Below, piece after piece: positions 1 to 64,000 of a stretch of 64,000 nucleotides of DNA (its first letter is position 1; the number at the start of each line of letters is the position of its first letter). The position numbers and the translations under genes were made by a program. Source of the stretch: Hwanghaeella grinnelliae (GTDB taxonomy: Bacteria > Pseudomonadota > Alphaproteobacteria > UBA8366 > Aestuariispiraceae); contig NZ_SADE01000001.1 in the NCBI RefSeq assembly GCF_004005845.1, positions 1,860,001 through 1,924,000 on the forward strand, read 5' to 3'. The notes below the pieces were generated by a model. The model searched no databases. It was given only the letters and a program-made list of their open reading frames with translations, and was not told the DNA's origin.

Positions 1-55
1 TTCGGTCCGGTTGGACCGCTGATGAGTAGAAGATAGGGTAGGGGATATCCCGGTC

Positions 56-1999
56 ATGGAAGCAGCCATTGTATTCCTTCCGCTGTTGGGCGCGATCATC
101 GCCGGATTTTTCGGCAAGGTGCTCCGCGACCTCGGCGCGCAGGTAATCACCTGCCTCTTCATCGTCATTGCGGCGATTTTGAGCTGGATCGTCTTCTTCC
201 GCGTGACCGGTTCCGGATCGAGCGAAACCATCACGCTGTTCACCTGGGTGGCTTCCGGCGATTTCGTTTTCGACTGGGCTCTACGGATCGACTCGCTGAC
301 GGCGGTCATGCTGATTGTGGTGACGACGGTCAGCGCGGTCGTGCATATTTATTCCATCGGCTATATGCACCACGACCCGGCGGTGCCGCGCTTCTTCGCG
401 TATCTCAGCTTCTTCACCTTCGCGATGCTGACCCTGGTGACCGCGGACAACCTGGTCCAAATGTTCTTCGGTTGGGAAGGCGTCGGCGTCGCTTCCTATC
501 TGCTGATCGGCTTCTGGTTCCACAAACCCAGCGCCTGTGCCGCGGCGATCAAGGCCTTCCTAGTCAACCGCGTCGGCGATTTCGGCTTTGCGCTGGGCAT
601 CTTCGCGATGTTCGTCCTGACCGGCAGCGTGCAATTGGATGTGATTTTCGACGCGATGCCGTCCCTGACGGAAACGACGTTGGTCTTCCTGGGCATGGAG
701 TTCGACGCCATCACGGTCGTCGCGCTGCTGTTGTTCATGGGCGCGATGGGTAAGTCGGCGCAGCTTGGCCTGCACACCTGGCTGCCGGACGCGATGGAAG
801 GCCCGACACCGGTCTCGGCCCTGATTCATGCCGCGACCATGGTGACCGCCGGCGTCTTCATGGTTTGCCGTCTGTCGCCTGTCTTCGAATATTCCGAAAC
901 TGCCTTGATGGTCGTCACCATCGTCGGCGCATCGACCGCGTTCTTTGCGGCCACGATCGGCCTGACACAGACGGACATCAAACGGGTCATTGCCTATTCG
1001 ACCTGTTCCCAGTTGGGCTACATGTTCTTTGCGGCGGGCGTCAGCGCCTATCCGGCGGCCATGTTCCACCTGACCACGCATGCCTTCTTCAAGGCGCTGC
1101 TGTTCCTTGGCGCCGGCTCGGTGATCCATGCCATGTCCGACGAGCAGGACATGCGCCGCATGGGCGGTTTGGCAAAGATGATCCCGCTGACCTACGCTTT
1201 CATGTGGATCGGATCATTGGCGCTGATGGGATTCGGTATTCCGGGCACGCATATCGGCTTCGCCGGGTTCCATTCCAAGGATATCGTTCTCGAAGCGGCA
1301 TATGGGGCCCATACTTGGTTCGGCCAATACGCCTTCTGGCTTGGCATTATCGCGGCCTTCATGACAGCCTTCTATTCTGGCCGCCTATTGTTCATGACCT
1401 TCCATGGCGATCCGCGTTGCGATGAAAAGACCTTCGCGCATGTGCATGAATCGCCGGCGGTGATGTGGGCGCCCCTGGTCATTCTGGTCCTGGGGTCGCT
1501 GTTCGCGGGCGCTTTCTTCTATGGCGGCTTCGTGGGCCATGACATGAGCACCTTCTGGGGCAATTCGATCCTGATCCTGGATGAGCACAAAGCGCTGGAG
1601 AATGCCCATCACAGTCCGTTCTGGGTGAAATCCGCGCCGTTGGTTGTTGGGCTGATCGGGTTGGGGCTTTCTTATCTGATCTACTGCAAGTCGCCGGCCA
1701 CTGCGCCGCGCATCGCGGAACGGTTGGGCGGTATCTATCGGTTCAGCTTGAACAAGTGGTACTTCGACGAACTGTATGACGCCATTTTCGTGAAGCCCGC
1801 CTTCGCGCTGGGCCGTATGTTCTGGAAAAAGGGCGACCAGGGTACCATCGATCATTTCGGTCCGGATGGAATTTCAGGCGCCACGGTCAAGGTCTCGAAG
1901 GGCGCTAGCTTGCTGCAGACCGGTTATGTCTATCATTACGCCTTTGCGATGCTGATCGGCGTCGTGGCGTTCGTTTCTTGGTACGTGTTCGCTGGCTGA
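56..1999 (+). CDS. nuoL: NADH-quinone oxidoreductase subunit L
   Basis: Large antiporter-like membrane subunit of respiratory complex I, which couples NADH:quinone electron transfer to proton pumping across the inner membrane. The 647-residue length is normal for NuoL. Visible family landmarks are WEGVGVASYLLIGFW (about residue 140), GAMGKSAQLGLHTWLPDAM followed by EGPTPVSALIHAATMV (about 225-265), the conserved lysine segment DIKRVIAYSTCSQLGYM, and THAFFKALLFLGAG. Hydrophobic helices run the whole length and end in a C-terminal amphipathic and anchor region. It is followed after 24 bases by nuoM and then nuoN, the usual end of a nuo operon. The preceding genes (nuoK and earlier) lie outside the window. 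Start ATG has only a modest GGGG upstream. Confidence 0.97.
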   Translation: MEAAIVFLPLLGAIIAGFFGKVLRDLGAQVITCLFIVIAAILSWIVFFRVTGSGSSETITLFTWVASGDFVFDWALRIDSLTAVMLIVVTTVSAVVHIYSIGYMHHDPAVPRFFAYLSFFTFAMLTLVTADNLVQMFFGWEGVGVASYLLIGFWFHKPSACAAAIKAFLVNRVGDFGFALGIFAMFVLTGSVQLDVIFDAMPSLTETTLVFLGMEFDAITVVALLLFMGAMGKSAQLGLHTWLPDAMEGPTPVSALIHAATMVTAGVFMVCRLSPVFEYSETALMVVTIVGASTAFFAATIGLTQTDIKRVIAYSTCSQLGYMFFAAGVSAYPAAMFHLTTHAFFKALLFLGAGSVIHAMSDEQDMRRMGGLAKMIPLTYAFMWIGSLALMGFGIPGTHIGFAGFHSKDIVLEAAYGAHTWFGQYAFWLGIIAAFMTAFYSGRLLFMTFHGDPRCDEKTFAHVHESPAVMWAPLVILVLGSLFAGAFFYGGFVGHDMSTFWGNSILILDEHKALENAHHSPFWVKSAPLVVGLIGLGLSYLIYCKSPATAPRIAERLGGIYRFSLNKWYFDELYDAIFVKPAFALGRMFWKKGDQGTIDHFGPDGISGATVKVSKGASLLQTGYVYHYAFAMLIGVVAFVSWYVFAG

Positions 2000-2023
2000 A
2001 CCAGCGTGGGGAGCGTTTGACGC

Positions 2024-3568
2024 ATGTTCGAAGGATTTGGATGGCTGTCGATAACGACCTTCCTGCCGTTGGTGGGGGCGATCTTCATTCTCGTCCTGAT
2101 CAAGGGCGAAGAGGAGGATGTCGCTAGAAACGCGCGGTGGGCTGCGTTGTTCACGTCGCTGGCGACTTTCGCTGCGTCGTTGATTGTGTTTGCCGGGTTC
2201 GACGGGTCGACCGCCGACTTCCAATTGGTTGAAAAGATCGCCTGGATTCCCGGCTTCAACATCAATTACGAGATGGGCGTCGACGGCATTTCCATCTGGT
2301 TCGTGCTGTTGTCGACCCTGTTGACGCCGCTGTGCATCCTGGCCAGTTGGGAAGCGATCAAGAAGCGCGTGCGCGAATACATGATCGCCTTCCTGGTTCT
2401 AGAAACCATGATGGTCGGCATGTTCTGCGCGCTGGACATCGTCGTCTTCTACATCTTCTTCGAGGGCGTACTGATCCCGATGTTCCTTATCATCGGTGTT
2501 TGGGGCGGCGCGCGCCGCATCTACGCGGCCTTCAAATTCTTCCTCTATACGCTGCTCGGTTCCGTTCTGATGCTGGTCGCCATCCTGGTGATGTACTGGC
2601 AGGTCGGCGCCACAAGCATCGAAGATTTGATGGCTTTCGGTTTCGACCCGCAATTGCAGACCTGGCTGTGGCTGGCCTTCTTCGCCTCCTTCGCGGTGAA
2701 GGTTCCGATGTGGCCGGTCCATACCTGGCTGCCTGATGCCCATGTGGAGGCCCCGACGGCGGGGTCAGTCATTCTGGCCGGTGTGCTGCTGAAAATGGGC
2801 GGGTACGGTTTCCTTCGCTTTTCGCTTCCGATGTTCCCGGAAGCCTCGGCCTTCTTTGCGCCATTGGTCTTCTGGATGTCGGTGATCGCTGTCGTCTACA
2901 CCTCGCTGGTCGCGCTGGTGCAGCAAGACATGAAAAAACTGATAGCCTATTCCTCGATCGCTCATATGGGGTTCGTCACTGCGGCCATCTTCAGCGTCAA
3001 TGAACAGGCTATTTCCGGCTCCGTCATTCAGATGTTGAGCCACGGCTTGGTTTCCGGCGCGCTCTTCCTGTGTGTGGGCGTGATTTATGACCGGATGCAT
3101 ACGCGCGAAATCGAACGCTATGGCGGCCTTGTCGAGCGGATGCCGAAATACGCGCTGATCTTCATGCTTATGACCATGGCGTCGGTCGGTCTGCCTGGCA
3201 CCAGCGGGTTTGTTGGCGAGTTTCTGATCCTGGTCGGTGCGTATCAGGAATCAACTTGGCTTGCGGCTGGTCTTGCCACAGGGATGATCCTGGGCGCGGC
3301 TTATATGCTCTACCTCTATCGCCGGGTCGTTTTCGGCAAGCTTACCAAGGAAGATCTGATGTCCATCAAGGACATGAACATGCGGGAAATCGCTATCTTC
3401 GCGCCGCTGATCATCTTGGTGCTGTGGATGGGGATCTATCCGTCCACCTTCCTGGATCCGATCGAAGTGTCGGTTCAGAAGGTCGTCGCGGATTATCAGA
3501 CCGCTTTGGCGGCCGGTGCGCCGGGTGTCGTGGATGTGGCCAGCGCCGCATTCGGTTGGGCCAAGTAG
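2024..3568 (+). CDS. nuoM: NADH-quinone oxidoreductase subunit M
   Basis: Second antiporter-like proton-pumping subunit of complex I in the inner membrane. It is 514 residues and all-helical. Diagnostic stretches are [16 protein letters not shown] (about 75-90), the [17 protein letters not shown] segment with the conserved Glu of transmembrane helix 5, [20 protein letters not shown] (about 225-245), and [17 protein letters not shown] with the conserved pumping lysine. A GGGGAG ribosome binding site lies about 10 bases before the ATG. It sits between nuoL and nuoN on the same strand, so co-transcription is expected. Nothing unusual was seen. Confidence 0.97.
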
Positions 3569-3647
3569 GGTCGATTATTGGGATTTATCCGTTTCACTGC
3601 CACGACTGAAAATGGCGCGAACGGAACTGGGTTGGGATTGAAGCAAG

Positions 3648-5093
3648 ATGACTGAACTGCCTGTCATGATGCCAGCATCGCCGGAAATCTTTCTGGCTTG
3701 CGCCGCAATGGCGATGATGATGGTCGGCGTTTTCGTGAAGGCGGAAAACGCCTACCGGGTGGTCAGCACCTTGGCGATCGTGGCCTTGGTCTTCGCGGGC
3801 GGGTTGGTTCTGCATGTCGGTGGGGGCCGCCAGGAAGCGCTGTTCGGCTTCTTCGTGGTCGACGACTTCGCGGTCTTCATGAAAGTCCTGATCCTGATCG
3901 GTTCGGTCGTCGCGCTTATCATGAGCGAAGGCTATGTCCAACGGGAGAAGATGGACCGGTTCGAATTCCCCATCCTGGTGACCTTCGCGACGCTGGGCAT
4001 GCTGATGATGGTGTCGGCGAACGACCTCTTGTCGCTCTATATTGGCCTGGAATTACAGAGCCTTTCGCTCTACGTCGTCGCATCCTTCCAGCGCGACTCC
4101 ATCCGATCGACGGAATCCGGCCTGAAATACTTCGTGCTCGGCGCATTGTCATCGGGCCTGCTGCTTTACGGTTGCTCGCTGATCTACGGTTTCAGCGGCA
4201 CCACCCAGTTCGATACGCTCGCGCTCGCTCTTACCGGTGACGACACGTCCAAGGGGCTGATCGTGGGCATCGTTTTCCTGATCGCCGCGCTTGCCTTCAA
4301 GGTCTCCGCAGTGCCGTTCCATATGTGGACGCCTGATGTCTATGAAGGGGCGCCGACCCCGGTGACTGCCTTCTTCGCCGTCGCCCCGAAAATCGCCGCC
4401 ATGGCGCTTTTCCTGCGCACCATGCTGGGACCGTTCGGCGACCTCGTCGCGGATTGGGGCCAGATCATCTGGCTGGTGTCTGTCGCCTCCATGCTGCTCG
4501 GTGCTTTCGCGGCCATTGCGCAGAGCAATATCAAACGCCTTATGGCGTACAGTTCCATCGGTCATATCGGTTATGCCTTGATGGGGTTGGCCGCCGGCAA
4601 TGAAGAAGGCCTGAAGGGCGTCCTGATCTATTTGGCGATCTACCTGATCATGAATGTCGGTGTCTTCGCCTGTATTCTCAGCATGAAGGTTCAGAACCGC
4701 ATGGTCGAAAACATCACGGACCTTGCCGGCTTGGGTAAGTCGAACCCGGCCATGGCGGTCCTTTTGATGGTTCTGATGTTCTCAATGGCGGGGATCCCGC
4801 CCATGGCCGGATTCTTCGGCAAGTTTTTCGTCTTCATGGCGGCACTGAACGCAGAGCTCTATGCGCTAGCCATCATCGGCGCTGTCAGCAGCGTTGTCGG
4901 GGCCTTCTACTACCTGCGGATCATCAAGATCATGTATTTCGATGAGCCGGTTGAAGCCTTCGACAAGGTGGAAACCATGGGGCTGCGCGGCGTTATGATC
5001 GTCTCCGGCCTTTTGACTGCCGTGCTTTTCATCTATCTGCCGGGCATTACCGACCCGGCGACCGCGGCGGCGGCCTCGCTGTTCGGAGGGTAG
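3648..5093 (+). CDS. nuoN: NADH-quinone oxidoreductase subunit N
   Basis: Third antiporter-like subunit of complex I, an inner-membrane proton channel. It is 481 residues. Landmarks are [20 protein letters not shown] (about 125-145), [42 protein letters not shown] (about 215-235) and [20 protein letters not shown] with the conserved lysine. It closes the nuo operon and is followed 37 bases later by birA, an arrangement common in alphaproteobacteria. The ATG at 3648 gives the expected N-terminus; the ribosome binding site is weak (a GAAG shortly upstream). Confidence 0.97.
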
Positions 5094-5130
5094 GACCCAA
5101 ATCGGTCCGCGCCCGGATGCGGGAACAACA

Positions 5131-5901
5131 ATGACGCTGACCGACACACCTGTTCTACCATCGGGCTATGCCCTGCATCATTTGGAGTCGGCAACGTCCA
5201 CGATGGACGAGGCGCGCTCATTGGTTGCCCCCAACCCTGATCTTGCGCAAGTCGTCTGGGCCGACACCCAGACCGGCGGGCGGGGCCGCCGTGGACGAAA
5301 CTGGGTGTCACCCGCAGGCAATCTCTATATGACCGTTGCCGTCAGGAATGAGGTCCCGCTGGCCCATGCGGCGGAATGTTCCTTCGTCGCCGCTTTGGCG
5401 CTTCACTCCGCGCTAATTGACCTGCGCCCACCCTTGGCGGACAAGCTAAGCCTGAAATGGCCGAACGATGTTTTGATCGGTGGCGCAAAGGTTGCCGGTC
5501 TGCTGCTGGAGCTTGAAGCTGGCGGCCGTTGGATTTTGATCGGGTGTGGCGTCAATGTTGCCTCAAGTCCTGACGGGATGCCTTACCGAACCACCAGTTT
5601 ATTGGCTGAGGATGCCTATGTTCCGGCCGGCCAATTGTTGCAGTCTTTCGTCGTGGAATTGCAGAAATGGCGAACACTGTGGCTCCACGACGGTTTTTCC
5701 CCAATCCGAAGCGCCTGGTTGAACCACGCCAAGGGATTGGGGGCGGAAGTGACGGCCAATCTAAGCGATCGATCCGTGACCGGCGTTTTCCAAGACCTCG
5801 ATACCGACGGGGCATTGCGACTGCGCCGTCCGGACGGTGAGATCATGACGATTTCCGCAGGGGATATTATCTTCCCGAATTCCGCCGACGTTAGAGGCTG
5901 A
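5131..5901 (+). CDS. birA: biotin--[acetyl-CoA-carboxylase] ligase, short form
   Basis: Cytosolic enzyme that activates biotin to biotinyl-AMP and transfers it to the acceptor lysine of biotin carboxyl carrier protein. The 256 residues show the catalytic core only: GGRGRRGR (49-56) for biotinyl-AMP binding, KWPND (109-113), the catalytic lysine in GGAKVAGLL (about residue 120) and WILIGCGVNV (134-143), then a small SH3-like C-terminal domain. No helix-turn-helix precedes the core, so this is a class I ligase without the DNA-binding repressor part of E. coli BirA. It lies 37 bases after nuoN and 60 before coaX, as in many alphaproteobacteria. Confidence 0.95.
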   Translation: MTLTDTPVLPSGYALHHLESATSTMDEARSLVAPNPDLAQVVWADTQTGGRGRRGRNWVSPAGNLYMTVAVRNEVPLAHAAECSFVAALALHSALIDLRPPLADKLSLKWPNDVLIGGAKVAGLLLELEAGGRWILIGCGVNVASSPDGMPYRTTSLLAEDAYVPAGQLLQSFVVELQKWRTLWLHDGFSPIRSAWLNHAKGLGAEVTANLSDRSVTGVFQDLDTDGALRLRRPDGEIMTISAGDIIFPNSADVRG

Positions 5902-5961
5902 GGCTTGCAGGATGGCCCGGGCACATCAATATGATCCATTCTGGAAGAATGAGGGCATGAC

Positions 5962-6732
5962 ATGCTGCTGCTGATCGATAGCGGAAACACGAACGTGGTT
6001 TTCGCCGTGCATGACGGTGAGAAGCCGCTGGCATCCTGGCGTTGTGGCAACGACCCGCGCCGGACGGCCGACGAATACGCCGTCTGGCTCAGCCAGTTGA
6101 TGTCCTTGAATGGCTATACGTTCGACGACATAGAAACCTGTGTGGTCGCCAGTGTCGTTCCCGAAACACTCTTCAACCTGAAACGGTTGTGCGAAAAATA
6201 CGTACCTAAGCCCACGCTTGTCGTAGGGGAAAAGACTACAAAACTGGGCATTGAGGTCCTCATAGACCGGCCCGAACAGGTCGGTGCCGACCGTCTGGTC
6301 GGGGTGATCGCTGCGCATGTGAAATATGGTGGTCCGTTGATGGTGCTGGACTTCGGGACGGCAACCTCTTTCGACATCGCGGACGCGGACGGTAACTTCC
6401 GTGGCGGGGTTTTGGCGCCGGGCGTGCATCAGTCGGTCGAAGCATTATATATGGCGGCACGGAAACTTCCGCGCGTTGAGATCGCACGGCCGGAAACCGT
6501 TATTGGAAAGGCCACCGTTCCGGCCATGCAATCCGGTGTCTATTGGGGTTACCTTTCCATGGTGGAGGGGTTGATTTCCCGGATTCAGAATGAATTCGGC
6601 GAACCGATGAAAGTGATCGCGACCGGGGGACTAAGTGCCCTGTTCGCAGACGCGACAGACGCTATCCATGTGACCGACCCTGACCTGACATTGACGGGAT
6701 TGGTTGAAATTTATCGACGGAATAGCCGGTGA
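5962..6732 (+). CDS. coaX: type III pantothenate kinase
   Basis: Phosphorylates pantothenate to 4'-phosphopantothenate, the first step of coenzyme A synthesis; cytosolic. It is 256 residues, the normal length for the CoaX type, which belongs to the ASKHA fold and is not related to CoaA. Motifs are DSGNTNVVFAV (6-16, phosphate binding), GADRLVG (108-114) with the catalytic Asp, and DFGTATSFD (130-138). Type III enzymes need a monovalent cation and resist CoA feedback. The gene lies 55 bases before the RNase J gene, probably in the same transcript as birA. Confidence 0.96.
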   Translation: MLLLIDSGNTNVVFAVHDGEKPLASWRCGNDPRRTADEYAVWLSQLMSLNGYTFDDIETCVVASVVPETLFNLKRLCEKYVPKPTLVVGEKTTKLGIEVLIDRPEQVGADRLVGVIAAHVKYGGPLMVLDFGTATSFDIADADGNFRGGVLAPGVHQSVEALYMAARKLPRVEIARPETVIGKATVPAMQSGVYWGYLSMVEGLISRIQNEFGEPMKVIATGGLSALFADATDAIHVTDPDLTLTGLVEIYRRNSR

Positions 6733-6787
6733 TCGGGGGAAGGGCGCAGCCCTGTCTTTCCGCATCAAGGCCGGCGTTAAGAGGTTT

Positions 6788-8467
6788 ATGAGCAAGCAAA
6801 ATTACGAGGAGTCCGGCGAGCCCGGCTCCGACGAAATCATTTTTGTGCCGCTGGGCGGTACCGGTGAAATCGGGATGAACCTCAATCTCTACGGCCATGA
6901 CGGCAAGTGGATGATGGTCGATATGGGGATCAGCTTCGACGACGGAAGAACACCCGGCGTCGATGTTATAATGCCCGATCCGGCCTTTATCGAGGAACGG
7001 CGCAAGGATCTTGCCGGCCTGGTGCTGACCCATGCCCATGAAGATCATTTGGGCGCGGTCCAGTACCTGTGGGACGGCTATGATTGTCCCATCTATGCAA
7101 CGCCGTTCACCGCGGCCATCCTGCGCCGGAAATTGCACGAGAACGGCTTCACCAGTTTGCCGAAGATCATCGAAATTCCGATGTCCGGGCATTTCCAAGT
7201 CGGACCATTTGATATCGAGTTGATCACGCTCACCCATTCCATTCCCGAGCCGAATGCCTTGGTGATCCGCTGTGCGGCGGGGACCGTGATGCATACCGGG
7301 GATTGGAAGCTGGACCCTGACCCGAAAGTTGGGCCGAGCACCGATGAAGCGGCATTGATCCGGGCGGGCGAGGAAGGTGTCCTCGCCATGATGTGCGATA
7401 GTACCAATGCCATGAACCCAGGCTCCTCCGGGTCGGAAGGCGATGTTCGGGACAACCTCGTCGAACTGGTCGGAACGCTGAAGGGCAAGGTAGCTATTGC
7501 CTGTTTCGCGTCTAACATCGCGCGGATCGAAAGCGCGGTGAAAGCGGCGGAAGCCTGCGGCCGCAAAGTCGCCCTTATCGGCCGGTCGATGCACCGTATG
7601 ACCGAAGCGGCGCGGGAAACAGGCTACCTCACCGATTTGCCGTCCTTCATATCGGATGAGGAGGTTCACCGCTTACCGCCAGACAAAGTACTGTTGATTT
7701 GTACCGGCAGCCAAGGGGAACCGCGCGCAGCGCTTAGCCGTATTGCGCGAGATGACCACCCCTATGTCTCATTGGGTGAAGGGGATTCTGTCATCTTCTC
7801 TAGCCGGGAGATTCCCGGGAACGAGGTCGGAATCGCGCGTCTTCAGAACCAGCTGACCGAATTGGGCGTCACCGTCATCACCGCGCGTGAACACGATATC
7901 CATACCTCCGGCCATCCCAACCAGGATGAATTGACCCAGATGTATCAATGGATCCGGCCCAGCATCGCCGTGCCGGTTCATGGCGAAGTGCGGCATCTGA
8001 CCGCGCATGCGGAACTGGCGCAGCAGTGTCAGGTGCCGCATACCATTGTTGCGTTCAATGGCGATGTATTGCGGTTGAGCAAGAGTGACGGTGTCTCTGT
8101 CGTCGACGAGGTCTATGCCGGACGTCTGGCCCTGGACGGTGACCGTCTGGTGCCGTTCGACAGTCACGGCATTCGGGAGCGTCGGCAGATTGCCTGGAAC
8201 GGATGCGCCGTGGTCAGTGTAACGCTGGACCGTAAAGGCGGTTTGGCAGCGACGCCGGCAGTGACCATTTTCGGCCTGTTCGATCCGGATGATCGTGACA
8301 AGGACGGTATTACCGCCGTCGTTGAGCGAGTGATCGGCAAGGCCAACGGTAAAGCCAAGTCCGACGACAAACAGATCGAGGAAGCGGTGCGGATCGGTGT
8401 ACGCCGGGAATTGCAGTCGATCACCGGTAAACGGCCGCCTGTATCGGTTCATGTGACCAGGATATGA
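6788..8467 (+). CDS. rnj: ribonuclease J
   Basis: Metallo-beta-lactamase-fold ribonuclease with 5'-3' exonuclease and endonuclease activity, which matures rRNA and turns over mRNA in alphaproteobacteria. From the ATG at 6788 it is 559 residues. The zinc site HAHEDH is at 82-87, preceded by FVPLGGTGEIGMNL (about 19-32), and HTGDWKLDP and the later SGHPNQDE segment follow as in RNase J. A longer reading from 6704 would overlap coaX and adds residues unlike the family. The 6788 ATG has GAGG just upstream and gives the usual N-terminus, so it is preferred. Next to mce, as is common in the class. Confidence 0.95.
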   Translation: MSKQNYEESGEPGSDEIIFVPLGGTGEIGMNLNLYGHDGKWMMVDMGISFDDGRTPGVDVIMPDPAFIEERRKDLAGLVLTHAHEDHLGAVQYLWDGYDCPIYATPFTAAILRRKLHENGFTSLPKIIEIPMSGHFQVGPFDIELITLTHSIPEPNALVIRCAAGTVMHTGDWKLDPDPKVGPSTDEAALIRAGEEGVLAMMCDSTNAMNPGSSGSEGDVRDNLVELVGTLKGKVAIACFASNIARIESAVKAAEACGRKVALIGRSMHRMTEAARETGYLTDLPSFISDEEVHRLPPDKVLLICTGSQGEPRAALSRIARDDHPYVSLGEGDSVIFSSREIPGNEVGIARLQNQLTELGVTVITAREHDIHTSGHPNQDELTQMYQWIRPSIAVPVHGEVRHLTAHAELAQQCQVPHTIVAFNGDVLRLSKSDGVSVVDEVYAGRLALDGDRLVPFDSHGIRERRQIAWNGCAVVSVTLDRKGGLAATPAVTIFGLFDPDDRDKDGITAVVERVIGKANGKAKSDDKQIEEAVRIGVRRELQSITGKRPPVSVHVTRI

Positions 8468-8499
8468 TCCGGTCTGACGAATAGACGTGGAGGGATGAA

Positions 8500-8904
8500 A
8501 TGATCGGACGGTTGAATCACGTGGCGATTGTCGTGCCTGACCTGGAAGAGGGGGCACGGGTCTATCGATCGACCCTGGGGGCCAAAGTCTCCGAGGCGGT
8601 GGATCTGCCGGATCACGGGGTCACCACGGTCTTCGTCGAACTGCCCAACACCAAGATCGAACTTTTGCACCCGCACGGGGAAGGATCGCCGATTGCCAAG
8701 TTCCTTGAGAGCAATCCGTCCGGCGGCATGCATCATGTCTGCTACGAAGTCGATGATATCATCGCCGCGCGGGACAAGTTGGAATCGGATGGCATGCGCG
8801 TTCTGGGCGACGGCGAACCTAAGATCGGGGCGCATGGCAAGCCTGTGTTGTTCCTGCATCCCAAGGATTTCATGGGCACGCTCGTCGAACTCGAACAGGT
8901 CTGA
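8500..8904 (+). CDS. mce: methylmalonyl-CoA epimerase
   Basis: Converts (2S)- to (2R)-methylmalonyl-CoA in propionate and branched-chain catabolism, feeding methylmalonyl-CoA mutase; cytosolic. It is 134 residues in the vicinal-oxygen-chelate fold, made of two paired modules. Likely metal ligands are His7 (in LNHVAIVVPD), a histidine of GGMHHVCYEVDD (78/79) and Glu130 (in GTLVELEQV). A good GGAGGGA ribosome binding site lies 5-6 bases before the ATG. It is 32 bases after rnj and 12 before the DUF1467 gene, the usual alphaproteobacterial neighbours. Confidence 0.94.
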   Translation: MIGRLNHVAIVVPDLEEGARVYRSTLGAKVSEAVDLPDHGVTTVFVELPNTKIELLHPHGEGSPIAKFLESNPSGGMHHVCYEVDDIIAARDKLESDGMRVLGDGEPKIGAHGKPVLFLHPKDFMGTLVELEQV

Positions 8905-8916
8905 CGGGGGTAGGTA

Positions 8917-9174
8917 ATGGGTGTCGTTTCCGGCGTTGTCGTCTTCGTCATCATCTGGTGGCTGGTCTTTTTCACCATGCTGCCGCATGGGAACCGTCCC
9001 CCTGAAGAGGTGGAAGAGGGTATGGAGCCCGGCGCGCCGGAAAAACCGCGGCTCTGGAAGAAGGCCGCGATAACAACGGTTATCGCCTTAGTCCTGCTGG
9101 GCGTCTTCATGTTCGTTCAGGACCAGGGATGGATCACGTTCCGCGGCAACCCGTTCGACAAGCCTGGACAGTAA
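8917..9174 (+). CDS. DUF1467 family small membrane protein
   Basis: Small inner-membrane protein of 85 residues. It has one helix at about 5-24 (VVSGVVVFVIIWWLVFFTM), a charged acidic loop (EEVEEGMEPGAPEKPRLW) and a second helix at about 50-68. The sequence and its place right after mce fit the DUF1467 family, which is widespread in alphaproteobacteria between mce and proS. Its function is not known. The ATG is preceded by GGGGGTAGG. Here proS is separated from it by about 2.2 kb of other genes. Confidence 0.85.
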   Translation: MGVVSGVVVFVIIWWLVFFTMLPHGNRPPEEVEEGMEPGAPEKPRLWKKAAITTVIALVLLGVFMFVQDQGWITFRGNPFDKPGQ

Positions 9175-9183
9175 AGGGCGGCG

Positions 9184-9741
9184 GTGAGCAGCTATTGCGA
9201 CTATGCCATCGGTGATCCCCTGCACGGGCCGTATCACGACCGGGAATACGGCTTTCCGATCAACGATGAAGCGGTGCTGTTTGAACGTTTGATTTTCGAA
9301 ATCAATCAGGCCGGTTTGAGCTGGGCATTGATCCTTCGGAAACAGGACGGGTTCCGCGCTGCCTATCATGGCTTCGATGTGGACACGGTTGCTGCCTATG
9401 ACGAGGCAGATGTTGCCCGGTTGCTGGCGGATGAGCGGATCGTCAGGAACCGATTAAAGGTCAACGCGGGCATCCACAATGCACGCGTCATTCAGGCAAT
9501 GCGGGAGAGCCATGGCGGCTTCGCGGGATGGATCGCGAACCATCATCCGAAACGAAAGCCGGATTGGGTTAAGCTGTTCAAGAAGACCTTTAAATTCACC
9601 GGTGGAGAAATCACCGGGGAGTTCCTTATGTCGATCGGGTATCTTCCGGGCGCACATAGGGACGATTGCCCAGTCCAAGCCGAAATCGCCAAGCATGATC
9701 CGCCATGGCGTTCGGCCCCAGCCGGTTTTTGGACGGGTTGA
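9184..9741 (+). CDS. tag: DNA-3-methyladenine glycosylase I
   Basis: Base-excision repair enzyme that removes 3-methyladenine from alkylated DNA; cytosolic. It is 185 residues and starts at GTG with AAAGGGCGGC upstream. The zinc-site pattern of the Tag family is kept: Cys5, His18 (in YHDREYGFP) and the C-terminal HxxxC in AHRDDC. The central QAGLSWALILRK and FKFTGGEITGEFLMSIGYL match the base-recognition and helix-hairpin parts of the family. It begins 9 bases after the DUF1467 gene and may share its transcript. It is not usually found at this spot between mce and proS, so it is probably a local insertion. Confidence 0.92.
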   Translation: MSSYCDYAIGDPLHGPYHDREYGFPINDEAVLFERLIFEINQAGLSWALILRKQDGFRAAYHGFDVDTVAAYDEADVARLLADERIVRNRLKVNAGIHNARVIQAMRESHGGFAGWIANHHPKRKPDWVKLFKKTFKFTGGEITGEFLMSIGYLPGAHRDDCPVQAEIAKHDPPWRSAPAGFWTG

Positions 9742-10137
9742 GATAAGTTAATGGGCGGATTTTATTGTATATTTTAACGCCAATTGGGTGATCGTGGCGT
9801 ATTGATGGCCGGGGATATTGTTCTTGGTGGGAGAGCGGGAGGGTTCGATTATGTGCGCAAATCTAGCCCCAAAAACAGACGTAGCGGAGGTTGTGCCTCC
9901 GCTACGTCATGGTGTCGTCGTTTCTTCGAATGCTGTCCCCCGGTATTCCGGGTGGATCGCATTTCACTCTACTCTCCAGGTTTCCCCCCAATGAACTTGG
10001 GCCAACGTCTTCATGCGTCTTTGTTGATTGGAGTGTACGGAGATAGGCGTGTTTGTCACGTATTTTTTGCAGCATTCTGCGGATTCGGCACGAAAAATGA
10101 TAGTGTGCTGCAAAATAAATGAGCAATCTTTTCCGCT
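9742..10137. other. 396-base non-coding stretch with strong hairpin
   Basis: No convincing gene was found. The open frame at 9784-10122 is cysteine- and arginine-rich, has no family resemblance and no ribosome binding site. The stretch is AT-rich at its start (9761-9778), GC-rich in the middle, and holds a perfect inverted repeat at 9878-9908 and smaller stems (CCCGG/CCGGG near 9938-9952, CCCAA/TTGGG near 9987-10001). It could hold a small RNA or simply the leader of the next gene. Confidence 0.5.
9878..9908. other. perfect 13-bp hairpin, 5-base loop
   Basis: GACGTAGCGGAGG (9878-9890) and CCTCCGCTACGTC (9896-9908) are exact reverse complements around the loop TTGTG. No T-run follows on either strand, so it is not a standard Rho-independent terminator. 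It may be part of a structured RNA or a protein-binding palindrome. Confidence 0.7.
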
Positions 10138-10728
10138 ATGAAATGGATATTCCCTATTCCTATGATTGAAACGAATTGTCGCAGGTCCTTGGTTATCAAG
10201 CTGTTTCGCCGACGTCGCGAATTACGGCTGGTTTTGATCGGCCTTATGCTGCAATGCAGCATCTTTTTTGGCGGGATGGAGGCACTTGCGCAGTCAGATA
10301 CGGGCGACGGGGCGAATCCTTTCACTAATTCGGGTGAAGTAGCGAATCCTCGCGCGCCGCGTAAGTCGTCCGGGGTCACGATTCAACTGACGAAGCGGCA
10401 ATGCCGCCATGTCGTCGTCAGCCATGAAGCCTCAGCCGATGTTGCTTACAAGCCCGGTGTCGATGTGCGCGGCAACCCAGTGGCGCCGGCGGACCTTGCC
10501 AGTGGTTTCGAATGGATTACGCCGGACACCATAGAGTTCGGCCTGGCCTTCAACCCACTTGGGAATACGGGATTGGACCCGGATGACTTCGCGAATACCA
10601 GCGCCAATGTCGGTCATATCAAATACGATATCCTGTCGGGCAATCTAACCTTGAACGGAAGGCCGATCGCTGATCCTCTGCGCGCGATTATAGAGGCGCA
10701 ATGTCGCGCGGCGGGGTTCTTGGATTGA
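10138..10728 (+). CDS. exported protein of unknown function
   Basis: 196 residues with a positively charged N-region (RRRR near 24-27), a hydrophobic stretch (about 31-46) and a signal-peptidase-like site near EALAQ|SDT (about residue 52), so it is probably periplasmic. The mature part begins with a low-complexity Asn/Gly segment, then TIQLTKRQCRHVV, YKPGVDVRGNPVAPADL and a short beta-rich domain. Two cysteines (in KRQCRH and EAQCRAAG) could form a disulfide. I do not recognise a named family. The ATG at 10138 lacks a clear ribosome binding site; an ATG at 10162 is an alternative. The stop overlaps the start of the next gene (TGATG), which suggests coupling with the acetyltransferase. Confidence 0.7.
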   Translation: MKWIFPIPMIETNCRRSLVIKLFRRRRELRLVLIGLMLQCSIFFGGMEALAQSDTGDGANPFTNSGEVANPRAPRKSSGVTIQLTKRQCRHVVVSHEASADVAYKPGVDVRGNPVAPADLASGFEWITPDTIEFGLAFNPLGNTGLDPDDFANTSANVGHIKYDILSGNLTLNGRPIADPLRAIIEAQCRAAGFLD

Positions 10729-11219
10729 TGACGGAAAAGTTCGTGATACGGGATATGCGGTTGGAAGATCGGCCCGCGGTGGAAAGGTTCATGGCGGGGC
10801 TCAACGACTTCGAGATGAAGCTCAGCCCCGACCGCTCACCCGGTGCGGAGATAGCGGAAGCGCATGTGGATTTCCTCTTGGGCGAGGTGGCCCGCCTGGA
10901 TGGGTTCACCCTGATCGCCGAGGTGGACGGACAGGCCGCTGGCTTCTTGCTCGGCTATGTCGACTCCCTGGGCGAAGGCGATATTCATCTTCGGCCTGAA
11001 TTCAGGCAAAGCGGACATATCAGCGACGTCTTCGTCGATCCGATCTATCGCCGACGAGGTCTTACCCGCGCGATGCTGGATGAGGCCGAACGACGGTTCA
11101 AAGCAAAAGGCTTGGCGTGGATGGACCTAAGTTTCGTCGATGCGAACGACGGCGCGGAAATGACCTACCGTGCGGCCGGGTTTTCGCCTTTTGAGAGGAT
11201 ATTCGTCAAACCTCTTTAA
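10728..11219 (+). CDS. GNAT-family N-acetyltransferase
   Basis: 163-residue protein with the GNAT fold: an N-terminal strand-helix (FVIRDMRLEDRPAVERFM), a central strand with TLIAEVDGQAAGFLLGYVD, and the acetyl-CoA pyrophosphate-binding segment VDPIYRRRGLTRAMLDEAE (about 104-122; R/QxxGxG-like motif RRRGL), ending in YRAAGFSPFERIFVK. It likely transfers an acetyl group to an amine; the substrate cannot be told. The start at 10728 overlaps the stop of the exported-protein gene (TGATG). An earlier in-frame start at 10701 would overlap more and lacks support. Confidence 0.85.
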   Translation: MTEKFVIRDMRLEDRPAVERFMAGLNDFEMKLSPDRSPGAEIAEAHVDFLLGEVARLDGFTLIAEVDGQAAGFLLGYVDSLGEGDIHLRPEFRQSGHISDVFVDPIYRRRGLTRAMLDEAERRFKAKGLAWMDLSFVDANDGAEMTYRAAGFSPFERIFVKPL

Positions 11220-11227
11220 AGGATGAA

Positions 11228-11257
11228 AAGCCTGTGTCTTCCATCGATCACAGGCTT
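11228..11257. terminator. hairpin after the acetyltransferase gene
   Basis: AAGCCTGTG (11228-11236) pairs exactly with CACAGGCTT (11249-11257) across a 12-base loop, 9 bases after the stop at 11219. No T-tract follows, so termination is possible but not certain. It separates the accessory block from proS. Confidence 0.4.
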
Positions 11258-11372
11258 GCGAATGATGGACACGACTGCCCGGTTTCCCTAAAGTCCGCGC
11301 AATTCTGAAACAGTCCCCGCACCGTAAACAGTTGTGCAACCGGCACGCGACGGTGCCCGATAGAGGTCAGCC

Positions 11373-12716
11373 ATGCGTCTTTCCCCCGCCGTTCGGGTTT
11401 CCCGCTATTTTATGCCCACCATGCGGCATGATCCTTCCGAGGCGCAAATCGTCTCGCATCGCTTGATGCTGCGCGCCGGCATGATCCGCCAGGAAAGCGC
11501 GGGGATCTACAGCTGGCTGCCGCTGGGCTTCCGCGTGCTGAAGAAGATCGAACAGATCGTTCGAGAGGAACAGGACCGTATCGGCGCCCATGAAATCCTG
11601 ATGCCGACCATTCAATCAGCCGACCTGTGGAAGAAATCGGGCCGGTATGACGATTACGGCAAGGAAATGCTGCGTATCGAAGACCGGCACGAACGGGAGA
11701 TGCTGTACGGTCCCACCAATGAGGAGATGATTACCAGCATCTTTGGGGACCATGCGAAAAGCTATAAGAACGTGCCCCTGATGATGTATCACATTCAGTG
11801 GAAGTTCCGTGACGAGATCCGGCCCCGGTTCGGGATCATGCGCGGCCGGGAATTTCTGATGAAGGACGGATACTCCTTCGATCTGGATGCGGAATCCGGC
11901 CGCAAATCGTACAATAAGCAGTTCCTGGCCTATCTGCGGACCTATGCGCGGATGGGGTTGAAGGCCATTCCGATGGCGGCCGACACGGGGCCCATCGGGG
12001 GTGATTTGAGCCACGAGTTCATCATCCTCGCGGAAACAGGCGAAAGCGAAGTCTTTTGCGATAAAGCCTTGCTGGAATTCGATCTGACCAAGACGGCAAT
12101 CGACATGGACGATGCCGACGCGGTGCAGGCCATGGTCGACAAGGTGACCGGACCTTATGCCGCGACCGACGAACAGCATGATCAGACCGCCTTCGAGGCG
12201 GAAGTCCCGGAAGACCGGCGCGTGACGGCCCGCGGGATCGAGGTCGGCCATATCTTCTTCTTCGGCGACAAGTATTCGAAACCTTTCGACGCCAAGCTGA
12301 CGACGGCGGATGGCGAGCAGGTGCTGGTTCAATCCGGGTCCTACGGCGTCGGCGTGTCCCGCCTGTTGGGCGGCATCATCGAAGCGAGCCATGACGAAAG
12401 CGGCATCATCTGGCCGGAATCGGTGGCGCCCTTCAAAGTCGCGCTGATCAATCTGCGCCAGGGCGATGAGGGCTGCGACGGGGTTTGCGAAGACCTGTAC
12501 GCGAAGTTCCAGGAAGCGGGCGTGGAAGTCATCTACGACGACCGAGACGACCGCGCCGGGGTGAAATTCTCGGACATGGATCTGATCGGCGTTCCCTGGC
12601 AGGTGATCGTCGGGCCGAAAGGCGTGAAGGGCGGTTTCGTCGAATTGAAGAACCGCAAGACCGGCGACCGCGAGGAACTCCCCGCCGACGCGGCGCTTGC
12701 GAAGCTGGCGGAGTAG
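11373..12716 (+). CDS. proS: prolyl-tRNA synthetase, short form
   Basis: Class II aminoacyl-tRNA synthetase that charges tRNA-Pro. At 447 residues it is the compact alphaproteobacterial form, which lacks the large editing insertion (INS) found between motifs 2 and 3 in E. coli-type ProRS. Visible are TNEEM (115-119), motif 2 [10 protein letters not shown] (145-154) with [10 protein letters not shown] (161-170), and motif 3 [16 protein letters not shown] (about 323-338), then an anticodon-binding domain from about 350. Editing of Ala-tRNA-Pro would then fall to a separate YbaK/ProX-type protein (family knowledge; none is in this window). lolC follows only 5 bases later. Confidence 0.97.
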
Positions 12717-12721
12717 GGCAT

Positions 12722-13969
12722 TTGTTCGCACCCGTCGAACGGTTGGTCGCGTTCCGCTATCTGCGGGCCCGGCGCCAGGAAGGGTTCATTTCGGTCATCG
12801 CGTGGTTCTCGCTGGTCGGGATCGGCTTGGGCGTCGCCACGCTGATCATCGTTATGGCGGTGATGAACGGCTTCCGGCACGAATTGTTGAGCCGCGTTCT
12901 GGGCCTCAACGGCCATATCAGCGTTACCGCCTATCGGTCGGAAGCGATTACCGAATTCGACTTCCTGGCCGATGCGATCCGGAAGATCGACGGCGTGGTC
13001 GAGGTGACCCCGCTTGTCGAGGGGCAAGTGATGGCCAGCGCGAATAATCTTGCCTCCGGCGCGGTCGTTCGCGGTGTGCGGCGTGAAGATTTCCTGGGAC
13101 GGGACCTTCTGCGCAACGCGATCAAGCAAGGGTCGTTGGATGGTTTCGACGAGGGACGCGGCGTTCTGATCGGCGGCCGAATGGCGGCCAGAATGGGGCT
13201 TGGCGTCGGTGACAGGATCACATTGATCTCGCCCAAGGGGTCGCCGTCGGCCTTCGGAACCGTGCCGCGCATGAAGACTTATTCGGTGGCGGGGATCTTC
13301 AATGTCGGCATGTATGAATACGACAACACCTACATTTACATGCCGCTCGCCCAGGCGCAGCTCTATTTCCGCTACCCGAACGCGGTCAGCGGCTTCGAAG
13401 TCATGGTGGAGGATGCCGACGGGGCGCTAGAGCTTCGGCGCGATGTCGCCGCGGAAGTCGGCAGCAAGGCCCAGGTGCTCGACTGGCAACGGGTGAATTC
13501 AAGCTTCTTCACGGCCCTGCAGGTCGAACGCAATGTGATGTTCCTGATCCTGACGCTGATAATCATGGTGGCCGCGTTCAACATCATTTCCAGCCAGATC
13601 ATGCTGGTGAACGACAAGGCCAAGGGCATTGCCATCCTGCGCACCATGGGCGCCAGTCGGTCGATGTTGCTGCGCATCTTTTTCATGACCGGCAGTTCCG
13701 TCGGCGTGATCGGCACGGCGGCAGGGGCGGCGTTGGGCATATCCTTCGCGCTTAATATCGAGACCATCCGGCAATGGATCCAGGCGCTTTCCGGCACCGA
13801 TCTTTTCAGCGCGGAGATCTATTTCCTGTCGCAATTGCCGGCGCGGATCGATTCCGGGGAGACGATCTCCGTCGTGGTCATCGCGCTTACGCTCAGTTTC
13901 CTGGCCTCGATCTATCCGGCCTGGCGGGCGGCGCGGCTCGATCCGGTGGAAGTGCTGCGCTATGAGTGA
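12722..13969 (+). CDS. lolC: lipoprotein-releasing ABC transporter permease
   Basis: Inner-membrane permease of the Lol system, which extracts outer-membrane lipoproteins from the inner membrane and hands them to LolA. From a TTG at 12722 it is 415 residues and begins [18 protein letters not shown], matching the family N-terminus; GAGTAGGG lies just upstream. The open frame continues far upstream inside proS, but that part is out of frame with proS and not like LolC. The first helix is at about 24-46 ([16 protein letters not shown]), then a large periplasmic MacB-like domain (about 50-260) and three C-terminal helices. In alphaproteobacteria one LolC/E-type permease often replaces the LolC-LolE pair. 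It overlaps lolD by 8 bases. Confidence 0.93.
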
Positions 13970-14642
13970 CGCCGTTCTCTCTCTTCAGGCGGTCGACCGG
14001 GTCTATACCGGTATCGGCCAGCCGCTGCAGGTGCTGAAAGCGGCCTCGCTCGATATTCGCCCGGGTGAACTGGTCGGCATGGTCGCGCCCAGTGGGGCCG
14101 GCAAATCGACCCTGCTGCACATTGCCGGTCTGCTCGAATACCCCGATGGCGGGGACGTCCTGGTCGGTGGCCAATCCTGCGCCGCCATGGACGATAACGG
14201 ACGCACCGGGGCACGCCGCGACAGCCTGGGCTTCATCTATCAGTTCCATCACCTGCTGCCGGAATTCACGGCGCAGGAGAATGTGGCCCTGCCGCAGATG
14301 CTGGCCGGCCGGTCCAAGCGGCAAGCCAATGACAAGGCCGCGCAGCTGCTGGATTCGGTTGGGTTGAAAGAACGCATGAAGCATCGCCCGGCGCGCCTGT
14401 CCGGCGGCGAACAACAGCGCGTTGCGATCGCGCGCGCCATTGCCAACGACCCGCTCGTCCTGCTGGCAGACGAGCCGACCGGCAATCTCGATCCCGGCAC
14501 CTCGGCCGTCGTCTTCGACATGCTGCTGGGCCTCGTCCGCGACCGCGGCATGTCGGCGCTCATCGCCACCCACAACCCGGAACTCGCCAAACGCATGGAC
14601 CGGGTGGTGACGTTGAAAGACGGCGGGTTGGTGTCCGTCTAG
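13962..14642 (+). CDS. lolD: lipoprotein-releasing ABC transporter ATP-binding protein
   Basis: ATPase of the Lol lipoprotein export complex, on the cytoplasmic face of the inner membrane. The 226 residues show Walker [10 protein letters not shown] (42-50), the Q-loop region [18 protein letters not shown] (about 91-108, with the Phe-His-Leu-rich LolD motif), ABC signature LSGGEQQ (146-152), Walker B LLADEP (167-172) with catalytic Glu171, and an H-loop histidine in ATHNPELA. The start ATG overlaps the end of lolC, showing translational coupling. Six bases after its stop lies the stop of a convergent minus-strand gene. Confidence 0.95.
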
Positions 14643-14648
14643 TGGTCC

Positions 14649-17252
14649 TTAGTCATTGTGTCGGAGATGGACGAGATCATCAATATGGTCATCCATGTTG
14701 TTACCGTTCTTCCGTAGGAAGGTCACGAGCACCTGCCGGGAGTTAGGGGTGAGATGCAAGGAATCAGCTGCTGTGGCATCATCTTCAAGAGTCTTCACTT
14801 TCAGAAGTGCGGCTTTCGAGGGATCGGTTAGGACCTGTCGATAAAGGACAGGCCACCGTTCCTCAAAGGCCGCCCACTTGCCGACGACCCTAGGAGGGAT
14901 GCCAGCTTTGTCGGTTTCCTCAAGTTTCAACAAGCCACGGCGATTTAAGACGACCAGCAGCATCTGAATGCGGTTTAAGACGCGCTTTATGGTTCTCGGG
15001 CGAGGTTGGATGTAGTCAAGAGCTTCTTCTCGCGCCATTCGATATGCCATTGAGTCGGAGGCAAGTTGTATGTCTTTCCGCAGTTCGACAATTTCTGACA
15101 ATTCATCTTGAGTAATGGTAGCGGTATCTGCTTTGGGTGAGTTTTGACCTGATACTGTTAGTTCTTTGTCCAAGTCGTATAGATTCCGACGTCTAATTCG
15201 TCTCCAAACAAATATGTAGATTCCGTAGGCGGAGACTATGCCGAACGCAATTGGAAGAAGTATGCCATTGGTTAAGAGTGCATAGATCCCCAGTGTTTCC
15301 AAATCGCCAGAAAGAAATAGCCCCCAAATGGCTTGAACGCCGATCACCAAAACAAAAAGTGAAAAACCGCCCAGGACAGCCCAACCTATGAACCTCAGGA
15401 ATTGGTCGTTGCCATACTTTCCAAACAACTTGTTTCGGAATGTTTCCTTCGCATTTTCGGAACTCACCGATGCAGTTGAATCGGAGGCTGGCCCATTTAT
15501 TTCTGGATTCGCTCCAAATAACGCGCGCCGCGCAACTTCTCGCCTGATTGGTGGCAGGTGAAATTCAAGCTGAACAAGCTTCCGCATGAACTCGTGCCCA
15601 AAACCTGGATCTGGCTCAGAGCCGACTTTATAGCGGTCATTCAGCACCAGCCTTTTTGCACGGGCAAGTTTTTCATACTTGACCTCCACGCATTGGCAGA
15701 GCACTTCCAAATCGGTCATGATAACGACCACGACTGGTGGAAAAGTCAGCAGTTGATTTATAGTCTCTAATAGGTCAACGGCTCGAGGGGGACGGCAACG
15801 TTCCAAGTCATCGACGAAGATGACGAACTTTCGGCCCATAGGTGTTACTTCCTCGATCAACCGTTGCAATTCGTTGCGCGCAAGGTCCAGCGAGCCGTGT
15901 TGGGCTCCAATAGAACTATGCTGGACATATTCTGAAACGGCGGGCCGCGCTGCTAGCCAACGATGCAAGCACTCCCACAATGAGCCAATCACTGCGGACG
16001 CGAAAATCGTAAAAAGGACCATAGATACTGGACCAAGCGAGATAGTAGTTTCGCCATTCTCTGGGGAACTGGTGTTATCGGTAGGACTCGTGAACTGATT
16101 TTGGAACCACTTAAGGATTTCCTCAATTTGTGCGGGGAACGCAAGGAAGCAGAACCCAAAAAAGGCAATAAGGACCGCAATCAATATGCTACGCCTTTTC
16201 CAACGCGCGCGGGTCGCAGCCTTAGGGGATAGAAAGCTGTCCCTGAGGGGACGTTTCATTCTGCTTAGCCAAGTGCGCGCTTGATCTGCCTCTCGCGCGA
16301 CCGAGGCAATAAGCGCGCCAGGCAAACGCTCTGCATCGTCGTGGAGCCAAGCATTGAAGTAGAGAGTTTGGTGCGGAAGAACATCATGCCCTGCCTGTTC
16401 GTCCAACCGCTTCTTGACCAAGTTCGCGACCGAAGTCTTTCCAACACCCCAGGGAGCGTCGATAGCTATCAATAGAGGCTCATTGACCTTCTCGTTCCGG
16501 ATTACGGCGGCAATTGCATCGGCATAGTCGCTATAGCCGTACAGGTCCTCCTCATCGCCTTTAATTGGGCGATCGCCTGTCGGCTCGGCGTGAAAACTGG
16601 GAATAGCTGTGGCTGTCGGCCTACCGACCTCAGGGCTCCCTGTTGATACTGATTCCGCTTTTAAGTGATGCTCCCGAAATGGACTTTCTTCGAAATCCGA
16701 CCGAACCAATTGGGCCAAAGAGAAGGCTCTTACTTTGTCTGCCAATTCGATAGTACTTCTTGACGGCAAATTGTTCGGAACCGCTACCGTTACTTGAAAC
16801 CGTCGTTCGCTGGTGCTGACGCGAGATTTTGCCAATGCCTCAAGGATGGCTGTGCAGCTTTCCATAGGGGAGAATTGTGCTTCACCAGTACCGAGTAGCG
16901 GGATCCAGACATCTATGGGGCTATTGGTAGAGTCTGCTGAGTGGTTCAGGTCAAATGCGTCGAGGCCCCCGGAAATGTTTTGGGTAAACCAGTCGGGAAT
17001 TCCAGTTTGTCCGAATGAAAGTATTGTGACGATGAAAACTAAGGATCGAGTCGATCCTGTTTCAGGTTCGTGACTTTGAAGAATCCCATAACCACGCTTC
17101 AGATCTAAGGTTTCAGAAAGGTCCGGCTCTTCACCGAGGCTCCTCAGGATATGAGAAGATAGCAGCCCTGGTGTTCCGTTCATGTCTACGGGAATGAGAA
17201 TAGCGTCGCCAGAAGGTGTTTCTGATCTTGTGATATTGAGTTCTTCAATCAT
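14649..17252 (-). CDS. KAP-family P-loop NTPase, membrane-anchored, with macrodomain-like N-terminus
   Basis: From the ATG at 17252 it has 867 residues. Seen in order: residues 1-180, a domain with GDAILIPVD (about 15-23) and VWIPLLGTGE (about 115-124) that resembles a divergent macrodomain (inference); Walker A DAPWGVGKTS (265-274); two hydrophobic helices (about 353-372 and 405-430); Walker B FVIFVDDLERCRPP (476-489) typical of KAP NTPases; QLEFHLPPIRREV (about 561-573); two more helices (about 620-648 and 653-685); and PRPRTIKRVLNRI (about 751-763), the KAP sensor-like segment. KAP proteins include PifA, which excludes phage T7 (known). The gene is AT-richer than its neighbours (26 G+C in the 60 bases 15181-15240) and splits the common lolD-dnaE order, so it was probably acquired. 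No ribosome binding site is evident; its exact role is unknown. Confidence 0.85.
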   Translation of the reverse strand: MIEELNITRSETPSGDAILIPVDMNGTPGLLSSHILRSLGEEPDLSETLDLKRGYGILQSHEPETGSTRSLVFIVTILSFGQTGIPDWFTQNISGGLDAFDLNHSADSTNSPIDVWIPLLGTGEAQFSPMESCTAILEALAKSRVSTSERRFQVTVAVPNNLPSRSTIELADKVRAFSLAQLVRSDFEESPFREHHLKAESVSTGSPEVGRPTATAIPSFHAEPTGDRPIKGDEEDLYGYSDYADAIAAVIRNEKVNEPLLIAIDAPWGVGKTSVANLVKKRLDEQAGHDVLPHQTLYFNAWLHDDAERLPGALIASVAREADQARTWLSRMKRPLRDSFLSPKAATRARWKRRSILIAVLIAFFGFCFLAFPAQIEEILKWFQNQFTSPTDNTSSPENGETTISLGPVSMVLFTIFASAVIGSLWECLHRWLAARPAVSEYVQHSSIGAQHGSLDLARNELQRLIEEVTPMGRKFVIFVDDLERCRPPRAVDLLETINQLLTFPPVVVVIMTDLEVLCQCVEVKYEKLARAKRLVLNDRYKVGSEPDPGFGHEFMRKLVQLEFHLPPIRREVARRALFGANPEINGPASDSTASVSSENAKETFRNKLFGKYGNDQFLRFIGWAVLGGFSLFVLVIGVQAIWGLFLSGDLETLGIYALLTNGILLPIAFGIVSAYGIYIFVWRRIRRRNLYDLDKELTVSGQNSPKADTATITQDELSEIVELRKDIQLASDSMAYRMAREEALDYIQPRPRTIKRVLNRIQMLLVVLNRRGLLKLEETDKAGIPPRVVGKWAAFEERWPVLYRQVLTDPSKAALLKVKTLEDDATAADSLHLTPNSRQVLVTFLRKNGNNMDDHIDDLVHLRHND

Positions 17253-17364
17253 GCTCAATAATACGACATTAACGGGAAAATGATCCAGAATAGTCTTGCA
17301 GTGGGATCGTAATTCAAGATCTGATTTCGGATGGAAGCGGCCTGACCCTCAGGTGTTGGTCTAG

Positions 17365-17373
17365 TTATCCACA
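17365..17373 (+). promoter_or_regulatory. consensus DnaA box upstream of dnaE
   Basis: TTATCCACA at 17365-17373 is an exact match to the DnaA-box consensus. It lies 76 bases before the dnaE start, in the spacer between dnaE and the divergent KAP gene. A single box could let DnaA-ATP adjust transcription of dnaE or the KAP gene; whether it is bound is not known. Confidence 0.5.
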
Positions 17374-17448
17374 GAAAATTCCGGTTGTACCCGGGTTGCA
17401 CAGGCGGACCGGATTGGCAGGGGAATAGGACTCTGCCAGCTTAAGATC

Positions 17449-20400
17449 ATGTCAAAAGCCGACTTCGTACATCTTCGCGTTCATTCCGCCTATTCGCTCT
17501 CCGAAGGGGCGATCCGGATCAAGGATCTGGTGAAGCTTTGCAGCGAGCAGGGCATGCCCGCCGTTGCGGTCACGGATACGAACAACCTGTTCGGCGCGCT
17601 TGAGTTTTCACTCGCCGCGCGCGGGGAAGGCGTGCAGCCGATCCCCGCCGTGCAGTTGAGCCTGCGGGCGCCGGACAAACGGCAGGCGAACAGCATGACC
17701 CAGGCGCCGCGCCCGGACCAGGTCGTGCTGCTAGCCCAGAACGATGCCGGCTACGCCAATCTGATGCGGCTTTCCAGCAAGGCCTTCCTCGGGACCGGTC
17801 CGGCCGAGGAGTCCCAGGTCGACATGGATGACCTCGCCAACTGGAACGAAGGGGTGATCGCGCTGACCGGCGGCATCCGCGGGCCGGTCGGGCGCTTGCT
17901 GCTGGAAGGTCAGGAGGACGAGGCCGAAGAGGTTCTGAAACGACTGGCGGAAATCTTCGAAGGCCGCCTCTACGTGGAGCTGATGCGCCACGGGCTGGCC
18001 GATGAGGACCGGATCGAACCGACCTTGATCGACATGGCCTACCGGCTGGACCTGCCGCTGGTGGCGACCAATGAATGCTTCTTCACCGACAAGAAGATGT
18101 ACGAGGCGCATGACGCGTTGCTCTGCATCGCGGGCAGTACCTATGTGTCGGAGTCCAACCGCCGGCGCTTGACCGAGGATCACCGGTTCAAGACCGCCGC
18201 GGAGATGCGGGAGCTGTTCGCGGACATACCCGAGGCGGTCGACAATACCCTGGTCATCGCGCGACGCTGTTCCACCATGGTGGAGAAGAAGAAGCCGCTG
18301 CTGCCGGTCTATAACAAGCTGGATGGCAGAAGCGAGGCGGAAGCCCTGCGCGACATGGCGGTTGAAGGCCTGAAGCGGCGGCTTGAAGACCAGGTCTTCA
18401 CCGAGGAGATGGACGCGGCAGAGCGTCAGGAAACGGCCGACAAATACAGGACAAGGCTGGAATACGAGTTGGACGTCATCGCCCAGATGGGGTTTCCGGG
18501 CTACTTTCTGATCGTTGCCGACTTCATTCAGTGGGCGAAGGACCGGGATATTCCGGTCGGGCCTGGTCGTGGGTCTGGTGCCGGCTCGGTCGTCGCCTGG
18601 GCATTGACCGTCACCGATCTGGACCCGTTGCGCTGGGATTTGCTGTTCGAACGCTTCCTGAACCCGGAACGCGTCAGCATGCCGGATTTCGATATCGACT
18701 TCTGCCAGGATCGCCGGGACGAAGTGATCCGCTATGTGCAGAAGGAATACGGCGAGGATCAGGTCGCGCAGATCATCACTTTCGGTAAGCTTCAAGCCCG
18801 CGCCGTGTTGCGCGACGTCGGCCGCGTCCTGCAAATGCCCTATGGCCAGGTCGACCGGATCTGCAAACTGGTGCCGAACAACCCGGCCAAGCCGGTGACC
18901 CTGCAGCAGGCGATCGATGGGGAGCCGATGCTGCAACAGATGAAGGTGGAGGACCCGGCGGTCAGAACCTTGATCGAGACGGCGCTGCCGTTGGAAGGGC
19001 TGTATCGTCACGCCTCGACCCACGCGGCAGGTGTCGTTATCGGCGACAGGGCGTTGACCGATTTGGTGCCGCTTTATCGAGACCCGCGTTCCGACATGCC
19101 GGTCACCCAGTTCAACATGAAATATGTCGAACAGGCCGGGTTGGTGAAGTTCGACTTTTTGGGTCTGAAAACCCTGACCGTGATTGCCCGGGCGAAGGAG
19201 TTGATCGACGCGCGCGACGACCGCAAGGGCGATCCTCTCGACATTTCGACGCTGCCGCTGGATGACGCGCGGACCTATCAAATGCTGTGCAAGGCTGAAA
19301 CGGTCGGCGTGTTCCAGCTGGAAAGTTCCGGCATGCGGGACGTGCTGAAAAAACTGCGGCCTGACCGTTTCGAGGACATCATCGCCGTCGTGGCGCTGTA
19401 TCGTCCGGGTCCGATGGAGAACATCCCGACCTATATCCGCCGGAAACATAAGGAAGAGATTCCGACCTATCCGCATGACAAGCTGGAACCTGTATTGCGG
19501 GAGACCTTCGGCATCCCGGTTTATCAGGAGCAGGTCATGCAGATGGCCCAGGTCCTGGCAGGCTATACATTGGGCAGCGCCGACCTGTTGCGCCGTGCCA
19601 TGGGTAAGAAGATCCAGGCGGAGATGGACGCGCAGCGGAAAGCCTTCGTCGAAGGGGCGAAGGAGCACAGCCAAGTCGATGCGCCGCAAGCAAATGAAAT
19701 CTTCGACCTGATCAATGCTTTCGCGGGCTATGGCTTCAACAAGAGCCATGCGGCGGCCTATGCGCTCGTCGCCTATCAGACCGCCTGGCTGAAGGCCAAT
19801 TATCCGGTCGAATTCCTGGCCGCCTCTATGACGCTGGACCTGCATAATACGGACAAGCTGAACACGTTCCGCTCGGAAATGGACCGCCAGAATATCGAAC
19901 TGCTGCCGCCGGATATATGCCATTCCCAGGTGCGGTTTTCCGTCGAGCAGACCGATACCGGGGAGCGCAAGGTCCGTTACGCCCTCGCTGCCTTGAAGAA
20001 TGTCGGTCAACAGGCGATGGATTCCATCGTGCGGGAGCGGGAAGAGAAGGGGCAGTTCGCCGATCTCTTCGATTTCGCGAACAGGCTGGATACCAGATCC
20101 GTGAACAAGAAGGCGTTGGAGAACCTTGCCAAGGCAGGCGGCTTCGACAGTCTGAATCCCAACCGGCGGCAGGTTTTCGAATCCATGGATGTGATCGCGG
20201 CCCATGCCGCCTCCGCCTTGGCGGACCGGGAAAGCAACCAGGTTAGCCTGTTCGGTGACAGCATGGGCGCTTCGACGCGCCCGAAACTGCGCGACGTGTC
20301 CGATTGGCCGCAACAGATGCGCCTGAACCAGGAATTCGACGCCATCGGGTTCTATCTTTCGGCGCATCCGCTGGAAGCCTATGCCAAGACCTGCCGAAAA

Positions 20401-20940
20401 CTGGGGGTCGTGAACTGGCGGGATGTGATCTCCGGGCGTTTGCGCAGCGGTCAGGTACTTCTATCGGGCATCGTCGGCGGCAGGCGCATCATGACGACGT
20501 CACGCGGGTCCAAGATGGCCTTCGTGCAGATGTCGGACTCGACCGGGTCCTATGAAGTGACGATGTTCCAGGAGGTTCTCAACAGCGCCTTGGAATTGTT
20601 GGACGCCGGGGAGCCGTTGGTGGTGACCGTCGACGTTCAGGTCCGGGGCGAGGGGGAGGAACCACGCCTTACCGCGCTGTCGGTCAAGTCGCTTGAGGAT
20701 GAAGCGGCCCATGCAGCCGATGGGATGGAGGTCTATCTGGCGACGCCGGATTGCGTTGAGCACCTCTCCAATCTGTTGCATCAGCATGGCAAACGCGGCC
20801 GGGGCCGGGTGACGATTCAGTTGAAAGATCGTCCTGAAGGGGATATCGAAATCGAATTGGGCGAAACCTTTAAAATTGACGGCCGCTTGCGTCAGGCTGT
20901 TAAAGCAATTCCCGGTATTATCGACGTTCAGGACCTTTAA
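17449..20940 (+). CDS. dnaE: DNA polymerase III alpha subunit
   Basis: Replicative DNA polymerase of the C family. The 1163 residues match DnaE1. The N-terminal PHP domain starts with FVHLRVHSAYSLSEGA (His8, His12). The palm has GPGRGSGAGS (about 374) and the catalytic aspartates in PDFDIDF (412-418), with a third in VKFDFLGL (Asp569). Later come NKSHAAAYALVAYQTAWLKA (fingers and thumb end), the tandem helix-hairpin-helix part and an OB-fold near 1005-1060 (LLSGIVGGRRIMTTSRGSKM), then a C-terminal tau-binding region. It usually follows lolD directly; here the KAP gene intervenes, and its promoter must lie in the 196-base spacer with the DnaA box. Confidence 0.97.
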   Translation: MSKADFVHLRVHSAYSLSEGAIRIKDLVKLCSEQGMPAVAVTDTNNLFGALEFSLAARGEGVQPIPAVQLSLRAPDKRQANSMTQAPRPDQVVLLAQNDAGYANLMRLSSKAFLGTGPAEESQVDMDDLANWNEGVIALTGGIRGPVGRLLLEGQEDEAEEVLKRLAEIFEGRLYVELMRHGLADEDRIEPTLIDMAYRLDLPLVATNECFFTDKKMYEAHDALLCIAGSTYVSESNRRRLTEDHRFKTAAEMRELFADIPEAVDNTLVIARRCSTMVEKKKPLLPVYNKLDGRSEAEALRDMAVEGLKRRLEDQVFTEEMDAAERQETADKYRTRLEYELDVIAQMGFPGYFLIVADFIQWAKDRDIPVGPGRGSGAGSVVAWALTVTDLDPLRWDLLFERFLNPERVSMPDFDIDFCQDRRDEVIRYVQKEYGEDQVAQIITFGKLQARAVLRDVGRVLQMPYGQVDRICKLVPNNPAKPVTLQQAIDGEPMLQQMKVEDPAVRTLIETALPLEGLYRHASTHAAGVVIGDRALTDLVPLYRDPRSDMPVTQFNMKYVEQAGLVKFDFLGLKTLTVIARAKELIDARDDRKGDPLDISTLPLDDARTYQMLCKAETVGVFQLESSGMRDVLKKLRPDRFEDIIAVVALYRPGPMENIPTYIRRKHKEEIPTYPHDKLEPVLRETFGIPVYQEQVMQMAQVLAGYTLGSADLLRRAMGKKIQAEMDAQRKAFVEGAKEHSQVDAPQANEIFDLINAFAGYGFNKSHAAAYALVAYQTAWLKANYPVEFLAASMTLDLHNTDKLNTFRSEMDRQNIELLPPDICHSQVRFSVEQTDTGERKVRYALAALKNVGQQAMDSIVREREEKGQFADLFDFANRLDTRSVNKKALENLAKAGGFDSLNPNRRQVFESMDVIAAHAASALADRESNQVSLFGDSMGASTRPKLRDVSDWPQQMRLNQEFDAIGFYLSAHPLEAYAKTCRKLGVVNWRDVISGRLRSGQVLLSGIVGGRRIMTTSRGSKMAFVQMSDSTGSYEVTMFQEVLNSALELLDAGEPLVVTVDVQVRGEGEEPRLTALSVKSLEDEAAHAADGMEVYLATPDCVEHLSNLLHQHGKRGRGRVTIQLKDRPEGDIEIELGETFKIDGRLRQAVKAIPGIIDVQDL

Positions 20941-21079
20941 CGCTCCGATTTTCCTTCTTTTGATTTGGTAAAGCGCGGACAGACCGGCATTTTACTCGGG
21001 TTTTCCGTGACGTTGGCTATTCTATTCGGTCACCGGCCCTCTATTTGATCCGTTACAGTGTTAGAAAGAGGAAACCCTC

Positions 21080-22342
21080 TTGGTCGGTCATAGACTGAAA
21101 TCCTTACCGCGATATGTCATTGCCGATCAGCGTGTGGTCTGGCTCATGCTCGGCATGACGGTCACGGGCTACGTGGTGTTCATGTATCTGCGGCTTGGCG
21201 AGGATTTGTATCAATGGACCAAGACGCTCGCGCCATTCTCGGTCCGCCAATATTTGGACATGAGTAAGCGGTTCGCGCTGCAATACGGCCATCTCTTCTT
21301 TCTGTTGCCGATCCTCTATCTGTCTAAGTTCTTGCTGACCGGTGACCGGACCCCAGCGTGGCTGGAGAGTTTCATCCGAATCGCGCGCCCACACACCGTG
21401 CCGATATTCATATTTCACGTACCGTTTCTGTATTTTTTCGCATCGTTATGGCGCCATGATCCGAAAGATGGATGGGATCAAACGGCCCTGGCGGTTGCTA
21501 CGATCGCAGCATGTATCGTGTTGGGACGGTTTTGTGCGTTTCTGAAGCCCGTGGCCTATCGCATCGCGCCGCCTATGTCGGTCTGGATCGACCGTATGTT
21601 TCCGGATCAGCTGGTGGCGCCGCCGGAAGCCCCGGAACGGGCGACCGGAAGCTTCAGCAATTTTTTGCATTTGTTGCAGATCCTGGCGATGGCCACGGTG
21701 TTCATCGGCCATTTTACCTATTCCGAATTCAGCGCGCTTGATTTGCCGGGCATGGCGGCCTGGCGTCGATGGGCGGTGCCGTTCTTTTTCATTACATCGG
21801 GCTATATGGCCATGCTGTCGATAGACAAAAGGCCGGCCAGCGTCGGGGAATTGATTGCGGGCCGCGTGTCCAGCCTGTGGATATTCGTTCTGCCGATGCT
21901 GATCTTGGTGCCGATTCTGGATCATATCGGGTATGGGTTGGCGCCGGGAATTTATGAGGCGAACGAGAAATATATCGATGTGGCGGCGGGCACAGGCGGG
22001 CCGGTGGATATGGCCGCTTTCCTGCTGACTTTTCTGAATAGCAGTCTCTTCCTGAACGAAATCATCGCCTACAAATTGGCCGGTTTCGGAACGTTGGAGG
22101 GCGGAGTGCGCGCCTATACGAACGATGCGTTCTGGTTTCTTTGTTACCTGGTGCCTTACATCATGATGCTCGTCATCGGTGTTAAGACGACCGGCTGGCG
22201 TCGAATTCTGTGGCTGGGTGGGTTGTTCCTCTTCTTCGGTCCGCCCATCATGCTTCTGGCGCCGCTCTTTTTCGGGGGCTGCCTAGTCTATATTCTGCAT
22301 CGGGAAAAGCGGCCATCGAACCTCGACGAAACAACTGCGTAA
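21080..22342 (+). CDS. acyltransferase 3-like membrane protein, apparently permuted
   Basis: 420-residue inner-membrane protein with about ten hydrophobic helices. It starts at TTG with a strong AGAAAGAGGA 7-8 bases upstream. The second half (from about 195) looks like the first part of an acyltransferase 3 (OafA/NodX-type) protein: LQILAMATVFIGHF, with the family histidine, followed by WAVPFFFITSGYMAML. The first half carries a segment, IARPHTVPIFIFHVPFLYFF (about 100-119) plus one helix, that usually ends such proteins. The order therefore looks swapped. In the usual R-X10-H motif the Arg position reads Gln. The substrate is unknown, perhaps a surface glycan. It lies 139 bases after dnaE and runs into the lipoprotein gene. 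Confidence 0.7.
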   Translation: MVGHRLKSLPRYVIADQRVVWLMLGMTVTGYVVFMYLRLGEDLYQWTKTLAPFSVRQYLDMSKRFALQYGHLFFLLPILYLSKFLLTGDRTPAWLESFIRIARPHTVPIFIFHVPFLYFFASLWRHDPKDGWDQTALAVATIAACIVLGRFCAFLKPVAYRIAPPMSVWIDRMFPDQLVAPPEAPERATGSFSNFLHLLQILAMATVFIGHFTYSEFSALDLPGMAAWRRWAVPFFFITSGYMAMLSIDKRPASVGELIAGRVSSLWIFVLPMLILVPILDHIGYGLAPGIYEANEKYIDVAAGTGGPVDMAAFLLTFLNSSLFLNEIIAYKLAGFGTLEGGVRAYTNDAFWFLCYLVPYIMMLVIGVKTTGWRRILWLGGLFLFFGPPIMLLAPLFFGGCLVYILHREKRPSNLDETTA

Positions 22343-22380
22343 CGGCGGAAAAAAGCAGGGTCTTTTATCCGTGTGCTGCG

Positions 22381-23676
22381 CTTCGCGGCCTAGCGGCGAT
22401 CCTTGCCGCAGTATTCTTGCTTACGGGCTGTGTCACAGAAAAAGGGCAACCGTCGTTGGTCCGCGACGGCGCGTTCGAAGCATTCACCGTCTACACGGAT
22501 GACGGCCGCGACCCGTCGGAATTCTCTTCCACAGTAATTTTGCTGCTTCACGGGTATCAATCGGCGATGCCCAATGACGATTACGACGCCGTAGTCGATC
22601 TGTTCGGCGATACCCACACCGTCGTTGGCTTCAATTACGACTATGTGGATATAGAGGCCGACAAGACGGCGCTGGACGAAGTTTTCGAACACTATCTGAA
22701 AGGCCGCACGGTCATCGTCCTGGGAACGTCTCTGGGTGGGTTTTGGGCGGACTATGTCTTGATGCACTATCCGGTCGCGGGCGCGATTCTGGTGAACCCC
22801 GCGCTTGATCCGGGACCGGTTCTGCGCGCGACGCTAGGGACGCATCAGGGTGACCGGCGTCAGGCGCCTTTCACCGTGACTGAAGAGAATGCGGCGGCCT
22901 ATGACGCTTTTGGATGGCCGGCAGGCGGCCCGCATGGCCCGCGTCTGGTCCTGTTGTCCCAGGACGATGAATTGCTCGACCCGTCTGAGGCGGTGGCGCG
23001 TTTCACGGGTGCGTCGGATACGACGGTCATCCAATTTGAACAGGGTGGTCACAACCTTGCCCTGGATCGACCGGATGTTGTCGACAGTTTGCGCAGCTTT
23101 GTCGCGCGTGTGGCGCCCGGCGAACGGGTCGACAGCAAAACCATATCGCTTAACCGGTTCGAACCCTTCGTGCCGTCGCAAATCTCAGAAGACGATCCCA
23201 GCCTTCGTGACGGCCTGCGGGTCGACTATTACTATGGGAAACTGAACAAGGTCGATGTCTTGCGGGGGTTGATCCGAACCCGCAAGGCTATCGTCGGCCA
23301 GCCGATACAAGCGCTTAACTATGTTGGAAACGAGGATAGCGTCCTTACCAGCCCCAGGGCCGATATGGTCGGCGCACGCATTCAAGGCCTGCTGGAGGTT
23401 CAGGAACCCGGTGTGCATTACCTTCGCGTGACATCCAATGACGGTGTGGAGCTTTGGATCGCGGGCCAATTGCTCTATCGGGACCCTAAAGTCCATGCGG
23501 ACAGGGCATCGCCCATCCTCGGCGCAGACTTTCCCGAACCGGGTCTTTATCCCGTCGAAATCCTCTATTTCGAGAAGAAAGGGTCATCGACGCTTAAACT
23601 CGAATGGCGACAGCCGGGGGCGAACGATTTGAGCGTCATTCCGGCGGATGTCTTCCACCACGTCCCAAATCCCTAG
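22381..23676 (+). CDS. lipoprotein esterase (alpha/beta hydrolase) with C-terminal PA14-like domain
   Basis: The protein opens with a lipoprotein signal ending in FLLTGC (lipobox), then an alpha/beta hydrolase: TVILLLHGYQSA (strand and oxyanion loop), nucleophile Ser in VLGTSLGGFWADY, acid Asp in LLSQDDELLD and His in FEQGGHNLAL, as in YcfP/UPF0227-like esterases. From about residue 280 a PA14-like module follows (GLRVDYYYGKLNK to STLKLEWRQPG), a fold that often binds carbohydrate. No conventional start codon lies in frame near the signal. The nearest upstream one is GTG at 22210, deep in the previous gene. A GTG at 22373 in another frame would give MLRFAA and join the lipoprotein frame if one base were missing near 22390. 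The 5' end given here is therefore approximate. Confidence 0.65.
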   Translation, partial: LRGLAAILAAVFLLTGCVTEKGQPSLVRDGAFEAFTVYTDDGRDPSEFSSTVILLLHGYQSAMPNDDYDAVVDLFGDTHTVVGFNYDYVDIEADKTALDEVFEHYLKGRTVIVLGTSLGGFWADYVLMHYPVAGAILVNPALDPGPVLRATLGTHQGDRRQAPFTVTEENAAAYDAFGWPAGGPHGPRLVLLSQDDELLDPSEAVARFTGASDTTVIQFEQGGHNLALDRPDVVDSLRSFVARVAPGERVDSKTISLNRFEPFVPSQISEDDPSLRDGLRVDYYYGKLNKVDVLRGLIRTRKAIVGQPIQALNYVGNEDSVLTSPRADMVGARIQGLLEVQEPGVHYLRVTSNDGVELWIAGQLLYRDPKVHADRASPILGADFPEPGLYPVEILYFEKKGSSTLKLEWRQPGANDLSVIPADVFHHVPNP

Positions 23677-23705
23677 TCCGACCTTCCTCAGAGGGCCTAC
23701 CAGGC

Positions 23706-23734
23706 TTGCCATCGTCAGAACCAGGGTATATACC
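23706..23734 (+). promoter_or_regulatory. candidate sigma-70 promoter for rpsB
   Basis: TTGCCA (23706-23711), a 17-base spacer, then TATACC (23729-23734; TATATA overlaps it at 23727). It would give an rpsB leader of about 135 bases containing small stems. It is the only clear promoter-like pair in the 198-base spacer. Confidence 0.5.
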
Positions 23735-23874
23735 CCGCGCGACTTCACACACGGGGTCGGTTCGGTCGTGTCCATGGGAAAGTCCCTTGGCTGGAAACCT
23801 TACCATCCGGTGCCGCAATAGCGGCCTCAAGGCCCCGTGGAGGAACAACCGGAGAAGAGAAGGAGGCAGCCATC

Positions 23875-24735
23875 ATGGCGATGCCATCATACACTATGCG
23901 TCAGCTCCTTGAAGCTGGCGTTCATTTCGGACACACCACCCGCCGTTGGAATCCCAAGATGGAGCCGTTCATCTTCGGTGAACGCAACGGTATTCACATT
24001 ATCGATCTGGAACAGACCGTTCCGATGCTGCAGCAAGCCCTGCAAGCCGTGCGTGATGTCGCCGCCGGTGGCGGGCGCATCCTGTTCGTCGGCACCAAGC
24101 GCCAGGCGCAGACGATCGTGAAGGAAAGCGCGGGCAAATCCGGTCAGTACTTCGTCAATCACCGCTGGCTCGGCGGTATGCTGACCAACTGGAAGACCAT
24201 TTCCGGTTCGATCCGCCGTCTGAAGGAAATGGATGAGCGCCTTGCCGGTGAGCAGAGCGGTTTGACCAAGAAGGAACTGCTCCAGCTGCAGCGCGACCGC
24301 GATAAGCTGGACCTGTCGCTGGGCGGTATCCGTGAAATGGGCAACCTGCCGGACATCCTGTTCATCATCGACACGAACAAGGAATCCATCGCGGTTCAAG
24401 AAGCCAACAACTTGGGTATCCCGGTCGTTGCGGTCATCGATTCGAATTCCAGCCCGGACGGCATCACCTATCCGATCCCGGGGAATGACGACGCGATGCG
24501 CGCCATCAACCTGTATTGCGACTTGATGACCGGCGCCATTCTTGACGGTCTTCAGGTTTCCTTGTCCTCGTCGGGTGTGGATATCGGCGAAGCGGCCACG
24601 CCGGTCGCGGAAGAAGTTCCGGCTGCCGCTGTAGAAGCGCCGGCCGCGGAAGCACCGGCTGCGGAAGCCGCGCCGGAAGCGCCTGCTGCTGAAGAGGCGC
24701 CGGCCGCCGAAGCTAAAGAAGCACCGGCCAGCTAA
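23875..24735 (+). CDS. rpsB: 30S ribosomal protein S2
   Basis: Structural protein of the small ribosomal subunit, the last to join, placed near the mRNA exit side and needed for S1 binding. It is 286 residues: a conserved core of about 240 with [20 protein letters not shown] at the N-terminus, [12 protein letters not shown] and [12 protein letters not shown], followed by an unusual Ala/Glu/Pro-rich tail of about 40 residues from about 243. Such tails are common in alphaproteobacterial S2. AGGAGGCAGCC gives a strong ribosome binding site. It heads the rpsB-tsf-pyrH-frr cluster. Confidence 0.98.
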
Positions 24736-24748
24736 CGGTACTGCTTGG

Positions 24749-24777
24749 ATCGGCCTCGGTTTAATGCCGAGGCCGAT
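24749..24777 (+). terminator. rpsB-tsf spacer hairpin 1 (attenuator-like)
   Basis: ATCGGCCTCGG (24749-24759) pairs perfectly with CCGAGGCCGAT (24767-24777) over a 7-base loop, 13 bases after the rpsB stop. No T-run follows. It may slow RNA polymerase, stop 3' decay of rpsB mRNA, or both. Confidence 0.5.
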
Positions 24778-24801
24778 GCCCATAAGCGGACCGACGTGCA
24801 T

Positions 24802-24822
24802 AAGACGGTAACGAATCGTCTT
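24802..24822 (+). other. rpsB-tsf spacer hairpin 2
   Basis: AAGACG (24802-24807) pairs with CGTCTT (24817-24822), followed by TATC. The stem is short with a weak T-tract. It is the second of three stems in this spacer. Confidence 0.35.
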
Positions 24823-24833
24823 TATCAGCCCAC

Positions 24834-24860
24834 CCGGATACCACCGTTTCGTGGATCCGG
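24834..24860 (+). other. rpsB-tsf spacer hairpin 3
   Basis: CCGGAT (24834-24839) and CCAC (24841-24844) pair with GTGG and ATCCGG (24851-24860), leaving one bulged A and a 6-base loop. It lies about 94 bases before the tsf start and is the third stem in the spacer. Confidence 0.45.
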
Positions 24861-24953
24861 GGCAGGGTTCGAAAGATCGTATGAAGCGGCTGTTTCCGGC
24901 GCGCTCTTTGGATGCGCCAGGGCCGTAAGAAGATAGAGAAAAGAGGAAAAACC

Positions 24954-25880
24954 ATGGCTGCTATTACAGCTGCGCTCGTGAAAGAACTGCGCGACAAGTC
25001 CGGCGCGGGCATGATGGATTGCAAGAAAGCTTTGGCGGAAACCGATGGCGACATGGATGCGGCAGTCGATTGGCTGCGCACCAAGGGTCTTGCGGCCGCG
25101 CAGAAAAAGTCCGGCCGCGTCGCGGCTGATGGACTTGTTGCCGTCGTCACGTCGGGCACGAAGGGTGCCGCCGTCGAAATCAACGCTGAAACCGACTTTG
25201 TCGCGCGGAACGAAAACTTCCAGGAATTCGTTTCAACCATCGCCGGTATCGCGTTGGAAGTCGGCGGCGAATCCTCCGCGATCGAAGGCGCAGCGTATCC
25301 GGGAACCGGCCGTACGGTCGCCGAACAGCTGACGCACAACATCGCCACGATCGGCGAAAACATGAGTTTCCGCCGTGCCAAGGTGTTGGAAGTCTCCCAA
25401 GGTTTGGTTGCGTCCTACATGCATGGCGCGCTTGTCCCGGGCCTCGGTAAGATCGGCGTTCTGGTCGCACTGGAATCCAGCGCATCGGCCGATGTTCTCG
25501 AGGCATTGGGCAAACAGATCGCGATGCATATCGCGGCTGCCCGCCCCGAATTCCTGGCCATCTCTGACGTGGACCAAGGTGCGTTGGACCGTGAAAAGGC
25601 CGTCCTGACGGAACAGGCCCGCGAATCGGGCAAGCCTGAAGAAATCATCGAAAAGATGGTACAGGGTCGCCTGCGCAAGTATTATGAAGAGGTCGTCCTG
25701 ACCGAGCAGGTCTTCGTGATCGACAACGAAACCAAGATTTCGAAGGTCGTCGAAAACGCTGCCAAGGAAGCTGGCACGGATATCAAGCTGACCGGCTTCG
25801 TTCGTTTCGAGCTCGGTGAAGGGATCGAAAAGGAAGAAACCGACTTCGCCGCGGAAGTGGCGCAGGCCGTTAAAGGCTGA
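24954..25880 (+). CDS. tsf: elongation factor Ts
   Basis: Guanine nucleotide exchange factor for EF-Tu in translation elongation. From ATG 24954 it has 308 residues. The N-terminal UBA-like domain [20 protein letters not shown] (6-25) is diagnostic, followed by the core [10 protein letters not shown] segment and two dimerisation subdomains. An upstream in-frame start at 24912 is unlikely, because the 24954 ATG has AGAGGAAAAACC just before it and gives the family N-terminus. It is 218 bases after rpsB, with three stems in between, and is followed by a terminator. Confidence 0.97.
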
Positions 25881-25896
25881 TCCATCGCGGATATGG

Positions 25897-25922
25897 GGCG
25901 GCCTGAATTGGCCGCCTCTTTT
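25897..25922 (+). terminator. Rho-independent terminator after tsf
   Basis: GGCGGCC (25897-25903) and GGCCGCC (25910-25916) form a GC-rich stem with a 6-base loop, followed by TCTTTT. It lies 16 bases after the tsf stop and probably reduces read-through into pyrH. Confidence 0.7.
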
Positions 25923-25977
25923 GCGATGTGCGGGTTGAGTGAACGAGAACGGCGGAACGACCGAGAGGGGATTCGGA

Positions 25978-26760
25978 ATGACCTCGGCCAACGAACAGCT
26001 TGAGGCATCCATCGGTCAGGGGCCGGCGCCGGATAAGGCGCCGGCCCCTCTTTATCGGCGGGTGTTGCTTAAAATTTCCGGTGAAGCGTTGATGGGTGAT
26101 CAGGATTTCGGGCTGGACCCGAGCATGGTTGGCCGTGTGGCGGCGGAAGTGAAGGAAGCCCTTGAGACCGGCGTGCAGGTTTGTCTGGTCATTGGGGGCG
26201 GGAACATCTTCCGGGGTGTTTCGGCGGCTGCCAGCGGCATGGAGCGTACGACGGCCGATTACATGGGCATGCTTGCCACGGTGATGAATGCACTTGGCAT
26301 GCAGAGCGCGTTGGAGGCGATTGGGGTGCCGACCCGGGTGCTGTCGGCGATTCCGATGCAGACGGTTTGCGAGCCCTATATTCGCCGGCGCGCGGTCCGG
26401 CATATGGAAAAGGGCAGGGTCGTGATCTTTGCGGCTGGAACCGGTAATCCGTTCTTCACCACCGACACTGCCGCCGCATTGCGCGCTTCCGAAATGGATT
26501 GCGACGCGATGATGAAAGGGACCAAGGTCGATGGGGTTTACGATTCCGACCCAGTCAAAAACCCTGCTGCGGTTCGTTTTGAAAAACTTAGCTATATGGA
26601 TGTGTTATCGCGCGATCTTAAGGTGATGGATGCGTCCGCGATCACGCTTAGCCGGGACAATGACATACCGATCATCGTGTTCTCGGTTCAGGAGCCTGGC
26701 GGCCTTGCCAGGGTGTTGCGCGGCGAGGGGCGGTATACGATAGTTACGGACCAAACTTAG
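25978..26760 (+). CDS. pyrH: uridylate kinase (UMP kinase)
   Basis: Phosphorylates UMP to UDP in pyrimidine nucleotide synthesis; a hexameric cytosolic enzyme regulated by GTP and UTP. From ATG 25978 it has 260 residues, with about 30 extra at the N-terminus compared with the core. Motifs are [35 protein letters not shown] and a [11 protein letters not shown]-terminal segment. AGAGGGG lies 7 bases before the ATG; a GTG at 25939 would start within the tsf terminator region and has no such site. It precedes frr as in most bacteria. Confidence 0.96.
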
Positions 26761-26875
26761 AGTGCGGATAGTCACCTAATTCAGAGCTTTGGGGCCATAG
26801 GGGAGGCACCCGGATTTCAGGCGCGGCAAACGGCGCATCCGGGGCCACAAGAATACATTTTCGGGAGTTTCGTCG

Positions 26876-27433
26876 ATGTCGGACTTTAGCCTGAAGGATC
26901 TTCAACGCCGCATGGATGGTGCGTTGGAAGCCCTTGCGCGTGAATTCATGGGGCTGCGGACGGGACGCGCCTCCACTTCCTTGCTCGAGGACATCAACGT
27001 CAATGCTTATGGCGGGGTGGTTCCCTTGAAGCAGGTCGCGGGCGTTAGCGTTCCCGAGCCGCGATTGCTGAGCGTTCAGGTCTGGGACCAGGGCGTAACC
27101 AAATCCGTCGAAAAGGCGATCAACGAATCCGGGCTGGGGTTGAACCCGCAGACCGAAGGGACCGTCATCCGCGTCCGCATTCCCGAGTTGAACGAAGAAC
27201 GCCGTGCTGAGTTGACCAAGGTTGCGGGCAAATATGCGGAGCAGGCACGAGTGGCTATTCGCAATGTTCGGCGTGATGGACTCGAGCATCTGAAGAAATC
27301 CGAAAAGGACGGCGATATCAGCCAGGACGAGATGCACCGCGAGTCAGATCAAGTTCAGAAGTTGACCGACGAGCATATTAAAAAGGTCGACGACGCCTTG
27401 GCCAGCAAGGAAGAGGAGATCATGCAGGTTTGA
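26876..27433 (+). CDS. frr: ribosome recycling factor
   Basis: Acts with EF-G to split post-termination ribosomes. The 185 residues are the full family length: a three-helix bundle with [20 protein letters not shown] at the N-terminus, [12 protein letters not shown], and the C-terminal helix ending [24 protein letters not shown] lies about 8 bases before the ATG. It is 115 bases after pyrH and 38 before uppS, in the conserved pyrH-frr-uppS-cdsA order. Confidence 0.98.
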
Positions 27434-27471
27434 GGCCGACGGTCGTTTACCTGTAGTTCCTTGGCAGCATA

Positions 27472-28200
27472 ATGCACGAGACTCAGCCGCAAGATATTCC
27501 GACTCACCTTGCCGTCATCATGGATGGCAACGGGCGCTGGGCGCGTTCCCGCGGCCTGTTGCGAATTGAGGGCCATCGGAACGGCGTCAATGCCGTGCGG
27601 CGCACCATCGAAGGCGCTGCGGAAATCGGCATCCAATATTTGACGCTGTTCAGTTTTTCATCCGAGAATTGGCGACGACCGGAAGAAGAAGTCGGCGAGT
27701 TGATGAACCTTCTTCGCCGGTATCTGAAATCCGAAATCGCGGACCTGCATGCCAAAGGTATACGTTTCCGCGTGATCGGAGACCGGGCACGGCTATCAAA
27801 AGACATCGTCCGCTTGGTTGAGGAGGCGGAAAGCACGACCGCCGAAAACACCGGGATGACCCTGGTCCTCGCCTTGAGCTACGGCGGTCGGCACGACATC
27901 GCGGAAGCGGCCCGGAAATTGGCGACCTCCGTCTCCCTAGGCCTCATTCGTGCTGACGCGATCGACGAAACGGTCTTTGCCGCCCATTTGGGCACGGCTG
28001 GCATACCCGATCCGGATCTTTTGATTCGAACCAGCGGTGAACGGCGTATCAGTAACTTCCTGCTCTGGGAATGCGCTTATACGGAGTTTGTATTCCTGGA
28101 TAAGTTCTGGCCCGATTTCGGCAAGGAAGACCTGCAACAAGCCGTGGACGAATATGGCAAACGCGAACGGCGTTATGGCGCAACCGCCGGAACCCGCTAG
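27472..28200 (+). CDS. uppS: isoprenyl transferase (undecaprenyl diphosphate synthase)
   Basis: Cis-prenyltransferase that builds the C55 lipid carrier used for peptidoglycan and O-antigen, working at the membrane face. The 242 residues carry the full signature: MDGNGRWARSRG (17-28) with the catalytic Asp, HRNGVNAVRR, TLFSFSSENWRRP, RVIGDRARL and IRTSGERRISNFLLWECAY near the C-terminus. It ends inside the start of cdsA (26-base overlap), so translation of the two is probably coupled. Confidence 0.97.
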   Translation: MHETQPQDIPTHLAVIMDGNGRWARSRGLLRIEGHRNGVNAVRRTIEGAAEIGIQYLTLFSFSSENWRRPEEEVGELMNLLRRYLKSEIADLHAKGIRFRVIGDRARLSKDIVRLVEEAESTTAENTGMTLVLALSYGGRHDIAEAARKLATSVSLGLIRADAIDETVFAAHLGTAGIPDPDLLIRTSGERRISNFLLWECAYTEFVFLDKFWPDFGKEDLQQAVDEYGKRERRYGATAGTR

Positions 28201-28996
28201 TAAATTCCGCGATCTAGTTCCCCGGATCGCCTCCGCTGCAGTGATGCTGCCGGCCGCCGGGTTTCTGATCTGGCATGGCGGCCAGGCATTTGCCGTGGCC
28301 GTTGTGGTCATCTGCGGATGGATGGCTTGGGAACTCGGACTACTGGCGCAGGCCGCCACGGTTATCGATAAGCTGTTGTTGGTAGGGGCGGAACTCCTCC
28401 CTTTGGCGCTGGTGGCTTTCGTTGCCTTTGATCAGGGACTGATCGCAGTACCCGTGGCTATCGCGGTTCTGGCCGGTATTCGCTTTGGTCTGGGCCGTTC
28501 TCTATCTTGGATCGGGATCGCTGGTGTCGCCTACATTGCGGCCGCCGGGATCGCCGCAATTTGGATGCGCCAAGCCGACGGTGGTGGCGATCTGTGGATT
28601 CTGTTGCTGCTGGTCGTAGTGGCCAGCGACGTGTCGGCCTATATTGTCGGCAGGATTGTCGGCGGACCGAAACTCGCCCCTGCGATTAGTCCGAAAAAGA
28701 CATGGTCCGGTTCTATCGGTGCTTTGGCAGGCAGCGCTTCGGCCGCTGCGCTGTTCGGAATGACCGCCTCGCTTCCCATAATTCCGATGGTTGCGGCCGC
28801 GTTGTTGGTCTCCGTGGCATCCCAGATGGGCGATTTGCTCGAATCCTGGGCAAAAAGACAGGCAGGCGTTAAGGATTCAGGGTCTATTATCCCAGGGCAC
28901 GGCGGCGCATTGGACCGTTTGGACGGTTTCCTTTTTGCGACGCCCATCCTGGCCTGCATCGCCCTCGCCGCGGGCGGACCGCCGGCGACATGGTGA
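28175..28996 (+). CDS. cdsA: phosphatidate cytidylyltransferase
   Basis: Makes CDP-diacylglycerol from phosphatidic acid and CTP, the entry to all phospholipids; a polytopic inner-membrane protein. From ATG 28175 it has 273 residues with about eight helices. The CDS signature is near the C-terminus: SWAKRQAGVKDSGSIIPGHG followed by GALDRLDG, with the conserved Lys-Asp and Asp-Arg-x-Asp. The open frame extends to 28037, but that part is a shadow of uppS. The next gene is dxr, 31 bases on. Confidence 0.94.
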   Translation: MAQPPEPASKFRDLVPRIASAAVMLPAAGFLIWHGGQAFAVAVVVICGWMAWELGLLAQAATVIDKLLLVGAELLPLALVAFVAFDQGLIAVPVAIAVLAGIRFGLGRSLSWIGIAGVAYIAAAGIAAIWMRQADGGGDLWILLLLVVVASDVSAYIVGRIVGGPKLAPAISPKKTWSGSIGALAGSASAAALFGMTASLPIIPMVAAALLVSVASQMGDLLESWAKRQAGVKDSGSIIPGHGGALDRLDGFLFATPILACIALAAGGPPATW

Positions 28997-29027
28997 GGGC
29001 GGAGACGGTTTTGAAAGATAATTCGGT

Positions 29028-30221
29028 ATGACACAGCAAAAGTCGGTTTCGGTCCTCGGTTCCACCGGGTCGGTCGGTGGTAACACCCTGGATCTTGTTG
29101 GCCGATCGCCGGACAAGTACCGTGTCGCTGCCTTGACCGCCAATCGCGACGTCGAGGGCTTGGCCGCACAGATTGCGCAGTTCAAGCCGGAATTCGCCGT
29201 TATCGCCGATGCGTCGCTCTATGCGGCGCTAAAAGAACGTGTTGGTGGGACGGGTACCCAGCTTGCCGCCGGGCCGGACGCCCTGATCGAAGCCGGGCAA
29301 TGGGCGTCGGATTGGGTTATGGCGGCCATTGTCGGTGCGGCGGGTTTGGCGCCTACGATGGCGGCTGTCCAACGCGGCGCGGCAGTGGCGCTTGCCAACA
29401 AGGAATGCCTTGTCTGCGCGGGTGATTTGATGATGCAGGCGGCACGGGCCGCAGGCGCACGACTTCTTCCGGCGGATTCCGAGCACAATGCTATCTTCCA
29501 GGTGCTGGAGGAGCGGAACCGGGACGGGCTTGAGAAGATTATCCTGACGGCGTCCGGCGGGCCGTTCCGCGACTGGACGACGGAAAGCATGGCCGCCGTG
29601 ACGCCAAAACAGGCCCTCAATCATCCGAACTGGGATATGGGTGCCAAGATTTCCATAGATTCCGCCACGATGATGAACAAGGGATTGGAAATCATCGAGG
29701 CGCACCATCTGTTCGACATGCCGGAAGATCGGATTGACGTGGTCGTCCACCCGCAGTCGATCATCCATTCCATGGTTCAATATGCGGACGGATCGGTACT
29801 GGCGCAGCTTGGGTCACCGGATATGCGTGTTCCGATCGCGCACACGCTGGGTTGGCCCGACCGTATTCACGCGCCTGCGAACCGGCTCGATTTCACGGTT
29901 ATGGGGGCTTTAACCTTCGAAAAACCGGACGAATCGCGATTCCCCGCCTTGCGGCTGGCCCGCCAGGCGTTGACTGCAGGTGGAAATGCGCCGCCGGTGC
30001 TGAATGCGGCCAACGAGATCGCGGTTGCAAGCTTCCTTGAAGGGCAGATTGGTTTCCTTGATATTGCGGCCCTGGTTGAAAAGGTTTTGACGGAAACGGT
30101 GCCCGCCGAGATCGGCAGCTTGGAAGATGCGATTGCCGCGGATGCGGAGGGCAGGGCCCGCGCTCGGGAATGTTTGGATAAAATGGCGCCTCCGCTTGCC
30201 GCGGTGGCGCAGACGTTTTGA
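29028..30221 (+). CDS. dxr: 1-deoxy-D-xylulose 5-phosphate reductoisomerase
   Basis: Second enzyme of the MEP isoprenoid pathway, converting DXP to MEP with NADPH; the target of fosmidomycin. The 397 residues show the NADPH-binding GSTGSVG (11-17), ALANKECLVCAGDLM, the metal and substrate segment ADSEHNAIFQ and ASGGPFRDW, and PQSIIHSMVQYADGS. It supplies precursors that uppS, two genes upstream, polymerises. Spacing to rseP is 31 bases. Confidence 0.97.
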   Translation: MTQQKSVSVLGSTGSVGGNTLDLVGRSPDKYRVAALTANRDVEGLAAQIAQFKPEFAVIADASLYAALKERVGGTGTQLAAGPDALIEAGQWASDWVMAAIVGAAGLAPTMAAVQRGAAVALANKECLVCAGDLMMQAARAAGARLLPADSEHNAIFQVLEERNRDGLEKIILTASGGPFRDWTTESMAAVTPKQALNHPNWDMGAKISIDSATMMNKGLEIIEAHHLFDMPEDRIDVVVHPQSIIHSMVQYADGSVLAQLGSPDMRVPIAHTLGWPDRIHAPANRLDFTVMGALTFEKPDESRFPALRLARQALTAGGNAPPVLNAANEIAVASFLEGQIGFLDIAALVEKVLTETVPAEIGSLEDAIAADAEGRARARECLDKMAPPLAAVAQTF

Positions 30222-30252
30222 TAAAGACTAATTTCAAAAGGTTATTTTGATC

Positions 30253-31368
30253 ATGGATCAATTGGTCGGCGATATCGGATACCTCAACTTCATTTGGGTT
30301 CTCTGTCTGCTGGTTTTCGTGCACGAACTGGGTCACTACGCCGTCGCGCGCTGGTGTGGCGTTCGAGTGGAGACGTTCTCCATCGGTTTCGGCAAGGAAT
30401 TGTGTGGCTGGACGGACAGCCACGGAACGCGGTGGAAGATCAGTCTGTTGCCGCTGGGTGGATATGTGAAGATGTTCGGCGAGCATTCAATGCCAGCCGA
30501 CCTGGAAGGCGGACCTGTCGAAATGACGGCGGCGGAGAAGGAAGTATCCTTCTCCCATAAGTCATTGGGCCGCCGGGCAGCGGTCGTCGCTGCGGGACCG
30601 TTCGCCAATTTCCTGTTCGCGATCGTGGTTCTTGCCGGCGTCTTCATGACGGTAGGACAGCCAACGCCGGGCGACTTCGTGACTGGGGGAATCGGTGGGG
30701 TCGTTGAGGATTCCGCGGCCGGCGAGGCGGGGTTCCAGGCCGGGGACCGTATATTGTCCATCGACGGCACGCCCGTTGGCGGGTTCGGGGATCTGCAACA
30801 GGCCGTTGTCGAGAGCGACGGCCAGGAATTACGGTTTGAGATTGAACGCGACGGGGCCGTTTCTTTCCTAACGGCGGCGCCACGCGAAGTGATGATTCCC
30901 GCCGAGGACGGATCGGAAGTTAAAACCTATCGGTTGGGCGTCCATGGCCCGGCGCCGATTTACGTCACATCAAGCGTTTTCGAAGCCGTCACAAAGGCAA
31001 CTACGGAAATTTGGCGCATGATAACGCTCACCCTCGAATCCGTTGGTGAGATGATCACCGGTGATCGCGGAACGGAGGAACTGGGCGGTCCGGTGCGGAT
31101 TGTTCAATTGTCGAATGATTTCGCGCAAATGGGTGCGCTGGCGCTGCTGCATTTCGCGGTCTTGCTATCCGTGAATCTGGGGCTTATCAACTTGTTCCCG
31201 GTCCCCATGTTGGACGGTGGCCATTTGCTTTTCTACGCAATCGAAGGCATCCGCGGAAAAGCGATGGGGGAAAAAGCTCAAGAATACGGGCTAAGAATAG
31301 GCTTGGCTTTGATTGTTGGCTTAATGGTATTCGTTACTGTGAATGATTTCATTCACTTGCCGTTGTAG
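30253..31368 (+). CDS. rseP: RIP metalloprotease RseP (site-2 protease)
   Basis: Intramembrane zinc protease that cuts anti-sigma factors and leftover signal peptides in the inner membrane. It is 371 residues from ATG 30253; a TTG at 30247 is closer to the AAAAGG site and cannot be excluded. The zinc motif HELGH is at 24-28 in the first helix, with the third ligand Asp321 in PMLDGGH. One PDZ domain spans about 130-200 (GVVEDSAAGEAGFQAGDRIL). E. coli RseP has two PDZ domains; here one is clearly seen. It stands between dxr and bamA, the normal envelope-assembly order. Confidence 0.95.
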   Translation: MDQLVGDIGYLNFIWVLCLLVFVHELGHYAVARWCGVRVETFSIGFGKELCGWTDSHGTRWKISLLPLGGYVKMFGEHSMPADLEGGPVEMTAAEKEVSFSHKSLGRRAAVVAAGPFANFLFAIVVLAGVFMTVGQPTPGDFVTGGIGGVVEDSAAGEAGFQAGDRILSIDGTPVGGFGDLQQAVVESDGQELRFEIERDGAVSFLTAAPREVMIPAEDGSEVKTYRLGVHGPAPIYVTSSVFEAVTKATTEIWRMITLTLESVGEMITGDRGTEELGGPVRIVQLSNDFAQMGALALLHFAVLLSVNLGLINLFPVPMLDGGHLLFYAIEGIRGKAMGEKAQEYGLRIGLALIVGLMVFVTVNDFIHLPL

Positions 31369-31448
31369 TATACGACGAAATAGAAATAGAATCGTTACGA
31401 CCGCGTTTATCTAACTGTGATCGCAGTCGCGGGTTTTGGGAGTAGGAT

Positions 31449-33818
31449 GTGTACGTGCGTTTGCGTCGGCAGTTCCTGATCGCGGTGGTCGCCGCGGCCA
31501 TTTTGGCCGTTTGTGCCGCTGGTGCCGGCCATCAGGCGCGTGCCCAAGTGCAGACGATCATTCCCCCGGCACCCGCCACGGGTGGGGAGACACAGCGGGT
31601 AACGCCGCAGCCGGTGCGCCCGGGCACCCCCGTCATCGAAGAAATTGTGGTGCAGGGATCTCAGCGAATCGAAACTGAAACGGTTCTTTCTTACCTTTCC
31701 GTCAAGGAAGGGGATCCGTTTGATCCATCCGCCATCAACCAATCCCTCAAGACACTCTTTTCGACCGGTCTGTTCGCCGACGTGACCATGCGTCAGGAGG
31801 GCAATGCCCTGGTGGTTCGGATCGTCGAGAACCCGATTATCAACCGCATCGCCTTCGAGGGGAACAAGCGCATCAAGGACGAAGCCTTGGATGCGGAGGT
31901 TCAATTGCGGCCTCGTGTCGTCTACACCCGGACCCGGGTGCAAAGCGATGTGCGTCGGATTCTAGACGTTTATCGCCGAAGCGGGCGCTTCGCCGCGACC
32001 GTTGAGCCGAAAGTCATTCAGCTTGAACAGAACCGTGTTGATTTGGTCTTCGAAATTTCCGAAGGGCCGGTCACGGACATCGAAAAAATCAGTTTCATCG
32101 GGAACAAATACTTCTCTGACAGTGATTTGCGCAGCGTCGTGGCGACCAAGGAATCGGCTTGGTACCGTTTCTTGAGCAGCGCCGATACCTATGACCCCGA
32201 TCGCTTGACCTTCGACCGCGAATTGTTGCGCCGGCATTATCTGGCCAACGGATTCGTCGATTTTCGAGTCGTATCCGCGGTGGCTGAACTCAGCGAGGAC
32301 CGTGAGAGTTTTTTCATCACGATCACTGTAGAGGAAGGGGAACGGTTCAAGTTCGGCACATTCAATGTCGTCTCTCAAATCGTCGATGTCGAAGCCGAAC
32401 CGTTGAAGGAATTCATCGAACTTGAAACGGGCGAGTACTACGACGCGGATGCGGTGGACGATGCAATTCTGCGGCTGACCGACGCGGTGGGCGAGCAGGG
32501 GTATGCCTTCGTCGATGTTCGTCCCTTGGCGGAACGTGATCGTGAAAACCTCGTCATCGATTTAACCTTCCAAATTGGCGAAGCACCGAAAGTCTATGTT
32601 GAGCGTATCGACATCCGGGGCAACGTTCGGACATTGGACCGCGTCATCCGTCGGGAGTTCCAATTGGTTGAAGGCGACGCCTTCAATTCATCCCGCCTGC
32701 GGCGCAGCCGGGACCGCCTTCGCGCGCTGGGTTTCTTCAGTAATGTGGACGTAAACAACGTCCCAGGGACAACGCCCGACAAAACCGTAATTGAGGTGGA
32801 TGTAACGGAACAGTCTACCGGGGAAATCACGCTCGGCGCAGGTTTTTCGTCTACTACCGGTGCTTTGGGTGAAATCGGCATCCGGGAGAGAAACCTGCTG
32901 GGGAAGGGCCAAGACCTGAACCTTCGCCTGATCGTTGCGCAGGAAGAATCGGGGCTGGATCTGTCATTCACCGAACCATATTTCCTGGACAAGGAATTGT
33001 CCGGCGGTTTTGACCTGTTCCACCGGGTCCGAGACAACCAGGACGAAAGTTCCTTCGATCTCCAGGAAACCGGTGGGGCGCTTCGCGTCGGCTACGACAT
33101 CAACGATGATTGGCGGCAAGGGGTGTTCTATCGGTTGAGCCGGCAGGACATTCAGGACGTCGACGCCAACGCATCGCGTATCATCCGCGATCAGGAAGGT
33201 GTGTCGACCCGGTCGATCATTGGACAAACGCTGACCTATGACAAACGCAACAGCCGCGTTGATCCGACCGACGGGTTTATTGTCGCTCTCGGAACGGATT
33301 TCGCAGGTCTTGGCGGCGATGTCACCTATGGCAAGACGACCCTGGAAGGTACATTGTACCATCAGTTTTCGGACGATATTCTGGCCAGCATCAATGGCGA
33401 AGTCGGCTACATCGTCGGTATCGGCGATGATGTCCGGATCAACGACCGATTTTTCCTTGGTGGTGACAGCCTTCGCGGTTTTGAGAATGCCGGCGTTGGT
33501 CCGCGGGATTTGGCGACGGATGATTCCCTTGGCGGTCAGCAAATGGCCCGCGGGTCCGTTGAAGTCCTGTTCCCTGTCGGGCTACCCGAGGAATTCGGTA
33601 TCAAAGGCGCAGTATTCAGCGATTTCGGTACCTTGACGGAGATTGACGATACCGGCGCGTCCCTCGTCGATACCGGGTCAATCCGTGCTTCGGTCGGTGT
33701 CGGTGTCAACTGGGTTTCGCCCTTTGGGCCAATTCGTGTGGACTTCACCCAAGCCTTGGTAAAGGAAGACCACGATGAGACTGAATTTTTCCGCTTTAGT
33801 TTTGGAACCCGTTTCTAG
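31449..33818 (+). CDS. bamA: outer membrane protein assembly factor BamA
   Basis: Omp85-family insertase that folds beta-barrel proteins into the outer membrane. It is 789 residues and starts at GTG with GGGAG about 7 bases upstream. A signal peptide is cut near HQARA|QVQ (about residue 35). Five POTRA repeats follow (the first begins IEEIVVQGSQRIE at about 65), then a 16-strand barrel from about 430 with the conserved loop-6 RGF motif in GDSLRGFENAG. The C-terminal strand ends FFRFSFGTRF, a typical barrel signal with terminal Phe. skp follows after 17 bases. Confidence 0.96.
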   Translation: MYVRLRRQFLIAVVAAAILAVCAAGAGHQARAQVQTIIPPAPATGGETQRVTPQPVRPGTPVIEEIVVQGSQRIETETVLSYLSVKEGDPFDPSAINQSLKTLFSTGLFADVTMRQEGNALVVRIVENPIINRIAFEGNKRIKDEALDAEVQLRPRVVYTRTRVQSDVRRILDVYRRSGRFAATVEPKVIQLEQNRVDLVFEISEGPVTDIEKISFIGNKYFSDSDLRSVVATKESAWYRFLSSADTYDPDRLTFDRELLRRHYLANGFVDFRVVSAVAELSEDRESFFITITVEEGERFKFGTFNVVSQIVDVEAEPLKEFIELETGEYYDADAVDDAILRLTDAVGEQGYAFVDVRPLAERDRENLVIDLTFQIGEAPKVYVERIDIRGNVRTLDRVIRREFQLVEGDAFNSSRLRRSRDRLRALGFFSNVDVNNVPGTTPDKTVIEVDVTEQSTGEITLGAGFSSTTGALGEIGIRERNLLGKGQDLNLRLIVAQEESGLDLSFTEPYFLDKELSGGFDLFHRVRDNQDESSFDLQETGGALRVGYDINDDWRQGVFYRLSRQDIQDVDANASRIIRDQEGVSTRSIIGQTLTYDKRNSRVDPTDGFIVALGTDFAGLGGDVTYGKTTLEGTLYHQFSDDILASINGEVGYIVGIGDDVRINDRFFLGGDSLRGFENAGVGPRDLATDDSLGGQQMARGSVEVLFPVGLPEEFGIKGAVFSDFGTLTEIDDTGASLVDTGSIRASVGVGVNWVSPFGPIRVDFTQALVKEDHDETEFFRFSFGTRF

Positions 33819-33835
33819 GGTTCAAGGAGTTTCAA

Positions 33836-34405
33836 ATGTCACGGTCGATTAGGGCGTACCTATTCGCAGTTGGGCTTGTATTTGTTTTTGCTGTTTCCGG
33901 AGTTTCCCACGCGCAACAGATGCCTACGCCGGTCATCGCGGTGATCGACGTTGGGGCGGTTGAACGGCAATCCGTTGCCTGGCAAAGCCTCCGCGACCAG
34001 ATTGAAGGCCGGCGGGCCGAATTCCAATCTCAGTTGGAATCAGAACAGCGTGCCCTGGAAGAGGAGCGCACCGCGCTGTTGTCGCAGCAAAATGTTCTGG
34101 CACCCGATGTATTCCAGCAGCGCCAACAGGAATTTCGGAAGAAACTTGGAGAACTGCAGGGCGTAGCGCGTCAGCGCAAGCAGGAGCTGGATCGATTATA
34201 CGCCTCTGCCCGCCGCCAAATACGCGAGGCATTGCGCGAGGTCGTGGTTGAGATCGCGCAGGAACGCGGAATCAATTTGATGCTGAACATGTCCCGTGAA
34301 GATCGCACTGTTTCCTACGTGGATGCCAAGTTGTTGGTAAGCGATGAGGCCCTTGAACGGTTGAATCAGCGTATTCAAACGGTAGACCTGTCCAAACAGC
34401 AGTAA
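33836..34405 (+). CDS. skp: OmpH/Skp-family periplasmic chaperone
   Basis: Holds unfolded outer-membrane proteins in the periplasm and delivers them to BamA. It is 189 residues: signal peptide cut near GVSHA|QQM (about 25-26), then a core strand VIAVIDVGAVERQS, two long coiled-coil arms rich in Gln/Glu/Arg (about 50-130, LESEQRALEEERTALLSQ), and a closing strand with ERGINLMLNMS. CAAGGAG gives a clear ribosome binding site. It lies between bamA and lpxD, as in most proteobacteria. Confidence 0.93.
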   Translation: MSRSIRAYLFAVGLVFVFAVSGVSHAQQMPTPVIAVIDVGAVERQSVAWQSLRDQIEGRRAEFQSQLESEQRALEEERTALLSQQNVLAPDVFQQRQQEFRKKLGELQGVARQRKQELDRLYASARRQIREALREVVVEIAQERGINLMLNMSREDRTVSYVDAKLLVSDEALERLNQRIQTVDLSKQQ

Positions 34406-34414
34406 GGGTCCGTG

Positions 34415-35434
34415 ATGGCTGATCCCCGTTTTTTCCAAAGGCATGGCCCTTTCACCCTCGGTGACCTCGCCAAGATTGGTGAGGCGGTTCTGCAGAGCCC
34501 TGAGAGCGGCAGCAAAGAGATTCGGGATATCGGAACACTGACCGATTCCGGAGAGGATCAGATCAGCTTCCTGGATAATCGGAAATACGTATCGGCATTC
34601 AGCCAGACGGAGGCCGGTGCCTGCGTTGTCGCACCGCGGGATGTGGAAAAAGCCCCGGCTGATTGCCGCCTGCTTGTCAGTGATGCGCCGTATCGCAGTT
34701 TTGCCCTTATCGTACAGGCTTTTTATCCATTGCCCGCCACCGTTCCAGGCATTCACCCATCGGCCGTCATCGCCGACTCCGCGAAACTTGGGGACGGTAT
34801 ATGCGTCGATGCAGGCGCGGTGATCGGGGAGGGCGCCTCTGTCGGGGCAAGGACGCATATCGGCGCGAACGCGGTGCTCGGCACCGGGATCACCATTGGC
34901 GCGGACGGGCGGGTTGGAGCGAATTCGACATTGGAATGCTGTGATGTCGGGGAACGCGTCCAAATTCATCCCGGCGCGCGGATCGGAACGCGTGGTTTCG
35001 GCTTCGCAATGGACCCGCGCGGACATGTGGAGTTGCCGCAACTGGGCAGAGTCGTCATCGGCAATGATGTTGAGATCGGCGCGAATTCCACAATCGACCG
35101 CGGCATGGGGCCGGACACAGTGATCGGCGACGGGACCAAGATTGATAATCTTGTACAGATCGGGCACAACGTGCGCCTCGGCAAGCACTGTGTCCTCGCA
35201 GGGCAAACTGGCATCGCCGGCAGCGCTGTCCTCGAAGATTTCGTGATATGTGCGGCGAAAGTTGGAGTTGCCGGTCACTTGACCATCGGCGCGGGGACCA
35301 GAATCGCTGCAATGTCCGGTGTAACCAAATCCGTCCCTGCGGGGTCCACCTTTGCCGGCGTGCCAGCCGGAGAACATAGAAATTGGCTGCGCAAGAACGC
35401 GCTGCTGAATCGCATGGTAAAAGAACAGGAATAA
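34415..35434 (+). CDS. lpxD: UDP-3-O-acylglucosamine N-acyltransferase
   Basis: Third lipid A step: adds a second hydroxyacyl chain to UDP-3-O-acyl-GlcN from acyl-ACP. It is 339 residues from ATG 34415 (GTG at 34412 is an alternative). It has an N-terminal uridine-binding domain (about 1-105, with ISFLDNRKYVSAF), then a left-handed beta-helix of hexapeptide repeats (about 110-310, for example IHPSAVIADSAKLGDGI), and the catalytic His in VQIGHNVRLG. The segment RGFGFAMDPRG is a family landmark. AAGGG precedes it; fabZ follows after 6 bases. Confidence 0.96.
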   Translation: MADPRFFQRHGPFTLGDLAKIGEAVLQSPESGSKEIRDIGTLTDSGEDQISFLDNRKYVSAFSQTEAGACVVAPRDVEKAPADCRLLVSDAPYRSFALIVQAFYPLPATVPGIHPSAVIADSAKLGDGICVDAGAVIGEGASVGARTHIGANAVLGTGITIGADGRVGANSTLECCDVGERVQIHPGARIGTRGFGFAMDPRGHVELPQLGRVVIGNDVEIGANSTIDRGMGPDTVIGDGTKIDNLVQIGHNVRLGKHCVLAGQTGIAGSAVLEDFVICAAKVGVAGHLTIGAGTRIAAMSGVTKSVPAGSTFAGVPAGEHRNWLRKNALLNRMVKEQE

Positions 35435-35440
35435 CGAACG

Positions 35441-35908
35441 ATGGCGGAATCGGATACGGCGACATCCCAAACCATTGAAATCAACGAAGTGATGAAGCGG
35501 ATTCCGCACAGGTATCCGTTCCTGATGGTGGACCGCGTCGTCAATTTTGTGCCTTACGAAGGCGCGATTGGAATCAAGAACGTTTCGATCAATGAACCTC
35601 ATTTCCAGGGACATTTTCCGGAACGTCCAATCATGCCGGGTGTCTTGATCGTCGAAAGCATGGCGCAGACCGCCGGCGTGGTTGTCGTTTCCTCTCTCGG
35701 CACCGATGCCGAAGGAAAGCTCGTCTACTTCATGTCGGTCGAAGAAGCGAAGTTTCGCCGTCCCGTCGAACCCGGGGACCAGTTGCAAATCCACGTCACT
35801 CGGAAGCAAAACCGCGGCCCGGTCTGGAAATTTGAAGGCCGCGCCACTGTTGACGGCACCCTCGTGGCTGAAGCGGTCTTCACCGCCATGATCAAGGACG
35901 CCGAATGA
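35441..35908 (+). CDS. fabZ: 3-hydroxyacyl-[acyl-carrier-protein] dehydratase FabZ
   Basis: Dehydrates 3-hydroxyacyl-ACP in fatty acid elongation; a cytosolic hot-dog-fold enzyme. It competes with LpxA for hydroxyacyl-ACP, which explains its place between lpxD and lpxA. The 155 residues include IPHRYPFLMVDRV (21-33), HFQGHFPERPIMPGV with catalytic His58 and Glu72 in LIVESMAQ. Its stop overlaps the lpxA start by 4 bases (ATGA). Confidence 0.97.
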   Translation: MAESDTATSQTIEINEVMKRIPHRYPFLMVDRVVNFVPYEGAIGIKNVSINEPHFQGHFPERPIMPGVLIVESMAQTAGVVVVSSLGTDAEGKLVYFMSVEEAKFRRPVEPGDQLQIHVTRKQNRGPVWKFEGRATVDGTLVAEAVFTAMIKDAE

Positions 35909-36708
35909 CCGGTACCATTCACCCAACGGCGGTCGTCGACCCGGCCGCGACCCTTGGCGCGGAGGTCAACATCGGCCCGTATTGTATCGTCGGTGCCGAC
36001 GTCACTCTGGGCGACCGGGTCGTATTGCATTCCCATGTCGTGGTCGACGGGCGGACCGAAATCGGGGAGGGGACGGAAATTTACCCCTTCGCGTCCATCG
36101 GTACGCCGCCGCAGGATCTGAAATACAAGGGTGAGCCCTCGCGTTTGATCATAGGCAAGAACAATCGGATCCGCGAACACGTGACCATGAACCCGGGCAC
36201 CGAAGGTGGCGGCATGGAAACACGTGTCGGCGATAACGGTCTGTTCATGGTCGGCGCCCATGTGGCCCATGATTGCATTGTCGGCAATAGCGTCATCATG
36301 GCCAACAACGCGACGATTGCAGGTCATGTCGTATTGGAAGACTTCGCGATCATCGGCGGCCTTTCCGCCGTTCATCAATTCGTTCGAATCGGCAAACACG
36401 CGATGGTTGGCGGCATGTCGGGCGTTGAGAACGATGTGATACCATATGGCTCCGTCATGGGCGACAGGGCACGGCTTAGCGGTTTGAACATCGTCGGCTT
36501 GAAGCGACGGGGTTTCGGCAAAGATGATGTTCACGACCTTCGCACAGCCTATCGGATGTTGTTTGCCGATGAAGGTACAATGGGCGAGCGGGTGCAGGAC
36601 GTGGCCAAGCTGTTCGAGGCGAATTCGGGGGTGATGGAAATCGTCGAGTTCATGGCAGGAAGTTCTTCCCGCGGTATTACCCAGCCAAAAAGCGGGCATG
36701 GTGACTAA
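35905..36708 (+). CDS. lpxA: acyl-ACP--UDP-N-acetylglucosamine O-acyltransferase
   Basis: First lipid A step: puts a 3-hydroxyacyl chain on UDP-GlcNAc. The 267 residues begin with hexapeptide repeats (IHPTAVVDPAATLGAEVNIG) that form a left-handed beta-helix, have the catalytic His122 in GAHVAHDCIVG, GGLSAVHQFVRIGKHAMVGG, and a helical C-terminal domain from about 200 (GLKRRGFGKDDVHDLRTAYR). It overlaps fabZ by 4 bases and lpxI by 11 bases, so the run is translationally coupled. Confidence 0.97.
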   Translation: MTGTIHPTAVVDPAATLGAEVNIGPYCIVGADVTLGDRVVLHSHVVVDGRTEIGEGTEIYPFASIGTPPQDLKYKGEPSRLIIGKNNRIREHVTMNPGTEGGGMETRVGDNGLFMVGAHVAHDCIVGNSVIMANNATIAGHVVLEDFAIIGGLSAVHQFVRIGKHAMVGGMSGVENDVIPYGSVMGDRARLSGLNIVGLKRRGFGKDDVHDLRTAYRMLFADEGTMGERVQDVAKLFEANSGVMEIVEFMAGSSSRGITQPKSGHGD

Positions 36709-37516
36709 GCTCGGCATTATCGCGGGCGGCGGCGATCTTCCTTTGCGGATTTGCGAGGAATGCGAGGAATCTGGCCGGCCCTTCTTCGTCGTGGCCATTG
36801 AACATCAGGCGGATATCGACCGCCTGTCCCGGTTTCCACATGCGGTCATTCGCATAGGAGCGGCAGGCAAAGCCCTGAAATTGTTCAAAAAAGAAGGCGT
36901 CCGGGACCTTGTCATGGCAGGCAAGGTCAGCCGACCGAGCTTGGCCCAATTGCGGCCTGATGCGGAAGCGCTGAAGTTCTTCGCAACAGTAGGCAAGGGC
37001 GCCGGCGGGGACGACGATCTATTGACCCGCGTCGCCAACTACTTTCAGGACAAACATGGGTTCAATGTCATCCCGATTGGCGAGGTGCTGGGCCCTACCG
37101 GCGTGGCGGCAGGGTCCTTGACCACGACGAAGCCCGATGCCGCCCAACAGGCGGATATCGACCGTGGCCTGTTCGTACTGAAAACATTGGGGCCCGCCGA
37201 TGTCGGCCAGGCCGTAGTCGTTCAGGAAGGTATCGTGCTGGGCGTGGAGGCGATTGAGGGAACGGACGCCCTGATTGAACGGTGCGGAAACCTGAAACGC
37301 CCGGGACCCGGCCCAGTCTTGATCAAGATCGCCAAGCCGGGACAAGACAGTCGCGTCGACTTGCCGACGATTGGGGAGCAGACGGTTGAACGGGTCTCTG
37401 CCGCCGGGTTTTCCGGGATTGCGATCGAAACGGATCGCACAATAATCGTCGACCAGGCGCGTACTGTCGCCGCGGCCGACCGCGCGGGCATATTTCTTAC
37501 GGCCATCGACCCCTGA
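36698..37516 (+). CDS. lpxI: UDP-2,3-diacylglucosamine diphosphatase LpxI
   Basis: Cleaves UDP-2,3-diacylglucosamine to 2,3-diacylglucosamine 1-phosphate. It is the alphaproteobacterial replacement for LpxH and attacks the alpha phosphate (family knowledge). The 272 residues begin LGIIAGGGDLPLRICEECEE, include DLVMAGKVSRPSL and the catalytic-domain segments RGLFVLKTLGPADVGQAVVV-like and KIAKPGQDSRVDLPTIG. It is not related to metallophosphatase LpxH. The ATG lies inside the end of lpxA, and lpxB follows after 8 bases. Confidence 0.93.
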   Translation: MVTKLGIIAGGGDLPLRICEECEESGRPFFVVAIEHQADIDRLSRFPHAVIRIGAAGKALKLFKKEGVRDLVMAGKVSRPSLAQLRPDAEALKFFATVGKGAGGDDDLLTRVANYFQDKHGFNVIPIGEVLGPTGVAAGSLTTTKPDAAQQADIDRGLFVLKTLGPADVGQAVVVQEGIVLGVEAIEGTDALIERCGNLKRPGPGPVLIKIAKPGQDSRVDLPTIGEQTVERVSAAGFSGIAIETDRTIIVDQARTVAAADRAGIFLTAIDP

Positions 37517-37524
37517 ACGCCATC

Positions 37525-38691
37525 ATGTCGACGGAAGCATCCCCCGTGTTGTTCCTGGTAGCCGGTGAATCGTCAGGGGACGCTTTGGGTGCCCGCTTGA
37601 TCCGCGCTCTTCGCCGTTTGACGGGTAATAGGGTGGAGATCCATGGCATCGGCGGCCCGCTGATGGAGGCAGAAGGGCTTCGCAGCCTGTTCCCTATGTC
37701 CGAATTGTCCGTCATGGGGCTCTTGGAGGTTTTGCCTCATGCCAGGCGGATCATGGGCCGGATGCGTCAGGCGGCCAAGGCGGTCGACGATTTGCAGCCC
37801 GACGCGGTCATTACCATCGACTCGCCAGGATTTGCCCATGGTTTCGTCACGAAAATCAAGACGCCTGGAATTCGAAAGATCCACTATGTCGCACCGACGG
37901 TATGGGCCTGGCGGGCAAAACGGGTCCATAAGTTCAAACGCCATTTCGACCATCTGCTGACATTGCTGCCGTTTGAACCGCCGTATTTCGAGGCCGTCGG
38001 GCTGAAGACGACATTCGTCGGCCATTCCGTCCTCGAATCCGGCCTGAAAGAGGCGGATGGGAATGTGTTTCGCCAAGCCCATGGGATCGGCCAAGACAAG
38101 ACGGTGATCGCCGTGCTGCCCGGTAGCCGGTTCGGCGAAGTCAGCCGGCATATGGCACCCTTTCGGGCGGCAATCGAAGGACTGATGGCCAAGGGCAGGG
38201 ACTTCGTCTGTGTTCTACCCACCGTGCCCCATCTGAGTGACCTCGTGACCGAATTGGCGGCCGATTGGCCGGTACCTATTTCAATCGTCATCGGGGAGGC
38301 CGACCGGTTTGGTGCGATGAAAGCCGCACAGGCCGCCGTGGCGGCGTCCGGCACGGTATCCCTGGAGCTGGCATTGGCCGAAACACCGGCGGTCATTGCC
38401 TATCGCATGAACAGCCTGACGCATTGGATCGTGCGACGCATGGTTAGTATCGATCATGCGAGCCTGATAAACATCATGGCCGTCATGGAAGGGCGCGACC
38501 CGCCGATACCGGAGCGGCTTCAACGCGACTGCCGTGGGGATCTGTTAGCAGCAGACCTGGACGCATTGCTTGGTCCGGAAGGGGAACGGCAATTGGCCGC
38601 CTTGGCGCCCGGGTTGGATGCATTACGGCCCCCTGACGGCGTAACGCCCAGCGAAGCCGCAGCGCGGGCGGTCCTGAAAGACATTGCCTGA
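37525..38691 (+). CDS. lpxB: lipid-A-disaccharide synthase
   Basis: Glycosyltransferase (GT19) that joins UDP-2,3-diacylglucosamine and lipid X into the lipid A disaccharide, at the inner membrane. The 388 residues begin with VLFLVAGESSGDALGARLIR (about 8-27), then GIGGPLMEAEG, IDSPGFAHG, VAPTVWAWRAKR, FVGHSVLE, VLPGSRFGEV and VAASGTVSLELAL, all hallmarks. It ends the lipid A run and is followed by a strong bidirectional terminator. Confidence 0.97.
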   Translation: MSTEASPVLFLVAGESSGDALGARLIRALRRLTGNRVEIHGIGGPLMEAEGLRSLFPMSELSVMGLLEVLPHARRIMGRMRQAAKAVDDLQPDAVITIDSPGFAHGFVTKIKTPGIRKIHYVAPTVWAWRAKRVHKFKRHFDHLLTLLPFEPPYFEAVGLKTTFVGHSVLESGLKEADGNVFRQAHGIGQDKTVIAVLPGSRFGEVSRHMAPFRAAIEGLMAKGRDFVCVLPTVPHLSDLVTELAADWPVPISIVIGEADRFGAMKAAQAAVAASGTVSLELALAETPAVIAYRMNSLTHWIVRRMVSIDHASLINIMAVMEGRDPPIPERLQRDCRGDLLAADLDALLGPEGERQLAALAPGLDALRPPDGVTPSEAAARAVLKDIA

Positions 38692-38720
38692 TCGGGAACG
38701 AATAGGCGGCTTGAAGAATC

Positions 38721-38751
38721 AAAAAGGGCGGTGCCGTAGCACCGCCCTTTT
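38721..38751. terminator. bidirectional terminator between lpxB and gltA
   Basis: GGGCGGTGC (38726-38734) pairs perfectly with GCACCGCCC (38739-38747) around CGTA. An A-run lies on the left (38721-38725) and a T-run on the right (38748-38751), so it can end lpxB transcripts on the plus strand and gltA transcripts on the minus strand. Confidence 0.9.
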
Positions 38752-38771
38752 GTCTTGAAACCCGGAAGATC

Positions 38772-40070
38772 TTAACGCTTGTCGATCGGCGTAAAGGGGA
38801 GTTCCGTGTTGCCTTTGTAAAGTTGGCGCGGACGACCGATCTTTTGCGACGGATCGGTGATCATCTCATTCCACTGCGCCACCCAGCCCACAGTACGGGC
38901 CAAGGCGAACAGCACGGTGAACATGCTGGTCGGGAATCCGATCGCCTTCAGAATGATGCCGGAATAGAAGTCGACATTCGGGAACAGCTTGCGCTCGACG
39001 AAATAGTCGTCGTTGCGGGCGATTTGTTCCAGTTCCTGCGCCAGTTCGAGCAGCGGATCGTCCACGCCCAATTCGGCCAAGACTTCGTCGGCGCTCTTCT
39101 TCAGGACCGTCGCACGCGGGTCGATGTTCTTATAAACCCTGTGACCGAAGCCCATCAGGCGGAACGGATCGTTCTTGTCCTTCGCCTTTTCGATGAATTT
39201 CGGAATGTTGTCCTTGTGCCCGATCTCGGCGAGCATGTTGAGGACCGCTTCGTTCGCGCCACCATGCGCGGGGCCCCACAGGCAGGAGATACCGGCCGCG
39301 ATGCAGGCGAACGGGTTGGCGCCCGAGGAACCGGCGATGCGGACCGTCGAGGTCGAGGCGTTCTGCTCATGATCAGCATGCAGGATGAAGATCCTGTCCA
39401 TGGCCCGCGCGACAGTCGGGCTGATCTTGTACTGCTCCGCCGGAACGGAGAAGGTCATGTGCAAGAAGTCTTCCGCATAGGACAGGTCGTTGCGCGGGTA
39501 GATGAAAGGCTGACCGACGGAATACTTATACGCCATGGCCGCGATTGTCGGCATCTTGGCGATCAGGCGGTGTGACGCGATCATCCGCTGCTTCGGATCG
39601 GTGATATCGGTCGAGTCGTGGTAGAAAGAGGACAGAGCCCCGACAACGCCGACCATAACGGCCATCGGATGCGCATCGCGGCGGAAACCGCGGTAGAAAT
39701 TCAGCAGCTGTTCGTGAACCATCGTGTGATAGGTGATGGTCTGCTCGAAATCTTCCTTTTCCTGCTGGTTCGGCAATTCGCCGCGCAGCAGCAAATAGGC
39801 GACCTCCATGAAGGTGCAGTTTTCAGCCAGATCTTCGATCCGGTAGCCGCGGTGCAGCAGAATGCCTTCATCGCCGTCGATATAAGTGATTTCGGATTCA
39901 CAGGAACCCGTGGACGTGAAACCCGGGTCATAGGTGAAGTAACCCGTTTCGGCATACAATTTACGGACGTCGATGACCTTGGGCCCCGTCGTTCCGTCCA
40001 TCAGGGCAAAATCGTAACTTTTCCCGGTGGGATGATCGACAAGGGTCACGTAGTTTTTATCTTCAGCCAT
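38772..40070 (-). CDS. gltA: citrate synthase
   Basis: Condenses acetyl-CoA and oxaloacetate to citrate, entering the TCA cycle. It is 432 residues from the ATG at 40070, which has GGAGG 6 bases before it; the frame reaches 40118 but that extension has no support. It is a type II (NADH-sensitive, hexameric) citrate synthase by length and N-terminal beta region. It shows [34 protein letters not shown], the catalytic His in [11 protein letters not shown] and [14 protein letters not shown]. It is convergent with lpxB. A promoter match lies at 40178-40206. Confidence 0.97.
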
Positions 40071-40177
40071 TCCAGCCTCCTTTATCTCCGAAGTATGCCT
40101 CGGCCCCCCCACCCACACTTTCGGGGATAGTTCCGTGGCTGGTCGCAGCTATGCTGCAACGCATAAACAGCGACGCT

Positions 40178-40206
40178 TTTATACGCTGTGGCCCGTTCGG
40201 ACGCAA
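40178..40206 (-). promoter_or_regulatory. candidate sigma-70 promoter for gltA
   Basis: On the minus strand, TTGCGT (40206-40201), a 17-base spacer and TATAAA (40183-40178) form a good sigma-70 match. It lies about 108 bases upstream of the gltA ATG in the 180-base gltX-gltA spacer. Confidence 0.55.
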
Positions 40207-40250
40207 ATAGTGGCGCGGTGTTGGGATAGGGAAACAGTGTGTTTCGGTAG

Positions 40251-41645
40251 TTACGATTGTGCAGCCGCAGCACGGATCCGCGCCAAGCTCTCTTCCTTGC
40301 CCAATACCACCATGATTTCGAAGATGCTGGGGGAGATGTTCGACCCCGTCAGCGCCGCGCGAAGCGGCTGCGCAATCTTGCCCAGGCCCAATTCACGTTC
40401 CTCCGCCCAGCCACGCAAAGCCTCCTGAAGACTCTCTTCCGCCCAATCCTCATAGCTTTCAAGGAACTCAGCCGCATCGCCCAGCAGTTTCGGGGCATCG
40501 CCGGCCAGCAATTTGGCGGCCTTCGGGATCTCGAGCGGGAAGGTCGGTCGGCTCAAGTAAAATTTAGCACTTTCAGCCAGTTGAGCGACTGTTTTTGCGC
40601 GCTCTTTCAGCCCCGGCATGCCGGCTGTAAGCAGTGAAACGCCTGCATCATCGACATCGCCGATTTCCTTGGCGGCGAGAGCGGCGAGACGCGCGTCATC
40701 GGCTTGCCGAATATAGTGGCCGTTCAGGTTTTCAAGCTTTGCGAAATCAAAACGGGCAGCGGATTTACCGACGGCGGGAAGGTCGAACCACTCGACGGCC
40801 TGATCTTGGCTGATGATTTCTTCATCGCCATGTGCCCAGCCGAGGCGGAGCAGGTAGTTGTTTATGGCTTCCGGCAAGTAACCCATGTCGCGATAGGCAT
40901 CGACGCCGAGTGCGCCATGGCGTTTTGACAGTTTGGCGCCGTCCGGCCCGTGGATAAGCGGGATATGCGCGAATGTGGGCACATCCCAGCCGCAGGCGAC
41001 GAACAGCTGATATTGCCGGAAAGCGTTGGTCAGATGGTCGTCACCGCGGATGACATGGGTGACGCCCATATCGTGGTCGTCAACGACGACGGACAGCATA
41101 TAAGTCGGCGTGCCGTCGGACCGAAGCAGGATCATGTCATCCAACTGAGCATTGCCGATGGTGACATCGCCTTGAACCTCATCGGCAATCGTCGTCTCGC
41201 CGGTTTGCGGCATCTTTAGCCGCACGACGGGGTCGACACCGGCCGGCGCTTCGGACGGGTCCCGGTCGCGCCAAGTGCCGTCATAACGCATGGGCCGGCC
41301 TTCGGCCTTCGCCTTTTCACGCATAGCCGCCAGTTCTTCCTGCGAACAATAGCAGAGGTATGCCTTGCCTTCCGCCAGCAACTCCTTCGCGACCGCGGCA
41401 TGGCGGTCGGCGTTCTTCGACTGAAAGACGACATCGCCGTCGGGCATCAGACCTAACCAGTTCAAGCCGTCGAGGATTGCCTCAATGGCGTCCTGGGTGG
41501 AGCGGGCGCGGTCGGTGTCTTCGATGCGCAGCAGATATTTCCCGCCGTGATGGCGTGCGTAGAGCCAGTTGAACAGGGCCGTCCTGGCGCCCCCGATATG
41601 CAGGAAACCGGTTGGCGAGGGGGCGAAACGCGTGACGACCGTCAT
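40251..41645 (-). CDS. gltX: glutamyl-tRNA synthetase
   Basis: Class I synthetase that charges tRNA-Glu, and in bacteria lacking GlnRS also tRNA-Gln. It is 464 residues from the ATG at 41645, beginning [19 protein letters not shown] with the HIGH-type signature at 16-19. The KMSKS-type loop reads [35 protein letters not shown] and a C-terminal helical anticodon domain complete it. A longer frame to 42011 runs into the divergent comEC gene and is not supported. It lies 180 bases upstream of gltA on the same strand, as in related genomes. Confidence 0.96.
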
Positions 41646-41815
41646 GGGATACTCCGCAGGGAACTTTGGGAACTGGGTTTGTGACCACCGAACAAACACC
41701 CGGAAAGACGGGTTCACGGCGACGCCGCGGGGTGTAGCATAGCCGTCCGGATCGGGAAATTGTTTTGAACCGGGGCCGTGCGGGTGTAACGCGAGGTGAG
41801 GGGTGAAGGGATCCG

Positions 41816-43927
41816 ATGATCGGTTTCCGCGAGAGTTGGCTGAAGGACCGGGAGCGGTGGTTGCTCTGGACGCCCGTCTTTTTGGGGGCCGGGGCGGCCG
41901 CCTACCTGACAGCGGGACAGGAGCCATGGCCCTGGATCGGTGGCGCAGTTGGGCTATCTGCCGTGATTCCGTCGTTATTTCTGCGCGGACGGGACGAAAC
42001 CTTTGCCGCAACGCTTGCCGCTATTGCCCTGTTTGCCCTGGGTTTTCAATTGGCCGCATACCGCTCCGAGAGCGTGGCGGGACCGGTGTTGGAGCACCGA
42101 ACCGGCGCAGTCGAAGTAATCGGCATTCTGCGGGATCTGGAGAATCGCGGCGCACGCGCGCGCCTGACGATTGCGGTCGAAGGAATTGAGGGATGGTTCG
42201 GTACGTCCGTGCCGGATACCGTTCGTGTCACGATCGCGGATAGGTCGGTCGGGGATATTGCCGTCGGTGACCGAATGGCCGTGCGCGCCGTTTTGCGCCC
42301 ACCGGGCCGGGCGACGCATCCACACGGGTTCGATTTTCGCCGTTGGGCCTGGTTTAAACAGCTGGGCGCCACCGGATACGCGATCGGAACCCCTCAGGTT
42401 CTGGGCATTTCCGAAGAACTCTCCCTTCAAACCGGTCTGCATGCGGTTCGACGCTCGATCGCGGCAAGGATACGGGCAGCGGTACCCGGCGAGGCCGGGG
42501 ATGTCGCTGTGGCGGTCATTACCGGCGACCGTGGTGGTGTCTCGGAAGACACATTGAACGCCATGCGGGATTCCGGCCTTGCGCATTTACTGGCAATATC
42601 CGGCCTGCATTTGGGGCTGGTGGCAGCCACGATCTTCTTTCTCGTGCGGATGCTCTGTGCGCTCTCGGAATCCTTGGCGTTGTACCATCCAATCAAGAAA
42701 TGGGCGGCGGGTGCGGCTCTGCTGGGAAGTTTCGCCTATCTGCTAATTTCCGGCGGCACGGTCCCGACGGTGCGGGCTTTCATCATGACTGGCTTGGTTC
42801 TTTTGGCCGTTATGTTCGACCGTCAGGCCATTTCCATGCGCCTTGTCGCCGTTGCGGCGACAGTCGTCCTGCTGCTGCGGCCGGAATCCGTGATCGGTCC
42901 AGGGTTCCAGATGTCTTTTGCGGCCGTTGTTGCCTTGGTGGCGGTGTATGAAACCTACGGCAAGCGGTTCCATGGCGCATTTGAAGGGTTGGGCCATGCC
43001 GCCGGGCCGGTTCGCTATGCGGCCGGCGTCCTGCTCACCACACTGATCGCGACCTGTGCCACTTTGCCATTTGTTTGGCATCATTTCGGACGGATCGCGA
43101 CCTTGGGCATACTGTCCAACCTGTTGGCGGTTCCCCTGATGGCATTCCTGATCATGCCGATGGCCCTGATCGGTGTCGTCGCAATGCCCTTTGGCCTGGA
43201 GGGGCCGTTTTTGGGCATCATGGGCTGGGGAATTGAACAGGTTCTATGGATCGCGCGGATGGTTGCGGCCTGGGATGCCGCCCATGCCAGTTTTCCGACG
43301 CTGTCCGGCACGGCGGTGGCGACCATCGCCTTTGGTGGACTTTGGCTGGCGTTGTGGCGTGAACACTGGCGGATATTCGGGATAGCCTTCGTCCTGTTGG
43401 GTGTATTGTTGTTTCCGCTGCGCCAAATGCCGGACATCTTGATTTCAGAATCGGGGCGGCTGGTGGCCGTGCGGCAACAGAATGGGGACTTCAGCTTCAG
43501 CACCACGCGGAAGGAGAGTTTCGTACGCGACAGTTGGTCCGGTAGCTTCGGCATAGAGAACGTCGCCGCGGGCGCGCCTTCCTGGCCAGGGCCTGCGGGT
43601 CGGTGTGACAGCCTTGGATGCACCGTAACCCGGAACGGTACCATTGTCGCAATTACCTGGGATCCACGCAGTCTTGCCGCTGATTGCCGGCGGGCGGATG
43701 TCTTAATCGCGGGTTTTCCGGTACGGCGGCAGGCATGCACGGGGCCGGAGCGCGTGATCGACTTCTTTGCTCTGCGTCGTGGCGGCGCGCACAGCGTGGC
43801 ACTTGAACAAGACGGTTTGCGGGTCGATATGGTCGACCCGCCGGGCCGGTCCCGGCCTTGGGCTCCAGACCCGTGGGAAGACGTCCCTTGGGCGGTGCCG
43901 GATCAGCCGGACTATTGGGAAGACTAA
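41816..43927 (+). CDS. comEC: ComEC/Rec2-family competence membrane protein
   Basis: Inner-membrane channel protein related to ComEC, which carries single-stranded DNA into the cytoplasm during natural transformation; in many alphaproteobacteria its real use is untested. The 703 residues hold two or three N-terminal helices, a DUF4131-like soluble domain (about 75-190, [20 protein letters not shown]), then the competence domain with [38 protein letters not shown] and [15 protein letters not shown] (about 235-335). The C-terminal 220 residues keep the order of the metallo-beta-lactamase part but no HxHxDH motif is visible. It is divergent from gltX and convergent with lexA. Confidence 0.9.
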
Positions 43928-43956
43928 GCCGCGCCCTTTGAACAAGCCCTATGGCG

Positions 43957-44652
43957 TTAGTATCGGCGCAGCAGGCCGACAAGCCGTCCTTGAACATTGA
44001 CCTGTTCGGGCCTGTAAATTTGCATCTGGAAGGATTTGTTGGCCGGTTCCAACCCCACTTGGCCCCCAAGGTGGCGGAACCGCTTAAGGGTCACTTCCTC
44101 CCGATCCACAAGGGCGACGACGATCTGACCTTCATCGGCTTTCTCGCCCCGTTCTATGATCACGGTGTCCCCGTCCAGAATACCGGCATCGATCATGGAT
44201 TCCCCATCGACCTCCAGGGCGTAGTGATCGCCACGGCCGAGCAGGGCCGCTGGCACCTCCACATGGGCGGCATCGTCCCGCAGGGCTTCGATCGGCGTAC
44301 CGGCGGCGATCCGTCCATAAAGCGGCAATTGCACGGAATCCGCCGACCCGCGGACCGTTGAGGCATGTGTGCCGATTTCACGCTGGCGAATGTCCTCGAC
44401 GCGGCGGTTCCGGATCGGCAAATTCTCCGGTTCCGTATTCTCGGGAAGGCGAACAACTTCCAACGCGCGGGCCCGGTGGGGCAGGCGCCGAATATAGCCG
44501 CGTTCTTCCAAACCGGTGATCAGCCGGTGAATGCCTGATTTGGACTTCAGGTCCAGCGCCGACTTCATCTCATCAAATGAGGGGGATACACCGGTTTCCT
44601 GAAGTCGGTCATGAATGAACGTCAGAAGATCATATTGTTTGCGCGTCAGCAT
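43957..44652 (-). CDS. lexA: LexA repressor
   Basis: SOS-response repressor that cleaves itself when RecA filaments form. It is 231 residues from ATG 44652, which has GAGG upstream; a longer frame from 44688 adds 12 unsupported residues. The winged-helix DNA-binding domain is at 1-70 (MLTRKQYDLLTFIHDRLQET), the cleavage site Ala117-Gly118 in GRIAAGTP, and the catalytic pair Ser152 (DGESMIDAG) and Lys190 (EVTLKRF). Two LexA-type operators lie about 85-122 bases upstream, so it is very likely autoregulated. moeA, on the same strand, is the next gene upstream. Confidence 0.97.
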   Translation of the reverse strand: MLTRKQYDLLTFIHDRLQETGVSPSFDEMKSALDLKSKSGIHRLITGLEERGYIRRLPHRARALEVVRLPENTEPENLPIRNRRVEDIRQREIGTHASTVRGSADSVQLPLYGRIAAGTPIEALRDDAAHVEVPAALLGRGDHYALEVDGESMIDAGILDGDTVIIERGEKADEGQIVVALVDREEVTLKRFRHLGGQVGLEPANKSFQMQIYRPEQVNVQGRLVGLLRRY

Positions 44653-44713
44653 TCGGCCTCTCACCGCCCGATCGGCATCCTGGGACACGGCATCGGGGCA
44701 TCTGTTTCGTTGA

Positions 44714-44742
44714 CAATATGTTCATGCACCAGGCACGAACAA
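44714..44742 (-). promoter_or_regulatory. candidate lexA promoter
   Basis: On the minus strand, TTGTTC (44742-44737), 17 bases, then ATATTG (44719-44714). The -35 hexamer overlaps operator 1, so LexA bound there would block RNA polymerase. Confidence 0.5.
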
Positions 44743-44751
44743 AAGTGGAAC
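44737..44751 (-). promoter_or_regulatory. LexA operator 1 (SOS box)
   Basis: GTTC-N7-GTTC on the minus strand, seen on the plus strand as GAAC at 44737-44740 and 44748-44751 with exactly seven bases between. This is the alphaproteobacterial LexA consensus. It overlaps the predicted -35 of lexA. Confidence 0.85.
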
Positions 44752-44759
44752 GCAAGGTT

Positions 44760-44774
44760 GTTCTACTTGTGTTC
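44760..44774 (+). promoter_or_regulatory. LexA operator 2 (SOS box)
   Basis: GTTC at 44760-44763 and 44771-44774 with seven bases between, a perfect match to the alphaproteobacterial SOS box. It points the opposite way to operator 1, with the centres 23 bases apart (about two helical turns). Confidence 0.85.
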
Positions 44775-44818
44775 TTTTTCGATGTCAACGCCTTGGCCGC
44801 AAAGGTTTAGAGCCGGTT

Positions 44819-46036
44819 TTAGAGGCTCATCGCGCTGCCCGGAATGCGCAGGCAACGGACAGGCGCGCCTTTGGGGAGCGGTTCCGCGTGGGGTTCCCGT
44901 ATGACGAGGCAGTCCGCCTGCTGCAACAAACGCAGCATGGAACTGTCCTGCTTCTCGAAGGGCGAGGCGGTGAGCGATCCGTCCGTACCCTGTATGAGTG
45001 AGGCGCGGAGGTAGTCCTGACGCCGGTCGTTTTGCTTCAGGTCCACGCCGCAAAGGGCTGTGAACTCTTGATCTTCCAGACTGGCGTTCTGGCCCAGCAT
45101 GGCGCGTATCGCGGGCGCCATGAAGATCGTGGCGCAGACGATGGTGGACACCGGATTGCCGGGCAGCCCCAGCATAAGCGTATCGCCCATGGACCCGAAG
45201 ATCAGCGGCTTGCCGGGGCGCATGGCAATCTTCCAAAAATCGACCTCCAACCCGTGTTCGCCGAGAACGGATTGAACTAGATCGTGTTCACCGACGGAGG
45301 CGCCACCGGTGGTGACCAGCATATCCGCGCCGCGCGCGCCGGCGGCCAATGTCTTCAGGGACTCGGCATCATCCGTGGCGATCCCCAACAGAACCGGTTC
45401 CCCGCCCAGAACTTCGACGGCGGCGGCCAAGGCCAGTGAATTGGAACTGACGATCTGATTGGGGCCGATCTGGTCGCCCGGCATCACCACTTCATCACCC
45501 GTCGCCAAGATGGCGATGCGTGGCCGACGGCGGACCATCAGCCAAGGCCGGTTCATCGCCGCCGACAGCCCGACATCGCGGGCGTTGAGGACCTTACCGG
45601 TCTTCAGCAGCGTTTCGCCTTCGGAAAAATCCAGGCCGGCGGCACGCACATAAGCGCCTTTGCGGGTGGTTTCCTTGACCGTCACCGTATCGCCGTCGCG
45701 GTCGGTGTCTTCTTGAATGACGATCGTATCGGTTCCGGGGGGCAGGGGTGCGCCGGTGAAGATCCGCGCGGCTTCGCCAGCCTGCAAAGGTGTATCATGA
45801 GACGCACCCGCCGGGATATCCGCGATAACCTTCAGCGACGCGGGGACCGAGGCGACATCAGCCGCGCGCACCGCATATCCGTCCATGGCGGACATGGCCG
45901 CGGGCGGTTGAGTCCGCCGTGACGTCACATCGGCAGCGAGGGTTCGCCCCAAAGCGTCCCTCAACGAAACTTGTTCCGCCGGTTGGACGTCGATTGCCGC
46001 GAGAATACGGCTAAGGGCTTCTTCGACCGGGATCAC
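44819..46036 (-). CDS. moeA: molybdopterin molybdenumtransferase
   Basis: Inserts molybdate into adenylated molybdopterin to finish the molybdenum cofactor. The 405 residues start at GTG, which overlaps the moaC stop (GTGA). Family landmarks are [14 protein letters not shown] (about 42-55), [47 protein letters not shown] (MoCF-binding fold, about 240-253), [12 protein letters not shown] and [13 protein letters not shown]. The C-terminal domain is a small beta barrel. It lies between moaC and lexA, the usual order in the class. Confidence 0.96.
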
Positions 46037-46560
46037 GAGCGGCCTCCCGCAGGCCTATCAGCTCGGTATTCACCGGACTTTCCGCCGGCCTTGTGCATCA
46101 GTTGGATGGCGTCGATGACCATGCCTTTATCCACGGCCTTGCACATATCGTAGACCGTCAATGCCGCCGCGGAGACCGCGGTCAACGCTTCCATCTCCAC
46201 CCCCGTCTGACCGGTGATCTTGCAGGTGGCTTCAATCTCGACCGCGCTATCCGCCTCGTTGAGGGTGAGGTTCACCTTGACCGACGATAGCGCAAGCGGA
46301 TGACAGAGGGGGATCAGGTCCGGCGTCTTTTTCGCCGCCATGATTCCGGCCAGTTGGGCGACGGCCAGGACATCGCCCTTTTTGAAGCCGCCTTCTTTGA
46401 TTTTCAGAAGCGTATCCCGCTGCATCACAACGCGGCCCTGCGCTGTGGCGGTACGCGCGGTGGTTTCCTTGGCCGAGACATCGACCATCACGGCGTTTCC
46501 GTCGGCATCGAAATGCGTGAAGCGGTTTCCGGCGTTGGTGTCCGCATCCTTGGCACTCAT
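46033..46560 (-). CDS. moaC: cyclic pyranopterin monophosphate synthase accessory protein MoaC
   Basis: Completes the first step of molybdenum cofactor synthesis by converting the MoaA product to cyclic pyranopterin monophosphate. It is 175 residues from ATG 46560. Another ATG 6 bases upstream (46566) directly abuts the GGGGGG ribosome binding site, so the second ATG with 6-base spacing is the better start. Motifs are [49 protein letters not shown] and the catalytic KAVDKGM. Overlaps moeA by 4 bases. Confidence 0.95.
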
Positions 46561-46645
46561 GGCCATCCCCCCGGAGTCAAAGACAGAGATTTGAAGTTCT
46601 GAGACTGAATTTTGTCAGACTGTTATATGGTTCGGGTTGCGGTGA

Positions 46646-47461
46646 TTAGGAAGCCTGCCGGGCCTCGTCATCCAGACCGAGCAGCGCGCGGGTGGCGGCG
46701 GTGACATCTTCCTGCCGCATCAGCGATTCCCCGACCAGGAAGGTCTTGGCGCCGACTTTGGACATGCGCGTAAGGTCCTCATGGCTGTAAAGTCCGCTTT
46801 CCGCGACAATCAGCCGGTCCGCATCTACACGGTCCGCCAGTTCTTCCGTGGTCGCAATATCGACCTCCAACGTCTTGAGATTGCGGTTATTGATGCCGAT
46901 CAACCGGCTTTTCAGCAACAAGGCCCGGTCGAGTTCCGCGCCGTCATGCACTTCGACGAGCACGTCCATCCCCAGGCTATGGGCGAGGCTCTCCATTTCG
47001 GCAGCCTGGCCATCCTCGAGTGCCGCCATGATCAACAGTATACAATCAGCGCCCAAAGCGCGGGCTTCATAGACCTGATACGCATCCAGCATGAAATCCT
47101 TGCGCAGGGCCGGCAGCCGGACGGAGGTCCGCGCCGCGGTCAGGTATTCATCGCGGCCCTGAAAATACGGTTCGTCGGTCAAGATCGAAAGGCAGGCGGC
47201 CCCACCGGCCTGATAGGCGCGGGCCAAGGCAACCGGGGCAAAATCCTCGCGAATCAGTCCCTTGGAAGGCGATGCTTTCTTGATTTCTGCAATCAAGGCG
47301 AATTGCCCGGTGGCGTGTTTTGCTTCCAATGCCGTGATGAAACCGCGCGGGGCCGGGCCCTGGGCGGCCAGTTGCTCAATATCGGCCGGGGAGATGATCT
47401 CTTTCCGGCGCGCGATATGCTCGCGTTTGTCGGCGCAGATCTTGGCGAGAACGTCACTCAT
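46646..47461 (-). CDS. trpC: indole-3-glycerol phosphate synthase
   Basis: TIM-barrel enzyme of tryptophan synthesis that cyclises CdRP to indole-3-glycerol phosphate. The 271 residues show [20 protein letters not shown] (about 53-72), [45 protein letters not shown] and [12 protein letters not shown], with the usual catalytic lysines and glutamates. It is a stand-alone TrpC and not fused to TrpF. Its start overlaps the trpD stop by 4 bases. Confidence 0.97.
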
Positions 47462-48498
47462 CCTTCAGAGCCTTTCGTGCCGACATAAGTCAGCATCTTA
47501 TCCAGCACCGCGCGGGCCTTACCGTCGTCGATGGACCGTGCGGCAAGGTCAGCGCCGGCCTTCAAGTCGGCAGCCTTGCCGGCCACGACCAGAGCAGCCC
47601 CTGCGTTCAGCAGGACGATGTCGCGGAAGGGGCCCTTCGCCCCATCGAGGACGGAGAGGATCGCTGCCGCATTGGCTTCCGGCTCACCGCCTTTGAGGTC
47701 CGCCAGAGAGGCGCGGGGTAGGCCCGCGTCTTCCGGGGTGATCTCGAACGTCGAGACGGCGCCGTCTTTCAGCGCGGCAACATAGGAGGGGCCGGTCGTG
47801 CTCAACTCGTCCAATCCGTCCGCGCCGTGGACGACCCAGGCCGATTTGGTCCCGACATTACCCAATGTCTTGGCCATCGGTTCGATCCATTTCCGGTCGA
47901 AAGTCCCGACCAGAAGGCTGTCCACCATCGCCGGGTTAGAGAGCGGGCCGAGAATGTTGAAGATCGTGCGGATGCCCATTTCAACACGGGTCGGGCCCAC
48001 ATTTCGCATCGCCCCGTGATGCCGGGGCGCCATCAGGAATCCGACACCTGCATCTGCGATCGCACGTTCCACGTCGGACAATTCCGCTTCCAAATCGATG
48101 CCGAGCGCTGTCAGCACATCGGCGGAGCCGCTTTTGGACGTGAAAGCGCGGTTGCCATGCTTGGCCACCGGCACGCCCGCACCCGCCGTTACGAAGGCCG
48201 AGGCGGTGGAAATGTTGTAGGTGCCCGATGCATCCCCGCCGGTGCCGACGATGTCCATAGCGCCTTCCGGGGCCTTCACGCGCAGAACCTTTGAACGCAT
48301 GACCCGGACCGCGCCGGTAATCTCGTCAACCGTTTCGCCGCGCACCCGCAGCGCCATAAGGAAACCGCCCATCTGGGACGGCGTAGCGTCACCGGACATG
48401 ACGATGTCGAAGGCGGCCTCAGCCTGTTCCTTGGACAACGCCGCGCCGTCGGCGACGATCCCCAGGATTTCCTTGAAGTCCGAAATACCCGCACTCAT
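47458..48498 (-). CDS. trpD: anthranilate phosphoribosyltransferase
   Basis: Transfers phosphoribosyl from PRPP to anthranilate in tryptophan synthesis. It is 346 residues from ATG 48498; the frame extends to 48603, but the added residues are not family-like. Landmarks are the PRPP loop [55 protein letters not shown] and [14 protein letters not shown]. It overlaps trpC by 4 bases and follows trpG after 132 bases. Confidence 0.96.
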
Positions 48499-48630
48499 AC
48501 CATTTGCCCCGTTATCTGTACCGCCCATCTTGCTGTTCCAGGGCCGTTTTCCGGCCGGCGGCGTGTTCGTTTCTCCCAGTCGGCACTCTAAACCGGCTGT
48601 CACGATTGTGGTTGGCCCGTCACCTTGGAA

Positions 48631-49230
48631 TCAAGCCGCTTTCGACCTTCGCCATGGTGTTTCGGTGAGGGTGAGGAAATTCCGCAGCAAGGCGTGGCCA
48701 TGCTCGGTTGCGATACTTTCAGGATGGAATTGCACCCCGTGTATCGGCAATTCGCGGTGTTGTAGCCCCATGACCACGTCATCTTCGGTTTCCGCGGTTA
48801 CCTCAAGGCAGTCGGGAAGCGTTGCGCGTTCCACGACCAGGCTGTGATAGCGCGTGGCTTTCAGAGGGCTAGGCAGGCCCGCGAACACGCCTTTGCCCGA
48901 ATGACGGATTTCACCGACCTTGCCATGCATGATGCTGGGCGCCTGGACGACCTTGCCGCCGAAATGTTGTCCGAAGGATTGATGTCCGAGGCAAACGCCG
49001 AGCAGGGGGAAGCCGTGTTCCTCCGCGGCGGCGACAATATCCAAGCTGATTCCGGCTTTATCCGGATTGCAAGGACCGGGTGATATCACCACGCCCGACG
49101 GGTTCTGCGCCACGACATCGACCGCTGACAGGGCGTCATTGCGATGAACGACGGTCTCCGCGCCCAATTCGCCCAGGAAATGGACTAGATTGTAGGTGAA
49201 ACTGTCGTAGTTATCGATCAGCACCAACAT
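48631..49230 (-). CDS. trpG: anthranilate synthase component II (glutamine amidotransferase)
   Basis: Supplies ammonia from glutamine to TrpE for anthranilate synthesis; in some bacteria the same subunit also serves PabB. The 199 residues are a class I amidotransferase: [19 protein letters not shown] at the N-terminus, [10 protein letters not shown], nucleophile Cys80 in [13 protein letters not shown], and the His-Glu pair in [14 protein letters not shown]. trpE is 2 kb away, on the same strand, with two other genes in between. Confidence 0.96.
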
Positions 49231-49252
49231 GATGGGTCACTCTCTTAGATGC

Positions 49253-49272
49253 GGGCGGCCGAAGCCGCGCCC
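49253..49272 (-). other. UUCG-type hairpin upstream of trpG
   Basis: On the minus strand GGGC-GC-GGC, TTCG loop, GGC-C-GCCC form a stable stem with a C(UUCG)G tetraloop, ending 22 bases before the trpG ATG. On the plus strand it is followed by TTTT. It may affect trpG translation or message stability. No leader peptide rich in Trp codons was seen. Confidence 0.4.
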
Positions 49273-49420
49273 TTTTGGGAGATTGGACATAGCCGGAAAT
49301 CCACGACCGTTCAAACCCGTCAGCGGGTTCCTGTGCGGAAAGGTTCGATATGGCCCTTGAATCCAGTTAGTCTGGCGCGCAATTGATATGCAAATCGATC
49401 AAAGGATCGGCCCTTCTTAC

Positions 49421-50656
49421 ATGGCGCGCAAACGCACCCAAAGACACAATAAAGACCCGCAACCGCGGCGCACGGCCCGAATGCGGCGCGGCTTGGGCAA
49501 GCTTGCGCTGGTATTCGCCGGTGGTCTGGGGTTGGGTCTGGCCCTTGGGATCTGGCTGTCGGGGCCGTTGGGGCGCCCACAATCGACGGCTTTGCTGCCG
49601 CCGCTGCCGGAACAGCGGGCGGAGGGGGAACTTCGACCGGGCGACGGTCTGCCGGTGCGGATCACCCGGTCGGAACATGCGTTGAAGAATTTTAAATTCG
49701 AGGAACCGGTGAACCCGGTCGTTCCGGAAGATGCGCGGACACCGGTTCCCTTGCCGTCTAAACCGCAAACCGTAGAGCGGCAAACTGAACCCCGGCCGCC
49801 GCCGAAGCCCAAGGAAGCCGCAACGAACAACGTCGCCGCATTGCCGCCATCGACACCGCCAAAACCGGTTTCGGCCCCGGTTGAAGCGGTGGAGACCGCC
49901 TTGCCGCCCGCGATTCCCGATGCACCGGATGCGCCCGCTTGGATCAAGAATGCGGCGCTGTCCGAACCGGTTCTGGGTGAACCGATGATCGCCATAGTCA
50001 TCGACGATTTGGGGATAGACCAGCCACGGACGGCGCGGACCATAGCGTTGAACGGGCTTTTGACGCTGTCCTTCATCCCCTATGGCTATCATCTGCGGGA
50101 ACATGTGCGGGAAGCACGCGCCCAGGGCCATGAAGTGATGCTGCACCTTCCCATGGAACCGGTGAACCCGGATGTTGACCCTGGCCCGAACGCATTGATG
50201 GCGGGTATGAAGCCTGAAGTTCTGTCGCAGCGGCTGGATTGGGCACTCGATCAATTCGACGGTTATGTGGGGATCAACAACCACATGGGAAGCCGATTCA
50301 CGGCGTGGGAGCCGGGCATGCGGATCGTGTTGGAGCGATTGCGGCGGAAAGGCTATCTATTCCTGGATTCGATCACCACACAGGAAACCAAAGGATACCG
50401 GCTGGCGCGCAGCATGGGGATTGCGAACGCTACGCGGGATGTCTTTCTGGATCACGACATGCGGCGCGAAGCCGTCGCCGCCGCGCTGGCGAAAACCGAA
50501 AGAATTGCCCGGGACAAGGGATATGCGGTCGCCATCGGGCATCCGCATGACGGTACCTTGGAGGAACTGAGGACGTGGCTGCCGACGTTGAAGGCGAAGG
50601 GCATTCAATTGGTACCGGTCAGCACCATCGTGCGCCTTACCAATCCAAGCGGTTAG
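49421..50656 (+). CDS. divergent polysaccharide deacetylase (YibQ-like)
   Basis: Membrane-anchored or exported protein of the divergent polysaccharide deacetylase family (DUF610/YibQ). From ATG 49421 it has 411 residues; an ATG at 49388 is possible. It has a basic N-terminus with an anchor helix (about 27-47, [19 protein letters not shown]), a long Pro-rich linker (about 60-185), then the NodB-like barrel from about 195: IAIVIDDLGIDQPRTARTIA, HEVMLHLPMEP, VGINNHMGSRFT, LFLDSITTQETKG and AIGHPHDGTLEEL. The His and Asp residues suggest a metal-dependent hydrolase; its substrate is not established. It is on the plus strand inside the minus-strand trp region. Confidence 0.88.
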   Translation: MARKRTQRHNKDPQPRRTARMRRGLGKLALVFAGGLGLGLALGIWLSGPLGRPQSTALLPPLPEQRAEGELRPGDGLPVRITRSEHALKNFKFEEPVNPVVPEDARTPVPLPSKPQTVERQTEPRPPPKPKEAATNNVAALPPSTPPKPVSAPVEAVETALPPAIPDAPDAPAWIKNAALSEPVLGEPMIAIVIDDLGIDQPRTARTIALNGLLTLSFIPYGYHLREHVREARAQGHEVMLHLPMEPVNPDVDPGPNALMAGMKPEVLSQRLDWALDQFDGYVGINNHMGSRFTAWEPGMRIVLERLRRKGYLFLDSITTQETKGYRLARSMGIANATRDVFLDHDMRREAVAAALAKTERIARDKGYAVAIGHPHDGTLEELRTWLPTLKAKGIQLVPVSTIVRLTNPSG

Positions 50657-51186
50657 GCGGTCTCTCCAGCCTGGAAATCACGGCGTGTCAGCGCGTATGA
50701 CCTGCAGGGCCTGCCAAGATGCATTGCATCACCGATGAATTGCATCCCGATCTTCTCCGCGACCCGATGCGACCTCTCGTTTCTTGAATCGATATCGGCG
50801 GTGACTCGTTCCAAGCCGACCGTTGTGAAAGCGTGATGGAGGATCGGCCGCGCCGCCTCCGGCGCATATCCATAGCCCCAGGATGCCCTGTTCAGGCGCC
50901 ACCCGATTTCAATCTCGGGCCCGAAACCGTCGCAAGGGATGAGGAGAATCCAGCCGAGGAAGGCATTCGGTTCCTGCTCGGGAAATATGGACCAATATCC
51001 AAGCCCTTCGCCAAAGTCAGCGTCGATACGTTCGCGCAGGAATTTCTCGTGAAGGGCGGCATCGCCCCAGGGACCGACGACAAATTTCGTTACTTCCGGG
51101 TCGCGGTCCATGGCAAGGCAGGCCTCGAAGTCGTCATCCGTCCGTGGCCTGATCAAAAGTCGGTCGGTTTCAAAACTTGGCAGCAT
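50653..51186 (-). CDS. GNAT-family N-acetyltransferase (RimJ/RimL-like)
   Basis: 177-residue acetyltransferase. It begins FETDRLLIRPRTDDDFEACL, the typical start of the RimJ/RimL branch, and has EIGWRLNRASWGYGYAPEAA (strand 4 and the acetyl-CoA loop, with G-Y-G-Y-A), LERVTADIDSRNERSHRVAE and KIGMQFIGDAM. Its role could be acetylation of a ribosomal protein, an antibiotic or a metabolite; the sequence does not say. It converges with the deacetylase gene (4-base overlap) and lies 60 bases after trpE, so it may be in the trpE transcript. Confidence 0.88.
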   Translation of the reverse strand: MLPSFETDRLLIRPRTDDDFEACLAMDRDPEVTKFVVGPWGDAALHEKFLRERIDADFGEGLGYWSIFPEQEPNAFLGWILLIPCDGFGPEIEIGWRLNRASWGYGYAPEAARPILHHAFTTVGLERVTADIDSRNERSHRVAEKIGMQFIGDAMHLGRPCRSYALTRRDFQAGETA

Positions 51187-51246
51187 GGAAACCCTTGAAT
51201 TTTCTGTCCTCGGTTTCCGGTCTCGGCGACAAGGGCAGGATGCCGA

Positions 51247-52770
51247 TCAGTTAGAGCCAATCGAGAAGCGGACGGCTTCCTCCGCGGCGCGGACAAGCGC
51301 CTTGGCCTTGTTGACGCATTCCTGATACTCCGAAGTCGGATCGCTGTCATAGACGATGCCGGCACCGGCCTGGACCGACATTGTGCCGTCCTTCACCACT
51401 GCGGTGCGGAGCGTGATGCAGGTATCCATCGCACCATCCGCGCCGAAATAGCCGATACAGCCGGCGTAGATGCCGCGTCTTTCCGGTTCCAACTCATCAA
51501 TGATTTCCATGGCCCGAACCTTGGGGGCGCCGGAAACCGTGCCGGCCGGGAAACCGGCCATCAATGCGGTCAGCACGTCGATGCCGTCTTTCGCGTCGCC
51601 TTCGACATTGGAGACGATATGCATGACGTGGCTGTAATACTCGACGATATTCCTGTCGGTGACCGTTACCGAACCGATTTTGGCGACGCGACCGACATCG
51701 TTGCGGCCAAGATCCAGCAGCATCAGGTGTTCCGCCAGTTCCTTGGGATCGTTCAGCAGGCTCGCCGCATTTGCGTCGTCTTCCGCCTTGTTCGCTCCGC
51801 GCGGCCGGGTCCCGGCGATCGGGCGGATGGTTACCTTGCCGTCGCGCAAACGGACCAGGATTTCAGGGCTGGATCCGACAATGGAGAAATCGCCCGTCGA
51901 AAATCCGCCGAAATCCAAGAAAAACAGGAAAGGAGAGGGGTTGGTTCGCCGCAAAGCGCGATACAGCGCAAAGGGCGCCAGGTTGAACGGCGTTTCGAAT
52001 CGCTGGCTCAACACCACCTGAAAGATATCGCCGGCGCGGATATAGTCTTTCGCCTTGGAAACCATCGCCTTGTAGTCATCCGCGGACATGTTCGAGACCG
52101 GTTCGGGCATTTCGTCCAAACTGGCCCGTGAACGGCTTCCATGGGGGACCGACCGTTCCAGCGCTGTGCAGGCCGCGTCCAGGCGGCTGACAGCCGCGTC
52201 ATAAGCGTCGAAGGCGCTGACAGCAGAATTCGGGCGGACCGGTGTGACGATGGTGATGATGTCTTCGATCGTATCGAATACCGCCATCACCGTCGGGCGC
52301 ATATAGAGCCCATCCGGCGTGTTCATCGCGGCCGGGTTGGTGTCGGGAATATTCTCGACCAGCCGGATCGTGTCGTAGCTCATATACCCGAACAGACCGG
52401 CGGCCATCGGCGGCAGTTCTTCCGGCAAGTCGATCCGGGACTCGTCAAGAAGCGACCGGAGAGAGTCAATGGAAGTGGCGTCTTCCGGCTCGAACCGATC
52501 GGCGTTTTCCAAAGCGCGGCGGTTGATTTCCGCGCTTGTGCCATTGCAGCGCCAGATCAGGTCGGGGCGGATGCCGATGAAGGAATACCGTCCGCGTATG
52601 GCGCCGCCTTCGACCGACTCCAGCAGGAAGGAATTGGGTTTCCCGGCCGCCAGTTTCATATAGGCGGAAACCGGCGTTTCCAAATCTGCGACCACACGCG
52701 TCCAGACGACCTGAGGCGCGCCCGCCGCATAGCGTTCCGCGAAGTCATCCGGTTCCGGGCTTATCTGCAT
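51247..52770 (-). CDS. trpE: anthranilate synthase component I
   Basis: Makes anthranilate from chorismate together with TrpG; feedback-inhibited by tryptophan. It is 507 residues from the ATG at 52770; the frame extends to 52986, but that part overlaps ppiD and is not TrpE-like. Visible are FLLESVEGGAIRGRYSFIG (about 48-66, part of the Trp-binding region), FFLDFGGFSTGDFSIVGSSP, TIRPIAGTRPRG, DLGRNDVGRVAKIGSV and AGFPAGTVSGAPKVRAMEII. It is separate from trpG here, whereas in other alphaproteobacteria the two are adjacent or fused. Confidence 0.96.
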   Translation of the reverse strand: MQISPEPDDFAERYAAGAPQVVWTRVVADLETPVSAYMKLAAGKPNSFLLESVEGGAIRGRYSFIGIRPDLIWRCNGTSAEINRRALENADRFEPEDATSIDSLRSLLDESRIDLPEELPPMAAGLFGYMSYDTIRLVENIPDTNPAAMNTPDGLYMRPTVMAVFDTIEDIITIVTPVRPNSAVSAFDAYDAAVSRLDAACTALERSVPHGSRSRASLDEMPEPVSNMSADDYKAMVSKAKDYIRAGDIFQVVLSQRFETPFNLAPFALYRALRRTNPSPFLFFLDFGGFSTGDFSIVGSSPEILVRLRDGKVTIRPIAGTRPRGANKAEDDANAASLLNDPKELAEHLMLLDLGRNDVGRVAKIGSVTVTDRNIVEYYSHVMHIVSNVEGDAKDGIDVLTALMAGFPAGTVSGAPKVRAMEIIDELEPERRGIYAGCIGYFGADGAMDTCITLRTAVVKDGTMSVQAGAGIVYDSDPTSEYQECVNKAKALVRAAEEAVRFSIGSN

Positions 52771-52846
52771 GGCACGTCGAAGTCCTAGGCCCGGCCGGAC
52801 CGTAATGTCAGGCGCGGGATAATGTACAAGCGATAGACGTGGACGA

Positions 52847-54748
52847 TCAGTTGACCCCGCCGGGGAAATAAACCTGATCGACAACGTCCTGTTTGATGGT
52901 GACGTCGTATTCGTCTTCCAAAGCGTCCCGGAATTGGGCCAGCAAATCATTGCCGATGCCGCGGGACAGTTCACGTTCAAGCGCACTAACCTGCTCGGCC
53001 GTGCCGGAGTCGGTCATGTTGACTTCATTCACGACATCGAGGACGGCAATGGTGTACCCGTCGAAGGTGCGGCCCAGGAACACGTCCCCGATCTTGCCTT
53101 CGAAAAGCTGCGACCGGATGACCGAGGGCAGGGGGGCTGAGCCTGCACCTTCCCTGGTCAGCAAGCCGGTGGTCGACCAATTGTAGCCTTGTTCCTCGGC
53201 GACCGCTTCCACGGTGCGGCCTTCTTCCAGCTTGGCCTTGGCTGCTTCCGCTTGCGGCTTGGCACGCTCAAAACGCTGTTCCGTTGCCCAAGCATCGACG
53301 ACGGCCGGACGGATTTCATCCAGCGGCGGAATCTGGCTTTCGGTGATGCCGTCTGTGCGCAGGACAAAATAGCCGTTGTTGGAGGTTTCAACCAACAGAC
53401 TGTCCATGCCGGCATCCGTTTCATACAGAGTGGCCAGGAACTGGGCCGATTCCGGCAGGTCCAGCGGCTTCCCATCCGCATCGCGGCCCGATTGGCTGAC
53501 CGCGTCGAGTTTTTGGACCTTTAGGTTCAACAAGGCGGCCGCTTCTTCCAGGGTCGCACCACCGCCAAGCTGGTCATCCAGATCGGTTGACAGCGTATAG
53601 ACCACTTCAATCGCCTTGGACGCTGCGAGATCGGCGCGGATGGTGTCGCGGACTTCATCCAAGCTCTGTTGGCTGCCGTCCAGAATATCGGTCGCCTGCA
53701 CCAGAAACCACCCGAACACCCCTTCGGTCGCTTCCGACGTTTCTCCTTTTTCGAGGGAGAAAGCCGCATCCTGCAACGCCGGGTCGGGCAATTGGCCGCG
53801 GGTCATCGTGCCAAGCTCGACTACATCAGAACCGGCGCCGGCCACTTCGGCGGCGACATCCGCGAAGTCTTCGCCGTCACGGATACGCTTTAGAGCGGCC
53901 TTGGCGGTTTCTTCATCGGGAAGCAGCATCTGTCGCAATGTACGGCGTTCGGGGACGGTGAATTCGGCGATGCGTGCCTGGTAGGCGTCTTCGATTTCCT
54001 GCTCACCGACTTCGATTTCGGCCTGAAGTGCCTGCGGATCCAGATGGATATAGCTCACCGCGCGCAGTTCGGGGCGGCGGAATTCTTCCTTGTTTTCGTC
54101 GAAATAGGCGCTGATTTCGCTGTCGCTCGGCTCACCCACATCCACGGTCTCGTCTATGGAAACCGTCAGATAGGTCGCGCTGCGCGTTTCGTTGCGCCAG
54201 GCATAAAGCCGTTCGGACAGCGACTTCGGGGCACCGGCGCCGGATACCATTGATTCCAGCAACTGGCGGCGCGCAATTTCCTGACGCACGGCGGCGACAT
54301 AGGCCCGCTCGGTCAGGCCGGAGAATTGCAGAAATCCTTGATAAACGGCTCTATCGAACTGTCCGGTGCTGCCGCGGAAATTGGGATTGCTCTGTATCGC
54401 GCGGACGACAGCGCTGTCCGGGGCGGCGAGGCCAAGATTGTTGGCCTCCTGATCGACCAGGCTTTGCGCCACCAGTCCATCCAGCGCGCGGTTCGCTAAC
54501 CCAAGGGCTTGCGCCGTTTCCGGTTCGATCTGACCCAGATTGGCCTGCCGCAAGCTTTCGTTATAGGCGCGCGACAACTGCTGGGCGGAGATCTCGTCCT
54601 TGCCGACATAGGCAGCGGTCGTGCCCAAGGTCGAGCCGCCCGTGACATAGTCGGCGATGCCCCATGCCCCGAAGCTGATGATAAGGACACCGAAGATGAA
54701 AATCTTCGCAAAGGTCGAGCTTGCGGTTTTCCGCATGGCGGCGAGCAT
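52847..54748 (-). CDS. ppiD: PpiD-like SurA N-terminal/parvulin foldase
   Basis: Inner-membrane-anchored periplasmic chaperone with a parvulin-type peptidyl-prolyl isomerase domain that helps proteins leaving the Sec channel. It is 633 residues from ATG 54748, which has GGGAG 8 bases upstream; the frame continues to 54784 without support. It has one N-terminal anchor (about 13-31, AKIFIFGVLIISFGAWGIA), a SurA-like helical chaperone domain (about 35-240), a parvulin domain (about 255-365, RRTLRQMLLPDEETAKAALK to GVFGWFLVQ), and a long C-terminal region. It is 76 bases before trpE and divergent from tpiA. Confidence 0.92.
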   Translation of the reverse strand: MLAAMRKTASSTFAKIFIFGVLIISFGAWGIADYVTGGSTLGTTAAYVGKDEISAQQLSRAYNESLRQANLGQIEPETAQALGLANRALDGLVAQSLVDQEANNLGLAAPDSAVVRAIQSNPNFRGSTGQFDRAVYQGFLQFSGLTERAYVAAVRQEIARRQLLESMVSGAGAPKSLSERLYAWRNETRSATYLTVSIDETVDVGEPSDSEISAYFDENKEEFRRPELRAVSYIHLDPQALQAEIEVGEQEIEDAYQARIAEFTVPERRTLRQMLLPDEETAKAALKRIRDGEDFADVAAEVAGAGSDVVELGTMTRGQLPDPALQDAAFSLEKGETSEATEGVFGWFLVQATDILDGSQQSLDEVRDTIRADLAASKAIEVVYTLSTDLDDQLGGGATLEEAAALLNLKVQKLDAVSQSGRDADGKPLDLPESAQFLATLYETDAGMDSLLVETSNNGYFVLRTDGITESQIPPLDEIRPAVVDAWATEQRFERAKPQAEAAKAKLEEGRTVEAVAEEQGYNWSTTGLLTREGAGSAPLPSVIRSQLFEGKIGDVFLGRTFDGYTIAVLDVVNEVNMTDSGTAEQVSALERELSRGIGNDLLAQFRDALEDEYDVTIKQDVVDQVYFPGGVN

Positions 54749-55119
54749 GCCGAAATCTCCCGAGATTGTTTTGGCGGGCTGCACTTCATTCCCTGTTGCG
54801 CATGTCCGGTTTCATTAAGCCGAATAGTGCGCGGGCGAAGGTAAGCCACCCGTACCGTCGTAAAGGCCGCGGATCATAGAAGGCGGCTTATGCCCCTTCA
54901 AGCCATGTTTTCCCTTAATTTCACGATAGTTTAGCCGCATGGCGCCAGGACTTTTCCCCGGATGTTTGGCGTGAAGAATAGAGCAGTGTTTTTTGGGCAG
55001 GTCGATCACTGTGGAAGTGCCCCACCGACGGTGCGGTGCTATGGCCAAACCGGAGGGCGCGTGCTAAGGCGCGGCAACGTTGAATTTTGCCTACGACCAT
55101 CTTTAGAAGGGGAATGACC
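54749..55119. other. 371-base divergent ppiD-tpiA spacer
   Basis: No supported gene was seen in this spacer between divergent starts. Short open frames exist but have no family resemblance and no ribosome binding site. It must hold the promoters of both ppiD/trpE and tpiA. AT-rich patches lie near 54915-54935 and 54970-54995, and small inverted repeats are present (for example CCACCGACGGTGCGGTG near 55021). I could not choose a promoter with confidence. Confidence 0.4.
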
Positions 55120-55884
55120 ATGGCGCGGGATCGCCGTTTCTTGATTGCCGGAAACTGGAAGATGAACGGTCTTCTTCAGGACGGCGTCGATCTGGCGAAG
55201 GCAGTCGCGGCCGGGTCCGACGGACGCAAAGCGGAATTGCTTGTTTGCCCGCCGGCCACATTGATCAAACCTATTGTGGATGCGATCGGCGGCGCGGCGG
55301 TCGCTGTTGGCGGCCAGGATTGCCATTATGAGGATTCCGGCGCCTTCACCGGCGATATCAGCCCGACGATGTTGAAAGACCTCGGCTGTGGTTATGTGAT
55401 TTTGGGGCATTCCGAGCGCCGAGCCTATCACGGCGAAAGCGACGCCGAGGTCAAGGCGAAGGCCGAAGCAGCCCACGATGCGGGGCTTGTGGCGATCATC
55501 TGCGTTGGAGAAACGGAAGCCCAACGGGATGCGAACGAGACCCTGACCGTGATTTCGACCCAGCTTTACGGATCTGTGCCTGAAGCGGCCACACCCGACA
55601 ATACAGTCATCGCCTATGAACCCGTCTGGGCCATCGGTACAGGTCGCACAGCCACGCCGGAACAGGCACAGGATGTGCACGATCACATCCGGACCTATGG
55701 CATGGCGACCTTTGGGCCGGACAATTGGGATGGGGTTCGTATTCTGTACGGCGGCTCGATGAAGCCTGGAAACGCGGGTGAACTATTGTCCCAACCGGAT
55801 GTGGACGGCGGCCTGATTGGTGGCGCCAGTTTGAAGGCCGATGACTTCCTGGGCATTGCGGACGCCGCCGACTCGCTTATGTAA
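55120..55884 (+). CDS. tpiA: triosephosphate isomerase
   Basis: Interconverts glyceraldehyde 3-phosphate and dihydroxyacetone phosphate. It is 254 residues from ATG 55120, chosen because AGAAGGGG ends 7 bases before it; another ATG lies at 55114. The TIM barrel shows GNWKMNG with catalytic Lys, [14 protein letters not shown] with catalytic His, and [20 protein letters not shown] with catalytic Glu, then the phosphate loop [15 protein letters not shown]. secG follows after 187 bases, the usual neighbour in many bacteria. Confidence 0.97.
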
Positions 55885-56071
55885 GCTATGTGGTAACCGC
55901 CATTTACTGCGGCTTGACTGTCGCGTAAGGGGCGGTATCGCGATTCCCGTTGATCATGTCTGGTCAAGCCGGGTCTGTTCCTATAGAAACCCGCGCTGTT
56001 GGCATGTGCCGCGAAACACCCTGGGACGAAATCCCCAGGGGATGAAACTCTAGAAGAATTGCTGGCGTATC

Positions 56072-56416
56072 ATGGAAACGATCCTCCTCGTTATTCACCT
56101 GTTCCTGGCCATAGGTCTGGTTGTCGTCGTTCTGATGCAACGGAGCGAAGGCGGTGCCTTGGGCATCGGCGGTGGCGGCGGTGGCGGTGGAGCCGGTGGC
56201 GGTATGTTCAGCGCCCGCGGGACGGCCAATGCCTTGACCCGTGCGACGGCGATCTTGGCCGTCTGCTTCATGACAACCAGCCTGATGCTCGCGATCATTT
56301 CCGGGCACTCCCGGACGGGCAGTTCGATACTCGATTCGGCCCCGGCAGCGTCGCAAAGCCAGGATCAGGCCCCCGCGTCGACGGATAGCCAGCCTCTCGT
56401 TCCGCTCTCTGACTAA
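56072..56416 (+). CDS. secG: preprotein translocase subunit SecG
   Basis: Small inner-membrane subunit of the SecYEG channel. It is 114 residues with helix 1 at about 2-22 (ETILLVIHLFLAIGLVVVVL), then the family segment MQRSEGGALGIG running into an unbroken Gly-rich stretch (about 33-45), GMFSARGTANALTRATAILA and helix 2 at about 57-76. The C-terminal 35 residues are rich in Ser, Ala and Gln. Position between tpiA and pyrG is typical of the class. Confidence 0.95.
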   Translation: METILLVIHLFLAIGLVVVVLMQRSEGGALGIGGGGGGGGAGGGMFSARGTANALTRATAILAVCFMTTSLMLAIISGHSRTGSSILDSAPAASQSQDQAPASTDSQPLVPLSD

Positions 56417-56516
56417 GCGGTTTGAACTTCTGAAACGCGCGGCAAGGCTGGGCTTTGCCGCGACGGCAGGCGAGTGCCATCGTCCGGATTCGCCCAAGCC
56501 TTTATTTTTTGATTAG

Positions 56517-58193
<1,677 letters not shown>

Positions 58194-58252
58194 TAACGCC
58201 GAATTCAGGGGCGTGTGCCGATATGGCTCGGCGAGAATCAAAGGAAATGACC

Positions 58253-59107
58253 ATGACTGCCGCTTCGCAGACCGTCTCAGTCGGTAACGTCACCTTCGGC
58301 AACGATCTTCCTTTCGTTCTGATCGCCGGCCCTTGCGCGATGGAAAGTCGCGATCACGCGATGGAAATGTCCCATGCGATCAAGGAGATCACCGACGATC
58401 TCGGCATCGGCTTCATCTATAAGTCTTCCTTCGACAAGGCGAACAGAACGTCGCTGACGGCACCGCGCGGCATTGGATTGTCAAAGGCAATGGATGTCTT
58501 CAACGAGGTCCGCGAAACCTATGGCTGTCCAATTCTGACCGACGTACACGCCGCTGAACAATGTGCCGCGGTCGCCGAAGCGGTCGACGTGCTGCAGATC
58601 CCGGCTTTCCTGTGTCGGCAAACGGATCTTTTGGTCGCCGCTGCCGAGACCGGGCGCGTCGTGAACGTCAAGAAAGGTCAGTTCCTGGCGCCTTGGGACA
58701 TGAAAAACGTGGTCGCCAAAATCGTGGGGGCGGGCAACCCCAATGTTCTGGTTACGGAACGCGGCGCCAGCTTTGGCTATAATACGTTGGTGACCGACTT
58801 CCGCGGCCTGCCCATTATGGCACAGCAGACCGGCAAGCCGATCGTCTTCGACGCCACCCATTCGGTGCAGCAGCCGGGCGGGCAGGGGACCACTTCCGGC
58901 GGTCAGCGCGAATTTGTTCCCGTCCTTGCCCGTGCCGCCATTGCGGTCGGCGTCGCCGCCGTTTTTATGGAAACCCACCAGGACCCGGACAACGCCCCCT
59001 CGGACGGCCCGAACATGGTCCCCCTCCATGAACTGCGCGACCTGCTCGCCACTTTGAAAGCCTTCGACAAAGTCGCCAAGCCGGCGCTGCGCCAAGCGGC
59101 GGAATAA
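58253..59107 (+). CDS. kdsA: 3-deoxy-8-phosphooctulonate synthase
   Basis: Condenses arabinose 5-phosphate and phosphoenolpyruvate to KDO 8-phosphate for LPS. It is 284 residues from ATG 58253, chosen because AAAGGA lies 7 bases before it; ATGs at 58247 and 58223 are alternatives. The TIM barrel shows [77 protein letters not shown] and [12 protein letters not shown]. The next core gene is eno, with a serine hydrolase gene inserted on the other strand. Confidence 0.97.
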
Positions 59108-59156
59108 CCTGGAACACGACGGTTCCGTGATTTGATTGCCTGTTTTCGCGGGTAGG

Positions 59157-60362
59157 TTATTTATGGGCCTTCACGATTGTGGCGATCAAACCGTCGAACT
59201 CCGGACGCAGCGTAAACCTGTCCTCGATGCAGAAATCTGTACTCGCGTTGCTGCTATTCATACAGGATAGCGCGATCTTCAACAGCGCCTCTTCCGCAGG
59301 GATGCCATCTTCTGCCATGCCCATCCATTTTTCGACGAAGGCGGTCGTGTCGGATTGATGAACGATCACTGTGTCCCAATCGGGGATGACGAACAGCGAT
59401 TGGTTCCCGAGCCCCCAGGCGAAATACGTTCCGGGCGGCAATCCCGTATCTTCAGGTGATGGCAGCCACCAAAGAAATCCGTGTCCGCTTCTTAACCCTT
59501 CAATCCCCGTTTCGACTGCCTTGCCCGTAATATTGGCGATCCAATTCTCGGGTATGACCTGCTGGGAACCCATTTTGCCGTTGTTGAGATACATCCGGCC
59601 GAATGCAAGCAGGTCACTCGCGCTCATCCTGAACATGGCAGCGCGATGGCGGGAAACCGCAGGATCGGCGAGGTAGTGAACGCTGGTCGAGGAGAATTCG
59701 GACATCCCAAGCGGTGTGGCCACATCCTTTTCGAAGGCTTCGGCGACAGACAGGCCGGTTCGTGTTTCGAACACGGTTGTCAGGGCGTTGTAATCCCAAT
59801 TGTTGTACGCCCAGATCGTTCCAGGTTGGTTCTGCTCTTTACCCAAGCGCCGGTCGATATCCTCGGTAAGTCCAGCGGAAGCGGCGGCGCCATGATTGAT
59901 GCCGGACATGCTCCTCAGCAAATGCAGGACGGTTGCCTGCTTTTGCAGGGCGGTTAGGGGGATGGGGACATCGTCAATGCCCAGCTCTTCTAGTGACGCA
60001 TCCAGGTCAATCTGCCGAGGACCGTCGCCGACATGTTGCCCGACGACGGCGCTGAGCATGGCTTTCCGCATCGAGTGAATCTCGTATGGCACATGCGTGT
60101 CGCCCACCGTTGCGACTATCTTGCCGCCCGTGGATACAATGAAGCTATCCGTACTCATGCGGGTTACATAGTCGATGACGGCGTCAATTTCCTCGGATCG
60201 CCATCCAAGGGATTGGGCCTCATTCACCGTTGCTCGAAAGGTTTCTACGTTTCGGGGTTGGAAAGCGGGCGCTGCAACGGCGGTGCTCGTCGGGAAGGCG
60301 CAGAATAGCGCCAACAAGGTATAGGCTATTCCCGCTGATCTTGTGCGGACTGTACCGAACAT
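59157..60362 (-). CDS. exported serine hydrolase (class C beta-lactamase-like)
   Basis: Serine hydrolase of the beta-lactamase/penicillin-binding superfamily, 401 residues. The start ATG at 60362 follows GGGGGGAG by 7 bases; ATG 60368 and TTG 60386 are alternatives. A signal peptide is cut near STAVA|APA (about residue 30). The SxxK motif is SMRK (97-100), the YxN motif lies in AYNNWDYNAL (about 190), and the segments LLRSMSGINHG and MSASDLLAFGRMYLNNGKMG fit the esterase/EstB-type branch. Its substrate is unknown, and antibiotic resistance should not be assumed. Base composition is lower in G+C than the neighbours (29 of 60 at 59221-59280). It splits the kdsA-eno order. Confidence 0.88.
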   Translation of the reverse strand: MFGTVRTRSAGIAYTLLALFCAFPTSTAVAAPAFQPRNVETFRATVNEAQSLGWRSEEIDAVIDYVTRMSTDSFIVSTGGKIVATVGDTHVPYEIHSMRKAMLSAVVGQHVGDGPRQIDLDASLEELGIDDVPIPLTALQKQATVLHLLRSMSGINHGAAASAGLTEDIDRRLGKEQNQPGTIWAYNNWDYNALTTVFETRTGLSVAEAFEKDVATPLGMSEFSSTSVHYLADPAVSRHRAAMFRMSASDLLAFGRMYLNNGKMGSQQVIPENWIANITGKAVETGIEGLRSGHGFLWWLPSPEDTGLPPGTYFAWGLGNQSLFVIPDWDTVIVHQSDTTAFVEKWMGMAEDGIPAEEALLKIALSCMNSSNASTDFCIEDRFTLRPEFDGLIATIVKAHK

Positions 60363-60448
60363 CCCCATGCTCCCCCCAAAATTCAATGCCAGGGATCAAT
60401 AGCTGGGGAACGGTCAATCAAGATTCAACGATTGCCGACGCAATTTGA

Positions 60449-61900
<1,452 letters not shown>

Positions 61901-61956
61901 ATAGCACACTGTCTATCACCCTGTTCTTCCCCTCCATACGTCAGTAAGAACAAAGC

Positions 61957-61997
61957 AAAGGCGTCCCCGGTAGATGTGCTGGGGACGCCTTTAATTT
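61957..61997 (+). terminator. terminator after eno
   Basis: AAAGGCGTCCCC (61957-61968) pairs perfectly with GGGGACGCCTTT (61981-61992) across a 12-base loop, followed by AATTT. It is a strong stem, about 55 bases after the eno stop. Confidence 0.75.
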
Positions 61998-62110
61998 GAT
62001 GTTATTCCGCAAGCGGGACACTCCGTCCGGGAAGAACTTCCAAAGACAGCATTAAGCCCCTGAATATATTGCCTGTTGACCCCTGAATCTCCCTGTGTTT
62101 CTTTGACCTT

Positions 62111-62434
62111 ATGGCAGTGATCCAAGAATTGCGCAGACGGTCCAAGCAGGTCGTGTTCCCGGTGATCGGGGCATGCGTGCTTGGCTATTTCACCTATCAC
62201 ACCGTTCAGGGTGATCGGGGTCTGCTTGCCTATGGCCGCCTCAACCAGGAAGTGACCCGGGCGAAAGCGACGCTCGATTCCCTTCAGCGCGAGCGGGAGA
62301 GTTTGGAGCGCCGGACGGACCTGCTGCGCAACGAAAGTCTAGACTTGGATATGCTTGAGGAGCGGGCCCGGCAGTCCTTCGATCTGGTTCATCAGAACGA
62401 TTTGGTCATCTTTCTACCGGCAAAATCGAACTAA
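62111..62434 (+). CDS. ftsB: FtsB/DivIC septum-formation initiator protein
   Basis: Small bitopic division protein that, with FtsL and FtsQ, activates septal peptidoglycan synthesis. It is 107 residues: a short basic cytoplasmic end (IQELRRRSKQV), one helix at about 14-32 (VVFPVIGACVLGYFTYHTV), then a coiled coil (about 45-80, VTRAKATLDSLQRERESLER), ending with DLDMLEERARQSFDLVHQND, where the conserved leaving segment reads like FtsB. It lies between eno and pdhA, the common alphaproteobacterial location. Confidence 0.9.
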   Translation: MAVIQELRRRSKQVVFPVIGACVLGYFTYHTVQGDRGLLAYGRLNQEVTRAKATLDSLQRERESLERRTDLLRNESLDLDMLEERARQSFDLVHQNDLVIFLPAKSN

Positions 62435-62435
62435 G

Positions 62436-62454
62436 TCACCAATCGGTGATTTTT
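62436..62454 (+). terminator. short terminator after ftsB
   Basis: TCACC (62436-62440) and GGTGA (62445-62449) form a stem with loop AATC, followed by TTTTT (62450-62454). It can be extended by A-T pairs. It starts 2 bases after the ftsB stop. Confidence 0.6.
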
Positions 62455-62722
62455 ATCAATTCGATAAATTTATACCCATAAAACAAAAACTTAATAGCTT
62501 TTTCATGCTGTGTCGCTACCTTGCTTGCAAGTGAGTGCAGGCAACCCTTTCTTGAAATCGGTACAGCAAAGCGGTACTCATCTACATCTAATGAACGGCG
62601 GTCTGTTTGGCCTATCGTTCATCGGCGTTGAAACGACGCCACCGGATGTAATCGTCAGTCCAACGGGTGATCGTGCCCTGGACTGTCATGCAGACGGCGC
62701 AACGGCATCAGAGAGGAACGTC
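62455..62722 (+). other. pdhA upstream region with AT-rich patch
   Basis: An AT-rich segment (about 62455-62510, including TATCAATTCGATA, an inverted repeat, and TTTATACCC) is likely to hold the pdhA promoter. From 62510 a frame stays open into pdhA, but it has no ribosome binding site at its start and no likeness to the E1 alpha family, so it is read as leader. Confidence 0.4.
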
Positions 62723-63766
62723 ATGGCGAAGAGTCCGACGGGCGCGAAGACGGCCAAGAAGTCTGCGGCGAAAAAAGCCGCCGCGGGCAAGAAGCCGAAC
62801 ATCGATATCGACCAGGTAAAAGAAGACTATCGGACGATGTTGCTCATCCGCCGATTCGAGGAAAAGGCCGGTCAATTGTACGGCATGGGTCTGATCGGCG
62901 GTTTCTGTCATCTCTATATCGGCCAGGAAGCGGTCGTGACGGGCATCCAGGGCGTGGCTAAGGACGATGACGGCGTCATCACCAGTTATCGCGACCATGG
63001 GCACATGCTGGCCGCCGGGATGGAAGCCCGCGGGGTCATGGCGGAACTGACCGGACGCGAGGGTGGCTATTCCAGGGGGAAGGGCGGCTCTATGCACATG
63101 TTCTCCAAGGAAAAGAACTTCTTCGGCGGTCACGGCATCGTCGGGGCGCAGGTGCCGATCGGGACCGGCCTGGCATTCGCCTATAAATTCCGGGACGAGA
63201 AGCGCGTCAGCCTGACCTATGTGGGGGACGGCGCGATGAACCAGGGGCAGGTCTATGAGGCCTTTAACATGGCCTCGCTTTGGAAACTTCCCGTGATCTA
63301 CGTGATCGAGAACAACCAATACGCCATGGGAACATCTGCTGACCGTCACTCGGCGAGCGGCAAGAACCTGCATGATCGTGGCATGGCGCACGGCATTCCC
63401 GGGCGCGAAGTCGATGGTATGGACGTGATGAAGGTGCGCGAAGCGGCCGAGGAGGCGATCGAACACTGCCGTGCCGGCAAGGGCCCGTTCATTTTGGAAA
63501 TGAAGACCTATCGGTATCGTGGGCATTCCATGTCCGACCCGGCCAAGTACCGTACGAAGGACGAAGTGAACGAGATGCGTCAGCATCACGATCCCATCGA
63601 TCATGTCCGCAATATGCTTCTCGACGGCGGTTATGCCACGGAAGAAGACTTGAAAGCGGTCGATAAGGAAATCAAGGCCATCGTCGCCGACAGCGCCGAA
63701 TTCGCTCAGGAAAGCCCTGAACCGGATGCGTCCGAGCTGTGGACGGATATTTTGGTCGAAGCCTAG
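62723..63766 (+). CDS. pdhA: pyruvate dehydrogenase E1 component subunit alpha
   Basis: Alpha subunit of the heterotetrameric E1, which decarboxylates pyruvate with thiamine diphosphate. It is 347 residues from ATG 62723 with GAGAGG 7 bases before it. It begins with a Lys/Ala-rich tail of about 30 residues ([16 protein letters not shown]), then [42 protein letters not shown], and the TPP-binding motif [20 protein letters not shown] ending in [24 protein letters not shown] is the conserved regulatory loop. The next gene, 85 bases on, starts with a lipoyl domain. Confidence 0.96.
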
Positions 63767-63851
63767 TGCCCCGCCGCTCCGATCCCTCGGCAGGAAGCCG
63801 AAGGACGCGTGCAGGCGACTGAAGAAAGAAATCGGGGTAGGGAGAATTCAT

Positions 63852-64000
63852 ATGCCCATTCAGGTCCTCATGCCGGCGCTGTCGCCGACCATGACCGAAG
63901 GCAATCTCGCCAAATGGCTCGTCAAGGAAGGGGACACCGTCTCCTCCGGCGACGTTCTGGCGGAAATCGAGACGGATAAGGCGACCATGGAGGTCGAAGC
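63852..64000 (+). CDS. pdhB: lipoyl-domain subunit of pyruvate dehydrogenase, partial (probably E1 beta)
   Basis: The gene runs off the window; 49 codons are visible. They form the start of a lipoyl domain: [20 protein letters not shown] and the lipoylated lysine in [15 protein letters not shown] precedes the ATG. In alphaproteobacteria the gene after pdhA is usually pdhB, whose E1 beta subunit carries such an N-terminal lipoyl domain, followed by the E2 gene pdhC. From the visible part alone an E2 subunit cannot be excluded. Confidence 0.75.

Follow-up and report, generated by a model that had tools for sequence, protein, structure and literature searches.

KAP is described as an NTPase that is able to replace STAND modules in counter-invader systems (PMC8195603). 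QatA, the KAP protein of the antiphage operon qatABCD, appears to assemble into 7- or 8-mers and is not needed against some phages (PMC13279940). In TM-macro Thoeris, ThsA uses its macro domain to bind ADPR and IAD and oligomerises, and membrane perturbation by it has been proposed (PMC11204291). PrrC, of the EcoprrI system, stays latent within a type IC complex until infection releases it (PMC3874165). PMC8195603 mentions KAP and macro domains in separate passages without joining them, and a narrow exact-phrase search of open-licence PMC articles (bioRxiv excluded) found no paper that joins the two.

Here we describe a gene predicted to encode both domains in one protein, located in a 64-kb stretch of the Hwanghaeella grinnelliae genome (the window). 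A first-pass annotation, made from the letters alone, had placed a KAP NTPase gene on the opposite strand between lolD and dnaE, and this was confirmed by the open reading frame at 14649-17258. It had missed the macro domain at the N-terminus and the siting of relatives in restriction operons. The features of the locus are as follows.

13962-14642, + strand: lolD, left flank (ABC_tran match; name from the first-pass annotation and gene order)
14649-17258, - strand: macro-KAP NTPase gene, 869 aa, TTG start, ATG alternative at 17252
14982-14999, - strand: PRTIKR, residues 754-759
15234-15392, - strand: predicted second membrane helix pair, residues 623-641 and 657-675 (hydropathy)
15507-16535, - strand: Pfam KAP_NTPase match, residues 242-584
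15798-15821, - strand: Walker B, IFVDDLER, residues 480-487
15987-16187, - strand: predicted first membrane helix pair, residues 358-376 and 406-424, between Walker A and Walker B (hydropathy; helices in the low-confidence model)
16431-16457, - strand: Walker A, APWGVGKTS, residues 268-276
16536-16691, - strand: macro-KAP linker, about residues 190-241, mostly low confidence (pLDDT <50 at 187-235 in the full-length model)
16704-17258, - strand: predicted N-terminal macro domain, residues 1-185 (AF2, Foldseek, VIA, PDB profile)
16884-16910, - strand: VWIPLLGTG, residues 117-125, with G123, T124 and G125 invariant in 22/22 rows
17365-17373, + strand: TTATCCACA, 75 bp before dnaE
17449-20940, + strand: dnaE, right flank

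The window protein has Walker A and B motifs, inserted membrane-helix pairs and a PRxxKR segment in common with the KAP NTPases (PF07693), PifA and QatA included, but differs in its N-terminal macro domain, ahead of the part matched by the PifA model. That model matched in two stretches (E 1.7e-27), the best covering model positions 6-140 of 720; residue 227 pairs with model position 6, leaving the model without an equivalent of the N-terminal domain. The kinship to PifA that had been proposed thus holds for the KAP part, which is common to QatA and PDC-S20 as well, and does not extend to the N-terminal domain. The genes on either side are lolD and dnaE, so that none of qatB, qatC and qatD, nor rdrB of RADAR, adjoins it. 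RADAR RdrA (8hr8) was a Foldseek match to the low-confidence full-length model (E 3.6e-4, 369 columns), a weak likeness with an rmsd of 15.3 and a TM of 0.21. Thoeris TM-macro ThsA likewise joins a macro domain to membrane helices in an antiphage protein, but a KAP NTPase is not part of its description in the available portions of PMC11204291, and the window host, in which TIR_2 (PF13676) gave no match at E 0.001, has no obvious maker of a Thoeris-type signal. PrrC is encoded inside a type I restriction operon, as are five relatives of the window protein, but is an anticodon nuclease (PMC3874165), and the window copy lies outside any such operon.

Pfam gave no match for residues 1-221 of the window protein, Macro (PF01661) included, and no PADLOC model matched the N-domain; in four relatives PF01661 scored 13.5-15.1 bits, below its cut-off of 22. 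The AF2 model of residues 1-185 had a pLDDT of 89.6 and a pTM of 0.87. Its top Foldseek match was macroH2A1.1 (E 1.5e-7), and the hydrolases YmdB and MacroD2 were also among the fold matches. VIA-align, run on Foldseek's own candidates, superposed the model on macroH2A1.1 with a Z of 16.3 and an rmsd of 2.9 over 163 residues. Two N-domain alignments were used: A2, comprising the window protein, a Rhizobium plasmid protein and a protein from genome G225, and A3, whose 22 rows comprise the window, the 19 loci described below and a second copy each from L067 and L069. These second copies were recovered by a profile built without them, at E 1.9e-20 and 2.4e-17 (1000 sequences). Against the PDB, listed to E 10, the A3 profile gave eight matches, led by three PARP9 sequences (E 4.8e-6, to macro 2, up to 8.6e-6) and followed by TTHA0132 (E 0.0015); the others were two PARP14 sequences and macroH2A, at E 0.16 to 0.52, and a LysM protein at E 0.25. 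Since the PDB profile, AF2, Foldseek and VIA all show a macro fold, residues 1-185 are, as judged from sequence and modelling, a divergent macro domain beyond the reach of the Pfam cut-off.

The residues invariant in A3 are P120, G123, T124, G125 and S134, and the segment VWIPLLGTG at 117-125 is presumably the phosphate-loop motif of the macro fold. Position 18 is acidic in nearly all rows (D in 18/22, E in 3/22, N in 1/22), and conservation of this residue and of the GTG loop is what retained ADP-ribose binding would predict. MacroD-type hydrolases have an Asn and a run of glycines in the loop after strand 2. In A3 the commonest form of this loop is P/S-x-D/N-x-x-G-T-P-G-x-L, in which only two glycines (20/22 and 21/22) and an L/I (21/22) are well kept. 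The loop also differs from that of macroH2A1.1 and PARP9 macro 2, which have the same fold as residues 1-185 but are eukaryotic and 12-17% identical to the window domain. Judged from sequence, the pocket would be better suited to reading an ADPR-like ligand than to hydrolysis.

The KAP part was clearly matched by Pfam (PF07693, E 3.2e-31, 109.1 bits against a cut-off of 20). Walker A at 268, Walker B at 480 and PRxxKR at 754 agree with the complete set of KAP landmarks first reported at 265-274, 476-489 and about 751, and hydropathy finds both of the helix pairs said to be inserted in the NTPase. Helix pairs inserted in this way occur in some branches of the KAP NTPase family. The P, R, K and R of PRTIKR are invariant in all 20 aligned members of the macro-KAP family. 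In the full-length AF2 model, which is of low confidence (pLDDT 67.1, pTM 0.38) and was used for domain limits only, the second pair corresponds to helices 600-649 and 653-703. Two weaker hydropathic stretches, 496-514 and 508-526, overlap with the strand that follows Walker B and probably belong to the core. PDB searches with the full protein and with its profile gave weak matches, mostly to other NTPases.

Within its own genome the window protein matched only itself, and a single-sequence scan of genome_contigs with it found no relative. The same collection scanned with A2 gave 149 pattern matches, from which 19 loci in Proteobacteria and Bacteroidota were confirmed, all with KAP above the Pfam cut-off. 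The G225 protein, which has the window-type N-domain and a KAP domain, is one of these (L070), and another (L066) is a near relative of the Rhizobium plasmid protein, which also has KAP and whose N-domain is 31% identical to the window's over residues 15-180. With a further member from genome G1179 (L089), the loci other than the window number 13 in Bacteroidota and 7 in Proteobacteria, an assignment based in part on record titles. The window protein is just 21-29% identical to its relatives in local BLAST alignments. The family is rare and sporadically distributed: members were found in 2/367 genomes of the window's class, its own included, and in 2/395 of the order of genome G785, G785 included, and A2, a weaker profile, matched only the window's own genome among 398 drawn from the phylum. 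No relatives were found in phages or in two scans of viral_contigs. Weak N-domain matches in two genomes, G271 and G241 (E 5e-4 and 7e-4), were dropped; the class search of 367 genomes with the better profile lists neither, which does not show whether those genomes were included.

The architecture varies between the two conserved parts and in the membrane helices. A Clp_N domain lies between macro and KAP above cut-off in L066, L076 and the Rhizobium plasmid protein, and below cut-off in L073 and L082. Eight Bacteroidota members (L067, at 8463-8882, and L071, L072, L074, L078, L079, L080 and L081) have a domain of about 120 aa between macro and KAP, for which no weighty Pfam or PDB sequence match was found; an EVE-like reading made by eye had no support in the PDB profile search or in Pfam on the eight, and the domain was left unnamed. 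By hydropathy, L082 shows no membrane helix at threshold, some relatives show only one, and all 19 loci lack the second pair that the window protein has after Walker B and ahead of PRxxKR, so that membrane action may not extend to the whole family.

The window gene differs from its surroundings in composition. It has a GC of 0.503 and a GC3 of 0.509, the lowest of the 37 ORFs of at least 200 aa in a mechanical list for the window, itself included (mean 0.695, sd 0.056). The island holds 1350 G+C in 2698 nucleotides, and the contrast first reported with the flanks, 26 of 60 at 15181-15240 against 43 of 60 at 18541-18600, was exact. As the first-pass annotation had stated, no clear ribosome binding site is visible by eye upstream of the TTG or of the in-frame ATG two codons after it. 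Promoter-like sites in the insert region numbered 1, against 2.1 in shuffles, and terminator-like sites 7, against 3.2, all 7 within the gene. No direct repeats were found in 14500-17460, and the two inverted pairs there both lie within the gene.

Comparison of the lolD-dnaE spacers in relatives, the check that the first-pass annotation had proposed, showed that the macro-KAP gene is absent and that the contents of the gap vary. No full-length relative was found in the 42 other genomes of the order, six of which gave partial matches confined to residues 224-579; of the 43 genomes sampled, the window's own included, 21 have a completeness of 90% or more and contamination of no more than 5%. In G005 and G003, which lack the gene, lolD and dnaE are neighbours, separated by about 140 bp and about 50 bp, respectively. 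The gap is occupied by a second lolC copy in the same-genus genome G004 (L049) and by unrelated ORFs, judged by eye only, in G007 and G001. In a survey of 29 genomes from other families of the order, some with contigs that end sooner, lolD lay at most 1.5 kb upstream of dnaE in 11 of the 16 loci examined. Among the 13 other genomes of the window's taxonomic family, 7 had no lolD in the stretch examined ahead of dnaE, so that the adjacency is common and not universal. The odd composition, the absence from relatives and the variable gap together support the reading, made from sequence, of the gene as an acquired single-gene insertion. A phage or viral origin was considered and rejected, with no phage match and no relatives in the two viral_contigs scans, as was a plasmid origin, for which there were four weak plasmid records, one of them, the Rhizobium replicon, having the N-domain too.

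The window copy has no defence neighbour, its adjoining genes being lolD and dnaE. In four Bacteroidota loci (L069, L075, L078 and L081), gene calls, Pfam and tblastn gave the order hsdM-[macro-KAP]-hsdS-hsdR, with the macro-KAP gene 80, 3, 1 and 2 bp from hsdM, respectively; L078 has two extra ORFs before hsdS, and its hsdR runs off the locus. The G1179 member, found by profile after the idea had formed and with its surroundings not known beforehand, has the same order. The gene thus lies between hsdM and hsdS in 5 of 13 Bacteroidota members and beside an hsdM remnant in one more, L067, where hsdM is reduced to its two ends (7552-7929) directly before a complete macro-KAP gene; here the insert appears to have outlived its restriction chassis. 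Relatives of these Hsd proteins were absent from the stretch examined in the other 7 of 13 Bacteroidota and in 7/7 proteobacterial loci. Elsewhere, the macro-KAP gene of L073 (Caballeronia) is flanked by genes for a resolvase and an AAA/TPR protein, and in L082 (Pseudomonas) a patatin-like phospholipase gene (6658-7914) ends 35 bp upstream; neither the patatin nor the AAA/TPR protein has a PADLOC match.

The control set comprised 15 KAP loci that do not belong to the family, drawn from the matches in 148 Flavobacteriales genomes and examined in stretches of 14 kb (one of 4.7 kb), with the 2 rows of the G785 family member left out. None of the 15 had the macro domain or relatives of these HsdM, HsdS and HsdR proteins, which were the only Hsd proteins sought. 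The difference is a modest one (one-sided Fisher test, p 0.013 for 5/13 against 0/15; p 0.017 for Flavobacteriales only, 4/10 against 0/15).

The restriction genes of the five embedded loci are related to one another, with HsdM 71-87% identical, and their inserts are 26-58% identical. The rankings disagree: L069 and L078 have HsdM proteins 87% identical and inserts 29% identical, whereas the corresponding values for L075 and L089 are 72% and 58%, which indicates that insert and chassis have separate histories. The L069 genome has a second type I operon (L124, 1894-10134), whose HsdM is 93% identical to that of the macro-KAP operon and whose hsdM-hsdS slot holds an 811-aa protein matching nSTAND3 and PADLOC PDC-S73 (model 1-747 of 752), a candidate defence NTPase. 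A search of 186 genomes with hsdM (E 1e-150) for further slot contents returned the L069 genome alone, with its two copies.

We consider it somewhat probable that the product of the window gene is an antiviral sensor-switch of the KAP NTPase class, anchored in the membrane, with the N-terminal macro domain as its sensor. At the level of sequence and model, the macro fold, the intact NTPase motifs, the predicted helix pairs and a recurrent macro-KAP architecture found repeatedly in restriction operons all point this way, and an antiviral sensor is probable because some distant relatives sit inside phage-defence operons. For the macro-KAP family as a whole a defence role is probable, and genomic context supports it. 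Further support comes from the discordant histories of insert and chassis, the PDC-S73/nSTAND3 protein in the sister operon, the patatin gene next to the Pseudomonas member, and the precedents of QatA and ThsA. Several observations count against this reading: the window copy stands alone between housekeeping genes and is only 21-29% identical to its relatives; its host genome has no TIR_2 match; the control difference is modest, and the five Hsd chassis are related to one another; 7 of 13 Bacteroidota and all 7 proteobacterial loci lack such hsd genes in the stretch examined; the membrane helices vary across the family; and QatA is not required against some phages. The earlier proposal of an acquired defence role is supported by the odd composition, absence from relatives, variable gap and type I restriction operons around relatives; that of a stand-alone defence gene fits the window copy and not the whole family.

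In the mechanism that we propose, the macro domain would bind a ligand that arises during infection, either an ADP-ribose-type nucleotide or an ADP-ribosylated molecule. Ligand binding would lead the KAP domain to load or hydrolyse ATP and to assemble at the inner membrane, where the clustered membrane helices could harm or arrest the cell before phage release. Relatives embedded in restriction operons might act as a second line behind the type I enzyme, or as its guard.

The sensor domains of STAND-like NTPases recognise a phage protein or structural pattern, and the macro domain might do the same in place of binding a nucleotide, with the KAP part executing defence. The varied loop after strand 2, the absence of a TIR_2 partner in the host genome and the presence of non-catalytic readers among the solved fold matches (macroH2A1.1; PMC11204291) would all suit this, but the retention of D/E at position 18 (21/22 rows) and of the GTG loop (22/22) speaks for a nucleotide pocket, and we regard a pattern sensor as rather unlikely. 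Macro domains often cleave ADP-ribosyl bonds (PMC9503650), and the protein could instead be an active hydrolase that removes ADP-ribose placed by phage or host, with KAP as regulator. The Asn-rich, multi-glycine loop of the MacroD type is replaced here, with two conserved glycines, which makes this very improbable in our view, although it is not decisive, YmdB and MacroD2 being among the fold matches.

Eukaryotic KAP proteins are membrane scaffolds, and a physiological scaffold at the membrane, lying beside dnaE by chance, would account for a window copy without a defence neighbour. It would fit poorly with a sporadic distribution (2/367 in the class, 2/395 in the G785 order) and repeated embedding in restriction operons, and we think it quite unlikely. 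The TTG start and the lack of a ribosome binding site clear to the eye could also be signs of a decaying, non-functional acquired gene; with 869 codons free of internal stops, intact catalytic motifs and a confident macro fold, there is little to recommend decay, to which we give the least credence. The sensor-switch reading would supply, in the macro domain at the front end, a concrete and testable ligand class for the activation of KAP NTPases in defence, and recurrence in an exchangeable type I operon slot points to restriction-linked back-up immunity beyond PrrC. More tentatively, and as a plausible rather than a probable generalisation, macro-KAP proteins may be an unrecognised class of membrane-anchored antiphage receptor that responds to ADP-ribose-type ligands as its gate and moves both as single genes and as interchangeable inserts in the hsdM-hsdS slot of type I operons; if true, nucleotide signalling, KAP switches and restriction would be connected within a single module.

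The sequence TTATCCACA at 17365-17373, which we take to be the DnaA-box consensus, raises the possibility of DnaA control of dnaE. It likewise precedes dnaE in G004 and G005 and so appears native to the dnaE upstream region, and the insert therefore probably spans between the lolD stop and 17365. Counting both strands, exact TTATNCACA occurs a single time in the 64-kb window, at 17365-17373.
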